Assembly: GCA_012934845.2 (NCBI GenBank)
Contig: WNNJ02000567.1
Coordinates: 114,455 to 178,454, forward strand
Source of the DNA: Pomphorhynchus laevis
Lineage: Eukaryota > Acanthocephala > Palaeacanthocephala > Echinorhynchida > Pomphorhynchidae
Length of the DNA stretch: 64,000 nt
Direction of reading: 5' to 3'
Part shown: piece after piece, positions 1-64,000 of the stretch
Layout of the letters: each line of letters starts with the position of its first letter
Position numbering within the stretch: position 1 is the first letter of the stretch
Notes under the pieces: generated by a model
The model's input: only the letters and a program-made list of their open reading frames with translations
Told to the model about the DNA's origin: nothing
The model's database searches: none
Program-made: the position numbers and the translations under genes

Positions 1-991
1 GCCCTCACGAGACTGCAATCCACAATCAAAGAATTGACTTGAAAGCCTGCATCAAGGCAAGTATCCGATTGTAAACGATAAATCCCGTTTTGTGGGTGTA
101 GATTAAGCAGTTTTTCACGAACTGTCTCATTGACCGGGGCCAATCCATTATAACATAGTCTTTTCATCGCTTTTCTGTAGTTGCCACGTCGAGCAAGAGC
201 CACAGCTGAGTTAGTAGGGACATCTGATGCGCGCGAAGCTTCGTAAGGTTTGGCGAGACTGGCAATAAGTTGCTCCAAATGTGTGATGGTGTACCGGCAC
301 AAGCTTTCTTTCATTGACTTGCATTATTGCGCTGTGCACGCTGTGATGAGGACCTCTCGATATGAGTTGCAAAACATATCTTTGGGAACAATAGTAGACG
401 TACCCATGACTCCTCTGTATTCAAAGAAAGTGCGTCCTTTATTAAATCTGACATTATTTGTGCTGTCATTCCGCGTATTCGTGTAGGCAAACGAACTACA
501 GTGCCTGATTGTCTTCTCCATCCCTGATGTAGACAATCGGTAGCAAGAGTATCCGGTGTTGAAGCTCCAATTGTATGCTCAGGCTCAACGCACTGTTCAT
601 TTTGAGCCAAACATGCGCGGCAAACCCACTTGGGAATTATTGCAGCTTGCTTCTTGGTCAGGCCAACACAAGATAAGTGGTGCCACGTAGAACATGTATC
701 ACATTCTATCAGGACCTTACGCCGATTTATCTTCATGCATATTGGGCATCTGCTCGTATCCGCTACGTTCGCATTTTCTTGCAAATGGCTACAGCCATTC
801 GCCTTGAGTGTGCTGCATTCGTGCGATAATTCCATAGCTGACGCGGATGTTTCCAAACTTGCGCGGTCTGTGACTGTGTTGTGTGTATTGATTAGATAGT
901 ATAACTTTGTAACAAATTTACAAAAATTTGTTTCCATGGCAATTAACTTTAACAAAATTTCTAATTGACAAACGGAACGGAAAGAAGGCAT
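1..991 (-). pseudogene. PHD-finger N-terminal part of a retroelement ORF (truncated by window edge, frameshifted)
   Basis: Read from 991 downward, the ORF holds a PHD-type zinc finger at about residues 83-132: CPIC, then CDTC, then WHHLSC, then CRAC, i.e. the C4-H-C3 spacing. About 60 residues later comes EESWVRLLLFPKICF, which resembles the W-x-x-L-x-x-FP segment I associate with the 5' part of animal retroelement polyproteins that carry a PHD finger. The frame stops at 311-313, but another minus frame is open from 299 to base 1 (for example SRASDVPTNSAVALARRGNY), continuing the same kind of protein, so one frameshift lies near 300-311. The element runs off the left edge of the window. It is probably a dead copy of the element class whose C-terminus lies at 37690-38540. 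A host PHD protein is the alternative; the frameshift and the following segment argue against it. Confidence 0.6.
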
Positions 992-1000
992 AGATCCGGG

Positions 1001-1249
1001 ATGTCGAAATTAGCTTACTGGATAGTTTTGAGTATATTTATTCAGATAGCAAAATTTGAATTTGCGGAAGATGATTACATACCTACAGCAGAAGAAGTCA
1101 GGAACCGCAATAAGATAATAATGATTATGGCAATAGTATCCACGTTATTTTGCTTGTCTCTATTTCTTTGTGTAATATTCCACTTCAAACGATTACGAAG
1201 AAACAAGACAATGATGATGAGCGAAGTATCATCAAGTAGTGGACAATAA
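1001..1249 (+). CDS. Small single-pass membrane microprotein, unrecognised family
   Basis: An 82-residue reading frame from the ATG at 1001; the upstream in-frame TTG at 965 is not a credible start. The N-terminus (MSKLAYWIVLSIFIQIAKFE) looks like a signal peptide, followed by a short acidic segment EDDYIPTAEE, a strongly hydrophobic segment of about 24 residues (IIMIMAIVSTLFCLSLFLCV onward), then a basic stop-transfer KRLRRNK and a Ser-rich tail. This predicts a type I single-pass protein with a short outside segment and a cytosolic basic tail. An AATAAA begins at 1245 and overlaps the stop codon, as in the gene ending at 56892. The gene is divergent from, and overlaps by position the extreme 5' end of, the PHD-finger element on the other strand. 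I do not recognise the family; single-exon organisation and composition support a real gene but do not prove it. Confidence 0.5.
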   Translation: MSKLAYWIVLSIFIQIAKFEFAEDDYIPTAEEVRNRNKIIMIMAIVSTLFCLSLFLCVIFHFKRLRRNKTMMMSEVSSSSGQ

Positions 1250-1946
1250 ATATATTTCATTTTAACAATAATATGAACTTTTATTACGTTTTTAATTTTA
1301 TTGATTTGCAAATGAGATGTCTTGCGCTAGCCATATACGATAATGGTGGATATAAATTACTTTAAAATTAATCTAAATTAGATGAATTAAATTGAAATGC
1401 TACCTGTGATGAAATATAAAGTGTGATAAATTCGCCTACTATCAATATATACTCCAGGGATATTAGCCTTAAAACTTTCTCCGTTTCAAGTATCTAACAT
1501 GGCAATATACGGGAAAATATATAATACAAAAAATGCGAAACATTCTTTAAGTGAAATAAGGTCTTATTTTTCATACTATGAAAATTAATAATTGTAATTG
1601 ATTTTCAATTTATTAAATTTTCCGTGTGATTTATATTATATGTAATATTTAGTTGTAAAGTATATGCTTCTCTGATGGCCTCTAGATTTGCATATTGAAT
1701 TTGAACAAATAATAAAAAAGCTTATGTGAATTTGAATGGATGGCAAATCCACAGTGACGGGATTTTAGGGCATGTGGTATATTAAGCTTATTGTTGAAAT
1801 TTCATCCTCGATACACCATCAATTTAAGTACATGTTTAGACATGATTCTATATAATATAAGTTTAGTAACTACATTTGATATTAATGCTATCAGTTAAGT
1901 TTACTGGCGATCACCTCTGCTAATCAAACTACAAAAGTATGGCGCA
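1250..1946. other. AT-rich non-coding stretch
   Basis: After the polyadenylation signal of the microprotein gene I see no coding frame, repeat or structured element that I can support here. Confidence 0.5.
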
Positions 1947-2015
1947 CAATTTCAAACCCAACGATTGGTTTGAAATTGTTCAAAGAAAACAAGCCTTAAG
2001 CTTGTTTTCTTTGAA
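1947..2015. repeat. Two back-to-back perfect hairpins at the edge of the retrozyme-like repeat
   Basis: Bases 1947-1980 form a 13-bp perfect inverted repeat (ACAATTTCAAACC with GGTTTGAAATTGT). Immediately after, 1979-2015 forms a 16-bp perfect inverted repeat (TTCAAAGAAAACAAGC with GCTTGTTTTCTTTGAA) around a 5-base loop. The pair ends 4 bp before the first copy of the hammerhead repeat. It may be a foldback insertion or a mutational snap-back product; no function is implied. Confidence 0.75.
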
Positions 2016-2221
2016 TTAATAATTTGTTGTTACACCTGCCCTGAGACACACAATGGTGTACTCGTAAATAAATCACTATGTTTTCCTCATGATGAGGCAT
2101 AAACACCAGGCAGCATTATATATATCCTCATCAGATCAAGAAATAGAACCGAATTATTCTCGCAAAATTCAAAGTCGCTACGTATGCGCAGTCATCCTAT
2201 GCATGACGGTAAACTTCAACA

Positions 2222-2263
2222 ACGGTATACGCGTTTCGCTCTAACGGAGCTCATCAGTACCGT
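2222..2263 (-). ncRNA. Type I hammerhead ribozyme, intact core
   Basis: Read on the minus strand from 2263: stem I 5' strand ACGGUA (2263-2258), core CUGAUGA (2257-2251), stem II GCUC (2250-2247), loop CGUUA, stem II GAGC (2241-2238), core GAAA (2237-2234), a minimal stem III CGCG (2233-2230), cleavage dinucleotide UA (2229-2228), and stem I 3' strand UACCGU (2227-2222). Stem I has 6 and stem II 4 Watson-Crick pairs, and all invariant core bases are present. The predicted cut is between 2228 and 2227 after a GUA triplet. The stem III region ACGCGU is self-complementary, which is the situation where type I hammerheads with minimal stem III act best as dimers, as described for Penelope-like and newt-satellite hammerheads. 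Confidence 0.9.
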
Positions 2264-2685
2264 GACTTTAATAATCATCCATAGGCACCTTAACGTACGC
2301 TTAAATAACGTCTAAAGCTCGAAAAACAGAATTACTCTTAATCTGAATCATCAGAGGAAATTTAACATAAGCTCTGTGCATGGCAGTACGTATTGCGGTT
2401 TAACCATGCATCAGGCACTAAATTCCTTTTAATAGAAATGCTGTTTTACAGGGACACTTTAAAGTGTACAAATATATAAAATATAATTTGTTGTTACACC
2501 TGCCCTGGGACACACAATGGTGTACTCGTAAATAAATCACTATGTTTTCCTCATGAAGAGGCATAAACACCAGGCAGCATTCTATATATCCTCATCAGAT
2601 CAAGAAATAGAACCGAATTATTATCGCAATATTCAAAGTCACTACGTATGCCCAGTCATCCTATGTATGACGACAAACTTCAACA

Positions 2686-2727
2686 ACGGTATACGCGTTT
2701 TGCTCTAACAGAGCTCATCAGTACCGT
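2686..2727 (-). ncRNA. Type I hammerhead ribozyme, second copy with one core substitution
   Basis: The same arrangement as the copy at 2222-2263, offset by exactly 464 bp: stem I ACGGUA/UACCGU, core CUGAUGA, stem II GCUC/GAGC with loop UGUUA, then AAAA in place of GAAA (minus-strand base at 2701), then the same stem III and UA. The G-to-A change hits the first base of the GAAA box (G12), which is catalytically essential in known hammerheads, so this copy is predicted inactive or very slow. The loop change is neutral for pairing. Confidence 0.85.
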
Positions 2728-2787
2728 GACTTTAATAATCATCCATAGGCACCTTAACACACGCTTAAACAACGTCTAAAGATCAAA

Positions 2788-3317
2788 TAGTTGCTAGTTC
2801 ACACAGGGTGACTTTCGCATTGAAAATCAGCTACATAATCCTTCCTTCATGATATCCAATTCCATACACCCTGACTACCAACGGCACCATTGCCACAGCC
2901 GTTTTCGTTTCGCCCGTTTTTTTCCGCATGTTGGTAGCCCCTGGCTCCTCAGAAGGCTGACTGCCAACTCTTCGCCTTTTAAAATTTGACTTATCCGAGA
3001 TTCGAGCTGTCGCTCTCCTTACTTGGCTTGTGCTCTTGACTGCTAGGCTACGAATCCAGGATTACCAGATTTCACACAGTATATGAAACCTTCCATCATG
3101 ATCTCCAGAAACTACATTGTCCGAGATGCTCTCTGACATGCTTATTATAGATTGTTTCGTACGGGATCATGAAGATCGATTGAAATCGGGACTGGTGATC
3201 CTTTGATGGATGCTTATTTATGTATTGAATAGTTGCTAGGTCACACAAGGTGACTTACGCATTGAAAACCAGCTACAGAATCCTTCCTTCATGATGTCCA
3301 ATTTCATACACCCTTAT
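2788..3317. repeat. Family C dispersed repeat, tandem copy (about 441-bp unit)
   Basis: A block starting ATAGTTGCTAG and running about 88 bp recurs at 2788 and 3229 (441 bp apart), with GC-richer sequence between. The same sequence is present in opposite orientation at 49819-50590, again as a tandem with about 444-bp spacing. The unit includes a conserved short hairpin (CGATT/AATCG) next to GGGACTGG. I found no credible ribozyme core or ORF in it. Confidence 0.7.
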
Positions 3318-4969
3318 ATATAAGAAACTATTTTGCTCCTTAAATTACTTTGGTCTGTGCCTTGATAAAAAATATTCACTCCCTTTGCAACATTAGCTTA
3401 TTTTATATGTTCCTTATTCTTGTAAATGGTCAAGATTCTTAGCTTCAACACGTTATTAGACTTTAATGGTATTCAATTATTTCATTTTAATGTTTAATAA
3501 TAAATTTCGTTTTTTAATTTTATTGCCATATTTATCGTATAAAATAGTTTGCAATGTTTTAAAGACGTTTTAAATAATTAACTTTGATTAAAATTGGGTT
3601 TTTAAGCATTTTAAAATGAAAGTTATAATGTTTAAGAATACAAAAATCACGTAAAACGAGGACAGTTTAGAAAGTTTTAACAATAGCTCACAGATTATAT
3701 TCTGTAATGGTACCGGCATATCGCCCAAGAATCATCTGTCTTACTCTTCGTTATTCTAAGAATAACGAAGAGTAAGACATATTTGGTTCATTAAGTGAAA
3801 TGTTAATTAAGATTTATATCAATATTTAAATTAGCATAGACCTATTAATAAGAAAATTTGTATCTATCCAACCAAATATTACAATGTAGACTGATTAAAC
3901 CAGAAAATCGTTTTATAGCTGCCCGGTTATATCAATATTTCAAACTTTTTCTTAGACTTGATACGTCATTGAGGTTAAACAAGCAACATCATAATGTCCT
4001 GGCCTGTTCTAAAAATTATTTATTTGATTTAGGATAATACATTATACTATAAATATATAAAATATATATAAATATAATATATATAAATATATAAAATATA
4101 ATATAAATATACTATAAATATATTACTCAATATATTAAGTAATATATTACTTTAATATTGGTACTACAAAAGATCAAATCCAATGAATATGCCCCACAAT
4201 ATCATTTAGTCGAACAACTATTATTCAGTATATAATATTAAACTATAATTTCGGTAAAATTTAATTTAATTTAAAAATTTTAATGCCAAATTTAAAATTT
4301 TTCAATCAGAATAATTTGACCAATCAAGATAACTTATAACAGTGGGACTAATGGAAAATATAATATTAAAATATTTTAAGTTCAACCTAAAATACTTTTA
4401 ATGTGCTTAAAATATTAATTTAAAGTGAGCTAGAAGCACTTCAAAGACGATGTGCCAGTCTAGAACTAAAATGCTAACTATATCGAAATGTATACAAATA
4501 ACCTACAATAGTAGAAGCAACTACTATCGTATACTATTATTATTTTATGAATACTATTAGTTATATAGTAATATAATATATATTATAATATAGTAATATA
4601 TAAAATAATATATAATATATAATATTATTAGTTATATAACTAATAGTTATATATATTATTAGTTATAAATTATATAATTATTATTTATTATTATTTTATA
4701 AATACTATTATATTAGTTATTAGTTATTTATATTAGTTATCAATTATTCGATGACAATAAGGGAAAAATTATTTGTCAGACGATACTCATATACTTTACG
4801 CGCAGATATTAATACTACGAATAATTGATATAATAAAGAAACAACTTAGCGAGAATAATTTCAAAGTCTGAACAAAAAAAACAATTTAACGGGATCCGTT
4901 TGAGGATAACCCTAAATATGTAAATTTTATTATTATTAAAAAAATATAAAAAAATTATATTAGTAAGTT
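3318..4969. other. AT-rich intergenic DNA with a 43-base perfect hairpin and TA microsatellites
   Basis: No coding frame is visible. Bases 3737-3779 form a perfect inverted repeat with 21-bp arms and a one-base centre. TATAAATA-type microsatellite tracts occur at about 4020-4130 and 4560-4740. Confidence 0.6.
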
Positions 4970-5358
4970 AAAAATTATATAGTTCCGGATAGTATTCTCA
5001 TCTTATCAAACTAGTGCACTTTATTTGATTTTATCATTTCAATCATTTTAACCTCATTTGGTATTCTAAATTGAATAATCTTATTTTTTAGTAGAGACAG
5101 TGAAATACCAAATTTTATTTAAATATCGAATTTTCTATTATCAGAATAAAATTGTACAATTTATCCTGATGATAATAGCAGTTGGCTATCGAAAATTCGA
5201 TATTTAAATAAAATTTTGTATTTCACTCTCTCTACTAAAAAATAAGATAACATTCAATTTAGAATACCAAATGAGGTTAAAATGATTGAAATGATAAAAT
5301 CAAATAAAGTGCACTAGTTTGATAAGATGAGAATACTATCCGGAACTATATAATTTTT
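4970..5358. repeat. Large foldback element, family D (arms about 180 bp)
   Basis: The sequence from 4970 to about 5150 is repeated almost perfectly inverted to 5358, centred near 5164. Inside, the internal GTAGAGA...GTGAAAT ends are also inverted. On the plus strand near 5167 there is CUGAUGA, then UAAUAGC, a short loop, GCUAUC and GAAA: a hairpin bracketed by hammerhead-like boxes, with an extra U between the first box and the stem. Related copies lie at 5640-5720, 26289-26432 and 26565-26758. No ORF; a MITE-like or foldback insertion is likely. Confidence 0.8.
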
Positions 5359-5477
5359 GACAAACAAATGTTTTACGTTGTATAAGGAACGAACACATGC
5401 TGGTTTATATTTATATTATAAATTGACTTTGTGAATATTGTATTCGTGTCTTTTTTAGATTAAAAAAGACATTATGA

Positions 5478-5530
5478 TTTCGACCACCAAGGCCATTATC
5501 ATAATATAATAATGGCCTTGGTGGTCGAAA
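5478..5530. repeat. Perfect 22-bp-arm hairpin
   Basis: TTTCGACCACCAAGGCCATT begins the left arm at 5478-5499; the exact inverse is at 5509-5530, with a 9-base AT loop. It is GC-richer than its surroundings. It could be a recent snap-back duplication or a small foldback element. Confidence 0.85.
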
Positions 5531-5639
5531 GCTAAAAAATTTTTATTCAATAAAAATACTTCTCATGCGTATAATGTCCTTTCACAATCACCGCTTTAAA
5601 ATAAATTGACTGTTCACTCATTGGTTTTTATTATTCATT

Positions 5640-5720
5640 AGTAGAGAGAGTGAAATCCAAAATTTTATTTAAATATCATATTTTGGATAGCCAATTGTTA
5701 TGATCATCAGGATAACATTG
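5640..5720. repeat. Half copy of foldback family D
   Basis: GTAGAGAGAGTGAAAT followed by the same AT-rich arm, and near 5700 the inverse of the CUGAUGA box (ATCATCAGGATAA). Only one arm is recognisable. The preceding sequence TTGACTGTTCACTCATTGG resembles the flank of the copy at 26565, so the two may share a longer element. Confidence 0.6.
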
Positions 5721-6989
5721 TTCGAATTCTTTTACTGTTTAAGTGTTTAGAAGGCTGTCAATTGCATATTTTACTTGGCGCAGCAGATCAAAAGGGTCAA
5801 TTGTACATTTTACATTGCACAGTGAATTAAGTGACTATATGTGATCTTTATTAAAACATGACATAAAGAAAAATTAATAGAAAGCACAAATATTAATCAA
5901 GTACTGTATATCACTGCATCTTGTTCACATCCAGAACGAGAGACCCCGAAATTGTACAGCAACAATTAAGAGAGAAACGGCAATCAAATCAGCGCATTCC
6001 CATGTCATCATAAATTGTCGAATTGTTCGATGCATTAGATTATCGCAAATACGTTGTACACATGCTGCTTCCTTAACTTTACACTTTAGCTGTATAATTG
6101 ACACAATTCAATCAAAACACTTTGGACACTTGATACACATCTTGCTTTTAAAATTTTCCTTTTCAAGGTGGAAGGTTTGAAGTCTCTGATGAAAGATGGT
6201 ATCAGAACCTGGCTAGACTCTTTTCCAATAGACATTCTGATTGAAATTATATGTACAAATATTTATTATATTCCCGGTTTCTACATGTTTGATATATGAG
6301 CTTTACAAGGCGACAACCGTCGTTTATCGATAGAAGTAATATTTTCTGTAAATTATCAAATTGGTCATGTCGATAAGCTCAACAATAAATGTCTTAAAAT
6401 AGTTTGTGAGTCTATACACAAATTTTACGATATTTTTTCTTAAATATGATTAAGATGTGATTGTACACAAGTCTATTCCTTCTATTTTAATTCGTAAAAT
6501 CAATAAATGCTAAATTCATTTAAATAAAAATATATATGCAGTAAATGATTTATCATTTGACATTATTTTTTCATATGAGATCGTTGCCAAATAAAAAAAT
6601 AAATAGAATGATGCACCATTGAACTTATCTAGTAGATGGAAGCTTCTCTGTCAATATCTCGCATCATTTTCAAAGGTAGACTTTTTGAATGAACGCTTTT
6701 TAAATGTCTCTTACATGTTTAAAAAATTACAAAATTTCTAATTTTATACGACAACCAAAAGCAGAATTTATGTTTAATTATCAATTTTATAAACCTTCTA
6801 AACGATAAAATACAATGAAATTACAAAAGCTACAACAGTTATATTAGTTTTCATCGGATATTTTTGTTATAAGATATTAGAAGGAATCGTTATCCTATGG
6901 GATTGTAGCTTTATTTTATTATTTTTCTACACGACATATTATTCATATGAGAAGAAAAATAAAAATTCATATTAATTGTTATTTATTAA
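5721..6989. other. AT-rich intergenic DNA
   Basis: I see no gene, convincing repeat or structured RNA in this stretch. Confidence 0.45.
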
Positions 6990-7345
6990 TTTATTTTTAG
7001 ATTACTTGAATACAAAAGTATTAATAAAATTTTCTGATATCTAAAAAATAAATGTTTAATTGCAAAACCATCAGAGAAAATTTTAGAGTTTGCCTATTTC
7101 GTAGTTTATGGTATACATGTTGTTGAATGCAAAAATATTAAACTTTTCTTATATCTGAAACCAATTCTTAAATAACAAAAACATCAGAGAATATTCAAGG
7201 GTTTCCACATTTCGAAGTATATTTTATTCCCGTTGTTAAATGCAAAAGTATTAAACTTTTATTATAATTGAAAAAATAATTGTAAAATAAAAAACCATCA
7301 GAGAAAATTCAAGGGTTTGTCTATTTCGGAGTATACGGTATACAT
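6990..7345. repeat. Short tandem array, about 113-bp unit, about 3 copies
   Basis: The block AAACCATCAGAGAAAAT... recurs with ATCAGAG at 7070, 7183 and 7297, i.e. at 113-114 bp spacing; each unit then has a TATTTCG(G/T)AGT segment and TGCAAAA(A/G)TATTAAACTTT. Copies are clearly diverged. No coding potential. Confidence 0.7.
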
Positions 7346-8009
7346 GTAATTTCATTTTTATAAATTATACTACAATAGCTTTACCGGACTACATGCTAAA
7401 TTAGAATACTCTTTATTATTAATTATTTATTTGATTTACGTCCTATTTATTTTAATATAAATTATAATATATTTTAATCTATTAAAATATATTAATATAA
7501 ATTTTTAATTAATATTTTATATAGTAATTTAATTTTATTAATATATAAATATTTTTTAGTTACATAAAAAAGTAAAAATATTTTTAAATTAGTTTAGATA
7601 ATGTACGAAAATTTTTTAATCGTATATTTTATTAAAGTTCAATAATTTCGCTTTCATTTTTTATTATAAATATTTTTAATTGAATAGTTCTCCAAGATTT
7701 TTGTTATAAAAAATCTTATAACAATAATTTATTTTATTATTTAATTATTAAATTTTGATTTCGCATTATTATGTTTTGTTTATTTTATAATTATATTAAA
7801 TACGTAGACTCAGTTAGCTGATGTAAATTGTATCCTATTTTAAGTTAATTTAATTGTACAGTCATTGTTACAAATGAAATTTTTAATGACACTGCATTTT
7901 ACTTCAATCCTATAAGCCAAGAGCAGTACGATCAAGTAAAAATTTAATATTAAAATTTAATTTGAAAGTTTTGATGACACTGCACTTTGCTTCCATTCTA
8001 TAAGCCAAG

Positions 8010-8053
8010 AGCAGTACGCTACATTTCAGTATTATTGGACCTCATCAGCTTCT
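8010..8053 (-). ncRNA. Hammerhead-like core, family A copy 1
   Basis: Minus strand: AGAAG, CUGAUGA (8048-8042), a 14-nt stem II region, GAAA, UGUAGCG, UA, then CUGCU (8014-8010). Stem I pairs at 4 of 5 positions. Stem II can form only about three pairs (GGU with ACU), and stem III is minimal (UG with CG plus the A-U closing pair). Core bases are correct but stem II is weak, so activity is uncertain. Confidence 0.4.
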
Positions 8054-8340
8054 GATCAAATACTAACGTTTCACGTTTCGGTCATTTTAATGTGGGATGA
8101 AGATCACTCAACTCGTCTGTTTTTATTAGCAATTAGATGTAATAAAAGACTTTCGTCTTACATTTTACAAATATAATTGAAATCATTTCTAATTTCAAAT
8201 TAAATCAGCGTTGGTAAGGGAAGGTTTTACTTTATTCGTCTATAGTTTGTTTCGTAATTTCAAGTTAATTTAATTGTGCAGTCATTGCTATACTTGAAAT
8301 TGTTGATGATACCTCACGTTGCTTTAATCCTATAGGCCAA

Positions 8341-8386
8341 CAGCAGCACGCTACATTTCAGTATTGGTGGACCTCATCAGCTACTG
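8341..8386 (-). ncRNA. Hammerhead-like core, family A copy 2
   Basis: Minus strand: CAGUAG (8386-8381), CUGAUGA, GGUCCACCAAUACU, GAAA, UGUAGCG, UG, CUGCUG (8346-8341). Stem I is six pairs with one wobble. The cleavage position is G instead of A, C or U, which would block cutting in known hammerheads. Part of the sequence also pairs with an upstream GUAUU segment as an alternative hairpin. Confidence 0.4.
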
Positions 8387-8400
8387 ATCTAATACATAAG

Positions 8401-9123
8401 GCTTTAAATTCGCACGTTTATAATTTCAATATTGCAGACTTTAATTCATGTCTTTCTTCATATTAGTTAATTATGGTTTTATAGACATTAAATGAATTTT
8501 TTTGGCATTATTATTGAAAGCTTTTAGCACACTGCCCTTTTACACGGTGTCCTTTTGAAAGTGTAGAAAGCTTGCAATAATAGAGAAAAAATTTCGTATT
8601 ATATCTATAAAACCATCATTTACTAATAATTATAATATTCGATTGACAACATATTAGTTTTCCTTTGTTCCTATAAATTAAAATTTGCTAAATTCAAAGA
8701 AATAGATATCTTAAATATCTTCAGGATATTTTTAAAGTATTAGATATCAAAGTATATTTATGATACATTTCGGCTTATATTTTCTTTGATTAATAAATGA
8801 AATTCTCGATTATTTTATTAATCGTAAAACATGATAACTAAGCTCGATTTAAATACGTAAATCGTGGTGCTCATGAACAGGAACTATTCTTGTATAAACG
8901 GGCACAATCTACAGTTACTCATATTATCATTCATTACCAACAGAAACTACAGAAAAAGTGAAATGAGAGTTTTAACTTTTTCTTGTTAAAAAGTGATTCA
9001 CCAGACCTGTGCATGAGTCAGCATGCCATATCACTACATCATTGAGTGTAATCTCTATAAAGTTGAAGCAAGGTAATGAGTAGTAGGGCTTTATAAAATA
9101 TACAGTTTACAGTCAAATTATTG
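8401..9123. promoter_or_regulatory. Intergenic region upstream of the GNAT gene with TATA-like boxes
   Basis: Mostly AT-rich sequence without a gene. Two TATA-like motifs, TCTATAAAG near 9055 and CTTTATAAAATA near 9090, precede the ATG at 9124 by about 70 and 35 bp. In such AT-rich DNA these can be chance, so the promoter call is weak. Confidence 0.3.
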
Positions 9124-9600
9124 ATGGGTTTAAGACAAAATTCGCACGTTTATAATTCATTTAGACTTACTTCATATTCGATAGAAAACGTACAGGACGC
9201 TGTGGCAGTAATAGACAGCACTTTAAAGAATCAAGTTGACTCATCTATATACAATGAAGCACTTTGGAATTCTCCGCCTGGCGTTAGTTTCATCGTATAT
9301 CTTAAAAGTAATCCGATAGCTTGTATACTCAGTAAACAACACGTCCATTATAATACTCCGATAATTTATATTCTTGCACTTGGTGTAAAGCAGGCCTACA
9401 GGTGTCAATCGATTGCTACTTATCTCCTTGGGTTAGTGAAATTCAATGCTAGACAACTAGGTTTCAGACTAGTTGCTCTCCATGTACTTGCAACCAATTA
9501 TAATGCAATACGAGTTTATTTAAAGAATGGATTTCAAGCAGTTTCCGATTATGAAAATGGTAATCCAAATACTCACATGCTAATGTGTGTGCTGCAGTAA
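9124..9600 (+). CDS. GNAT-family N-acetyltransferase, NAA60-like, with altered acetyl-CoA loop
   Basis: A 158-residue intronless frame from the ATG at 9124 to TAA at 9600. Residues about 79-138 match the GNAT core of the NAA60/NAA50 group: the beta4 strand YILALGV, the region that should be the R/Q-x-x-G-x-G/A pyrophosphate loop (here YRCQSIATYLL), then LVALHVLATNYNAIRVY and KNGF, the usual beta5-alpha4 signature H-V-L-x-x-N-x-x-A-I-x-x-Y. NAA60 N-acetylates N-termini of membrane proteins at the Golgi and uses acetyl-CoA. Here the loop glycine is replaced by Ser, and the family's YLPYYYSIRG-type beta6-beta7 segment is missing, so substrate or activity may differ. The uninterrupted frame over 158 codons in AT-rich DNA supports selection. 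It may be a retrocopy, since it lacks introns. Confidence 0.7.
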   Translation: MGLRQNSHVYNSFRLTSYSIENVQDAVAVIDSTLKNQVDSSIYNEALWNSPPGVSFIVYLKSNPIACILSKQHVHYNTPIIYILALGVKQAYRCQSIATYLLGLVKFNARQLGFRLVALHVLATNYNAIRVYLKNGFQAVSDYENGNPNTHMLMCVLQ

Positions 9601-10276
9601 ATAAGTTCCAAACTGTTTTCTCAATCGATGGTTGTATTTAAACAATAGTTTTCTAATTGGATTTTAAAAATGTTTCTTTAATTATTTTAAACATTATACA
9701 TTGAAATGCTCAATATAACACAAATGGTTCAATATAAATATCGCTCTATTCCATTATCAAATTATCAAAGATATGAAGAAATCTCCCTATCAACGATAGG
9801 AAGAAAAAACGTAATTGCAGATCTTGCGAAGATAAACGATGTATAATATGTAGAGATATAAATTCAACAAAAAAATTAAAAGCACTAAAGCGAATTCTAT
9901 TTACATAGTTCAAGGAAATCTTATTTGCAAATCTATGAATCTGATTTATCTATTAACGTGTTAGGAATGTTACAATGTTGACGAAACATCCGATCATATG
10001 CGCCAACACCTGAATATGATACGCATACAGTTACGCAATACAAGAAAATCCTATTTAATTTGACAATACTCGAATATGGCTTAACTGATCCGACTATGAG
10101 AATAGAAGAAGCGAACTAAAACTATATTTGTAACGTATAGTTTATTAGTACTTTTTTAAATATATAAAGCAGTAAAAATAATTATATATTACAATAATTG
10201 ATATACATTATTATATACATTATTATTGAACATTATTATATATCTATTAAATTTATAACATCCTACTCAGCACTTA
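9601..10276. other. AT-rich intergenic DNA
   Basis: No gene or repeat that I can support between the acetyltransferase and the retroelement fragment downstream. Confidence 0.45.
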
Positions 10277-10735
10277 TTGAAATATTTAATATACAAGGCC
10301 CTCATCGAATCTCGAATGCTATACGCATCTCCCGCAGCGTATCCACATCTGTGCAAGAACATTGTGGCTTACGAATCAATTCTCCGGTCGGCTATTCGTT
10401 TTGTTCCTACTGTCAAAGACCTGCCGTTTGACCAGAAGTTAGAAATCCAAGGTGTTTCAACGGGTTATGAAAGTTTGATAAAAGCTGATCTTATGCTGGT
10501 ATGGAGAGCGATTTTATCGCCTACTCATCCCCTCAACTTCATGTTTTGCCTATGCAACTCCGAGAAATTACGTGGACATCGACTAACGCTCAAACATCGT
10601 AGAAAAGTCCATCGACACTATCAGGATATCAGAGATCGAGTAATAAACAGTTGGAACAGACTCCCGTCATCTGCAATTGAATGGCGGAACATCCGAGAAT
10701 TTCGGCGTGCGCTGAACAGTGTATCGCTCTCATAG
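10277..10735 (+). pseudogene. C-terminal fragment of a CR1/jockey-like non-LTR retrotransposon
   Basis: The 152-residue frame starts inside the thumb region (ALIESRMLYASPAAYPHLCK) and runs to a natural-looking end, RREFRRALNS-type, with W-N-R-L-P (NSWNRLPSSAIEW). The same order of motifs, LLYAAPVVYP...LASLPYEDRL...LRGHSLTI...LWNNL...FKRRL, ends the longer element at 41854-43149, so it is a 5'-truncated relative. The fragment is free of stops, suggesting a fairly recent insertion. The upstream RT catalytic domain is missing. About 45 bp downstream lies a relative of the family A hairpin. Confidence 0.8.
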
Positions 10736-10781
10736 GAAGTCGAACCTGATTTGGATTTTAATAATATTATAATTAATATAG

Positions 10782-10850
10782 GCTACACTTTGGTATTGGT
10801 AGACATCATCATCGCTGATCCAATACCTATATCTCACGTTTCGATTTTCT
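10782..10850 (-). repeat. Diverged copy of the family A hairpin block
   Basis: TAGGCTACACTTTGGTATTGG, then CATCATCATCGCTGATCCAATACC and CACGTTTCG follow the order of family A. The outer stem GGUAUUGG/CCAAUACC is kept, but the hammerhead boxes are broken (CAAA for GAAA). It lies just after the end of the non-LTR fragment at 10735; it may be part of that element's 3' region or an independent insertion. Confidence 0.55.
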
Positions 10851-11309
10851 TGTCCGTTAACTGATGATCATTCGACTTTTTGCGACTTTTTGATCTTTAA
10901 TAGATTTAAGGCTTTAATTTCAATTTTGAAATAAGATCTAATTTAAAATATTATCGTAATTTCATTGAATAAAATGATTTGAATTTTCGAATTCACTGAA
11001 CTAGAGACTACAATTAAATAAACCAACTCTAATTCAGTAAAGTCTTGATAGAATCAAACCTACAACCAGCTTTAATACAGTTAAACCAGGAAAGCAGCAA
11101 ACTCATAAGCAGCAAATCAGGATAGCAGCAAACTCACTGAGACAAAGTCATAAAGAGTCGTATTCATTTCTAATTTATAAATAAATGTTTTCTTAATAAA
11201 AATTACATGCGATAATAATTAAATGAATTTTCTTTCATCTTATTGTCAACCTTCTGCCTTCAATCGACTAAAGGATAAGGTTTCACTATTTTACATTAAC
11301 GCGACACAT

Positions 11310-11480
11310 TGTGAATGAGCCACCCGGTATGCCAACAACTTAACTTCCAATCGCTTCGCAAGATGGATAAGTGTTTTGGCATAAGGTACTTAAGAAATCT
11401 CGGTTGCTGTTCCAGGGTGTAATCCATAACAGAAAACTAGACCCGAGAAGGCTCAAGTTCATCAGAGTCGCACTTGAACC
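11310..11480 (-). pseudogene. Degraded retroelement fragment (weak)
   Basis: On the minus strand a short frame reads FLKYLMPKHLSILRSDW, similar in arrangement to a conceptual FLKHLMLRLPPILRRD on the plus strand near 15700 in a decayed non-LTR element; the DNA shares CATAAGGT(A/G)CTTAAGAAATC. This suggests an inverted relic of the same element family. No motif stronger than this supports it. Confidence 0.3.
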
Positions 11481-12548
11481 CTCTCTATTAATGGCTGGCG
11501 TTGGTCAAGTTTCAAAGCTAATATTGCTCTCTTCAGCATATTTTTGAATCTGTTCAAATCGAACAGATTTATATAAGGATTAAGGAGGATGGATGGGCTT
11601 GAGTAAACTTTTAATCTTATAAGGAAATGACTGATTCTATAAATAAAATCCTTGTACATGCGTTTTGATACCGCAAGTTGTGATATCAGCTCGGTGTTCT
11701 ATATTTTTGTTACTTACATGCACGAACTTGTATTTAACATAGGACAATTCAAATAATAAAATTGTTAGAACATTGAAATAAAAAATAATAATTTTATAAA
11801 TAAACGGTGGCAGCAAGTCGTATTCCAGCTAATGAATTTGAAGGATATCTGGTTGTAAGCCGTATTCATTAAGAACAACAGGTTTAAAAGCCTATTCAGC
11901 TTTAAAAACATACCTATCGGATCATCACTGCAATTGGCCCGACTAAAATAATATAAATTTGAACATTTTCCATCTAACACAACATGACCAAATTATTGTA
12001 ATTGCTTTCTAAAACCCATTAAGATTATGCTACTACTATTATCAGTTATCCGTGACATAAGAATCATAATTATTACTAATTACTAATAAATGATCATTAT
12101 TATTCTACTAATAACTTGCTATTCTTGGTTTAATAAATGCATACTTACAATTCATAAGTTTCATATTCACAAGTTTCAAAGTCATCAGATTCACAAGTTT
12201 CGGCTCGATACGTTGACCGAAAATATCTTAAAACTGACTATTCTTGACTGACTTGATTTAATATATACAATTTATCTTTACAATCAATTCAATTAACCAG
12301 TAAAAAATACAATAAAAACATAAACGCACGATTTTTTTGAATGCCGAGTGGAAAGACCTGCTAAAATACCTGAATGCTGCACATGCAATGGGCAGGTAGG
12401 TGTATGCAAGGGGAGCAAATGTGCAAGAGGCGATGCTAAGTGCGGAAATTTCAATTACCAAAGTTCCCAAATAAATCAAATGATAGTACAAATTCGGCGG
12501 AAGTAAACTCTTCTAATAATAGTCAAATACCATGTATATATTTTTAAG
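11481..12548. other. AT-rich intergenic DNA
   Basis: No gene, RNA or repeat that I can support. Confidence 0.45.
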
Positions 12549-12779
12549 TTGGGAAGAGAACTCAGCGAAATGATAACCAGTTCAAGTTTAGAATCAATTT
12601 ATAACGGAATGATACATCAGTGTCCAAACTTGATGATGCTTTCAAAATGTAAAATAAGTAAAGAATTTACTTACTACATGATAGTTGCGGACAGTATAAA
12701 GGGTGAAGAAATATCTTTGATTAAAGCCACGATATTCTCATTATTTTTGAAAAAATACCATCTTGTAAGACATCAATAA
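12549..12779 (+). CDS. Unidentified open frame, possible exon
   Basis: A 70-76-residue frame (first ATG at 12570) with mixed, protein-like composition, preceded by TATATTTTTAAG that would serve as a splice acceptor and ended by TAA. The residues (for example SLESIYNGMIHQCPNLMMLS) match nothing I recognise. It may be an exon of a gene, part of a dead element, or chance. Only length and composition support it. Confidence 0.2.
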   Translation: MGRELSEMITSSSLESIYNGMIHQCPNLMMLSKCKISKEFTYYMIVADSIKGEEISLIKATIFSLFLKKYHLVRHQ

Positions 12780-12839
12780 TTAGGAAGGTAATTGAGCGAA
12801 GACTGAATCAATGAAAAGCTGAAGATTACGGAGCTTTAT

Positions 12840-13110
12840 ATAACAAATCAAATGAGATTACCGAGTCTACGTATTTTATACAAAATAGAAATAATGATAA
12901 ATAATAAATAATTATATAAGATTTTATGCAATTTATATTTATATCAAGTTAAAATTTAATATTGAAATTCAAAATAAAATTCAATTTGGATTAGAGGTCA
13001 TCATGATGAACTGATATGTTATCAGGTTTCGCCCTTTATTCCTCAACCCAACATAGAAGCGAAGCCAAATACATCTAATGATGTATTTCCTTTGATAAAA
13101 TTTTCCACTA
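12840..13110 (+). repeat. Family B dispersed repeat
   Basis: Starts near GAGTCTACGTATTTTATA, continues through AATTATATAAGATTTTATG and ATATCAAGTTAAAATTTAA, and ends with a conserved block GGATTAGAGGTCATCATGATG...TTATCAGGTTTCGCCC, CAACATAGAAGCG and GATGTATTTCC. Other copies: 29655-29945, 32240-32500, 39640-40225, and reversed at 34400-34570 and 53630-53880; the terminal ACGTAGACTCAGTTAGC also appears alone at about 7800 and 39255. Non-coding; the class is unknown. Confidence 0.65.
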
Positions 13111-13199
13111 CATACAGAGATCAGAAAAGAGAGGGATTGGCGAAAAAATATATTAGGCTTGTGAAAACTGATTTGGAAAAATGAGTTGGTGGTTCATTG

Positions 13200-13726
13200 T
13201 CTATCGGACGCGCTTCATTCAAATTTAGATAGTGGATTACTTGCAGTGAACTCTACAATAGCGTTCAATTCAATTAATCGAAAGGGGACCCTTGCAAAGA
13301 AAAAGCTCGTTTTTCCTGCTCTCAGCACAGTTCTTTCAAATATCAGTCACTATATATCAGCCACGTCTATCGGACGCACTTCATTCAAATTTAGATAGTG
13401 GACTACTTGCAGTGAATTCTACAATAGCGTTCAATTCAATTAATCGAAAGGTGACCCTTGCAAACATAAAGCTCGTTTTTCTGCTCTCAACACAGTTCTT
13501 TCAAATATCAGCCACTTACAATCAGCCACTTTGTCCACGGGTACTGGCTCAATACTGTTACAAGGTTTCACACAAGGATATACTTTACCTGTGGTTGCTT
13601 TTGCAGTTTCGACTCTTCCATTGCCGAATATGCCAAATTCAAAATAAGGTTCCAAATATATTACAAAGATGGTATGTCGACGATGTCATTTTTCACGAAT
13701 TCGTGGAAAATAAAGCAACTAAATAA
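13200..13726 (+). pseudogene. Decayed reverse-transcriptase region with internal 166-bp tandem duplication
   Basis: Bases 13200-13365 are repeated at 13366-13531 at about 93% identity by eye. Beyond the duplication the frame reads ILQRWYVDDVIFHEF at about 13663-13707, where YVDD matches the catalytic box of a reverse transcriptase. The context after YVDD does not let me choose between Penelope-like and non-LTR origin. Frames are short and shifted, so it is dead. Confidence 0.5.
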
Positions 13727-13740
13727 ATTGTACAATACGG

Positions 13741-14960
13741 TTTGGAAAATTCTCAAAATCGATTGCTAGAAAATATGAACGATGATTGGGAAAGTATAAA
13801 TATAAATAATTTATTGATGGATTGGCTCGAATACGCGAAGCTATGTTCTAGCGGTTGTAGTTGTTCATTTGACTCAAATTTATCACAGCAAATAATATAT
13901 TCTCGATATCAGAATTAATGAGTGTCACAAATTATCATGTATGGTAATAGATTGGCAAAAATATTGATAATTGAACAAGCAATATTCGGTCCAGTAGTTT
14001 TTTCTGTTTCTGAAGGCGAAAGCCCTGAAGAGTGAAATGTACTGAGAATTTATCTTATAATCCTTTTTTGAGCATCTTTCGTCTTCTGCAAGCTCGTGAT
14101 GCTGAAATTTCATCAAAATTGATTGCTTAAGCCCTTCTTTATTGAATAGTCGCGTAAACAATTGTCCACCTCACATAACCTACTTGGATGGCGGTTATAA
14201 AACAATAATACTTGGAAGAAGATACCACTTTGATCCTATCAGAGTTGCCCTTTTTCAGGCGACTATCGGAATCTTTTTTGTTGTAAGTAATGCGAGTTTT
14301 ACTTGATTTAATTCATACCTCTCTCAGCAAGCAACTGGGATTTTATCGACTACATATAAAGCTCGCATTTTTAATCCCACTACGACAGAACTCAATGTCC
14401 TCTCTAAAAATGCTGCATCTTTCAAATCTTTCTGACTCTTTCAGACAAATTATCTTGAAAGAATATTGGAGATTTTGTTACAGACTCCAGCTGATTAATA
14501 GGCCTAGACAGAGTTTTAGATTAATCGACCTCACCGCAACTATTCAATTCTAGGTGTAGTTTCATTAGTATATATTTGTGTATGACTGATATAATAAACT
14601 TTTGATGTCCCTCAGGAATACTCTCTATTTTCCATACGCCAATCTTCGCTCGGGTCTATCAACTTTTGACAGACAGTCAAAGAAAGGATATCACCATCAC
14701 AATGCTATTTGCCTTTATTCGATATTGCTGGTATTAATTTTACAAGAAGAATATTTTTATCCAAAAGAAATCGGTGACATGCCCTAAAGATACGAAGTCC
14801 ATTTTCATTTAAAACTCCCTAATTTCCATTTACGAAAAAGTGTTTGTTCGTAAAATCCGAGATTATTTGGTTAGGCGAAATTTTATCCCACCAAAATTTT
14901 ATGGGTAAATTAGTGAACGCTCGGTTCACTCAGCATCTGGTGATGTGTAGCGGTTCTGTC
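13741..14960. other. Degraded sequence, no supported gene
   Basis: Several open frames exist (for example 14290-14553 +) without recognised motifs. They may be the upstream part of the decayed non-LTR element ending near 15800, but I cannot show it. Confidence 0.3.
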
Positions 14961-15099
14961 AAGAGAACAGTCATTAGTTATCTGAGACTGTTTTTCATGA
15001 CTTTTCGCAGAAAATGACAGTATTTATATTCCCTTTTTATCTCCACTCTCAGATCTATCGGGTTGCCTTCGAGAATTGTTAACAGGGTGGAAATACTGT

Positions 15100-15800
15100 T
15101 GTATGCCAAGCCCTTCTACAATGAAGACGATCATGATGTGCGTTAGATCTACTCAATTAATGGTGTACCTCGAGGCTCTCCTTTCAACAATCTTGTACTT
15201 AGCTGCCTTTTTATTCTTCTTAATCATTTAATGCACGATCAACATCTGGTGATTTTTTGCAGATGATACCAACGCCTTGTTTTCAGGACGCAGGTGTAAA
15301 GATGTTGGCTCAAAAATCAGTCATTTCTTTTTAAGATTAAAAGTGCAGTTAGCCCGATTGAACATCATCCCTAATTCTTCCAAGACGCAGGTATTGTCTT
15401 TCACGGTACACTTGCAACAAGAAAAAAGTTAAAATTGGCAGTCTCAGCCTTTTCCTCTAATATGACGAATTAACCACTTCTTTTATTTACAATTAAGTAA
15501 GATACCTGTGTTCCACCATTTACGTAAACTAGGCTGCTCGATTTGACTTGAATAGATTCAATAATATCTTGAAGATAGCAAGATAGGCCTTGAAACTGGG
15601 CAAACGTCTGTTATTAAGAACGGATGTTTAGATGCGCTTTTGGTGCACCTGGGCCATTTTGGGGCTAGTTTTATCTAGATGACGTCACCCTGAGCAAATA
15701 CTAGGATTTCTTAAGCACCTTATGTTGAGACTACCGCCAATCTTGCGCCGTGATTAGGATCTCAGGTGTGCGGCAAATTTTGAGTGGATCGATTAGAGGA
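15100..15800 (+). pseudogene. Decayed non-LTR retrotransposon reverse transcriptase
   Basis: Several collinear RT blocks survive in shifted frames. Near 15155 the frame reads YSINGVPRGSPF, the (G/N)-x-P-x-G-S box. At 15253-15405 an uninterrupted stretch reads FFADDTNALF followed later by ARLNIIPNSSKTQVLSF; FADD is the catalytic box and N-x-x-K-T the usual follow-up motif of jockey/R1-type elements. Further downstream pieces resemble the thumb. Multiple stops and shifts show it is old. Confidence 0.65.
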
Positions 15801-17433
15801 TGAAGCGGTGATGTGAAATTACGGGATCTAATCCCACTAAGGATTGGAAGAAGATAATAAAAATATAATTTTCGAAATAACAAATTTGTTTTATTTTATT
15901 GCTGATGTCACCATTTTTTAATTGTACATTTACTTATTAAAAAAATTATTATGGAGCCATTCCATTTTTTAAATTTATAACATAAACTTTAGATTAACTA
16001 TTCAAATAGTTAGCACGTTAGAGTATTCAGCTTATTATAATAAGTTAGAAAGAAAATTTATGCTGTTGAACGTTTGCAACATAAAAATGGATAAACATTT
16101 CCGTTTATTATGTGAGAAAATCTTATATTTATTGGATATTTTTTTAAAAATTACGGTTTAATAATTAAGGAGAGAATGAAATTTTCCTTTCTAAGCTAAC
16201 GTTCTTATTTTAAATAACTTTATTTTACAAGTTGTTCAGCTTTTCTATTTGAAAGAAATTACATAATTATCTAACAAAATTAGCAAAATAACTTCAAAAA
16301 ATTTATTTTATATTTTATATGGCAGTATTCTCGATTATGAATTTTTTGTATTTTTATATCTCCGCTTATATATTAATATTTTAATATTTGCATATAAATA
16401 ATATAGTATACAGATAATAGTCAAATAATATAAATGTATATTATTAGAGATAAATAATAATATTATTACAGATATTATATCTGTATATATAATATCTGTA
16501 TAATCAAATAATATACAGATATAATGCCGTCTAAAAAATATTTTTTAATAAAATTAACTCAATGTCGATATTTTGTTCATTTTGATAGTCAGGTTAAAAC
16601 TCATTTAAACGTATTTTTGAAAGGGCATCGATATTTAGCAGCGCGCTAGCATATTTGCTTATTATCAAAATTTCAAGTTTTTCGTCATTTCTGATTAGAT
16701 GTAGGCATTGAGTATGCGGATAATCTTGTCCACCCATACCGAATTGACGTTGACTTTATTCCTAATATACTAAGTTATCAAAATATTAATAACTTGTTTT
16801 TTTTTCAATCAGCCACCCTTATCGAATACAAATCCGAATATAAGTGTCCATGACTGCCCATAATTGTCTACTGGCCACAATAGCCACAGAGAATAAAACT
16901 CTTCAAACAAGATTTGTATTGAAAAACAATGAGATAAAAAAATTGTAAGCTGAATTGTAAAAGACATCTACTAATAATTATAAAAGCGTAGATGATATTA
17001 AAAAATAAATACCCCCGTAAAAAAAACAAAATATCGTTTCTCTACTTTAAAATATGTTGCAACGGAAGATAATGATTAAAGCATAAAGTGTCTCCTTGGT
17101 TTCATTCCACTCTGAAGGTTCATCTATTTTTAAGAAAGCATGCTCGAAAAGAAAATGTTTCGAAACAAAAATATGTAAAGCATGGGGAATTACACTCTCC
17201 TGCAGATGCAACCGTGTTAAAGGAGCAGCATCGAGTATAACTGGTTGCATCACATATCATTGATCAATTGAAATATAGGGACAGTTACGAACCTAGTAGA
17301 ATATTCCAATTTTGATCGTGAAATGCCATTTTTTCGCAGGATGCGCGTTATCCCTTGGTTTTGAACTCTAAGCCGACAATTCGAAGATTACATAATTTTC
17401 ACATATAAAGTTTACGGTAGGATATAGCTCACC
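15801..17433. other. AT-rich intergenic DNA
   Basis: No gene or convincing repeat; TA-rich tracts near 16380-16520. Weak minus-strand frames near 17050-17250 have no recognisable content. Confidence 0.45.
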
Positions 17434-17772
17434 TTGGTCTCAATGACAAGCATGCATCTTACTGCTTGTATGATTTTAGAGGGATTCAGCGAGTTAGACT
17501 CGAATCAACTTATTAAATTCTTAGTCTCCCGCTTTCACGTTTATTTAGCAAACCGCTACATAAAACAAAATGGCTGGCGGACGAAGGAAATTAAGAAGGC
17601 CGTGAATAAATTTCTGCTTAAAGTCTTCGATAACAGTACACACTACATTTTTGCGAACTTGAATGATTCTGGGGAAGATTATGTGGGAGCGCTGATTGAC
17701 CAAATCGTAAAGGCCATAATCCCACTGAAGGAAATTTTCTCCGGCGTCATGCAAATTACTAATCAATTTTAG
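17434..17772 (+). CDS. Unidentified 112-residue open frame
   Basis: A frame with protein-like composition (for example ELDSNQLIKFLVSRFHVY and QNGWRTKEIKKAVNKF), ending at TAG 17770. No signal peptide, membrane segment or known motif is visible. The W-x-T-x-E-I-K-K-A-V segment is reminiscent of the linker between endonuclease and RT in non-LTR elements, and a decayed RT lies 1.5 kb downstream on the same strand, so it could be a retroelement piece. Alternatively it is an exon. I cannot decide. Confidence 0.25.
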   Translation: MVSMTSMHLTACMILEGFSELDSNQLIKFLVSRFHVYLANRYIKQNGWRTKEIKKAVNKFLLKVFDNSTHYIFANLNDSGEDYVGALIDQIVKAIIPLKEIFSGVMQITNQF

Positions 17773-18066
17773 ACAGCAATTCAATAAAAACATGTCAATT
17801 TTAAAATAAAATGCTAAAAATATCAAATTGAACGGATTCAATTGCGTCATAAGCTTGTATTTTGAGCTTGCAATGAATAAACAGCCAAGAAATAGATTTT
17901 AAACGACTAAGGCTGGTAAACAAGCTTACAACAAAGAAATCTACGTTTTTAACCAATAATAATGATGATAATATTGATGACATTCTAAATTATAATATGA
18001 TTGCCAGATAGTGTGTATATTTTTGTAATAAACTGAGTGCGAATTCTAAAATGAATAGTTTTAATT

Positions 18067-18397
18067 ATGTAGTTCAAATTTTATAAATAATCAATTGTTT
18101 TTTAAAATATCAACATATCACAACGACCCGGCCGAACCTACGATGTTATACGACAACGATATCGAGGAAGCTTCGCAAACACAGACAGAAACGTACAACT
18201 CAGCAAGTCCTCGACGATCCCAACGAGTACGGAGGATTCCTGTCAGATATCGGGATTAAGAGACGAACAATAATATTGAGAGGAGAAGAATGTTATATTA
18301 ATTCAATTTAGTTTTATTCTAGATTACTTTGTGTTGAATAAAACCTACTTGGTTTAAGCTACAACAATGTAGTTCAAATTTTATAAATAATCAATTG
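18067..18397 (+). repeat. 31-bp direct repeats flanking a gypsy 3' remnant
   Basis: ATGTAGTTCAAATTTTATAA and the following 11 bases occur exactly at 18067-18097 and 18367-18397, 300 bp apart, one on each side of the LTR-element tail. This is far longer than an integrase target duplication (4-6 bp). Confidence 0.8.
18122..18366 (+). mobile_element. 3' end of a Ty3/gypsy-like element: pol tail plus 3' LTR
   Basis: 18122-18259 encodes a 45-residue tail ending PRRSQRVRRIPVRYRD and TAA, the arginine-rich R-R-S-x-R-x-R-x-x-P-x-R-Y-x-D end typical of gypsy-type pol proteins. A purine tract GAGAGGAGAAGAA follows, then a sequence starting TGTTATAT at 18291 and ending ACA at 18366, with TTGAATAAAACC as its polyadenylation signal. 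The layout and the sequence of the 3' part match the LTRs at 30730 and 31725, so these are related elements. Everything upstream of the tail is missing. Confidence 0.7.
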
Positions 18398-18989
18398 GTT
18401 TTAAAGAAATAATATTTTTATACAATTTAACACTGAATTATTCAACTTAGCAAATAAACACCTGCTGACAAAAAGGCCAACATTGCCAAAATACAATCCT
18501 ACTGCTTTGTACTTGAAAAACTACTTTAGGGATTACGAGATCATCCTAATTCGTCCGCTTAGAGAAGTTATTAATATGCCTACTCCGAGATCAAATTGAT
18601 GAAGAGTCTTTGAAGCGTGATGTAAGAAAGTACTGTTCTACGAGATTTTCGCATAAGAATGGCGGTCGACCATAATGGAGACCATCTTTCGGTTTTGGAA
18701 GCAGCATTCCAATGAATCGCTTCAAAAACCTTGGAATTTTTATAAAAGAAATAAAAACAAAACATCTCTAAAATGCAATGATATGCTCAGAGTATATACA
18801 GCTTCAAGCGAGGTTAAAGTTTACTATCCATGGGATCTCAGCGTGTGCTGCTGCCACTAAGTTAATCGGCGAGAAACTCAAAGCGCCAATCATCGCTAAA
18901 CAGCTCACTTCACTGCTAGCAGCCTGACCAGATAGATTCCACTTGGAAAAGTGATATTTCTTACAAAAGTGTCGATGTGCATCAACGGG

Positions 18990-19600
18990 TAGGAACATGC
19001 GATCAATCACTATATGCAATAATATGGTGGTCTATGAAAAAGCTTTGGTAAAATAACTGGCTCACCAACTACAAATCTCAGGAATTGCTGGGTAATCACA
19101 TTCAAGGGATTTGTTGCGGTCGGAAAACTGTAAAAGCAGTCAGGGCCTTGCAGGTCGTTTTCACCAAGGATACACGTCTGCCTCTTCTGTATTCTCTGGA
19201 CGTGTCTGCGGCTTTTAACAACCTAACACTCGATTCAGTAATGGAAACGTTGAAGAAATATGATGTTTCACAGAACACTTTACGTCGACTGTGGAAATTT
19301 TGGAGATCACAAGCTTCTATCTAGAAGAAAACAGGGCTCTTTTTTATAAGCCGTACAAGGGTCTTCCTCAAGAGTTTATTTTGTCATTAATCTCGTTGTT
19401 TCTATCTACAAAACGACAAGGGTCTCTTTTTATATGCCATCAAAGGGTGCTGCTCAAGATTTTTCATTATCGTCAATCGTGTAAGGATTACGATAATGAG
19501 TTTTGGATAAACTTTTGAATAGGAACACTAGTGCTACTATCTACGTTGATGATATATCACTGGTGTTTAAAAGAGACTCATAGTCTGTATATGAATTTGA
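18990..19600 (+). pseudogene. Decayed non-LTR reverse transcriptase
   Basis: 19085-19324 is open and reads LLYSLDVSAAFNNLTLDSVM, the S-L-D-x-x-A-F-x-x box of RT with the second Asp position changed to Asn. After a frameshift GLPQEFILS appears near 19352 (G-x-P-Q-G-x-x-L-S with E for G), and near 19540 IYVDDISLVF supplies the catalytic YVDD. The order and spacing are correct for one RT domain broken by indels. Confidence 0.65.
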
Positions 19601-20869
19601 AAACGGAATATAGTATGTGGTGAATGGGATTGCTATAGTTTATCTAAGTTAAGTGTGCCGTTAAACCCAACGAAATTTTTTTATTTACTACATATTTCGC
19701 AAACCAGGACACCACACTAAATTATTTGTTGCTCTTCTGGGAACTCGAAAGAAACAAATAAGGATACTGTAATCTGTTTTCGAATCTAGGCTGCACTGGA
19801 AATCGAACATGCCAAATCGAACATGTAAAACAAGGAATAAAGTTGTTCTGGCTGGCGAGACGATTAAATGTTTGTTTGATTAGGTGTATAGTAGTGTCCA
19901 AGTCGTTTGGGTTAAGTGGTCTATACTGTTCAAATAATCGTCTACTAGAACAGCGTTTTTCATTTTTAAAAAGGCTTTGAAAAATAATTAAAAAATAATT
20001 TAATGATGAGTATTTGAAATATATGCAAAATTTTATGATATAAAAATAGAAAATATCGAATTAATGAATTCAGTTTGTTTTATAATATGTGTAGGTTGTA
20101 CACATTATTTAATTTTATTTATTTTCCATGTCAATTCTATTTTTAAATTTATTTTATTTTCTATATAAATAAAAGTGTAAAAATTATTATATATATTTTA
20201 TATTTTAATATAAAATCAGTATATTATAAATATACTGCTTTTGCTTTTTTAAATTCTTAGTTATCTATATTTTGTTTAAAAAAATGTTTGTAATTTAGAA
20301 AACAACAAATTTCTTCGTTCCTTTAAATGTTTAAATTAATAAATTGTAATAATATAATAAAATAATTATGAAATAATTCATAATTATCAACAATAATATC
20401 AATTACATCAAACACAAACAAAAAATTTTAATATTTTATAATTTTTAATATATGACAAAATTAATGTTTTGTGATATAACTTGCTAACTTCTAATATCCT
20501 TCATAATTACATGGAGTGTATAAGTAATACATCAACAAATAAGACGAATATAGTCAACAAATATAATCAAAAATATTGTTCATGCAAAACTGATTATTAC
20601 GAATATAATTTTAATATAATTTATATTTGAGTTCATATACCTTCTATAAATGGCAAACTTGATGCTTTTGTGCTTGAATAAACTGCTCATAATCGTCCTG
20701 AAGATGATAGCAGGAGCTATCGAAATATTGTAATTTTTGAACTTAAACTATTTTCTTCGTTCCTTAAATTAATAAAACAATATTTTAATAAAGGCAATAA
20801 TTCTCAATCCTAATTAATTTTAAAAAATAACCGATTAATTATTTAAGGTTTAATCATTTATTGTAAAAC
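19601..20869. other. AT-rich DNA with one CUGAAGA hairpin
   Basis: No gene seen. At 20696-20735 the plus strand has CUGAAGA, U, GAUAGC, AGGA, GCUAUC, GAAA: the same box-hairpin-box arrangement as in the foldback families at 5 kb and 26 kb, here without a visible second arm. Confidence 0.45.
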
Positions 20870-20875
20870 ATGTAA

Positions 20876-20932
20876 GCCAGACGCGAAAGAATGACGAATG
20901 CAGTTTCGTCATCACAATGACTCATCAGTGAC
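20876..20932 (-). ncRNA. Hammerhead ribozyme candidate with strong stem II
   Basis: Minus strand: stem I GUCA (20932-20929), core CUGAUGA (20928-20922), stem II GUCAU, loop UGUG, AUGAC, core GAAA (20907-20904), a 21-nt stem III region starting CUGC and ending GCG, the cleavage triplet GUC (20882-20880), then UGGC (20879-20876). Stem I is four pairs with one wobble, stem II five perfect pairs, stem III C-G, G-C, C-G with one bulged U. All core bases fit. An alternative plus-strand hairpin (ATGACGAA with TTTCGTCAT) overlaps it. The region to 21030 has further inverted repeats (GGATGC/GCATCC; GCGTGAAT/ATTCACGC), so it may be a longer structured element. Confidence 0.5.
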
Positions 20933-21049
20933 AGATCCCCCCACTACTGGATGCAGAGGAGGACTGGCATCCACAAGGAATGAAATTCCGCGTGAATGTT
21001 TATTCCGCGAGAAATTCACGCCGAATGGTCTCACTCTCCTTAAATTAAT

Positions 21050-21889
21050 CATCTATATGTTAAATACATATAAATAGTATATGTATATGTATATGGATGT
21101 AAATTAGCAAAATTAACATTAAGTTGTAATATTAATAAATATAGTCAATTCAATCATCAAAGTTATTTTATGATTTAAATTAGATACAGTAAATAATTAT
21201 AATATAAGATTAAACCAGATTCGCCCATGGATCCAAAAATAAATAATTTAATAATTTTTAATAGGTTAACAAGTACATGTTACAACGTAGGTAATTATAA
21301 TGATCGCCTATACGCATTTACGACGAAATTGAATTTTACATCAAGTATAATTGTATCGAAGATCAATAAAAATAAAACAAAATAAATAAACATAATAAAT
21401 TTAATTATTTAAAATAAAATTTTTACAAAATAACATAGTAAGATTAATAGCTTATTGTAAAAAAACTGATGCTGTTTTAAATTATTTAAAATTAATATTT
21501 TTAAAATTAATTAATTTAAATAATTATTTTGGATATCGTGTTCATCTCTGCACCATCAGAGTTTCAGATCATATACATAAATTCTAATATGAATCACTAA
21601 TTTAAGTAATAAACGAGTAATATTTGGTTTATGAAATTATACAAATGCGGCAAATTGTCAGTCGAAGGTTTAATACCGTTTGTCTGCGAGGAACAACTTG
21701 ATCTCTAGTGTAATTTATACTCGTGATAATAAGTGATTGCCTTTCAAGCGCTATATATTATTTTATGTGATTGATTTATGAATTCACATAATTATTATTA
21801 CATCTACATTTTTTATTTGTATGAAATGATTTTTGCTTGAAATTACATACTTACGTGATTGTTTGATAGCTCTAATACTTTACTTTTCA
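21050..21889. other. AT-rich intergenic DNA
   Basis: No gene or repeat that I can support. Confidence 0.45.
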
Positions 21890-22332
21890 CCATTGTTGAA
21901 TACGATTTGCTGTTCACAATTTACTGTTGAATTCGTGAACTTTTGCCATATCTGTATGATTACATAATGTGTTTAACAATGATGGTGTTTTTTTAAGAAA
22001 ATCTCGGAAGGCGGTGTGCTGGATCGGTTGGGTGTCTCAGATTCCCTTGGATTTGAGTCCATACAAGTTGGGAGGGCACTGAAGATTTAAGAAAGAATTT
22101 TTGTTTGCCAACTGTCTACTGAACTGAATGTTTTTGACTTTTTCATGTATTTCATTTATTTTTGGCCATATAACAAATTCTTTATTTATTTATAAGAAAA
22201 TCCTTATTATTACAATGATGGTGTGCATGCTTGCGTTTCATCTAAAAACGGTGTGTCTTTTATCTATTACTTGTTCAAGTATATTTCTAATTTGTCATTG
22301 ACGAACAACAATATGTCATTGACGAACTGCGG
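21890..22332 (+). repeat. Partial, diverged copies of the 22.7-kb palindrome arm
   Basis: At 21893-21990 the sequence TTGAATACGATTTGCTGTTC through TGATGGTG matches 22660-22755; at 22207-22332 ATGATGGTGTGCATGCTTG through GTCATTGACGAAC matches 22745-22905. One diverged arm therefore appears to be split by about 220 bp of other sequence. Immediately after it lies the non-LTR tail ending at 22556. Confidence 0.6.
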
Positions 22333-22427
22333 CCTGCATATTTCTTAATATCCTTGTATACTTAAATACCTCTCTATCATTGCGTTCCCGTAATACTCTC
22401 TTGCTCCACGTTCTCAACTACTCGTAC

Positions 22428-22556
22428 AACTACGGTCTCCGATCTTTCCTCGTCGCCGCTCCACTCGCCTGGAATCAGATCCCACTCGAAGTCCGTCGTG
22501 CTCCCTTATTTATCACATTCAAATGCCGCCTCTGTACCCACCTCTTCGAAACATAG
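22428..22556 (+). pseudogene. C-terminal tail of a non-LTR retrotransposon
   Basis: A 42-codon frame ending in TAG reads NYGLRSFLVAAPLAWNQIPL and continues with V-R-R-A-P and F-K-C-R-L-x-x-H-L-F, the hallmark end of many jockey/CR1/L2-type RT proteins (R-S-F-x-V-A-A-P-x-x-W-N-x-L-P ... F-K-x-x-L-K-x-x-L-F). It is GC-richer than its flanks. Only the 3' end of the element is present, as expected for 5'-truncated insertions. Confidence 0.75.
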
Positions 22557-22693
22557 TTTAGATTTTTTCGTGGTCTTTAAGCGTTCGTCGGCACGCATTT
22601 GTCACGTAAAAATAAACCTTTTTATTTTTTTATCTCTAGTGTAAGACATAATCGTATATTTGTTGAATACGATTTTCTGTTCACAATTTACTC

Positions 22694-23520
22694 TTGAATT
22701 CGTGAAATTTTGCCATATTTTTATGATTACATAATAAGTTTAGTAATGATGGTGTGCATGCTTGAGATCCTTCCAAAAACGGTTTATGTTTTCGTATTTT
22801 ATCTATTGCTTATTCGTGCAGATGCCTAATATGTCATTGACCAACAACAATATGTCAATGACGAACAACAGTATGTCATTGACGAACAACAGTATGTCAT
22901 TGACGAACATACAATATGCGTTTAAATTTGAAGAAAGATGGCAAAAACCATCGCAAAATTTAATTAATTGAATATTTCGATGCCTAGCCGGCATCATCTT
23001 CAGCAATTGTAATTTGCTTGAACACTTAGAAATGTTCTTCAAGCAAATGTGTTCAAGCAAATTAAATTTGAAGAAAGATGGCAAAATTCATCGCAAAATT
23101 TAATTAATTGAATATTTCGATGCCTAGCTGGCATCATCTTTAGCAATTGTAATTTGCTTGAACACATTTGATTGAAGAACATTTATAAGTGTTCAAGCAA
23201 ATTACAATTGCTGAAGATGATGCCAGCTAGGCATCGAAATATTCAATTAAATGAATTTTGCGATGGTTTTTGCCATCTTTCTTCAAATTTAAACGCATAT
23301 TGTATGTTCGTCAATGACATACTGTTGTTCGTCAATGACATACTGTTGTTCGTCATTGACATATTGTTGTTGGTCAATGACATATTAGGCATCTGCACGA
23401 ATAAGCAATAGATAAAATACGAAAACATAAACCGTTTTTAGAAGGATCTCAAGCATGCACACCATCATTACTAAACTTATTATGTAATCATAAAAATATG
23501 GCAAAATTTCACGAATTCAA
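22694..23520. repeat. Long palindrome with about 400-bp arms and a 21-bp minisatellite
   Basis: 22694-23080 and 23130-23520 are inverted copies (centre about 23107), with a smaller internal duplication of GAAGAAAGATGGCAAAA. Each arm holds four copies of a 21-bp unit ATGTCATTGACGAACAACAG(T). Three CUGAAGA, U, GAUGCC, loop, GGCAUC, GAAA hairpins are present, two reading on the minus strand and one on the plus; AAUUG before and CAAUU after the boxes can pair like a hammerhead stem I. Mirror frames on both strands over the minisatellite are a by-product of the palindrome, not genes. Confidence 0.8.
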
Positions 23521-24287
23521 ATTTAAATGTTATCACACCGTCGCATTCCTCATTTAAATCCAATTTATACAATATCAAAATGCATATTTCTTAATTAAGC
23601 AAAATTAAAAAAGATGAATGTTTCTTTTTTAGGGAAAAATTAAATTGTCAAAACAGCAAATTGCATTGGTAATCTTATATGTACATCATTTTATTTCTCT
23701 AGATATAGAGTTACATCAGTTGCAATATTGAAAGATAAATAATTTCATTGTTACTTGAAAGTGTTACTTTTGTGAAAAATTTTTACATCCATTAATGTAA
23801 TGGATGTCATAAAATTCTGTCAAATGCTGTTATGTGATAACTTCTCTTAAATATTTTACAGGTTGTCTGTTAATTTTATTAAAAGATACGGAAACCTGAC
23901 AAAAATTGTACATGACTGTATGAAATGCGGTCAAAGTTAAGATAAATGGTTAACAGCATTCACTTGGATTCTTCATTGTAAAGAAGAATAACTTGACTTT
24001 AGTTAAACTCTATGCTATGAGATGCTGAAGCTCTTACAAACTGTAATTACATACTACAGTTTATTAATCGGAAACAGCTTTTAGAGAAATTTTATGAATC
24101 TTCCCATCGACAAAATTTCAGTTGCAAGACGAAATACTTCGTTTCATATTGATAAACGTTTTTGTTAGACATAAATTCACACAACCGAATTAGTTTAGTT
24201 ACACCCCTTTTGCGTAAATAGTTAATATGATATCTAATTCTTCAAAGATATTTATAACCATTTCCTTAAGGATATTTTTATTCCAAA
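23521..24287. other. AT-rich intergenic DNA
   Basis: No gene or structured element that I can support. Confidence 0.45.
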
Positions 24288-24480
24288 TTTTAAGTTAATT
24301 TAATTGTGCAGTCATTGATACAATTGAAATTTTTGATGACACTGCACTTTGCTTCAATCTTATAAGCCAAGAGCAGTACGCTACATTTCATGCTAAAGCT
24401 CATCAGCTACTGATCCAATACCTACATTTTACGTTTCGGTCCTTTTAATGTCGGCTGAAGATCACTCGACTCCTTTGCTG
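24288..24480 (-). repeat. Family A repeat copy
   Basis: TTTTAAGTTAATTTAATTGT, TGCAGTCATTG, TATAAGCCAAGAGCAGTACG, CTCATCAGCTACTGATCC and GTTTCGGTCC follow the order seen at 7838-8400. A further partial copy, rich in indels, continues to about 24640. Confidence 0.75.
24372..24411 (-). ncRNA. Hammerhead-like core, family A copy 3
   Basis: Minus strand: AGUAG (24411-24407), CUGAUGA (24406-24400), a 10-nt stem II region GCUUUAGCAU, GAAA, UGUAGCG, UA, CUGCU (24376-24372). Stem I is five pairs with one wobble. Stem II is shorter than in the other copies and does not pair well, probably a deletion. Confidence 0.35.
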
Positions 24481-24757
24481 TACTGACTACTAGTCAGTAC
24501 ATTGATAATACTGCACTTTGCCTTAGTCCTTAAAGCCAACATCATTACGCTACATTTTTTACGTTACATCACGTTTCATTACTTTTAATGTTAGCTGGAG
24601 ATCTTTTTAATGTTGGCTTATAGATAGGATTGAAGCAAAGTGCAGCGCTAAAAAATGTAAAAATTTAAAATTTAAAAATTTCGTATATTTATTATCTTAA
24701 AAGATGATAAATTCAACAATTGCATCTTTTAAATGCATGGTAAACATTTACTTAAGC

Positions 24758-25693
24758 TATATTTACAAATGTATAGTCGTATTAGAGTACGCTACATTTC
24801 AGTATTGGTGGACCTCATCAGGTACTGGTCCAATATCTACGTTTCACGTATTTTTTTAATTAAAAAAGTTCTTTTCGTGATTGTCAGTCAATTTTAAAAC
24901 GGAGCGAAGAGCATTACGCTACATTTCAGTATCGGTTGAGTTCAATCAGCTTCTGATCTAAAACCGACATTTCAGTTTCGGTCATTTTAATTTGGCTTAC
25001 GATTACTCGACTCGTCTGATTTGTTGACAATTGGATTGAATGAACTAAAATTATTTAACATCTTGTAAATTTAACTGAAATCATTTCTGATTTCAATTAA
25101 AATCAGCGTCGGTAGGGGAAGGATCTTCCTTCAATTTGAAAACCTACGTATTTCTACTAATGATTACTATTATATTACTTTCGTCTTACATTTTATAAAC
25201 TTAATTGAAATCATTTCTGATTTCAATTAAGATTTTTGATTTCTTAAAATTAGGAAGCAAACTATAGATGACTAGTTGATAAAAGTAATTAATTTCAAAA
25301 TAGGTAGGTTTTCAAATTAAAGGAAGATCCTTCCCCTACCGACGCTGATTTTAATTGAAATCAGAAATGATTTCAGTTAAATTTACAAGATGTTAAATAA
25401 TTTTAGTTCATTCAATCCAATTGTCAACAAATCAGACGAGTCGAGTAATCGTAAGCCAAATTAAAATGACCGAAACTTAAATGTCGGTTTTGGATCAGAA
25501 GCTGATTGAACTCAACCGATACTGAAATGTAGCGTAATGCTCTTCGCTCCGTTTTAAAATTGACTGACAATCACGAAAAGAACTTTTTTAATTAAAAAAA
25601 TACGTGAAACGTAGATATTGGACCAGTACCTGATGAGGTCCACTAATACTTAAATGTAGCGTACTCTAACACGACTATACATTTGTAAATATA
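24758..25693. repeat. Near-perfect 936-bp palindrome carrying family A copies
   Basis: Left arm 24758-25140 and right arm 25318-25693 are inverted copies with very few differences; the centre at about 25225 also contains imperfectly inverted sequence. Each arm holds two family A hairpin blocks (about 24795-24850 and 24912-24985, mirrored at 25465-25540 and 25600-25655). The two blocks within an arm differ strongly while the arms are nearly identical, so the inversion-duplication is younger than the repeats. Stem UCGGUU/AACCGA in the inner block replaces GUAUUGG/CCAAUAC in the outer one. Confidence 0.85.
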
Positions 25694-26288
25694 GTTTAAT
25701 ATTTCGTTAACTTCTGTTAGCATCTTCAGAAAATTACCTTCAGAAACTTTTTTCGTATTAATATACTAATTTTAATGTCGAGGTTATAATTTTTCTCGAG
25801 GTTGTATTATTTCAAATTTATAAATTAAATTAATCGGAAAATATTTAATTTTCTTGCGAGAAATTCGAAATCTTTAGTTTGTCATATGGATGCTGACATC
25901 TTGAGTATTTTATTTGTATTATAATATCCTTAATTAATTTAATATTAATTTCGCTAATTTTATATAATTTAATAAATTCAATTAATTTATTATTAATTTT
26001 TTATAAGTAGAAGTTCATAATTAATTTTATTAGATAAAATATTATGATAGGAAAATTAATCAAAATTTTGAGTGAACAGTTAGATGAGTATTTATAAGCA
26101 AAGCGAAACAAAGGTTAAAATAAGCATTCGTAAATATTGAACTTTAATTTGCATATTGCTGTTAAATTATTATAGACTAAAAGAAAAATAAAAGCAAAAT
26201 AAAATCGTATGTTCCTTTAATCTATAATAATTTTCCAGCAATATGCATAATAACTATGATGTAAATAAATAATTATTAATAATTAATT
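25694..26288. other. AT-rich DNA with one box-hairpin-box motif
   Basis: No gene seen. Near 25700-25735, minus strand: CUGAAGA, U, GCUAAC, AGAA, GUUAAC, GAAA, again the arrangement shared by the foldback families. Confidence 0.4.
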
Positions 26289-26432
26289 ATTTATTAGTGG
26301 AGAGAATGAAGTAAAATATTTATTTTATCAAATTTTCAATAACCTACTGCTATCATCTTCAGGAGTGATAGCAGTAGGCTATTGAAAATTTGATTAAATA
26401 AATATTTTACTTCATTCTCTCCACTAATAAAT
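26289..26432. repeat. Foldback element, family D, 144 bp
   Basis: ATTTATTAGTGGAGAGAATG at the left end is inverted at the right end; nearly the whole element is one palindrome centred near 26358. The central part on the minus strand gives CUGAAGA, U, GAUAGC, AGUAG, G(U)UAUU, GAAA. No coding capacity. Short palindromic non-coding elements like this fit a MITE/foldback description. Confidence 0.85.
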
Positions 26433-26564
26433 AAATATTTATATGTTATACAGTTGTTTTATCAATTAATCAATGCCTCGTCATATTTCAATTTACTTAA
26501 TTTTATCTATTAATACTAAACAGAGACCATCACAGTTTTAAAACAATAAATATTTATATTATAA

Positions 26565-26758
26565 ATTGATTGTTCACTCATATTGGATTATTTATTAGTA
26601 AAGAGAATGAAGTAAAATATTTATTTAATCGAATTTTCAATAGCCTACTGCTATCACTCCTGAAGATGATAGCCTTTAGGCTATTGAAAATTTGATTAAA
26701 TAAATATTTTACTTCACTCTCTCACTAATAAATAATCCAATTTGAATGAACAATTTAT
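26565..26758. repeat. Foldback element, family D, second copy
   Basis: About 194 bp, inverted around 26660, with arms reading TTGATTGTTCA(C/T)TCA...TTGG, TTATTAGTAAAGAGAATG and the inner hairpin. Plus strand centre: CUGAAGA, U, GAUAGCC, UUU, GGCUAU, U, GAAA. It lies about 130 bp from the first copy and is clearly related to it, differing in the loop and outer flanks. Confidence 0.85.
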
Positions 26759-29089
26759 TTATAGTATCTTATTCTATATATTATATTAATTTATAATATT
26801 AAAATTAATTATTATGATTTATTTTAATTTTCGATTTATATGATTTAAGCAAATTAAGCAAAATGATGATGATATTAATGTTATTCTTAATGATAATATT
26901 ATTTAATATTTATTAAAATTACGATATCAATATAGTATAATTAATGAAATCTGAAGAATCAGGAATGAGATAAAAAAATGAAAACTCGTTTTTTAAATTA
27001 TATGTAAATCAAAACAGTAGCTATCAAAATTATAAACTATTTCGAAATCAATATTTTTACCTGGTTGAATAATTAATATATTAAATATTATTTTTAATTA
27101 CTATTTAATTATTATGGTTTATATTTTATTTTTAATTACTATTTATTATTATGGTTTATATTGATTTTGGATTTATATGATTTAAGCAAATTAAGCAAAC
27201 TGATTTTGATGTCTAATATTAAATATTATTTAATGCTAATTAATGATATTATTATAATATTTACTATTAAAATTACGATAATATAATCCGAGTGCACATA
27301 CTTGCCGCTTATTCGAATTATTCTTTATTCTAATTATATCACACTGTAATAAAATCTAATACTGTTAATCTAATCTATTAAAATAATTTAATAAATTTAA
27401 ATTAAATTTGATAAAATCTAATCTGCTTAATTAGTTTTCATTTGTATTTGCAGTGTTTTATTTGAATTTATGCAAATAGAAACGAAAGTTAGTAATCATT
27501 TATAATTACACAACTCAAATTTATGAAATTAATAATTAATTACTCAAATTTATAAAATTTATAAAATTAATAATCAATTACTCGAATTTATAAAATTAAT
27601 AATCAATTACTCAAATTTGAGTTATTTTAGCAAATTAAAAGGGTCTCAAACATGTAAACCGTTCAAGTATTTTTTACGGACGGCGGCAGAAAATCGAATA
27701 TATAATTTCACCTCATTTCGTAAAAAATATGTGATGCAACCCGTGAAATGTTCGTTCCCAATGAGGCCCGAGTGGTCGTTTGAGTTTGACATCCAAGTAA
27801 AATAGGAATTAATGGGTTTTATAAAAGCGATTAGAAAAATTTGTGTCTAGTCGGTTACGGTCATATAACTATATGTTTCTATCTTCAAGTTATGATATCT
27901 CAAGAAAAAAGTATGCTGGCCAAACGACGAGATTGAATGTGCGTCAAAACGTTTTGAAATCAAATTTTGATTTGAATTCAATAATTTCATTCAAGAGCTA
28001 TGGACATACCGGCTGCACCAGTCAGGGAAACATATTTCAAATTTAGAAGAGGATTGCCAAACAATCAGTGAATATCAAAAATGTAGAAACCAATTTTTGT
28101 AGAAAATCAAAAATGTGCATTCCAAGTTAAAATTCAAGCTACCTAACAACAGGCGCGATCATTTTTAGATAATTTATAGGGATAAAAAAGGAACTATACA
28201 AACAACCCTATACCGTAAACTACAATTTTTGCAGGTCACACTCTTTATAAACAAAACGCCAAGTTAGCTGCTTAGATCAAACTGAATTGCTTAGATAAAA
28301 GATATTTTGTAATGAAAATATTAAATTTGGATATAAAAATTTGAACTTAGAGACACGGTGTTATCCAAATAGACTATTTTACACCCAACTAAAAACGATG
28401 TATGAACTAAACAAAATGGATATATCAAAATCAGATATAACGATTCTACACATATTAGACCTAAAGTGATAATTCCATTCCACTCAGAATTAAAGATTGA
28501 GGAAGGGATGTAAGGACACCTTGTATACCGAATGATATCCGACCAAATTGTCCAGAAATAACTTATCAGAAGACCCGGAATTTAAGTGGTATTTTAGTCT
28601 AATTAAAAGTTCGAACTAATATAAAGTGGGTAGGAATGAAAGGTGTGCCTAATCTAAATGCATATAAAATGATCAACTGCTCTAAAAATAACCTGATTAT
28701 TTCGCCTCATACCATATATAATATATATTAGATGATTGACATAAAATCTTCTTTTATCCCAAAAACAATATCTTACATTAATATCATAATAGTTTATAAT
28801 ACTGAAAGGTCGAATATTCCAAGTAAAATGGAAATTAATGGGTTTTATAAAAAGAACCATAAAAATTAGTCGATAAAGGTCATGTTACTCTGTTTTAATC
28901 TTCAAGTTGTGATATCTCAAGAAATAATAAGATATTAATGACAGTCATTATTAAATTCCGAACATTATCTAAATTAATGATTATTTTTAAAATTTACTGA
29001 TCGCAAGTAAACCAAATTAAATTACAAAAAGATATTTAGTCATTTAATAAATTAATTATTTTTCATGTTCAGGGTGTTAATATCAATTT
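26759..29089. other. AT-rich DNA with a duplicated 110-bp segment
   Basis: A segment starting TCCAAGTAAAAT at 27796-27905 recurs diverged at 28817-28925 (shared: ATTAATGGGTTTTATAAAA, ATCTTCAAGTT, TGATATCTCAAGAAA). Short frames at 27617-28046 have no recognised motif. Nothing else that I can support. Confidence 0.45.
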
Positions 29090-29452
29090 ATGACTGGCAT
29101 TTCTGAGGAAAAAACTGACGGCGACAATGACATCAGTCAAAAATACCCGATCATGGTTTTTGTAACTAATAATCCGGTGAGCACGTTGCTAAGAAGCAAT
29201 CAATTAAAAACAATAAATTTCATGGACATGCTCTGCAAGTCCTATCGGATTGTTGACATTGCCGATCCGTTAAATTTCAAGGAATCTAATTTTCTCAAAC
29301 AATTTGGACAAAAATGCAACGATAGTGAAAAACCCATTTTACCTCAGATCTTTTGGGATAAATTCTACACACTGGATCAGTTTGAAGATATACTTGAGTG
29401 TGGATTACCACAAGAATCAAAAATGAAATTTAAACAAGTAGACGTCCCCTAA
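29090..29452 (+). CDS. Possible 5' coding exon of an unidentified gene
   Basis: The frame begins at ATG 29090, 18 bp after a good acceptor-like TTTTTCATGTTCAG, with an in-frame stop between, so a 5' UTR intron is possible. It encodes an acidic start (EEKTDGDNDISQ), a hydrophobic stretch PIMVFVTNNPVSTLL, NQLKTINFMDMLCK and FWDKFYTLDQFEDIL, and stops at 29452; an AAG/GTAGAC donor-like site at about 29436 precedes the stop, so translation may continue into an exon I cannot find. The P-x-x-x-x-x-x-x-x-x-x-L...N-x-L-x-x-x-x-F-x-x-x-L pattern is faintly like the N-terminus of TRAPPC8/Trs85, a vesicle-tethering subunit, but this is only an impression. No membrane segment is convincing. Composition is gene-like. 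Confidence 0.35.
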   Translation: MTGISEEKTDGDNDISQKYPIMVFVTNNPVSTLLRSNQLKTINFMDMLCKSYRIVDIADPLNFKESNFLKQFGQKCNDSEKPILPQIFWDKFYTLDQFEDILECGLPQESKMKFKQVDVP

Positions 29453-29654
29453 CTTTTAAATTGTTTATATTTTTTAATATTTTTGTAAAAAATTTTAATT
29501 GTATCAACATCATGAAGTAAAAAACGATTAAAAGCACTTTGATCATATCAAACAATTTTTTAAGATTTAGAAAATGTCAAGTTTCTTTTATGTTATTAGC
29601 AAAGAAACAGAATGTTTTCTTAATTTTACATTAATTGCAACTGAAGCGATCCCA
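29453..29654. other. AT-rich spacer
   Basis: Nothing recognisable. Confidence 0.4.
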
Positions 29655-29945
29655 AAGAGATAGATAAGTTAACTGAGTTTACGTATTTTATAAATAAAAT
29701 TTAATTATAAATATATAAGATTTCATATAATTTATATATAAGTTTAGAATTTTAAATAAAAATTAATTTTTATGAATTGACTAATAAATAACAGACGATG
29801 TATTCATAATAAAGATTAGAGGTAATAAAGGGAAATTTCTATATTACTAGGTAGCGGTCCATATTCTTGACCCCACATAGCAGCGGGGGTACCAAATACA
29901 TGCTAATGATGAATTTCCCTTTATTTAATTTGATTATATAGTTTA
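29655..29945 (+). repeat. Family B repeat copy
   Basis: Starts AACTGAGTTTACGTATTTTA and ends with TAGAGGTAATAAAGG, CACATAGCAGCGGGGGTACC and AAATACATGCTAATGATG. More diverged than the copies at 12.9 and 32.3 kb in its middle block. Confidence 0.6.
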
Positions 29946-30724
29946 ATATATTGGATAATATCCGTATACAGAGAATACTATAGAAATTGGAGTCATTTTC
30001 GAAAGTATACTGTCACAAGCAAGAAATCTTAAGAATCCAGTGATGTTCAGATTTTTCGAAGAAATCTACACGCGCATAAAGTGCAAACAATAATTTAAAT
30101 TATTTTGCACAATTATTCGTTAATATAAACATTTGAATGACATTTCTCTACGAAGAAGACAAACGCTCTCCTGTATTTATCTTTTTTTAAATTATTTATA
30201 TTTGAAAAAAATATATCAAGTTAAAAAATATAAACATTTATTTAGTCCATTTTTTTTCAAGTTAAATATTTTAACTATGTGCCGTAATATGTTCTATTTA
30301 AAATAAGTTTAAAATTAGATAAAAAATTTGAAAGCTCAGATATTTTATTTAAAACAAGTTATATTTTTAAAATAAAAAATAATAAAATTTATAAATGATT
30401 TGAAATTACAAATGTCGGCATATATTTAAGTAACTAGGCAAACTTGAATTACGGTATAGAAATGGGGGTCATAATATAATTGTTTTAAAGAATCAACTTT
30501 TTCAATGAGAAAAATTAAAAAAATCAGTTCTTTTATATAGTAAATTGGTCAACTAAAATTTCGCATACTAGATAATTATTCGTGTTTGATATACATATTT
30601 AAATTTTATTCAATTTGAATGCCCATAACGAAAGTTATAAAACAATTAATTTAAAATTTTAAAAATTAAATTTTAATTATTTTCTGAAATTTTTACATGT
30701 TCGTATCTTTACGAACAAAATGAT
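29946..30724. other. AT-rich intergenic DNA
   Basis: No gene or repeat that I can support. Confidence 0.45.
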
Positions 30725-30729
30725 ATACC

Positions 30730-30849
30730 TGTGGTATATAGTCAATAATCTCTAATTGGCATGAGTATCTATAACTGTTTTATAAACTGATTGTTTTCTA
30801 GATTGATAAATAAAACCTCTTTGGTTTAGACTTCGTTTACATTACGACA
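30730..30849 (+). repeat. 5' LTR of the gag-only element
   Basis: 120 bp, TG...CA termini, with GATAAATAAAACC supplying a polyadenylation signal at about 30806. No clear TATA box. Confidence 0.9.
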
Positions 30850-30868
30850 ATTTATTTATCAATTTGTT

Positions 30869-31750
30869 ATGGACAAGCTATTGAAACCAGATATGCTTTC
30901 ATTGTCAAAGGATTCGACGGATTCAGAAACACAGTGGAGGCATTGAAAAACTCGATTAAATGCGTTTCTTTCTTGTATTCCCGATCTTCGAGAAGAGCAT
31001 AAAATGCCACTATTAACGAACCTGATCAGTGTAGATCTGTTTCGATACATCGAGTCTACCGAAATATTTGCAGATGCAATGCTTGCTCTAGAGGCTTTGT
31101 TCGTAAAGCCGCGCAATGTGGTGTTTCAACGACACGTTTTGTCAACGTACAAGCAAGCTTATCCACAAACCATTGATCAGTTTCTACATGAACTACTGCA
31201 TTTAGCAAAATCATGTGATTTTGAGGATGTAAATGCGAAGCGTTATCACGATGAGTACGTTCGCGATTCGTTTATTCGAGGGTTGGTTTCTTCGAGCATC
31301 CGTCAACGTTTATTGGAGCGGTCAAAGCTTTCGCTGGACGACGCTTATCAAGCTGCTCGATCGCTTGAACAGGCCGAATTACAAGCTAACTCGTACTCTT
31401 GTCAACCTGTGCAAATGATGGATCCTATTAATGTTGCAGCTAGTAGTGAAAATATGACGGACGACTCTCCGGCAATTCAAGTTAATGCTACCCGTCAATC
31501 TTGTTTCTTCTGTGGAAATGCAAAACATCCTCGAGCCCAATGCCCGGCGCTAAAAGTTAAATGCCGATCGTGTCAAAAAGTCGGTCATTTTGCCAAAATG
31601 TGGATGTCCAGGAAGCGCAATTCGATTGACTTGAATTCAATAGAGATTGCTCAAATTTCACAGCTTTCTTCTCCGGGTCTCAAGAACGCCATGGTTTCTA
31701 TAATGGCTTACGGTAGGGGAAGAATGTGGTATATAGTCAATAATCTCTAA
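30869..31750 (+). pseudogene. Gag-like protein with two zinc knuckles, Ty3/gypsy type, with one nonsense codon
   Basis: The frame runs from ATG 30869 to the TAA ending at 31750 and is interrupted only by an in-frame TGA at 30944-30946 (codon 26). The central part has the conserved segment TIDQFLHELLHLAKSCDFED and RDSFIRGLVSSSIRQRLLE typical of gag in this family. The C-terminal part carries a first knuckle CFFCGNAKHPRAQCPA and a second CRSCQKVGHFAKMW, in which the last Cys is replaced by Trp. The final residues read into the purine tract and LTR. Gag packages element RNA; here the nonsense codon and damaged knuckle suggest the copy is dead or supplied in trans. Confidence 0.85.
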
Positions 31751-31845
31751 TTGACATGAGTATCTATAACTGTTTTTATAAACTGATTGTTTTCTAGATT
31801 GATAAATAAAATTTCTTTGGTTTAGACTTCGTTTACATTACGACA
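31725..31845 (+). repeat. 3' LTR of the gag-only element
   Basis: 121 bp, near-identical to the 5' LTR, preceded by a polypurine tract and followed by the ATACC target duplication. Confidence 0.9.
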
Positions 31846-31850
31846 ATACC

Positions 31851-32239
31851 TATACTCTTTTGAGTTCGATGGTCTTCCAAAGCATATTTTAATTATTGAA
31901 TTGTATGACAACATTCAATCTTAATAAAATAATATTTCATTTCTTTTATCAAAAACAACTATCTTTATATACAGATTTTCAATTACAAGTGAGCAAATTT
32001 TTATACATCTAAATTATTGTGGGTAATGCAGAAATTGTTGACTATTTCAGTTATATATAACTGAAACTATTTAATAAATAGTTTCAGTTATATGAAAAAA
32101 AAGTTAAGTGCAAAAAGAAGAGATTTTTTGGAAAAAGTTACTAAAAAATATAACTGGTTTTAAACATTATTTTGTAAGAAAAAATATAACACATTTTTTG
32201 TTACGATCTAAACCGAATTGGCTCCACATAAATAAGATC
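31851..32239. other. AT-rich DNA with a short inverted repeat
   Basis: ATTTCAGTTATATAACTGAAA-type inverted sequence around 32044-32095; otherwise nothing recognised. Confidence 0.4.
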
Positions 32240-32500
32240 AGCTAATCGTATTTTATATTATATGTAAATAATAAAACGAGATACATAATTATAAATATAT
32301 AATTATAATATTTATATAATTAATATTTTAAGCAAGTTAAAATTTATTATTAAAATTTTAAATAAAGATCATTTTTAATTGACCAATAAAATATAGGATG
32401 TATTCGAATAAGGAATAGATATCAGGAGGAACTGCTATGCTATCAGGTTTCGGCCCTTATTCCTCGACCAACATAGAAGCGGTGCTAACTATTTCATCTT
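32240..32500 (+). repeat. Family B repeat copy
   Basis: Contains CAAGTTAAAATTTATTA and the conserved end block: AGGAGGAACTGCTATGCTAT, CAGGTTTCGGCCC, TTATTCCTCGACC and AACATAGAAGCGG. GGAAUAAGG-type outer pairing is possible around this block. Confidence 0.65.
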
Positions 32501-32599
32501 CTTTCTGTATCTGCCGACTAGGTTTCTCGTGTGCTTTTATATTTACCTAGCAAACCATCTCATGATTATCTTACTACTTATATATTAAAATCGTTGATT

Positions 32600-33190
32600 G
32601 TTCAACTTTCTCTTTTCTTAACCACAATGCTTAACTCTTCCATTCGTAGTGATTATTTTCCTCCTGCTTGAAAATCTGCCATAGTTCGATCACTACTCAA
32701 GCAGCCCTCCCTTGACCTTTTTATGCCTTCCTCATATCGCCATATCTTTAGCCTTCAAAACTTTATTACCCGAACTTTATTATTAAACTTTATTATGTCC
32801 GAATTTTATCATCCTTTGCAATCTGCTTTCCGATCTTACTACTCTAGTGAGTTGACCTGACACAAAGTTTTCTCTTACTTACTTCTTGATCGTGATAAGA
32901 ACTTTGCAGTGTCGTAATTTCCCTTGATCTTTCTTCGTCGCCTACACCACAAGTATGGATTTTCTTCTGCTACTGTATCCTGGTTTTTCTATTATCTCTA
33001 TGAACGATCTTTCCGTGTATATTCCTATGTGTCTTTCGCTACAACTTTTTCTATTTCCTGTGGCGTTCCTCAAGGTGATGTGCTCAGACCAATTATTTTC
33101 TCTCTTCTCCTTGATGTTCTCTCCAGCATTACAAGTGGCCATAACTTCTGGATCATGCAGAAGTTATGATACATTATCAGACGGTAACCA
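32600..33190 (+). pseudogene. Decayed non-LTR reverse transcriptase
   Basis: Collinear pieces in two frames: HPLQSAFRSYYSSELT (the Q-x-G/A-F-R box), later VSWFFYYLYERSFRV and FSISCGVPQGDVLRPIIFSLL at about 33055-33110, where G-V-P-Q-G-x-x-L-x-P matches the RT box before the catalytic Asp pair. Stops and shifts are present, and the FADD/YADD segment is lost in the decay. The GC content is above the background. The element type is L1/CR1/jockey-like; I cannot resolve it further. Confidence 0.7.
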
Positions 33191-33769
33191 CCTGATTACT
33201 CACCATGTGCCACATAGCTATCATGTCTAGTAAAAACAATCTAACTCAAACAATGCATTCAACGAAATGCTACCCTATCATCATAATTCAGTCGAGACAA
33301 CCTCAAACATAATTTACTATCTCGATTTAAATTTGTTTTAGTAACGCGGGACGATGCCTAAATCATCCGTATTCAATATTATTCCTCTGTTACAGTTAAT
33401 CCTCTTTTGTAGTTAAAATCCTCTGTTGCAGTTATGAATCCTCTGTTGTAGTCAATTAATTCTTAATCGAGAATTAATTGATTAACTTTCATTTAAATTA
33501 TTCTAAAATGTCTGACCATAATTGAAGCATTAAATTGTAAGTTCCTATTATAAGATCCTCAAAAAATCGACCGAAAAATTTAAGATCTAAAGCGCTTCTT
33601 GATGTTTAACAAATCAAATTTTTACGATACTGTATTGTATCAAAAACACTAGAAATATTTCAAATCTAGAACATAATTTGAAACAATATTTGAAGATTTA
33701 AATTCTTTGAACGAAATTTTAATTACTTTCATCGATTTTATCAATTAATATAGTAGCGAGTCTTATGGA
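33191..33769. other. Non-coding stretch
   Basis: A short repeated motif (TCCTCTGTT(A/G)CAGTTA, TCCTCTTTTGTAGTTA, TCCTCTGTTGTAGTCA) occurs at about 33386-33455. No gene. Confidence 0.45.
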
Positions 33770-34160
33770 AATAAAGGTGTCAAATATTCGATGCAATTTA
33801 GGGCTCGCTGCGACAGTCTGTGCACACTCGTGCATTTCCCATGATATTGGGTTCTAAGACACCAACTATGGACACGTTGACAACTGCGTATATTTAGAAT
33901 TACACGTTTATTAGGTAATCGTTATGAGACTCGACAATCTTATACATCGCAATCAAGTCCAAATATAATAGACCAGCTCTGGTAGAACATATTAATAACT
34001 TTACGAGACGCTCTGCGTACGACATGAGAGCTAGTGTGAACATATCGAGAGACTATTTATACAACTAGAGTATATTATACCATTTATAGAGTGCACTATA
34101 CCATTTTAATAACTAAAGGGCACTATACTCTTGCCAATTATACTCATTGTTCTATGTGCA
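33770..34160 (-). repeat. Possible solo LTR
   Basis: On the minus strand a TATA box CTATAAATAGTC lies near 34062, a TCACACT initiator-like site about 25 bases further, and CTAATAAACG near 33918 would be a polyadenylation signal; then TTGGTGTCTTAGAACCC follows. This order (TATA, start, AATAAA) is that of an LTR. I see no paired copy in the window and cannot fix its ends, so this stays tentative. Confidence 0.3.
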
Positions 34161-34399
34161 GTGATTTAATTAATAGTGGCAAATGCATGCATATGTGCGC
34201 TTACAAGCCTACGTAAAATTAAAGGAATAAACTAATAAGAAAACAAAAAAGTGTAAAATTAAAATGTTGATGAAATTGAAGCAAGTATATTGAAGATAAG
34301 GGAGCTGAGTGAAATGTGGCAAGGCGTGGGGTGAAAACAAAAGATGTTTAGTGGTTTCGTTAAAGAGGTATGAAAATTTGTGAGTTGAATAAGATGTCG

Positions 34400-34570
34400 A
34401 GGGAATGCATTAGAGGTCATCCTCTTGATGTCCTCTAATCCTTATTATGATACAACGTCTGTTATTAATTAGTTAATTCATAAAAGTTGAATTTTATTTT
34501 AAATTTCAATTTTTTATTTTATCATAATTTTTTTTATTTTATTTTATTTTAAAATTGCGAAGCATGCAGG
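34400..34570 (-). repeat. Family B repeat, reversed copy
   Basis: CATTAGAGGTCATCC and CTCTAATCCTTATTATGATA, CAACGTCTGTTATTAATTAG and AAATTTCAATTTTTTATTTT match the reverse of the copy at 39905-40130. Confidence 0.6.
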
Positions 34571-34606
34571 TACTGTAAACCCTGATTTTGTTCCATTTCT
34601 CAGAAC

Positions 34607-35537
34607 CATGTAGTTAAAGCTACTCGACCGTTCGAAAGACTATCAATAGACTTCAAAGGTCCTTTACCGAGTACGAATAGCAATCGTTTTATATTTGTCG
34701 CTTTAGACGAGTATAGTAGGTTTTCGTTCGCCTACGCGTGCCCTGACGTCTCCACTCGAATCGTCTGCCGCTGCCTCAGCGATGTGTTTTTGGTATTCGG
34801 GTGTCCAGACTATATTCATTCTGACAGAGGAAGCGCATTTCTGTCCTCTGACGTCAGAAAGTTCCTTAATGAACGGTGGATCGCTAGTAGTACCACCTTA
34901 CCGTACAATTCTATAGGTAATGACCAGTGCGAAAAGATTTAATGGCATTATCTGGGCGGCTATAAGTACATCACTGCGTAGTAACAATATGCCGATTAGT
35001 CAATGGCAGAATGTTTTACTGAATGCCCTACACATAATTCGATCATTATTATCTACTGCCACTAAAATAACGTCGCACGAGCGAATATTTTCGTTTCCCA
35101 GGAGAGTGCGGGAATCTCCGTCCTATCCTAACTGAATGATTGAGGGCCTTCCTGTCCTTGTAAGAAATCACCGTCGCAATTCAAAATACGATGACATAGC
35201 CGACCAAGCGAAACTCGTAAATTTCAACAACAAATATGCTGTCGTAGAATACTCGTCACAGCGGCGAAGCTATGTATCTTTGCGAGACGTGGCTCCTGGC
35301 TGCGAAGTCAAGGGTCAAGAAAGCGATGCAGCAGAGGCCACGAAGAGCACTGCCAATGAAGACGGAGAAGATGTGCTTGAAGATAATCTGATCGACGCTA
35401 AAAGAGAAGAAAATGAAGAAACTGCATGTAAAGGCGATGTTGCCGAAGAAGCACAGAATGTTACGAAAAGAAGTTTGCGGAAGAAGACTACTCCACGTTA
35501 CCTTGATGACTATTTCTGGCAAGGGAGAATGTCATGA
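34607..35537 (+). pseudogene. Ty3/gypsy-like integrase and pol C-terminus
   Basis: The integrase core is recognisable: ERLSIDFKGPLPSTNSNRF holds the first catalytic Asp, FGCPDYIHSDRGSAFLS the second, and NDQCEK before RFNGIIWAAI the Glu of the D,D-35-E triad. One frameshift around 34925 joins this to the next frame, which continues ALHIIRSLLSTATKITSHER, the usual A-L-x-x-x-R-S-L-L-x-T-A-T-x-x-x-P-H-E-R segment. After a TGA at 35133 the frame 35136-35537 holds the SH3-like end (VLVRNHRRNSKYDD, YVSLRDVAPG), an acidic linker and the terminal R-S-L-R-K-K-x-T-P-R-Y-L-D-D-Y. Protease, RT and RNase H are missing. Integrase inserts element cDNA into chromosomes. Confidence 0.85.
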
Positions 35538-35617
35538 AAATTGTTATAATTAACTTTTGTCTTTTCTAGATAGGCCTAATAAAGCTACTTTAGCAATCTC
35601 TTTATTTACGTTACACA
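35530..35617 (+). repeat. 3' LTR remnant of the gypsy-like element
   Basis: After a purine tract CAAGGGAGAA, the sequence starts TGTCATG at 35530 and ends TTACACA at 35617, with CCTAATAAAGC as the polyadenylation signal. TTTTCTAGAT and TTTACGTTACACA echo the LTRs at 30.7 kb. It overlaps the end of pol by 8 bp. Confidence 0.65.
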
Positions 35618-35619
35618 AT

Positions 35620-36980
35620 GATAATGAAACCCATGAGAGTAAGGTCGAGGAGTTGCCATGACCGATGTAAAGTAGGAGAGGTGCGAAGAGGAGTGAACGG
35701 GATAGTTATATCAACAGTGATGATAAAATGATCGAAAAAGCCAGAATATGAGATTGTATAAGAAGTATATTTAATGAGACTGTTGGAGAAAGCAATAGTA
35801 TCAAGAGCGCTACCAAGAATATAGGGGGGAATTTGTTAGTAAATGGAGGCTAAAGTCGGACAGAAGACTTACAAGGTTTACGGAATATTGAATCAGAAGG
35901 GTGATTTAGATGGATGTTGAAATCATCCAGGACAATTAGAGATAAAGAAGAAAGTTATTGGTTTGATAGTAGATCGGCGAGTTTATTGAAAACTAGGCAA
36001 GACGGTGGAGATGAACTTGGGCGATAGATGATTCCAAGTTGAATAGGAAAAGGAAATGAAGATTTACAAAGACGTAATTCAAATTGATTACAATGTAAGA
36101 TGAAATTGATTTTTACAAGAGACGAAAGCATACGAGCGAAGGCGACAATTCAGCCATGATTAGAAGAATTAGTTGATTTTGTTGAGTTAATCGGGCGAGC
36201 GGTGTCAATAAGAGAAAATCCGAAGGAACGTAGATTATGTATTGCAAGGTCGTCAGAATCAGTATGCCAGGATTCAGTGAGACAAAAGATCTAGTGATTA
36301 TTATACAAATAGATCGAGAAGTAAGTCAGTTTTCTGAAGAATTAAACGGGTGTTAAGATGAGCTAGACAAAAAATCGTTTTGTTTCATTGTTGGCTATAG
36401 AATATGTGAATGAGAGACATGTCGCCAATGGATTCTTTGACGTAGATGGACTACACCAAAATTTGCATTAACATTTTTGATGGCAAGATATGACTCGCCA
36501 TTGACTTCGCGTTGACGCTTTTTAATACAAACAGTGGAGAGTTGAGCAATTTTAAAGAATGAGCGATCGGGAAAAATTCGACAAGCAGAGGAGGATAACA
36601 CGAGTTTAAACCATTTAGATAAAATAGTGGAGGTTTGGGTGCAGTTTCTAAAAACAACATTTAAAAGTGGGGGCGATAATAATCGGGAGCAGACACGGAT
36701 TTATTAAGACAATACACGAAAAGTAGAGTGGTATCACTGAATAGAGACGGATTATATGTAGGAATAATCGTAGCAAAGAGCAAGCGAAAGCGGAAACATC
36801 AGCATCAAAATGGGCTTTTGGAGAAGGGGAATCATATGACTCAACATTAGATGTGATAGTACACCTATCGCGAAAATGAATTCGCTTACGTAGAAATGGA
36901 GTAGTCATGGGAGTAGTCGGGAGTGGGTCAAATACTCGGAGATCCGTAGGAACATACTAGGAAAGCGATGAAATTGCATA
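35620..36980 (-). pseudogene. Decayed AP-type endonuclease region of a non-LTR retrotransposon
   Basis: Read on the minus strand, LIVLDDFNIHLNHPSDSIFR near 35883-35940 matches the G-D-F-N-x-H box of the endonuclease (first Gly changed to Asp), and GSALDTIAF with a following SGFFDHFIITVDI near 35700-35810 matches the later L-D-x-x and S-D-H boxes. A run of C near 35827 marks a frameshift. Minus-strand frames to about 36980 have stops and are probably the N-terminal endonuclease and ORF1 region. Confidence 0.6.
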
Positions 36981-37129
36981 GATGAGTGCAATGAGGTACA
37001 ATGAGAGGTATGGCCAAGTGAGGAAGATATTGTTACATTATTACAATATGATATATTAGGACGATAAGCCGCGAAGGCGATGTAAGAACGACAAATTTGA
37101 AACCATGAATGATTTAAATTAAATTTGCA

Positions 37130-37330
37130 AAATTTTATATGAAAAATCTTTCATTCAATCGGATTATCAATACAACAGACGAGTCGGGTGATCATCGTCC
37201 AACATTAAAAAAGCCGAAAACGTGAACGTAGTTACTGGATCAGTAGTTAATGAGATCCGCCAATACTGAAATGTTGCATACTGCTGTTGTTTTATAACTA
37301 GGATTGAATAAAAGTGCAGAATAAAATTCA
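37130..37330 (+). repeat. Family A repeat copy, opposite orientation
   Basis: CAGACGAGTCGGGTGATCAT, CATTAAAAAAGCCGAAAACG, TGGATCAGTAGTTAATGAGA, TCCGCCAATACTGAAATG and ACTGCTGTTG follow the family order reversed relative to the copies at 8 and 24 kb. Confidence 0.7.
37241..37286 (+). ncRNA. Hammerhead-like core, family A copy at 37 kb (core damaged)
   Basis: CAGUAG (37241-37246), UUAAUGA in place of CUGAUGA, GAUCCGCCAAUACU, GAAA, UGUUGC, AUA, CUGCUG (37281-37286). Stem I is six pairs with one wobble. In stem III the pair that is U-G in other copies is U-A here, a compensating change. The first box has two substitutions, so it should be inactive. Confidence 0.4.
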
Positions 37331-37689
37331 CAAGAATTTTAATTATTTTAAATGTATTATAACGTATTATATTTATTATTTAATAATAATTAAAAATTAA
37401 ACATGATATATTATTAATATAGTATTAATTTTAATAATATTAATTTAGTGGATTATCTAAAGTAACACTTTGCTTGTTATGACTAAGTTATCGTTTAAAA
37501 TAAACACTCGTATTGTGATATGTTATATAAATTACATTAATAAAATTTATATTTATTTTTTAAACTTGATATAACTTCTTGTTAGGTTCTTTCATCAAAA
37601 ATTTATGCTATAAAGCCTTGAATTGAAATAATAATGAGATATATCTTTATTATAATGCATTAATTAATATAAATAAATAAAGTTATTAG
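37331..37689. other. AT-rich spacer
   Basis: Nothing recognised. Confidence 0.4.
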
Positions 37690-38540
37690 TTAAAAGTTAT
37701 CAGTGTCTCTGTCCGTCGTCCCCAGCATAGAAACTGCGTTGCCGGTTTGCACGGCCAAGCTGATCCTCTGGATTAAAAACGTCTTTGCGCAAGGCTTGTC
37801 GCAGTGAAGGCGGAGACGCTGACCGAGCTCGTCAAAAAACGGTAGCCCCACTACCCAAGGCGCAGAGAGTTTCAATACCTATCGGTATGAAATCCATGTC
37901 ACTGGATGTGATAGCCTCGTACCTTTTCTTCTTTCCTCAGCTTCTGTGGCTACGGCACCTGATCCTGACAACATTTTAGATAAATCAGTTGGAGAGAGTG
38001 GATCTACACATGTTACGTCCAAGCATGCAAAACGCCCACGTTCCCACAGGGTCACTGTGCCGCCATCCGATCGTTTTCCGTCGGAGCGAGTTAAACCTGG
38101 AGGTTCAAGGCGGCTCGGTACGTGAGCTTTTCTTAGCGCATCTTGAACTATGCTGTTCAGCATTGAATGACGGGCAAAAAGGCCAGCGGAACGTGAACAA
38201 CTCAAGTCATGAGTTTCTAGCCTGTCAACGACTCCACCGCAACGGCACGTATGGGGTTGGCATATTGGCGCTCCTAATCGTAAGGCGATTGCCACTCTTA
38301 TGACTTCGTCTGTGAGCAAAGTTCCAGTCGTGGACATTGGAACTGCCTTAGGAATGCTCCAGCATCGGGTGCCTTCACGCTGATTGGGCGGGCTGTAATA
38401 ATTGCATCGGTAGCACTTACCACAAGCTCGAGCGCACTCACCTCGAATAGAGGGGTGCTCCATTCTTTTTTCGTGGTTCCCAAAGTAGGCAAGCAAATGC
38501 TCGGCGTGTGTTGCGTTAATTGGATAGAACCAATCATCTG
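37690..38540 (-). pseudogene. C-terminal part of a retroelement with restriction-like endonuclease domain
   Basis: Minus-strand frames (38537-38298, 38496-37879, 37875-37690, with two shifts) give a continuous protein end. It has RVAIALRLGAPICQPHTCRC followed by GLHxLSC-like THDLSCSRS (a zinc-binding C-x-C...H-x-x-x-C cluster), FARHSMLNSIV, RLEPPGLTRSDGKRSDG and then FACLDVTCVD. The R-S-D-G ... L-D-V-T-C pair corresponds to the P-D ... D-x-T core of the PD-(D/E)XK endonuclease domain in R2-like elements, with Ser for Pro. The tail ELGQRLRLHCDKPCAKTFLI and QRISLAVQTGNAVSML is the terminal motif of this family. I link it, from memory of the family, to the PHD-finger N-terminus at 1-991. The RT domain is absent. 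Confidence 0.7.
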
Positions 38541-39639
38541 GTTGTTCTCGCCGGAAAAATAATAATTGAATATATTATAAAAAATATTTTAACGTAATTC
38601 AAAATGAGGAGATAGTTGTTCAGCTTAAGCAATATATACAGACTGAGAGTAAACTAGTCATGAATTGATTCGACATCTTTACCAAATCTCACTGGAAACA
38701 TCACATCTTTACTGAAAAGAAGGTCATTACACAGAAACTACCACATTTGAGATCCAGGATGAAATCACTGAAAAAATCATAAGAATCATAAGCATCATAA
38801 GAAAATAATCACAAACATGAACTTTAATTTTAAATGCCATCAGCGATAAATATGTGGGTTGTAGATTTGATGTTCTCACCCTTTATTGAAAATATTTATA
38901 CTATTTTATGCAGTTTATTGTTGCGTTTTGACCGTGACAATTTAAATTTGTTAAAATTAAGTTGATTATCGCAAATTAAATTATGAAAAATATAGGGCAT
39001 CACTGCTTTTAAATTTTATATAAAATATTTATATACAAGATAGGCAAGTTTGGGTTTGATATAATGCGTCTCCCTTGAATAAAGTAAAATTTACATTATT
39101 AAACAAAAAAGAAAAATTTGAAAAATTTCTAAAATTAGCAATGATAAACTTCTATGAAGTTTTAATAAACTGCTACTTTTTCTAGAACTATACTAAGTCA
39201 CCCTCTTGATCATTGAATGATAACCAGCTTTTATTTTTTACTTTTAAATGATACGACGTAGACTCAGTTAGCTTATTTAATTATCTTCTAATTCTTCCTC
39301 AATTCAAGAAAATTACAAATAACGAAAAATATTTTTAGAAGTAATAAATAACGCTTAGAACTAAAATGACTGAATCGATTAAAATTATGTTCTTCACGCA
39401 TGGATTCCCATGCCCGTTATCCCCTTTACCACGTTTAATGTGAATAGAAAATAAAATCTTAAAACATTTAATTTATTTATTCGATAAAAATGTTCAAGCT
39501 AAATGCAAGCTAAATTTTACACATTGATTGACATGCCTTTCATTCTTATTTTCAACGTTTGCTGTAAATAGAAAATGAGATTTATTCGAATATTTTATTA
39601 AATAAATTAATATTAATAAATAATAAATTAATCAAATCA
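38541..39639. other. AT-rich DNA
   Basis: No gene. A lone family B end, CGACGTAGACTCAGTTAGC, lies at about 39253. Confidence 0.45.
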
Positions 39640-40225
39640 GCTAACTGAGTCTACGTATTTAATTTAATGATAAAATAAACAAAACATACTAATGCTAAAT
39701 CAAAATTTAATAATTAAAACATAAAATTAATAATTGTTTTTAAATTTTCTATAATTTAAATCAAGTTAAAAAATGAAATATTTTCCATTCACTATTTGTC
39801 CGTTATAAAAAAAATAAGATTTTATACAATTTATGTTTATATCAAGTTAAAATTTAAAATTGAAATTTAAAATAAAAGCCAATTTTTATGAATTGATTAA
39901 TAAATAGTCTACGTATTTAATTTAATGATAAAATAAACAAAACATAATAATGCTAAATCAAAATTTAATAATTGAATAATAAAATAAATAATTGTTTTTA
40001 GATTTTCTATAATTTAAATCAAGTTAAAATAAAAAATTGAAATTCAAAATAAACGTCATTTTTATGAATTGACTAATAAATAACAGACGTTGTATCAGAA
40101 TAATAATTAGAGGTCATCAGGAGGAACTGCTATGCTATCAGGTTTGGCCCCTAACTCCTCTACCCAACATACCAGCGGGACCAAATGCATGCTAATGATG
40201 TATTTCCTTTGATAAAACTATCTAG
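39640..40225 (+). repeat. Family B repeat, tandem pair
   Basis: GTCTACGTATTTAATTTAAT through AATCAAAATTTAATAATT occurs at about 39648 and again at 39907 (about 259 bp apart). Only the second copy continues into the conserved block TTAGAGGTCATCAGGAGGAA, CTGCTATGCTATCAGG, CAACATACCAGCGGG and ATGCTAATGATGTATTTCC. It lies directly downstream (3') of the Penelope-like RT, 25 bp from its stop, so it may be that element's terminal repeat. Confidence 0.65.
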
Positions 40226-40249
40226 TATCTTATTCTAATACAAAGTATA

Positions 40250-41790
40250 TTATTTATTATCCATCCATAAAAATTTGCCACTTAAGAGTTTAAATTTATT
40301 CTTTATATTATTGTGTTGATTTATATATTTAAGTATTTTCTGTTTAATTACATTTTTATAGTAACCTAGTTTAAAATATGTATCTATTAAATTATTTAAA
40401 TGATTTTGAAGAAAGCCAATATCATTACATATTGTTGCAATTCTTAAAATTTCATTATTTAATGTATTATATTTTATATTATATGGTATGCATGAATGCT
40501 CATGCAAAAATATGTTTCTTGTAAATTTAAATATGTCATCTTTACGATATAAATTAATAGTAGTTTTAGTTAATGTTAATTTAATGTTCATATCTAGATA
40601 TACACCTTCTTTATCATTAATATTGGTTTTGTTAATAATAAGGCTTTCTGGATAAATGTGCTCACTAATTGAATAAAAATTATTAGAATTAAATACACAT
40701 ATATCATCAATGTATCGAAACATATATTTCATATATTTATATTCTTTAGATTTAGTTTTTACACAGTTATGAACAAATTCATATTCTATAAAGCTTAAAA
40801 ACAAGTCAGCTATAATTGGGATACTATTACCACCCATTGGAACACCTTTTACTTGTCTAAATATAGATGTCCCTACTTTTAAATAATTTTGATTTATCAA
40901 AATATTTAAGGATTCTATTAATTCAATTTTATTCATATATTTATATTTATTTGATGGTTTAATTTTTGTTAGATAGGCGTTATAATTATTATAACATATA
41001 TATGTATATCTTTTTCCGAATATAAGATTAATTAATTTTGCTAGCGCTTCTTTAATATCTACTAAATCTAGATTTGTATAAAGAGTACTAAAATCGTATG
41101 TATTTATATTTTGAAAATTTATTCCTTTTGTGTTCTAAAAATTCTTTTGTGGAATAAATACTGAAATAGTGTTTTATACCAGTATTAATTTCGATTACCT
41201 TGCAATATTTTTTGAAGTGTGCTTTAATTACTTTAAGTATTTTATTTATATAGACAGAAAGTGGTTTTAATGTACGTTTAAACGCACTACATATGAACCT
41301 AGGTTTTATTGGATTTTTATGTAATTTTGGATTCCAATATAATATAGGTATAATTTTATTATCTAATTCAACCGTTATACCATTTTTATCCATTATAGAA
41401 CAGGGACTTGTAATAATTGTTTCAAAACTCAACTCACTCGTTCATATGTTGGATTTACATTTAAATCATTAGAATTAACCTCTTTCATTATTATATCATA
41501 ATTAAGCTTTTTGCATATGAAGACAAAGTTATTACTAGCTTTATCAATAGTTGTTATTATATAGTTATCCTTTAATTTAGTAAGTTCTTTATACATATCT
41601 TTATTAATTTTATCTTTCCTTTTGTAATTGTTTGTTATTTTCATTTTTCACCAATTTTATCAAATATATAATCTTTCCAAATTTTTATCTTAGATATATT
41701 CGAGCTTTCACTATTAATCAGCTTACTAAAGTAATCATTTAAGTTATTATATAACGAATTGTAATTTTTTTGTCGTTGTTATTATTATAC
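40250..41790 (-). pseudogene. Penelope-like element reverse transcriptase, frameshifted, no endonuclease seen
   Basis: The protein reads across three minus frames with shifts near 41645, 41430 and 41130. In order: DYFSKLINSES (about 41720), NYIITTIDKASNNFVFICKK (RT box 1), ILYWNPKLHKNPIKPRFI (box 2, PKLHK-x-P), YDFSTLYTNLDL at about 41100 (the D-F-S-T-L-Y-T-x-L box that marks Penelope-like RTs), VKGVPMGGNSIPIIADLFL, then YMFRYIDDICVF with the catalytic YIDD. The 295-codon final frame is intact to TAA at 40250. The region after the RT thumb is short and I see no GIY-YIG endonuclease motif. The 5' end abuts the 3' end of the CR1-like element. The frame is extremely AT-rich, unlike the CR1 copy. 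Confidence 0.85.
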
Positions 41791-41853
41791 ATTCAACAAC
41801 ATACGAGCATTAGCTCAAATAGCTGGCTCACAATAAGTTCGTAAATAAATTAA

Positions 41854-43149
41854 TTAGTTATTAAAATAAGGAAATGCAACACGAAACATTGCTTGATCCA
41901 TTCGTAGTCTTCTTTTAAAAGTATTAAGTGAACTGCATCCAACGGTGTCTGCATCAAGGTTGTTCCAAAGCTCAACAATTCTTCTATCAAATTGCATCGC
42001 GCCCAATTTCTGTACCCTGTTTCTTCGAATAGTTAAAGAATGACCGCGAAGAAAATTTGAACCACGTAGTTGATCCCTACTCCGAAGAGGGTGATGAGGA
42101 CGTTGGAATAAATGCCAAACAAGGCAAATATCCATGTACCGACGGGTCCATGTGACGGTCTCAAGTCCTAATGATCTAAGTCTGTCTTCATAAGGCAGCG
42201 ACGCCAACGTTGGTGCTAGCTTTGTTGCCCTGCGAAGTACCCTCTCTGATTTCTTATGTTCATGCACAGTACGTGGGTATACAACCGGAGCTGCATATAA
42301 AAGTCTACTCAATACATGTGCTAAAATCAGAGGCCGAAGAGCAGTCGGATTAACTCGAATAAACGCGCGTCGAATCATACCTATCATTTTATTGGAGTTG
42401 GCACAAGCTTGATCAGTGTGCTTTTTAGTAGATAAATTAGAGGTAACCCATACTCTTAAATCTTTGTAACTATCGACACTTCCTACAATACAACCCTTAT
42501 ATGTGTAACAAGCTGATGTTAGTTCCTTGCGAGCATTACTAATAATACGCATGTGTTTGCATTTCAAAACATTTATCACAAGCTTGTTAGACGCCGCCCA
42601 CAACTCCACATTATCTATGTCAGTTTGCAAATTATCAACATCCTCACATGAATGAATGGGCCGCCATATTTTTAAGTCATCTGCATACAAACATGATCGA
42701 GAGCGAATGCACCCAGGCAAATCGTTAACATAAATGCTGAATAAAAGCGGACCCAAAACTGAACCTTGAGGTACTCCAATATGACATTCTCTAGACACAG
42801 ACAATGACCAATCGACAAGTACTCGAAAGCAACGATCACGAAGAAATTCTCTAATCCAATCAACTATTATGTTTGGGAGTCCAGTATTGACAAGTTTCTG
42901 AAGAAGTAGACCATGATCTACTCTATCAAAAGCTTTAGAAAAGTCGAAGAATATAATGTCTGTATCGGTATAATGTGTCTTATTCGCTGTCCAATCAAGA
43001 TGAGCATCAAGCAAATTTGAAACAGTTGAATAACCCTCCCGAAATCCGTGCTGATTAGGGACTAAAATTTTTCCTACACGAAAAAACTCAACCATGTAGC
43101 GATGCACAAACCTCTCCAACACTCTACAGCAAATGCAGGTAATGCTCAC
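41854..43149 (-). CDS. CR1/jockey-like ORF2, reverse transcriptase domain (intact 431-residue frame)
   Basis: An open frame without stops from 43149 to 41854. RT boxes in order: LVPNQHGFREGYSTVSNLLD (box 2a), IIFFDFSKAFDRVDHGLL (first catalytic Asp), CHIGVPQGSVLGPLLFSIYV, then SCLYADDLKIW with the catalytic ADD, then NKLVINVLKCKHMRI, and the thumb with LLYAAPVVYPR, LASLPYEDRL, LRGHSLTI, ELWNNL and FKRRL. RT copies the element RNA at a nicked chromosomal target. The start of this frame is not the protein start; it continues from the endonuclease and linker upstream through one or more shifts. Clean catalytic residues and higher GC than the neighbours suggest recent insertion. Confidence 0.9.
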   Translation of the reverse strand: MSITCICCRVLERFVHRYMVEFFRVGKILVPNQHGFREGYSTVSNLLDAHLDWTANKTHYTDTDIIFFDFSKAFDRVDHGLLLQKLVNTGLPNIIVDWIREFLRDRCFRVLVDWSLSVSRECHIGVPQGSVLGPLLFSIYVNDLPGCIRSRSCLYADDLKIWRPIHSCEDVDNLQTDIDNVELWAASNKLVINVLKCKHMRIISNARKELTSACYTYKGCIVGSVDSYKDLRVWVTSNLSTKKHTDQACANSNKMIGMIRRAFIRVNPTALRPLILAHVLSRLLYAAPVVYPRTVHEHKKSERVLRRATKLAPTLASLPYEDRLRSLGLETVTWTRRYMDICLVWHLFQRPHHPLRSRDQLRGSNFLRGHSLTIRRNRVQKLGAMQFDRRIVELWNNLDADTVGCSSLNTFKRRLRMDQAMFRVAFPYFNN

Positions 43150-43215
43150 CGGGCTATAATTCTCGACGGAAGAGCGATCTCTCTTCTTGAAGTAGGGAAG
43201 AACAATTGACTGCTT

Positions 43216-43961
43216 TCACACATTAGGAAGAGATCTTTCCAAGATTGACTGGCGAGAAATTGCACAGAGAGGAACGCAAATCGAGCCTGCTAATCTGCGC
43301 AGATAAACAGAAGGTAGTAAGTCACAATCTCTTGAATTATTTGCTTTTAGACGGCGTAATTCGGAATAGACTTTAGCTGGCGTTATCAAATTGTCAAGGT
43401 CCAACTCAAGACACGTGTCAGAGTAAGTGTTCAGCACACTAGATTCCATACAAAAAGTTTCATGTTCATTTGCCGGCTCTACTGAAGTGCAATAGTGTGC
43501 CGCAAACTCTTCAGCTAGGTCATTCGCAGAAATGTCATAGAAGTAGTGACAAATCGAAGAATCAACAGCTCCCTACTTGATAGGTACTGAAAAAGGACCT
43601 TTAAATCGTATTTATACTGGTTAGCTAATGCATTCTCAAATGCATACCGCTTCTTTCTCTTCAATGAATTGAATAAATTTCTTGCCTGTTTAAAAACATC
43701 ATAACTACACTCCCCAACTTTGTAGCGATTGAAGATCAAATTACGAGTCCTCAATGTTGAACGTAACTCAGAATCGAACCAGGGAGAATCTTTTCGACGT
43801 GACCTGCTTCTAAGTGGGGAGAATAAAATAAGCAGCGACTCTAAGGTTCTCTGAAAATAATTCCACGCGCCGTGTACTCCAACAACAGCGGGATCTGGCC
43901 ATGAAGCTGTTGAAAGTATTGACTGAATTGCATCTGTGTTGGTTTTGAAAGCATTAACCAC
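43216..43961 (-). pseudogene. CR1/jockey-like ORF2, linker between endonuclease and RT (frameshifted)
   Basis: Two minus frames (43961-43515 and 43449-43216) carry LFSPLRSRSRRKDSPWFDSE, RTRNLIFNRYKVGECSYDVF and FNSLKRKKRYAFEN, the W-F-x-x-E-L ... R ... Y-x-x-x-R-x-x-F-x-x-x-K-R-x-K-x-x-Y pattern of the linker, then LDNLITPAKVYSELRRLKAN and SRDCDLLPSVYLRRLA, the run-in to RT. Shifts near 43500 and 43190 break the frame. Confidence 0.8.
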
Positions 43962-43968
43962 TTGATTT

Positions 43969-44808
43969 TCACGCGGACCTCGAGTTTTTCTTAAACCTTA
44001 ACCTAATGATCACTACGCAATGATCAGACATACCGTTCGGGGTATCATAACGGATAGCATTGATAATCTCACTGTTCGAAGATAAACATACATCTAATAG
44101 AGATCTACTGTCACTAGCAAAACGAGTGCAATTTTGGACATGCTGAGTTAAACCACAATAGATGATACACTCCATAAGGTCATAGGAAGCATGGCCACAA
44201 GTAGGAAAAGCCGTATACGAATTCCAATCAACCGAAGGCATATTCAAGTCACCAAGTATTAAAACATTGGTGGTACCTTTAGAATAAAGTTCTACTTCCC
44301 CGATCAGTTTATCTGTGGCGGTCAAGGGTGAACGATATACTACCCCTAGAACAAGCGGAGCGGTATGCATGAATTTTACCCGACACCACAAACTTTTGAC
44401 TTTATCAGAAGAAGAAGTGCTAAGAATTGTTACTTTCACATCGTTGCTCACATAAAGAATAACACCTCCACCTCTTCCACTTTTACGATCACTGCGGAAA
44501 ACCAAATAACCAGGGATTGAGACTTCATTATCAACAATATCACCATATAGCTACGATTCTGTGATAGCAAGTAATTTAGGACGAATTAACTGAACTCTAT
44601 ATCTCAGTTCATCTATCTTCGATATAAGACTGCGAACATTACAATGGAGTATTTCACAATGCCCCAACATACCTCTGGGAGTATTCCTATCACCCCTTAC
44701 ACATCCTAATAACCCGGACGCTAAACCATTTAGACTCTGATAGGCAGAGTAGACGAGCCCGTTTCGATTACAGAATGCACGCGAGGCGACATGACTAGTG
44801 GGCTCCAA
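43969..44808 (-). pseudogene. CR1/jockey-like ORF2, AP endonuclease domain (one nonsense codon)
   Basis: LHCNVRSLISKIDELR with the catalytic Asn and KLLAITES with the catalytic Glu, then an in-frame TAG near 44551 where the family has Trp, then RSDRKSGRGGGVILYVSN, VLGVVYRSPL, VLILGDLNMPSVDWNS (catalytic Asp/Asn), SRSLLDVCLSSN and GMSDHCVVII (final Ser-Asp-His). All catalytic residues are kept. The enzyme nicks target DNA to prime reverse transcription. Besides the TAG, a frame change links the domain to the linker. Confidence 0.85.
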
Positions 44809-45146
44809 CTCAGCCAGGTGCGTCGCTTCACAATCTGAAAATTTTTCACATAGAGATTTGTTTCTCCTTTAGCAACACGAGATGCTAGTTCCTCTTTAGC
44901 CTTCGATAATTTTTTTCGTTCTGATACACCAAGATCTTTCAGTAGTCGAATATTAGACCCTTTGAGACGGAACGAGTTTCGCAACATTGAGGTAGCATGA
45001 AGTTGGTTATGGAAGATAGCTTTGAGTAGTCGGGGTTTATTATTTAAAGCATTACGCTTACCTAGACGGAAAAGAGCGACAAGTTTAACTTTTTGGACTG
45101 TCTCAATGTCACAGGAGCCAAGTACATGTGCCAGAATAGACCTCAA
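44730..45146 (-). pseudogene. CR1/jockey-like ORF1 (nucleic-acid-binding protein), C-terminal part
   Basis: Residues VALFRLGKRNALNNKPRLLK, AIFHNQLHATSMLRNSFRLK, IRLLKDLGVSERKKLSKAKE and GETNLYVKNFQIVKRR match the RRM-like half of ORF1 proteins (R-L-G-K...K-P-R-P...L-R-N-A-x-x-L-K...I-x-x-D-L-T-x-x-E-R...E-L...R...G-E). The frame then overlaps the start of ORF2. The ORF1 N-terminus (coiled coil or zinc knuckles) is missing or lies in shifted frames above 45146. Confidence 0.75.
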
Positions 45147-45189
45147 ACTCTGAAGATTTAAAGTCTGAATTTGAATTAAATTCTTCTGA

Positions 45190-45666
45190 AGATTTTCAAC
45201 AATGTCATAAAAATCGCAGTATAAGAACGCGTTTCATTTTTGTGATGAATGATTTCATTCAGTGATGCTTCATCGTTCTTCAATATCGAATAAGTAAGAA
45301 ATTCAAAAAATTAAAAAAGCATTTTTCGTGGATGTAAAAAATATTATCGACATAATGTTTTTAATGTTCATAATGTTTCAGATAATAATTTCAGATAATT
45401 TCAGATATTTCAAAGTTACAAGTAAAATTAGTCAATTGAAATTATCTATTAAAAACGAATGAAAAGTTAACTTTGTAATATTCATCAGTTGAGTCTGTGT
45501 ATTTTGTATTATAAACGTAAAAATGTAAATATCGTTATCTCAAGCTTAATTATTAGATTTTAATCTAATAGTTAAGCTCTTTTATGGATTTAACTTAGTA
45601 ATTTTTATTCTACATGTCGTAGATTTATCGAAACTGTGTATTTATTTTGAATTATTTAATTTTATT
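45190..45666. other. AT-rich spacer
   Basis: Contains a lone family B-like end TTGAGTCTGTGTATTTTGTA near 45490. No gene. Confidence 0.4.
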
Positions 45667-46505
45667 ATCATTTAATCGGCTTCATAAATTATCCTCGTGT
45701 GAATTCTTAAATCCTAGATGCAGCACTGAACACTACAATCAGCGTAGGTGGACCTCATCAGCAGTGAGCCTACGCCTACCTTTCGTGTTTCGGTCCTTTA
45801 ATTATCTACTAAAATTTTCCTCTGCTGCCTTTTTGTAAAAACAAACGATACAGTTTGTAAGGAAAACATTTCCACTTGTGCAAACTGTACGTTGTTTCCG
45901 TCTTTTGTAACAAAAAGACGGAGATAACACTACAGTTACCGGAAACGACCGACAATCTGTCTTTTGAATTTTCTTGACAGGAAACCGGAATCTGCCAGGT
46001 TAATAGAATGAATAATTGCATACACGAGCGAGTATCATCATTTGGTCGGCTTTATAAATTATCCTCGTGTGAATTCTTTAATCCTAGATGCAGCACTGTA
46101 CACTACAATCAGCGTAGGTGGACCTCATCAGCAGTGAGCCTACGCCTACCTTTCGTGTTTCGGTCCTTTATCTGCTGAATTTTTCTTCTGCTGCTTTTCT
46201 GTAAAAACAAACGATACAGTTTGTAAGGAAAACATTTCCACTTGTGCAAACTGTACGTTGTATCCGTCTTTTGTAACAAAAAGACGGAGATAGCACTACA
46301 GTTGCCGGAAACAACCGACAATCTGTCTTTTGAATTTTGTCTGACAGGAAACCGGAATATGCCAGGTAAATTGAATAAACAATTGCATACACGAGCGAGT
46401 ATCATCATTTGGTCGGCTTCATAAATTATCCTCGTGTGAATTCTTTAATCCTAGATGCAGTACTGTACACTACAATAAGCGTAGGTGGACCTCATCAGCA
46501 GTAAT
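45667..46505 (-). repeat. Family E tandem array, about 368-bp unit, 2.3 copies
   Basis: The unit starting ATCATTT(A/G)(A/G)TCGGCTT recurs with CGGCTT at 45677, 46047 and 46414 (370 and 367 bp apart). Each unit has TAGATGCAGCACTG, CAATCAGCGTAGGTGGACC, TCATCAGCAGTGAGCCTACG and GTTTCGGTCC, then two internal hairpins. Read on the minus strand it has CUGAUGA with stem I CACUG/CAGUG and the outer pairing GCGUAGG/CCUACGC, so it is a diverged relative of family A with the same architecture. The GAAA position reads GAUU, so a hammerhead would be inactive. Minus-strand open frames across it (e.g. 45809-46021) merely follow the repeat. Confidence 0.8.
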
Positions 46506-46727
46506 ATTTTCATTAATATTTTTGCATTAATATTTGTTTCTTTTAATTATTATTACAATATTTTTTTTACAAATATAATTCATTTATTAAAATAACTTAC
46601 TATATTAGAGATACAATTGAATGGGTTGTCCGCAAATGGACCCCAAATTATTACTTAGATAACGTTTAATTAAAAGTAGGGGATCATTGGGCTTCGGAAT
46701 CAAGATTGCATAAGACTCTCCCTGGAC

Positions 46728-46858
46728 CTCTCCCTGATGAGATCCACCTACGCTGATTGTAGTGTACAGTGCTGCATCTAGGATTAAAGAATTCACACGA
46801 GGATAATTTATGAAGCCGACCAAATGATGATACTCGCTCGTGTATGCAATTATTCATT
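46728..46858 (+). repeat. Family E, inverted partial copy
   Basis: CCTGATGAGATCCACCTACG through GTGTATGCAATTATTCATTC is the inverse of 46375-46505 and of the other units. Together with the tandem copies this makes a tandem-plus-inverted arrangement, which Penelope-like elements are known to produce. Confidence 0.75.
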
Positions 46859-47383
46859 CTATTAATTTTATTATCTATTTTATATAAATGTAGAATTAAA
46901 TATTCGTGATTATTACATTTTATCAAGGAAATATGAATCTGAAGATCAAATCATTAAGCTGAGTCTGTGTATTTTGTGTTTGAATTATATTATAATTTAA
47001 TTATGTATTATAATTAAATGTAAAAATCTAAATATCGTTATCTCAAGGTTAACTATTAGATGATAATCTACAATAATATCATTTAATCGATTATTTTTTA
47101 TTAAAAAAATAACAAAACTATTTTATTTTTGTATTTCACACGTTGTTGTAGCATCATCAGAAACAAAACGTACAATTTGTTTAAACAAATTATTATTTTT
47201 TCTTTAAAATTCAAGATATAAATTTATCATTTATTTTTAACGATGAATTTTCATAATTGATAAATTATCGAAATATTTTCTACTACCCGGACCAGTGGTT
47301 GACAATCTTGTGGTACTTTTATTTTTTCAACCATACGGAATGGACTCGAAGTAAAGTCGCTGATTTTCCACATCAAAGAAAGT
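46859..47383. other. AT-rich DNA
   Basis: Near 47125-47170, minus strand, CUGAUGA, U, GC...GUGU, GAAA is a further box arrangement but with no real stem. No gene. Confidence 0.4.
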
Positions 47384-47634
47384 CAGTTGAGGTGTCCTGG
47401 ACACGTTCCGAGGATGTCGAAATATATTCTTCCTCGGAGGGTTTTCCAGGTCGGACTTTCGTTAAGAAATCTACAGGTAGACATCTATACCGGTGGAGAG
47501 ATAAAATCTCGAAACTGGCCGAAGAACGCCTTTGGCTATCTGAAAAAGAACTCTGGTCTGTCGCCCCTGATCGCGATGTCTGGGGTATTTTGTTTCGTAC
47601 ACTGCCTCTACGACCAGACACCCGGGACCAGTGA
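47384..47634 (+). pseudogene. C-terminal fragment of a non-LTR element (GHxxRM...GRPxxRW type)
   Basis: The first frame reads QLRCPGHVPRMSKYILPRRV, and after one frameshift near 47450 the next reads GRTFVKKSTGRHLYRWRDKI, then WSVAPDRDVWGIL and TGA at 47634. L-R-x-x-G-H-V-x-R-M ... R-x-V-F ... G-R-P-x-x-R-W-x-D-x-I ... A-x-D-R-x-x-W is the end motif of several non-LTR families. The element is 5'-truncated. CCCGGACCAGTGGTTGA at 47286 and CCCGGGACCAGTGATTGA at 47620 look like a duplicated flank. Confidence 0.7.
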
Positions 47635-48966
47635 TTGATAAGAAAAATCTTGCATTGTTTTTTTCTTGTCAATAAATTGTTGTTGTATTTTTTAAATTTG
47701 GAAAAATTTAAAAAATTTTAAATTTAAAAAAGTCTGAAGTATTACTTTCATGTGCAAATACATTTCAAACTAATTATTCCGTTAAAAAATTGATAAAAAT
47801 TTAACATTTGAAAATTTATTTGTTTTAAAATAAAGCAAGGAAATTTAAGAAAACACTTTAAGTTATAGAGATAGATTGTTATTTAGAGCTAGATTATTCA
47901 TATCGCATAGATATGAATGATCTATCAAATAATCTATTTTAATAATCTATTATTAAATAATTTAATAATAGATTAGTAATATATTATTATAATAATATTA
48001 TTAATATAATTTATCTCTTATATGCGATTTATGTGTAAAATGAAATTCGTAGGATCAATTTTTTAATGAACTTTTAAACACTTATAATTCGATAAATTAT
48101 TAAAAATAATTATTTAGATAACATTTCTATAAGCGATGAACAAGTATTGGAAATATTTGTTCATCGGAAAATATTTGTTCATTTCATTAAAAATTAAAAA
48201 TTAAAAATAAATTTAGGCAAACATTATCACAATCAAAATAAAAAATATTATAAATCATCGACTATTGATGATTATATCAAACATTCCACTGTTGTGTTTG
48301 GTATAACGACAAGGGTTTAATCCTGATAACAGAGCATTTCTTCCAGAATATTTCTTATGTTTAATCAAAAGAAAATATACTTAGTATTAATCCATTTGTA
48401 ATACACTAAATTACAAATGGATTGCAAACTTTTAAAGTTTTATTTTGTTATTAGAATATAGCTTTAATACAAGTTTCGTCTAAGTGTTGACCTTTCGCCA
48501 TTCTTTTATTTTACTTTAAGATCCAATAATATTTCATTAAATCCAATTCCGTTGCATCACGAATGTCGAAATTGCGGTCATGCCTGCAGTCCAGAAAAAT
48601 CAGGAGTTTGTATAAATGCCAAGTATCCTATGATCAACAAAAATCAAATATACGTAAGCTTTTGTGAAATTTTATCGTGTTCTCTAAATTATTTAACTAG
48701 TTGGGAAATCAATTTGCGACTCCATAAAATATGATCGAATAATTTCAATCTAAAAAATTTTAAACTAATTTCTTTACAGAATTTCATTTTTTAATTGTTT
48801 TTGTAAAAGTTTCTAAATAATAAAAATATTTTTTAAGTGCTATAAGATAGGTTGTTTAAACTAGTTTTATTAATTCAAACGATTTATTATTTATTCTGTT
48901 TAATTAATAGGAAATTAATTCTGTTAAAATTACATTCATGTGCCATCTAATCCTATGCATAAAAAA
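47635..48966. other. AT-rich DNA, no supported gene
   Basis: A short frame at 48552-48734 has C-x-x-C and other cysteines but is not convincing (see rejected items). TA-rich tracts near 47930-48010. Nothing else. Confidence 0.45.
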
Positions 48967-49142
48967 TTATCCACAAGAGAAAGATTCTTTTATATAAGTT
49001 TTTACAACGTTTCGGTCATGCACAGTGACCATTTTCAGGATATGCCTTTTTTACTTCAAGACAGTGACCCTTTAGAATACGGTCACTGTGTATGACTGAA
49101 ACGTTGTAAAATTAATATAAAAGAACTTTTCTCGTGTGGATA
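48967..49142. repeat. Foldback element with GTTTCGGTCA ends
   Basis: TTATCCACA(A)GAGAAAG through CATGCACAGTGACC (48967-49032) is inverted as GGTCACTGTGTATGACTGAA through GTGTGGATAA (49080-49142). On the minus strand a part reads CUGAAAA, U, GGUCA, loop, UGACC, GAAAC, GUUGUA, a box-hairpin-box layout like the other foldbacks but with a damaged first box. Non-coding. Confidence 0.75.
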
Positions 49143-49818
49143 ATTTATTATACCTTAACATAGGAAGAAATTAATTATTTTATCAATGTTTAATCTGTTA
49201 TTTATCATAAACGGATCAATTGTAAATAAAAAATGTATAAAAATTTGAATTTTAAGCATTATTTAAATTCAAAAATTTAAATAAATTCCGACGACTAAAA
49301 TGTTTTTGACAATTTTTGGTTATCCTATAGATACACTCTTAATATTTAAGAGGCAAAAATATTGAAAATTTTTAATTTTGTTTCAGCCTAATGCCATTGC
49401 GTTTTGCATTTTTGACTGCTGTACTCACATAATCTAACTTTATTTAAAAATTTAAATATCTACATTTATTTTAATATTATTTCATTATTTTCTATTTTTT
49501 TTTCAAACTACTATTCAAAATCATCAGTTGGTTTAGTCTGTATAACCTCACAGGAATCAGATAATAAAATTTAAAAAATGTACCAAAATTCAATTTTATT
49601 ATTTCCGTCAAAGGTCATATTAACGGAAAAGAAAGTCCTTACATTAATGAAGTACATATCAGTAGTACAAATCCAACCATCGAAAATTGATTTTTTCATA
49701 TTTTGTATAATAAATAAATTTAAAGTGTAAATATATTTGAAAATATTTTATAACCCAGAATTTTTATCAACTGATTAATATTAAATTATTGACAGATCAA
49801 TAAATAGATAGGATTTAT
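49143..49818. other. AT-rich DNA
   Basis: No gene or structure that I can support. Confidence 0.4.
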
Positions 49819-50590
49819 TCACATGATAACCAGTCCCGATTTCAATCGATCTTCATAATCTTAAACTTAAGAATCTATGATAAAGAGGCCAAAGAACATC
49901 TCGGACAATGCAGTTTCTTGAGATCATAATGTAGGATTTCATATGCTGTGTGAAATCCGATAATGCTGGATTCGTAACCTAGCAGTCAATAGAGCAAACC
50001 CAAGGCAAGTACAGATGGCGACTGCTCGAATCTCGGATGAGTTAAATTTTTGAAAGAAGAAGATTTGGACGTTATTCTTCCGATAAGCCCGGGGCTACCA
50101 ATATGTGGCAGAAAGCGGACGAAACGAAAACGGCTGTAACAATGGTGTCGTTTGTTGTTATGTGTATGGAATTGGAAATTATTAAGGATTCTGTAGCTGG
50201 TTTTCAACGCGAAAGTTACTTTTTGTGACTTCGCAACTATTCAGTAGAAATAAAAGCATCCATCACAGGATAACCAGTCCCGATTTCAATCGATCTTGAT
50301 CATTTCAAACTAAAGAATCTATGATAAGCATGCATGAGAGCATGTCGGAAAATGCAGTTCCTGGATATCATGATGAAAGATTTCTAATGCTGTGTGAAAT
50401 CGGATAATTTTGGATAGGTGCCTAACGGTCAAGATTGCAAGCCAAGTACCTAGAATCTCGGATGAGTCAAATTTCGAAAGAAGGAGAGTTGGTAGTCAGC
50501 CTTCTGACAATCTTGGGGCTACCAATATGTGACAGAAAGCGGGCGAAACGAAAACGACTGTGGTACCATTAGATCAGCGACAGTGATATT
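49819..50590. repeat. Family C repeat, tandem copy (about 444-bp unit, 1.7 copies)
   Basis: GATAACCAGTCCCGATTTCA recurs at 49825 and 50269, 444 bp apart, followed in both by ATCTATGATAA, TGTGTGAAATC, TCTCGGATGAGT, GGGGCTACCAATATGTG and CGAAACGAAAACG(G/A)CTGT. The same unit, reversed, is at 2788-3317. The tandem layout with a few-hundred-bp unit parallels the hammerhead repeat at 2020-2781. Confidence 0.8.
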
Positions 50591-50840
50591 ATATTTCTTT
50601 ATATATTGTCGTATTTTTTATGAAAATGATTTTACGTCGAAAAGAGAATTTATTGTTTATAATAAATAATATTTATATATTTAATATTAATATAATAAAT
50701 AATTTAATAGTATTTAATATTATTAAACTATTCATACTGAATAGTTTTCCAACAGTATTGAACTCTGGTTATATTTAATTACACTAAATCTCATTTAATT
50801 TGATTTAGTTTGTTATAGAGGCAGCCAGTATCAATAGATA

Positions 50841-50901
50841 ATGTCAGATGGTTTGTTAAGTACACGAAATACAGTCCAAAAACGTTTAGCAACCAAGCAA
50901 C
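50841..50901 (+). CDS. Candidate first coding exon upstream of the NUDT9-like gene
   Basis: ATG at 50841 opens a 20-codon frame (MSDGLLSTRNTVQKRLATKQ) ending at a consensus donor C/GTAAGT at 50902. Its phase (one base left over) does not fit directly onto the exon at 51922, so at least one more exon would be needed between, which I could not find. It may belong to another gene. Confidence 0.3.
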
Positions 50902-51921
50902 GTAAGTAACTATGCAATTACAATTTATTATAACAGCAATTGTAACACGTCATTTAAAAACTATTTACAAATCTATTTACGAGTTACAGAAATCAAGACT
51001 TATTAACCTTAATCTTTCGGCATATGCAACTGCTCGTTTCTAATTCGAATTCTTTCTTAACTTTGATCATTTCCCATATTTGTCTGACTCATTATCTGAA
51101 GCTCTGAATTGTACAGCAGTAATTTAAATAAAAATGTATTAATAAATCATATTTATTAATGTGAATAAATTCATAATTGCTAATAAAGAAATCGATTCAC
51201 ACATTTATTTTTTATAATTGAACAAATAGTTATATCTAGAACACAAAATTCTTAATACGACTCAATGTTCATCAAATATTTTATGCTTGATTATACAGTC
51301 TAGTAACCCCTATATAGTGAAGATGGTTTACTAAACGTATCTTGTAGAGATCTTTATTATATGCTTGACTATACAGCTGCTTTACCGTGTGATATTCACA
51401 CATCTAGTTAACTAATCGTATTTTATTGATATCTAAACATATCTTATTTCTTTACCGGTCAATATCCAAGTTGTATTCTTTAAAGTACCATCTTAAAGAA
51501 GATGGTATTTAATTTAAATTTTTAAATTTTAAATTAACATTTGTTCTTTTGATACACATACAAAAGTTTCGAATCTACTAAATGTGATGAAGCAGACCAT
51601 CGGCAAATTTTTATTTTTAAAGGTTATTGAAATAACTTTGACTGTAATTAAAATAACTTTAACTTTAAATTATATGAATGTTTTTTATTTATAAAAAACT
51701 TTGAATTTATGAATATAAATTGTATTCATAGTAATACGTTTGTACCATAAAAATGCAAATGAATGTGTATTCGAAAATTTCGGATAATTAAAAGGTGTAT
51801 TTTAAGTGTGATTATTTTATAGCCGTATTACTATTTTAAATTATAAATTGATGTTCAAAATCCCAGTATGTCATTGCCTGCAACTGCAAATTGAAATAAT
51901 TTTATTTTTTTCCTTTTTAAG

Positions 51922-54900
51922 GGATATTGTTCATGTATGGAATGAAGAGTTTGAAGGAATCGATCATCGATCACATCACGGCCTATATAAAATTGAGTCG
52001 TGTTCACACTTGCCGTTAAATCCAGTTGGTAGAACAGGCTTGAAAGGATTGGGTATACTGAAATATTATGGTCCAAATCATTGCGTGCATCTATTAATTA
52101 CAAGGTACTATTCAAGAAAATTGATATAATTTATTATTTTAAACATCAGGGCTCGTATTGTTGAATATGTTGCAAGTGTAGGCGTGTATATGTCTGAAGA
52201 AGCGTCAATCGAAGCCCTGGCTAAAGAAAATCAACACGGAAAGCTAGTACTTGTGCATAATGTATGCATTTTATAGATTATTGCCAATTTGTTTTAATTT
52301 AATTTGCCAGAAATGTTATTTAGAAATTTTATTTCTAAAAACACATCGCTGACTATGATTGTTGGTTAATAATGCATAGGATATGGCTTCATCAAACTAT
52401 TGTTATACCCCAAAAGTAATTTACAAATGTTGCATTCATCGCTTACTGTCACACTTTCTTTATTTCATACCTCCAGAGGTATAATTTTTCAATAATTTAT
52501 GTAATTTCTGATATTATAACAATATTAATTATATATTTATGATAAATTTATTATTATAATATTAAATAATTAAATTATAAATAAATTATAAATTTAAATA
52601 ATAATTAAAATATTCTATAATTTTTGCAATTTTCTCCAGAGGTTAACGAAATATCAATAAAACATTTCCTATTTTCTTTGATCCAGCTCCAATAATTCTT
52701 TATAATTTTTCATTTGCTTTATGTTACCATTTATTATGCAATGACTAAAAATTAAATAGTTTTAATTATTTAATAAAATTATAATTAATTTTGTAATTAA
52801 TTATAAAAAATAAAATAATTTAATCAAATCATAATTAATTGAATAAAATATTAATTATTTCGCTTTGAAGAAAAAATTAAATAGTTTCAATTTTAAATTA
52901 AAGCATATGATCTTTTAAAGTGAATTTATTTTCTCTCTTAAGTATTCAGAATCTCGAAAATAGTTTCAAAAATTAACTATTTTTGACTATTCAATTTTAT
53001 TGATTTATGTAAAATATTATTTATAATAAATTATAAATAATAAATAATATTATAAATATTATAATATTATAATAATTCAACACGTGAATTACGTGCTCTT
53101 TATTCATTATGTTCATTATTTGTGTTATTTGATTATTATTTCTGTTTAAGACTTTACTTGAAGTTGATGAATCGCCAATAAACGGTTGTCTTCGATTGAT
53201 CAATCAATTATGCCTATCATCTTCGAGTGGAAGCAAAGAACAAGCAATCATAGAAATAAAACAATGGATTCTTAAAGATTCAGTTACTGTAAGATTATCT
53301 TCTTTCCATTCAAAATAATATTAATAGCGTAGAAGTTAAAACTCAAATTTGTATTCTCCTAAATCTTAATTTTGAATAGACGAATGAAAATTCTTACTTT
53401 ATTCAACTACGGGGAGAAATAAAAAAAATTAAATAATTACAAGTAAGATCAAATCAAGAGGATAACAAAAGTTTGTCGATATATTAAAAATATATGCAAT
53501 TGAATAATGCGCCAGATCTTTGCAGTTTTTTACGCAATGGACAAACACAATTTTCTTGTATAATGTTAATAAATATTTTAAAATTAAATTCTATTAATTA
53601 ATATAAACCTGAGTTTCCCCAATCATATGCTTAGAGGTTTTTCCCGATGACTTATAATCCTTATTCTGATTCATCTTCTGGTTTTATTAGTTAATTCCTA
53701 AAAGTTGTTTTTATTTTAAATTTCAGTTTGAATTTTAACTTGATATTAATATAAATTGTATAACATCTTATATAACAATTATCAATTATTTATAATTTTT
53801 TAATCATTTATTATTTATTTAGAATTATTTTGTATTTATTAATAATATAAAATACGTAGACTCAGTTAGCAGATTATAATTAATAATTAAATATAATTAA
53901 TCGTATTTTATAATTTAATCATTTGTCTCATTGCAGTTTTTACTCAGCGAAACATAAATGAAAATCTATTAAAAATTGCAAAGTGTGATTGCCTATTTAT
54001 TCCCTATTCTACTAGAACTAAAGAAACTAAATTTAAATTCAATTTTTTCATTAAATTGAAATTCGTTAGCGATTCCAAAATTTTCAATTGTTTTATTCGA
54101 GGCAATTGATAATTTATAAAATCTTTATAAATTATAAAACCATCATAACATATAAAACTTTTATAAATACCTTGTAGCTCATATGTATGTAATCCAGTCA
54201 ACATTCGATATATTAAAATCACCAAGAATCAATATAGGAGTTATTTTTTTAAATGAAGAAGGATTTAAAGCTTTATTGTTCTTTAATAATCCCAACCAAA
54301 GGTTACTCATTACACATGAATATTATACCAGTATACTTGAATATCATACAAGTATATCATAGGCCAAGAATAAATTCTAAAGAGTAAATGAGGTTAGCAA
54401 AGTGACATAAAAATATGGAAGGTAAATAATCAGGTTCAATGCGTATTTTCCAAAGCTAATAGAAAAAAACGTTTCGTACGTTTTATTAGCAAACGTTTTG
54501 AAAATGCATGAGCTGAATACAGTTAGAAAATCTATATTTTTAATTAAGAAACTTTTAAAAAAGATATTTTGACATGAAGAAATACTTTTTATTATTAGAA
54601 ATATAATTAACCGAAGAAATATTAATTAGAAATATAATTAATGATTTTATATATTTTGATAATAATTTAATAATTTGATAATTTTGATATTATCATTTAA
54701 TATAATTTTTTATAATTTAATCATTAAATATAATTTATCGTTTTTTATAATTTAATCATTTGTCTCATTGCAGTTTTTGCTCAGCGAAGCATAAATGAAA
54801 ATCTATTAAAAATTGCAAAGTGTGATTCCCTATTTATTCCCTATTCTACCAGAACTAAAGAAATTAGAAATATGAATTTTCCTTGATCGATCGTCTCTAC

Positions 54901-56892
54901 TCTTTCGCGATATTTGTGTCTTTACAGTTCTCGTGATTCTGATCAAAAATACTAGCACTGTTCAATTTCGACAATGCATCATTAGCAATAGGCACAAACA
55001 AGAGCTAGTGTTGAGCTTGTCCGATGAAGACAGCAGAAAAATTCAAAATTGTTTGACTGTTGGCAATTAACAATTTATAAAACCTTTTTAGTAATTTTTT
55101 GTAACTAATGATGAAAGTGTGTGCTCGTGATTTTGTCAAATATAAAATAAATAATGTAATGTGCGTTTATTTGATTATGAGCAATGCAAAATACAAAATA
55201 TAAGCTTAGCTAAATGCTAAGTCCATGAACGCTAAAATAGCGTTCATGGACTGTTAATTAAAAATATAGTATTTTGCAGCTTTTGATTAGATTAACGATA
55301 TTAACGATATAAGAGATGTAATCATTATTTAATAATATTATAAAATTTTCATAAAGAGGACTGATTACGACTGATTTTAATAGTAGTTCAAATATATTAG
55401 TTAACGATTATTTTAAATCATATAAATTTGTTTTGGTGTGATCTACCGTGCCAAATGCTTTAGCTAAGTCAATAAATATAGCATCACTATAAAAACATTA
55501 ATCCAAGGACTTGAGCCAGCTGTTACAAGCGATCAAAAGGTTCGTAGATGTTGATTTGTGTGAGCTAAAACCATGCTGAGATGTGTGTAAGGATAAGTTT
55601 CTAGTTACATGAGCTTTCATATGTCGTAAAATCAAACGTTCGAGAACCTTTCAGCAAATGAATGTTAAGATGATCGGTATGTAATTGCTTACGTTCGTAA
55701 TAAGACGAACGATATAATATTGTTTACGTTCGTTTAGATTTGTTTTGTGTTTTATCCCTTGTATGTTGTGGCTTATTTAAGTTTAGTTTATAAATTGTTT
55801 CAATTATTTTTCTTTATAACGATACCTTTTATTATTTTTGATAAAAATCAATAAATTAAATGCGTATGTTTAAGTTTATAAGGTAAGTTCTTACATTTAA
55901 GTTTACATTTTTGTATCTATATGCACTATTCTCCTTAATAAAAAATAGATTTATTTCTACTTGGCAAATACGTGCTGAAGCTTTTCCCAGCACCTAAATG
56001 CAGTGTGTATATAATAGTGTGTTTACAGCACACTATTTCATATGTCAGCACACTCTGAAATATCTATAAAATTAGAGAATACTAAGTTTATAACACTAGA
56101 TCCCGACTTGGCTAAGTGAGGCAAACAAATATTACAGGTTGGAGTATAAGGGGATCATGATTATACGTTCAGAGTTGCATATGCAACTGCTGTTTTGTTT
56201 AGTAGGCGGATGAAGCAAGAACTTGAATAGTTCAAAGTACTCAATAACGCTTAACTTTGAAGAAATAGGTTCTGCATAGCGGGCATTAAAGTCCTTGTAT
56301 ATTAGAATATTCTTCTCGCTATCAAGTAGCAGTACGATGAGAGAGAACTCATATTTGATATCGGATGCACTAAGACTTGGATTGGAGTAACATGCTACTA
56401 TACTTAAAAGGGATTGCAAATCATTATAACGGTTTCATATCGGGAGAAGAACTGAAATTGTTGCATAGCTTAATTAGTAATCTACTAATCGAGTGGCGAT
56501 GTTTATAATATTATATATTAATATTATAATGTAATTATATTAATATATATTTTATATTAAATATTTATCATATGTTTTATAACAGATATATTCTGGGTAT
56601 GTTGATGATTGTCGGAACACGGACAATGCTTGGATAGAAACATATTTTATTCATTTACATGCTACATGTTCCCGATATACCGATTTGTTAAATAAAGAAG
56701 GTAAGCGTTCACCGTTTTGATACTAATAATGCAATTGTCTTTTTAGTCGATTTTGAAGCATCTATGTTGAGTTGGATAGACTTAAAGCATACGCGTGATT
56801 CGCTCAACGATAACGGAGTAGTTTATTCAATTAGCGATAGCAAATTTTTATTAGACAAGATCAGTGAATCAATTGATAAATTGCCAAAATAA
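51922..56892 (+). CDS. NUDT9-like (ADP-ribose pyrophosphatase-type) domain gene, five exons, Nudix box degenerate
   Basis: Exons with in-phase GT-AG boundaries: 51922-52104, 52150-52261, 53151-53288, 56586-56700, 56747-56892. Exon 1 has HGLYKIE, LPLNPVGRTGLKGLGIL and YYGPNHCVHLLITR, matching NUDT9's N-P-x-G-R-T-G-L-x-G-R-G ... G-P-N-H-x-x-D-P-I-x-T-R. Exon 4 has YSGYVDDCRNTDNAWIET, the strongest family signature (G-Y-x-D-D-P-R-N-T-D-N-A-W-x-E-T). Exon 5 has WIDL and ends LPK. NUDT9 hydrolyses ADP-ribose to AMP and ribose-5-phosphate. Where the Nudix box R-E-x-x-E-E should be, exon 3 reads VDESPINGCLRLINQLC, and the D of G-P-N-H-x-x-D-P is lost, so catalysis looks impaired, as in the TRPM2 NUDT9-H domain; the NAWIET wording also resembles TRPM2. 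AATAAA overlaps the stop at 56892. The 5' end is not identified. Introns are 45, 889, 3297 and 46 bp. Confidence 0.75.
52262..53150 (+). other. Intron 2 of the NUDT9-like gene
   Basis: 889 bp, AT-rich, GT donor at 52262 and TTTCTGTTTAAG acceptor. Near 52635-52700 it carries GGTTAACGAAATATC and TTCTTTGATCCAGCTCCAAT, a solo relative of the foldback arm at 63501-63637. Confidence 0.6.
53940..54250 (-). pseudogene. Endonuclease remnant of a non-LTR retrotransposon
   Basis: The minus strand near 54185-54245 reads PILILGDFNISNVDWITY, the G-D-F-N-x-x-x-V-D-W box of CR1/jockey-type endonucleases (compare VLILGDLNMPSVDWNS in the element at 44 kb). Flanking frames are full of stops. Confidence 0.6.
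55437..55690 (-). pseudogene. RT remnant of a CR1/jockey-like element
   Basis: Minus-strand pieces FSSHKSTSTNLLIACNSWLK (after shift) and SDAIFIDLAKAFGTVDHT match the G-F-R-x-x-x-S-T-x-x-x-L-L and F-x-D-F-S-K-A-F-D-x-V-D-H boxes of RT, at the correct distance, with Gly replacing the box's Asp. It resembles the intact domain at 41854-43149. Confidence 0.65.
56132..56419 (-). pseudogene. Endonuclease remnant ending in a satellite-like segment
   Basis: An open minus frame reads LLLDSEKNILIYKDFNARYA, matching the V-x-G-D-F-N-A-R endonuclease box with K-D for G-D. Its last 25 bp on the DNA (TTACAGGTTGGAGTATAAGG at 56136-56155) are identical to part of the 122-bp satellite unit that starts 1.5 kb downstream. 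Confidence 0.55.
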
Positions 56893-57674
56893 AAACATAT
56901 TCTTTGTGTTCGTATTTAAATTTTTAGATTTTTATTTGACTCTTTTTTATAAAGTAACTTGGAATGCGTGTTATCGATACCAACCCTTACTGTGCTATTC
57001 TTAAAAATTTAATTTTATTTGTCGCAAATCGTATATATTTCAAGAAGAGTTTCAAACTATTGATATATTGACCAAAACATCAAAGATACACGTTTATAAC
57101 AATCTAAAATTAATACGCACTGCATCGAGGAAGTAAAAAATTTGAGAATATTTAAAGGTTATGATTGCAAGATGGACATTTTATATGTGTTTTACATGCA
57201 GATAATAGAAACGTTAAAAACATATCGATACGTTTATAACTTAGAAAATCAGTGAACTGGAAGAAATGAAAACCAAACTTTATGTTAAGTCGAAATCATT
57301 GTTACTTATTAGTATTTCAATTTTATGAGTGTTAAGTATATCAAATAATACTTCCTACATGTCATTAAATCTTTGAGTTCATATACCTTCTATATTTGGT
57401 CGTGAAATAAACAAAAAACAAATCAAAATGAATTTGATAGTTAAAATACTTTGGTGACGGAATTGATATAGTGGCTTTTGGAAACAGCTCTTAGAGTATC
57501 GTAAATATTGAAAGATAAAAGATTAAAAAGTAAAAATGCAACTTTCATTTAAGAATTAGGAAATAATTAGAAATTATTTCTTGATTCTTTAAACGATACT
57601 TAGCGGGTCGTTTAAAGCTAGTAAATCGACAAAAAAGACTTGATACATATACAGTATTATGATTAATATGAGAT
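56893..57674. other. Spacer between the NUDT9-like gene and the satellite
   Basis: AT-rich, no gene seen. Confidence 0.45.
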
Positions 57675-60600
57675 TACAAAGTTGAATCTGTGAATTTCAA
57701 GATTTTGAGAACCACACATTTTACAGGTTGGAGTATAAGGTGATAAGAATTGCACGGTTTGTAAATGGTTGAGTCTGTGAAGAGATGGTTGAATATACAA
57801 AGTAGAATCTGTGAATTTCAAGATTTTGAGAACCACAAGATTATACAGGTTGGGGTATAAGGTGATAAGAATTGCACGGTTTGTAAATGGTTGAATCTGT
57901 TAAGTGGTGGTTGAATCTACAAAGTTGAATCTGTGAATTTCAAGATTTTGAGAACCACAACATTTTACAGGTTGGAGTATAAGGTGATAAGAATTGCACG
58001 GTTTGTAAATGGTTGAATCTGTGAAGTGATGGTTGAATCTATAAAGTAGAATCTGTGAATTTCAAGATTTTAAGAACCACAAGATTTTACAGGTTGGGGT
58101 ATAAGGTGATAAGAATTGCACGGTTTGTAAATGGTTGAATCTGTTAAGTGGTGGTTGAATCTACAAAGTTGAATCTGTGAATTTCAAGATTTTGAGAACC
58201 ACAACATTTTACAGGTTGGAGTATAAGGTGATAAGAATTGCACGGTTTGTAAATGGTTGAATCTGTGAAGTGATGGTTGAATCTATAAAGTAGAATCTGT
58301 GAATTTCAAGATTTTAAGAACCACAAGATTTTACAGGTTGGGGTATAAGGTGATAAGAATTGCACGGTTTGTAAATGGTTGAATCTGTTAAGTGATGGTT
58401 GAATCTACAAAGTTGAATCTGTGAATTTCAAGATTTTGAGCACCACAACATTTTACAGGTTGGAATATAAGGTGATAAGAATTGCACGGTTTGTAAATGG
58501 TTGAATCTGTGAAGTGATGGTTGAATCTACAAAGTAGAATCTGTGAATTTCAAGATTTTGAGAACCACAACATTTTACAGGTTGGAGTATAAGGTGATAA
58601 GAATTGCACGGTTTGTAAATGGTTGAATCTGTTAAGTGATGGTTGAATCTACAAAGTTGAATCTGTGAATTTCAAGATTTTGAGCACCACAACATTTTAC
58701 AGGTTGGAATATAAGGTGATAAGAATTGCACGGTTTGTAAATGGTTGAATCTGTGAAGTGATGGTTGAATCTATAAAGTAGAATCTGTGAATTTCAAGAT
58801 TTTAAGAACCACAAGATTTTACAGGTTGGGGTATAAGGTGATAAGAATTGCACGGTTTGTAAATGGTTGAATCTGTTAAGTGATGGTTGAATCTACAAAG
58901 TTGAATCTGTGAATTTCAAGATTTTGAGCACCACAACATTTTACAGGTTGGAATATAAGGTGATAAGAATTGCACGGTTTGTAAATGGTTGAATCTGTGA
59001 AGTGATGGTTGAATCTACAAAGTTGAATCTGTGAATTTCAAGATTTTGAGAACCTCAAGATTTTACAGGTTGGAATATAAGGTGATAAGAATTGCACGGT
59101 TTGTAAATGGTTGAATCTGTGAAGTGATGGTTGAATCTACAAAGTTGAATCTGTGAATTTCAAGATTTTGAGAACCTCAAGATTTTACAGGTTGGGGTAT
59201 AAGGTGATAATAATTTCGGGTTTGTAAATGGTTGAATCTGTGAAGTGATGGTTGAATCTACAAAGTTGAATCTGTGAATCCCAAGATTTTAAGAACCACA
59301 AGATTTTACAGGTTGGAATATAAAGTGATAATAATTGCACGGTTTGTAAATGGTTGAATCTGTGAAGTGATTGTTGAATCTACAAAGTTGAATATGTGAA
59401 TTTCCAGATTTTGAGAACCACAACATTTTACAGGTTTGGAGTATAAGGTGATAAGAATTGCACGGTTTGTAAATGGTTGAATCTGTGAAGTGATGGTTGA
59501 ATCTACAATGTAGAATCTGTGAATTTTAAGATTTTGAGAACCACAAGATTTTACAGGTTGGGGTATAAGGTGATAAGAATTGCACGGTTTGTAAATGGTT
59601 GAATCTGTGAAGTGATGGTTGAATCTACAAAGTAGAATCTGTGAATTTCAAGATTTTGAGAACCACAAGATTTTACAGGTTGGGGTATAAGGTGATAAGA
59701 ATTGCACGGTTTATAAATGGTTGAATCTGTGAAGTGATGGTTAAATCTACAAAGCTGAATATGTGAATTTCCAGATTTTGAGCACCACAACATTTTACAG
59801 GTTTGGAGTATAAGTTGATAAGAATTGCACGGTTTGTAAATGGTTGAGTCTGTGAAGTGATGGTTGAATCTACAAAGTTGAATCTGTGAATTTTAAGATT
59901 TTGAGAACCACAACATTTTACAGGTTGGAGTATAAGGTGATAAGAATTGCACGGTTTGTAAATGGTTGAATCTGTGAAGTGATGGTTGAATCTACAAAGT
60001 TGAATCTGTGAATTTCCAGATTTTGAGAACCACAACATTTTACAGGTTGGAGTATAAGCTGATAAGAATTGCACGGTTTGTAAATGGTTGAATCTGTGAA
60101 GTGATTGTTGAATCTACAAAGTTGAATATGTGAATTTCCATATTTTGAGAAGCACAACATTTTACAGGTTTCGAGTATAAGGTGATAAGAATTGCACGGT
60201 TTGAAAATGGTTGAATCTGTGAAGTGATTGTTGAATCTACAAAGTTGAATATGTGAATTTCAAGATTTTGAGAACCACAAGATTTTATAGGTTGGAGTAT
60301 AAGGTGATAAGAATTGCACGGTTTGTAAATGGTTGAGTCTGTGAAGAGATGGTTGAATATACAAAGTAGAATCTGTGAATTTCAAGATTTTGAGAACCAC
60401 AAGATTTTATAGGTTGGGGTATAAGGTGATAAGAATTGCACGGTTTGTAAATGGTTGAATCTGGAAGAGATAGTTGAATCTACAATATAAGGTGATAAGA
60501 ATTGCACGGTTTGTAAATGGTTGAATCTTGAAGAGATAGTTGAATCTACAAAGTAGAATCTGTGAATTTCAAGATTTTGAGAACCACAAGATTTTACAGG

Positions 60601-61126
60601 TTGGGGTATAAGGTGATAAGAATTGCACGGTTTGTAAATGGTTGAATCTGGAAGAGATAGTTGAATCTACAAAGTTGAATCTGTGAATTTCAAGATTTTG
60701 AGAACCACAAGATTTTACAGGTTGGGGTATAAGGTGATAAGAATTGCACGGTTTGTAAATGGTTGAATCTGTTAAGTGGTGGTTGAATCTACAAAGTTGA
60801 ATCTGTGAATTTCAAGATTTTGAGAACCACAACATTTTACAGGTTGGAGTATAAGATGATAAGAATTGCATGGTTTGTAAATGGTTGAATCTGTGAAGTG
60901 ATGGTTGAATCTACAAAGTTGAATCTGTGAATTTCAAGATTTTGAGAACCACAACATTTTACAGGTTGGAGTATAAGATGATAAGAATTGCATGGTTTGT
61001 AAATGGTTGAATCTGTGAAGTGATGGTTGAATCTACAAAGTTGAATCTGTGAATTTCAAGATTTTGAGAACCACGAGATTTTACAGGTTGGAATATAAGG
61101 CGATAAGAATTGCACGGTTTGTAAAT
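57675..61126. repeat. Satellite array, 122-bp unit, about 28 copies, with two-unit higher-order pattern
   Basis: TGCACGGTTTGTAAATGGTT recurs every 122 bp from 57751 to about 61110 (checked at 57751, 57873 and 57995). The unit also has GAATTTCAAGATTTTGAGAA and TTTTACAGGTTGGAGTATAA. From about 57830 to 58900 two unit types alternate: one with GGGGTATAAGG, TGTTAAGTG and AAAGTTGAATC, the other with GGAGTATAAGG or GGAATATAAGG, TGTGAAGTG and AAAGTAGAATC, giving a 244-bp period. Later copies are less regular, with a shortened unit near 60462-60540. Long open minus frames here only reflect lack of stops in the unit; 122 is not a multiple of 3. Confidence 0.95.
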
Positions 61127-63308
61127 CCTCAAAATATTTTTTAAGAAAGATTTTCAAAGAAATTTGAACGTGGCATATGTATATGTTTGTAAAGATAAAA
61201 CCTACTATAGAATAAAAACTCAAATTAATAAAATTAGATTTTTTTTAAGTTGCTACATGACAAATGTGTTCTCTAATAAATAATTTAATTATTTGTTTGA
61301 AACAACTGTTTTATAGGCATTCATATCTGCACACTCTTCGAAATTAATAAATTTATGATTTCTGATCTTGCAACTGGAATGACATATTCTTTAATAACGT
61401 GCATTGTTTGCTACTTTATATGAATGAAATACAGTCTGGAGTTACATGAGTCTGAAACAGCGTTTGCATGAACATTCATATAAATATATAGATTATAATA
61501 ATTCATTATATATGTATATATACAGTTTACGCGAAATTGCATTAGTTTTTTTTATCACTTGGGCTTTGTAAATCAATTATCGCTTCGATCGTGTTATTTA
61601 ATAAATTAATTCTTTGAAATAACTATAATTTTAAAATTTAAAGAATAGCTTTACCTTTACAAATAATGATGATAAATACGTCGAACTATATTAATATAAA
61701 ATTAATTTATAAAATTTTTATATAATTCGTAATTGCAAATATCTTAATACTATTCGAAAAAGCTACAATTTCTAATATAATTTTTCATTATACATTGATA
61801 TATATTAATATATCAATGTATATATTGATATTTAGCAAATCAGATAGGATTCATTATATTTGGTGTATTTTCTTGTAGTCTGAATTTTTAGCTGATAGCT
61901 TTCATTTTCATTAAACTATATGGGATGACAGGCTTTGCCAACTAAACAAAATTTTTCGGGGTTCGTTTTTGCCGGCAATTGTTACATTATTCACTTAAAG
62001 TGCTTTAAAATATCCTTGACATTTTGTAGATCTTTAAGAAAGGCGAGTTGGTAAATGTCAAATATGTTTGAAAGAATCTGTAACGACAATGCTAATGTTC
62101 AAATGATTATCAAAAAGGAGATTTATAAATATCGCTACTACTATTTTCTATAAATTTGCCATGGAATTGAATTTGATGTTTAACTGAATTTGGTTGCACA
62201 AATACGAGAGAAAGGAACTGTGCTGGTATTCGGTAATTTCATTTTTCGAGTATAATTATTTTTTATAATTTCTTCAATATAATCGCGCTTTATGAAAGTG
62301 ATCTACTGGATAATTATTCAATTAGTGTAACATTGAGTTTGCCATCGTCACTGAATTTAAATACACTATCTGTCATGCTTAGACAGTTTCTCGTGATCTA
62401 CTAAATTTATAGTTTGTTTGAATAATTTTGGAGTAGATATATAAACTTCATAGCACTGTTTTAAATCTTAAAGTTAGGAACATCATTTAAAAAATTTTCC
62501 GCTGTGATCTTTAAATGCTAAGATAACTACAATAGGAATTAACTTTTAAATGGATTATCTGTGACAAGACAGCCATTATTTAAATTTAACGCTATAACTG
62601 TTCAATTTTATAGCTTCAGCAGACATCAACACATCCTGAAAATCAGATTTTATTTAATGAACAGCAGCACCAAAAGGTATACTGTGTTGTTATATTAAAT
62701 TTGGAATAATTTTGAATTATTGATTGTGAGTAGTTATTATTTTATTATTCTTTATTTTATTATCTATTTACGAGAAACTAGTGTAATTTGAAATTATTCT
62801 AATATGTTCATATTAAGTCAAAATCTACACTCTCTGACTTATGAAATGAGTCAGAAAGTGTAATGATTTGATTGCAAACATATTCTGTAAATTTTTGTTC
62901 ATCAAATCAGACAGTTAATCTTTAATCAGAAAGTTAATTTCAATTGTATTTTTTATGACGAATAAAATCCACCTTTAAGAAATATTGATACTCGTCGCGA
63001 TGATCATTGTTACATGTCCACTATTAAAAAAACCTTGTTTAAGTGAGCAAAACAAAATTTTAAACGTATTTCAAACAACTCTATCGTTGTGATATTGTAC
63101 TTTAATTTATACATAGGAAATTCATTTCCATTAGATGTAAATTACAAATTAAATTTCTAATTTGTAATTTAATAAGTTTAATTTATTGATTATTTAATTT
63201 ATTAAATAATAAGTTAATAAGTTCGCTAAAATTTAATAATTTAATTTATTAATAAGCTAATATCTGTAACTTAAATAAATTAAACAAATCGAAAGAAGTC
63301 ACTGTAAA
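61127..63308. other. AT-rich DNA beyond the satellite
   Basis: No gene or repeat that I can support; a short inverted sequence TACACTCTCTGACT/GAGTCAGAAAGTGTA-type lies near 62826-62862. Confidence 0.4.
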
Positions 63309-63413
63309 TTTTTATTGATACAAATTTTCGATCATTACTTTGATTTGATAATAATCAAGAACACGTTCCTGGTGATAATCCAAGTAGTCATCGAAAATTT
63401 GTAACAATAAAAT
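63309..63413. repeat. Foldback element, about 105 bp
   Basis: TTTTATTGATACAAATTTTC and following bases (to 63338) are inverted at 63384-63413. The centre on the plus strand reads CUGGUGA, U, AAUCC...GUCAUC, GAAA, a decayed version of the box-hairpin-box layout of family D. Confidence 0.65.
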
Positions 63414-63500
63414 TTTACATTGATTTCTCTCTATTTGTTGTTTAATTTTAAAAAACAATGGAGTCTGCTTACTTAAATAAATGAAAGGATTATTTGAGCT

Positions 63501-63637
63501 GGATCAAAGAAAAGAGGAAAATCTTATTTGATATTTCGATTACCTCTGTTAACATATTCAGAAAATTACAGCGAAATATCAAATAAAATATCTGCGAAAT
63601 ATCAAATAAAATTTCCTCTTTTATTTTATCCAGATCC
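63501..63637. repeat. Foldback element, about 137 bp
   Basis: GGATCAAAGAAAAGAGGAAA through TTGATATTTCG (63501-63539) is inverted as CGAAATATCAAATAAAAT through TTATCCAGATCC (63590-63637), with a second inner copy of CGAAATATCAAATAAAAT. Minus-strand centre: CUGAAUA, U, GUUAAC, AGAG, GUAAU, C, GAAA. A solo arm is in the intron at 52635. Confidence 0.7.
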
Positions 63638-64000
63638 AATAATTCTTTATCAATAATGAAACATTATAATTTATTTAAAAACAAGTTATTAAGCTAATAT
63701 TTAATCTGTTCATTTATTTAAGAAAGCACAAATACAATTGGGGACGCTTAAAAAATTTGCTCTGGGCTCAATTATTCGTACAGATAAATCTTTAGCATAT
63801 TTATAATTGTCACAATCGAATTTCTATCATTGCGTTGTAAATCTCATTCAATAAATTTCGTGGATCCAAAATAATTATATTACCTATGTTTTATTTTTAA
63901 GGATGTCATACATATAAATATGAATTGCGTAAATGCATAATATAAATATAATATATAATATATATTATAATATTATATACTATATTTAATATTATATAAT
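63638..64000. other. AT-rich end of window
   Basis: TA-rich sequence, strongest from 63940; no gene. Confidence 0.4.

Follow-up and report, generated by a model that had tools for sequence, protein, structure and literature searches.

Retrozymes of Pomphorhynchus laevis bear insertion marks like those of Penelope-like elements

The window, by which we mean the whole stretch of 64,000 nucleotides of Pomphorhynchus laevis DNA analyzed here, contains a short tandem array whose identity as a retrozyme is close to certain. Judged by its sequence, it is a metazoan-type non-LTR retrozyme, non-autonomous and non-coding, and belongs to a new family of a known kind. We consider it likely, with good confidence, that retrozymes of this 464-nt family and of a second, 296-nt family were pasted into the genome by the machinery of Penelope-like elements (PLEs), because: (i) the copies have 3' ends at two sites, junctions with TA repeats and arms lying head-to-head, all of which match published insertion marks of PLEs, and (ii) two retrozyme families and a PLE tail of one genome show the same form.

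The features of the window locus are as follows.

2019..2782, minus strand: retrozyme array of 1.65 head-to-tail 464-nt units (repeat comparison)
2228..2691, minus strand: the sole complete 464-nt unit, cleavage site to cleavage site (direct reading)
2222..2263, minus strand: type I hammerhead with full core and near-absent helix III (direct reading, copies, between-family comparison)
2686..2727, minus strand: second hammerhead, G12 to A at 2701, predicted inactive (direct reading)
2019..2031, minus strand: site L, AACAACAAATTAT, where the array itself has its 3' end, at unit position 209 (end comparison)
2536..2548, minus strand: site S, AAAACATAGTGAT, unit position 156, inside the complete unit (end comparison)

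In the ribozyme sense the array runs from 2782, where it is 5' truncated at unit position ~370, to its 3' end at site L (2019). It contains a direct repeat of 300 nt (2019–2318 and 2483–2782; 95% identity) with a spacing of 464; an earlier note on this DNA had the spacing right and gave the copies as 298 bp. The length between the two predicted cleavage sites (2691–2228) agrees with the 464-nt unit described there. Read directly from 2263 to 2222, the hammerhead comprises stem I (ACGGUA/UACCGU, 6 bp), CUGAUGA, stem II (GCUC/GAGC, 4 bp) closed by the loop CGUUA, GAAA, then CGCG, U16.1, A17 and the UACCGU strand. No core base is missing and helix III is replaced by a self-complementary ACGCGU, all as the note had claimed; cleavage is predicted between 2228 (A17) and 2227. 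The second hammerhead (2727–2686) has unchanged stems and one different base in loop II, and base 2701 confirms the A reported for G12. The locus alone would be expected to release its 464-nt unit poorly, because this predicted inactive hammerhead is the one transcribed first. Beyond site L the window locus reads TAATTC, at a place where many other copies have (TA)n. Site S is an alternative 3' end in other copies, and the window locus does not end there.

A covariance-model match, suggested earlier as a check, was not obtained for the window copy at the curated Rfam cut-offs: the window has no gathering-level Rfam match, the 464-nt family lying below the Hammerhead_1 (RF00163) gathering score of 34 bits, and the best hammerhead model for the locus, HH9, reaches 18.4 bits against a cut-off of 52. 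Matches of miRNA type were rejected as hairpins or AT repeats. The loose pattern CTGANGA-N6..20-GAAAC occurs four times in the window, three of them at other places, against 0.37 expected, and none of 100 shuffled windows holds at least four matches. A hammerhead core with a 4-bp stem II and without a clear stem I or cleavage site, CTGATGAGTCATTGTGATGACGAAAC, is found at 20903–20928 on the minus strand and is perhaps another retroelement end. The window also holds near-perfect short palindromes and inverted pairs (1945–2016, 3734–3782, 4978–5350 and 5461–5529), one of which directly adjoins the retrozyme 3' end; similar hairpins are seen where the two arms of head-to-head PLE copies meet (L079, L083). 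Another repeat (AATAGTTGCTAG...), at 2786–2872 and 3228–3314, starts at the retrozyme border and lies near the border in L045 as well.

The assembly containing the window comprises 249.4 Mb in 3,242 contigs. The retrozyme stretch gave 121 matches in the best 39 places scored of 1,427 candidates, and the 38 other array contigs, those with the greatest similarity to the retrozyme piece of the window, were taken for the analysis of ends and units. A 35-base hammerhead pattern with at most 3 mismatches occurs at 1,439 places genome-wide (719 + 720); read backwards as a control, it has no match. The strict core CTGATGA/GAAA/TH is retained in 105 of the 131 hammerhead-spanning copies among the fetched contigs, so that the further copies with conserved cores anticipated by the note are present in number. 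Arrays reach 15 units (C664) with the unit length staying at ~464 nt, and on C487 20 exact hammerheads are listed between 14270 and 26630. Copies diverge from the majority base by 3.9% on average; divergence in the hammerhead is 0.028–0.046 per 20-base bin against a mean of 0.039 over the unit, a level close to that of the other parts and without any sign of purifying selection. The unit has 37.8% GC (91 full units), a whole-unit fold with z of -1.40 and, in one tripled unit, a longest open stretch of 70 aa, which bears out its description as non-coding. Covariation inside the 464-nt family was not above shuffles (one double change; score reached by 127 of 500 shuffles). The 38 further array contigs, together with a second family and compensatory differences between the families, uphold the reading of the locus as a retrozyme-like unit with a type I hammerhead.

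This second family emerged from a search of the genome with Hammerhead_1, in which 62 of the 65 matches listed lie above the cut-off (73 of 40,608 candidates scored; best 42.2 bits); 14 control genomes gave no match to the model. The matches that were read belong to the following family.

Contigs C1798, C2049, C2177 and others; loci L049–L078: second retrozyme family, 296-nt unit (Rfam Hammerhead_1)

Significant similarity between the 296-nt and 464-nt units is confined to ~71% over 80 nt around the ribozyme. Within it, three base pairs differ in both of their bases: stem I has C-G in place of G-C, and stem II has U-A in place of C-G and C-G in place of U-A. We compared 57 of 98 distinct hammerheads (38 of 77 from the 464-nt and 19 of 21 from the 296-nt family) out of 61 drawn (40 at random plus 21), the omission of four (one because of a deletion, two because stem I was truncated, one without need) slightly favoring structure. 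Cells changed on both sides number 55 against 20.4 in shuffles, a value reached by 0 of 500, and paired cells, both-side-changed cells and covariation score all exceed 500 of 500 shuffles; the number of both-side-changed pairs (3 against 3.3 in shuffles) and of pair types (9) is not above shuffles. In essence, the covariation amounts to a single difference that separates two groups. Both families have a short palindrome as helix III, ACGCGU in the 464-nt and ACACGUGU in the 296-nt unit, which suggests that the hammerheads of both may act as dimers. Dimer action has been published as the expectation for axolotl hammerheads (PMC7229834) and suggested for PLE hammerheads (PMC7761336).

The 3' ends of both families concentrate at two sites. 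In the 464-nt family 34 of 52 fall at S (unit positions 155–160) or L (209–222), which are 53 nt apart, and 18 at neither; in the 296-nt family 21 of 27 fall at positions ~106–120 and 168–175, and 6 at neither. In these counts one 3' end in each family's list is unreal, an artefact of locus L045, whose "296" arm (1 of 28) is a cross-match between two hammerheads and splits one L045 array, and the C1461 end is counted as L with another alignment reaching further. The 5' ends are scattered over the unit. Several appear to lie at the cleavage site, position 1; these were rejected, being mostly alignment artefacts or bases common to the flank.

Genome-wide, exact junctions between unit and TA repeat number 71 at L and 97 at S, and 2 at a control, a third TA-rich patch in the unit with the sequence ATATATA; when one mismatch is allowed, the counts are 117 (including some within arrays that only lost T), 161 and 3. 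The 38 arrays, being closest to the window piece, may favor end L, a bias from which the genome-wide counts are free. The abundance of L and S junctions against two at the ATATATA patch argues that the RNA determines where priming starts; on the same counts, the idea that any AU-rich patch would serve was rejected. A TA run of at least 8 within the 20 nt beyond the end is present at 34 of 76 3' ends, against 8 of 43 non-twin 5' ends (Fisher P 0.005; L045 artefacts excluded) and 203 of 8,894 background windows; non-twin 5' flanks are mostly without TA runs. A common hairpin between the start sites was not supported, as the three tails fold no better than shuffles.

Two further features of the window bear on the target.

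40250..41134, minus strand: reverse-transcriptase ORF piece (RVT_1 below its cut-off: 23.0 against 29.6 bits, E 7e-5)
40995..41009, plus strand: CATATATATGTATAT, uninterrupted counterpart of the L012 insertion place (flank comparison)

From its motifs we take the ORF piece to be of the Penelope-like class. Relatives of it elsewhere in the genome hold retrozyme insertions, and one of these, L012, is clean on both sides and lies in a relative ~85% alike to the window stretch; among the flank matches on two sides, L012 alone abuts on both. L031 and C518 also lie in this ORF region, C518 close to the tract of L012, but both are separated from it by intervening sequence; the remaining two-sided matches were left out of account. 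Since the uninterrupted relative has a short TA tract only, the long TA repeat at the filled L012 junction probably arose with or after the insertion. The TA runs at 3' ends and this one clean empty counterpart point to an AT-rich target; because the targets are TA-rich, a target duplication is indistinguishable from a tail. In L012 and C308 the 464-nt and 296-nt families adjoin, perhaps as nested insertions.

We also analyzed how neighboring arms face each other. Among 23 neighbors less than 100 bp apart, 18 are head-to-head, one is tail-to-tail and four run in the same direction, one of these four being the L045 artefact; the excess of head-to-head over tail-to-tail has a P of 8e-5. For arms up to 1,200 bp apart the counts are 18, 3 and 7, respectively. 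The two arms start at differing unit positions in all but one pair, so mirror-image errors of assembly do not explain them. Of the 7 pairs whose outer ends both fall at L or S, 6 combine an L arm with an S arm (P 0.06 alone); in the remaining 11 at least one end lies elsewhere or at a contig edge. Exact-junction pairs within 4 kb, counted genome-wide, point outward in six cases (five of them L/S), inward in three and in the same direction in one. The arms of C361 come from different families, 464 and 296, and face head-to-head, and in C1798 each of the 8 full units finds its nearest relative beyond its own arm in the opposite arm.

The same form recurs in a repeat beside the 296-nt arrays. It begins with CUGAUGA-stem-GAAAC and follows an ORF with the words AIYLAQC and YVGQTGRG, which we take to be typical of the GIY-YIG endonuclease; it has two 3' ends in TA-rich DNA, one after TTTTACAA and one ~52–55 nt on, after GATAAC. 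Given these words and this form, the repeat appears to be the 3' end of a PLE. GIY-YIG pieces beside it score 16.1 and 14.1 bits, below the Pfam cut-off of 22.6; in the genome, 75 matches to the domain are listed (150 of 795 candidates scored), and it also matches in 12 of 14 control genomes. Among the 55 PLE-tail matches listed (40 of 76 candidates scored), there are 16 head-to-head pairs and no other adjacency occurs. Both ends were classified for 13 of these pairs, and each of the 13 joins a long arm to a short one, "long" meaning that the arm reaches the end of the 113-nt query and not a seen end, and some pairs may be one locus on two contigs (L079/L081, 99% alike over 310 nt). At the locus C261, L051 two PLE-tail copies lie tail-to-tail. 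The PLE tail and the 296-nt family ends share a 24-nt match (E 0.002) in a register that fits the 3' site (random-site P 0.05), a suggestive likeness at the level of sequence; no such likeness to the 464-nt family ends was found (P 0.61).

We propose the following course of events. The hammerheads, probably acting as dimers in view of the near absence of helix III, would cut multimeric retrozyme transcripts, and the cut units may be ligated into circles. The PLE protein, with its reverse transcriptase and GIY-YIG endonuclease, would take the circle or the uncut multimer, cut an AT-rich DNA target and begin reverse transcription within the RNA, at either of two sites ~53 nt apart. Priming would often proceed from both broken target strands, giving two head-to-head arms; copying beyond the unit boundary would give tandem units, and copying may stop anywhere, leaving scattered 5' ends. 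It seems probable to us that the PLE protein copies retrozyme RNA in trans, with the PLE tail and head-to-head arms as the mark left behind, and, as part of this reading, that such copying at times joins two different retrozyme RNAs at one break, as in C361.

A 3' end inside the unit, combined with more than one unit per insertion, means that the template has to be a circle or an uncut multimer. In 32 loci with at least two full units (units grouped by locus; L035 mixes insertions), the average distance among the units of a locus is smaller than that to the nearest unit elsewhere in 12, including L011, L024, L033 and C1351; two are equal, and in 18 the units are on average closer to the nearest unit elsewhere. 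These 18 mixed loci do not fit one circle copied round and round. Overall the unit distance is only slightly lower within than between loci, 0.061 and 0.068 (reached by 23 of 500 permutations), and in the 296-nt family 0.036 and 0.051 (reached by 0 of 500). The third and second units from the 3' end have common nearest relatives in L027 and L031. The arrays closer to units elsewhere include L020, L027, C2049 and C2177, for which heteromeric templates or template jumps are candidate readings.

The mixed arrays favor uncut multimers or template jumps for part of the copies, and a variant of PLE mobilization with the same mover, in which the template is a linear uncut multimer and not a circle, is a serious possibility, if somewhat short of an even one. 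The PLE Poseidon protein used uncut RNA in vitro, and its insertion was unchanged by hammerhead mutants (PMC11167929); the 18 mixed loci of 32 and the common nearest relatives in L027 and L031 agree with a multimer. The 12 loci whose units are closest to each other are what one circle would give, and published retrozymes exist as both linear and circular RNA (PMC7229834), which speaks for the circle.

The window holds another candidate mover.

41854–44550, minus strand: jockey-like LINE, endonuclease and reverse transcriptase pieces (domain search)

Twin priming and 5' truncation are known for LINEs, and the non-LTR retrozyme might instead be moved by a LINE such as this one, through ordinary twin priming at TA-rich targets. 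The element has 765 candidate places in the genome, the best 40 of which scored 98–100% identical over 497 bases. Among these 40 scored copies there was no head-to-head pair, a control that is imperfect because the query was taken from the 3' part of the ORF instead of the actual 3' end of the element. In addition, a pair of adjacent internal 3' ends is described as a feature unique to PLEs (PMC11167929) and is also found on the PLE tail of the same genome. We therefore regard a LINE mover as unlikely. Two side observations concern coding pieces: an ORF with a PHD finger (E 2e-9) at 311–1009 of the window, minus strand, is perhaps the first ORF of a LINE, and COX1-like pieces with stops on contigs C2414, C2953, C235 and others are perhaps mitochondrial DNA in the nuclear genome.

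The 464-nt unit could instead be a tandem pseudo-LTR, that is, the terminal unit of a PLE without its coding part, and not an independent retrozyme. The hammerhead lies upstream of the internal start sites in PLE pseudo-LTRs (PMC11167929), the same order as here, and a review proposes that retrozymes are reduced PLEs (PMC11722881). Against this stand the unit length of ~464 nt kept in arrays of up to 15 units, the longest open stretch of 70 aa and the lack of any PLE ORF joined to the 464-nt unit among the fetched loci. We consider a pseudo-LTR improbable; the two readings overlap in their odds, because a PLE mover is common to both. That the arrays are satellite DNA, spread by unequal exchange and DNA circles with the hammerhead as a passenger and accidental ends, is very improbable: long arrays (C664, C487) and the mixed units of many arrays would suit it, but it is opposed by the concentration of 168 exact junctions at two positions when a comparable patch has 2, by the recurrence of this form in a PLE and in a second family that shares only the ribozyme region, and by the clean empty counterpart of L012.

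Mobilization by PLE machinery agrees with what is described for PLEs themselves. The purified anole PLE protein starts reverse transcription at two adjacent sites within its RNA and cuts AT-rich DNA, with both strands cut and extended, and the "tail" is the stretch between the two start sites (PMC11167929). In rotifer PLEs the tail is optional on one of the inverted copies, the commonest inverted form is head-to-head, and simple AT-rich targets are preferred (PMC3846280). As in the present families, PLE hammerheads are of type I, with little helix III, and lie upstream of the internal start sites, and PLEs share the two adjacent 3' ends, AT-rich targets and tandem copies (PMC11167929). Unlike those PLEs, the retrozyme unit has no ORF, and the tail here is 51–62 nt long, compared with 30–40 (PMC11167929). 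Core and stem I are complete in the 464-nt unit; the PLE tail of the same genome retains only CUGAUGA-stem-GAAAC.

With metazoan non-LTR retrozymes the families share the type I hammerhead, short tandem non-coding units, low GC, many copies and PLE-like sequences within the same genome (PMC7229834). The 464-nt unit is longer than the 170–400 nt given in the abstract of PMC7229834 and 14 bp above the range of 150–450 also quoted there; the sister family measures 296 bp. Helix III is almost absent here, as in the salamander form, and the satellite hammerheads of axolotl and newt likewise have a very short palindromic helix III and expected dimer action, in units of 330–350 nt against 464 here (PMC7229834). 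The available text of PMC7229834 describes no such insertion marks for the axolotl and newt satellites, and for retrozymes it mentions neither a pair of fixed 3' ends inside the unit nor TA junctions nor arms lying head-to-head; retrozyme target-site duplications, when present, exceed 4 bp (PMC7229834).

In metazoan non-LTR retrozymes no conserved motif reveals an autonomous partner (PMC7761336). Their priming has been left open, with PLEs named as a strong candidate (PMC7229834), a view that two later texts repeat, and reliance on PLEs, a SINE-like status or descent from reduced PLEs has been proposed (PMC7229834, PMC8969392, PMC11722881). The main text of PMC11167929 does not mention retrozymes, and in the open-access literature we found the mobilization of retrozymes by PLEs as a proposal only. 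The proposal itself is thus already in print, and the new part would be the shared insertion mark. Taken together, the 3' ends at two sites, the junctions with TA repeats, the head-to-head arms and the tail present on one arm form a mark that points to the autonomous partner, and this mark bears on the open question of which machinery moves animal retrozymes. It also puts the relation between retrozymes and PLEs within reach of the in vitro system described in PMC11167929.
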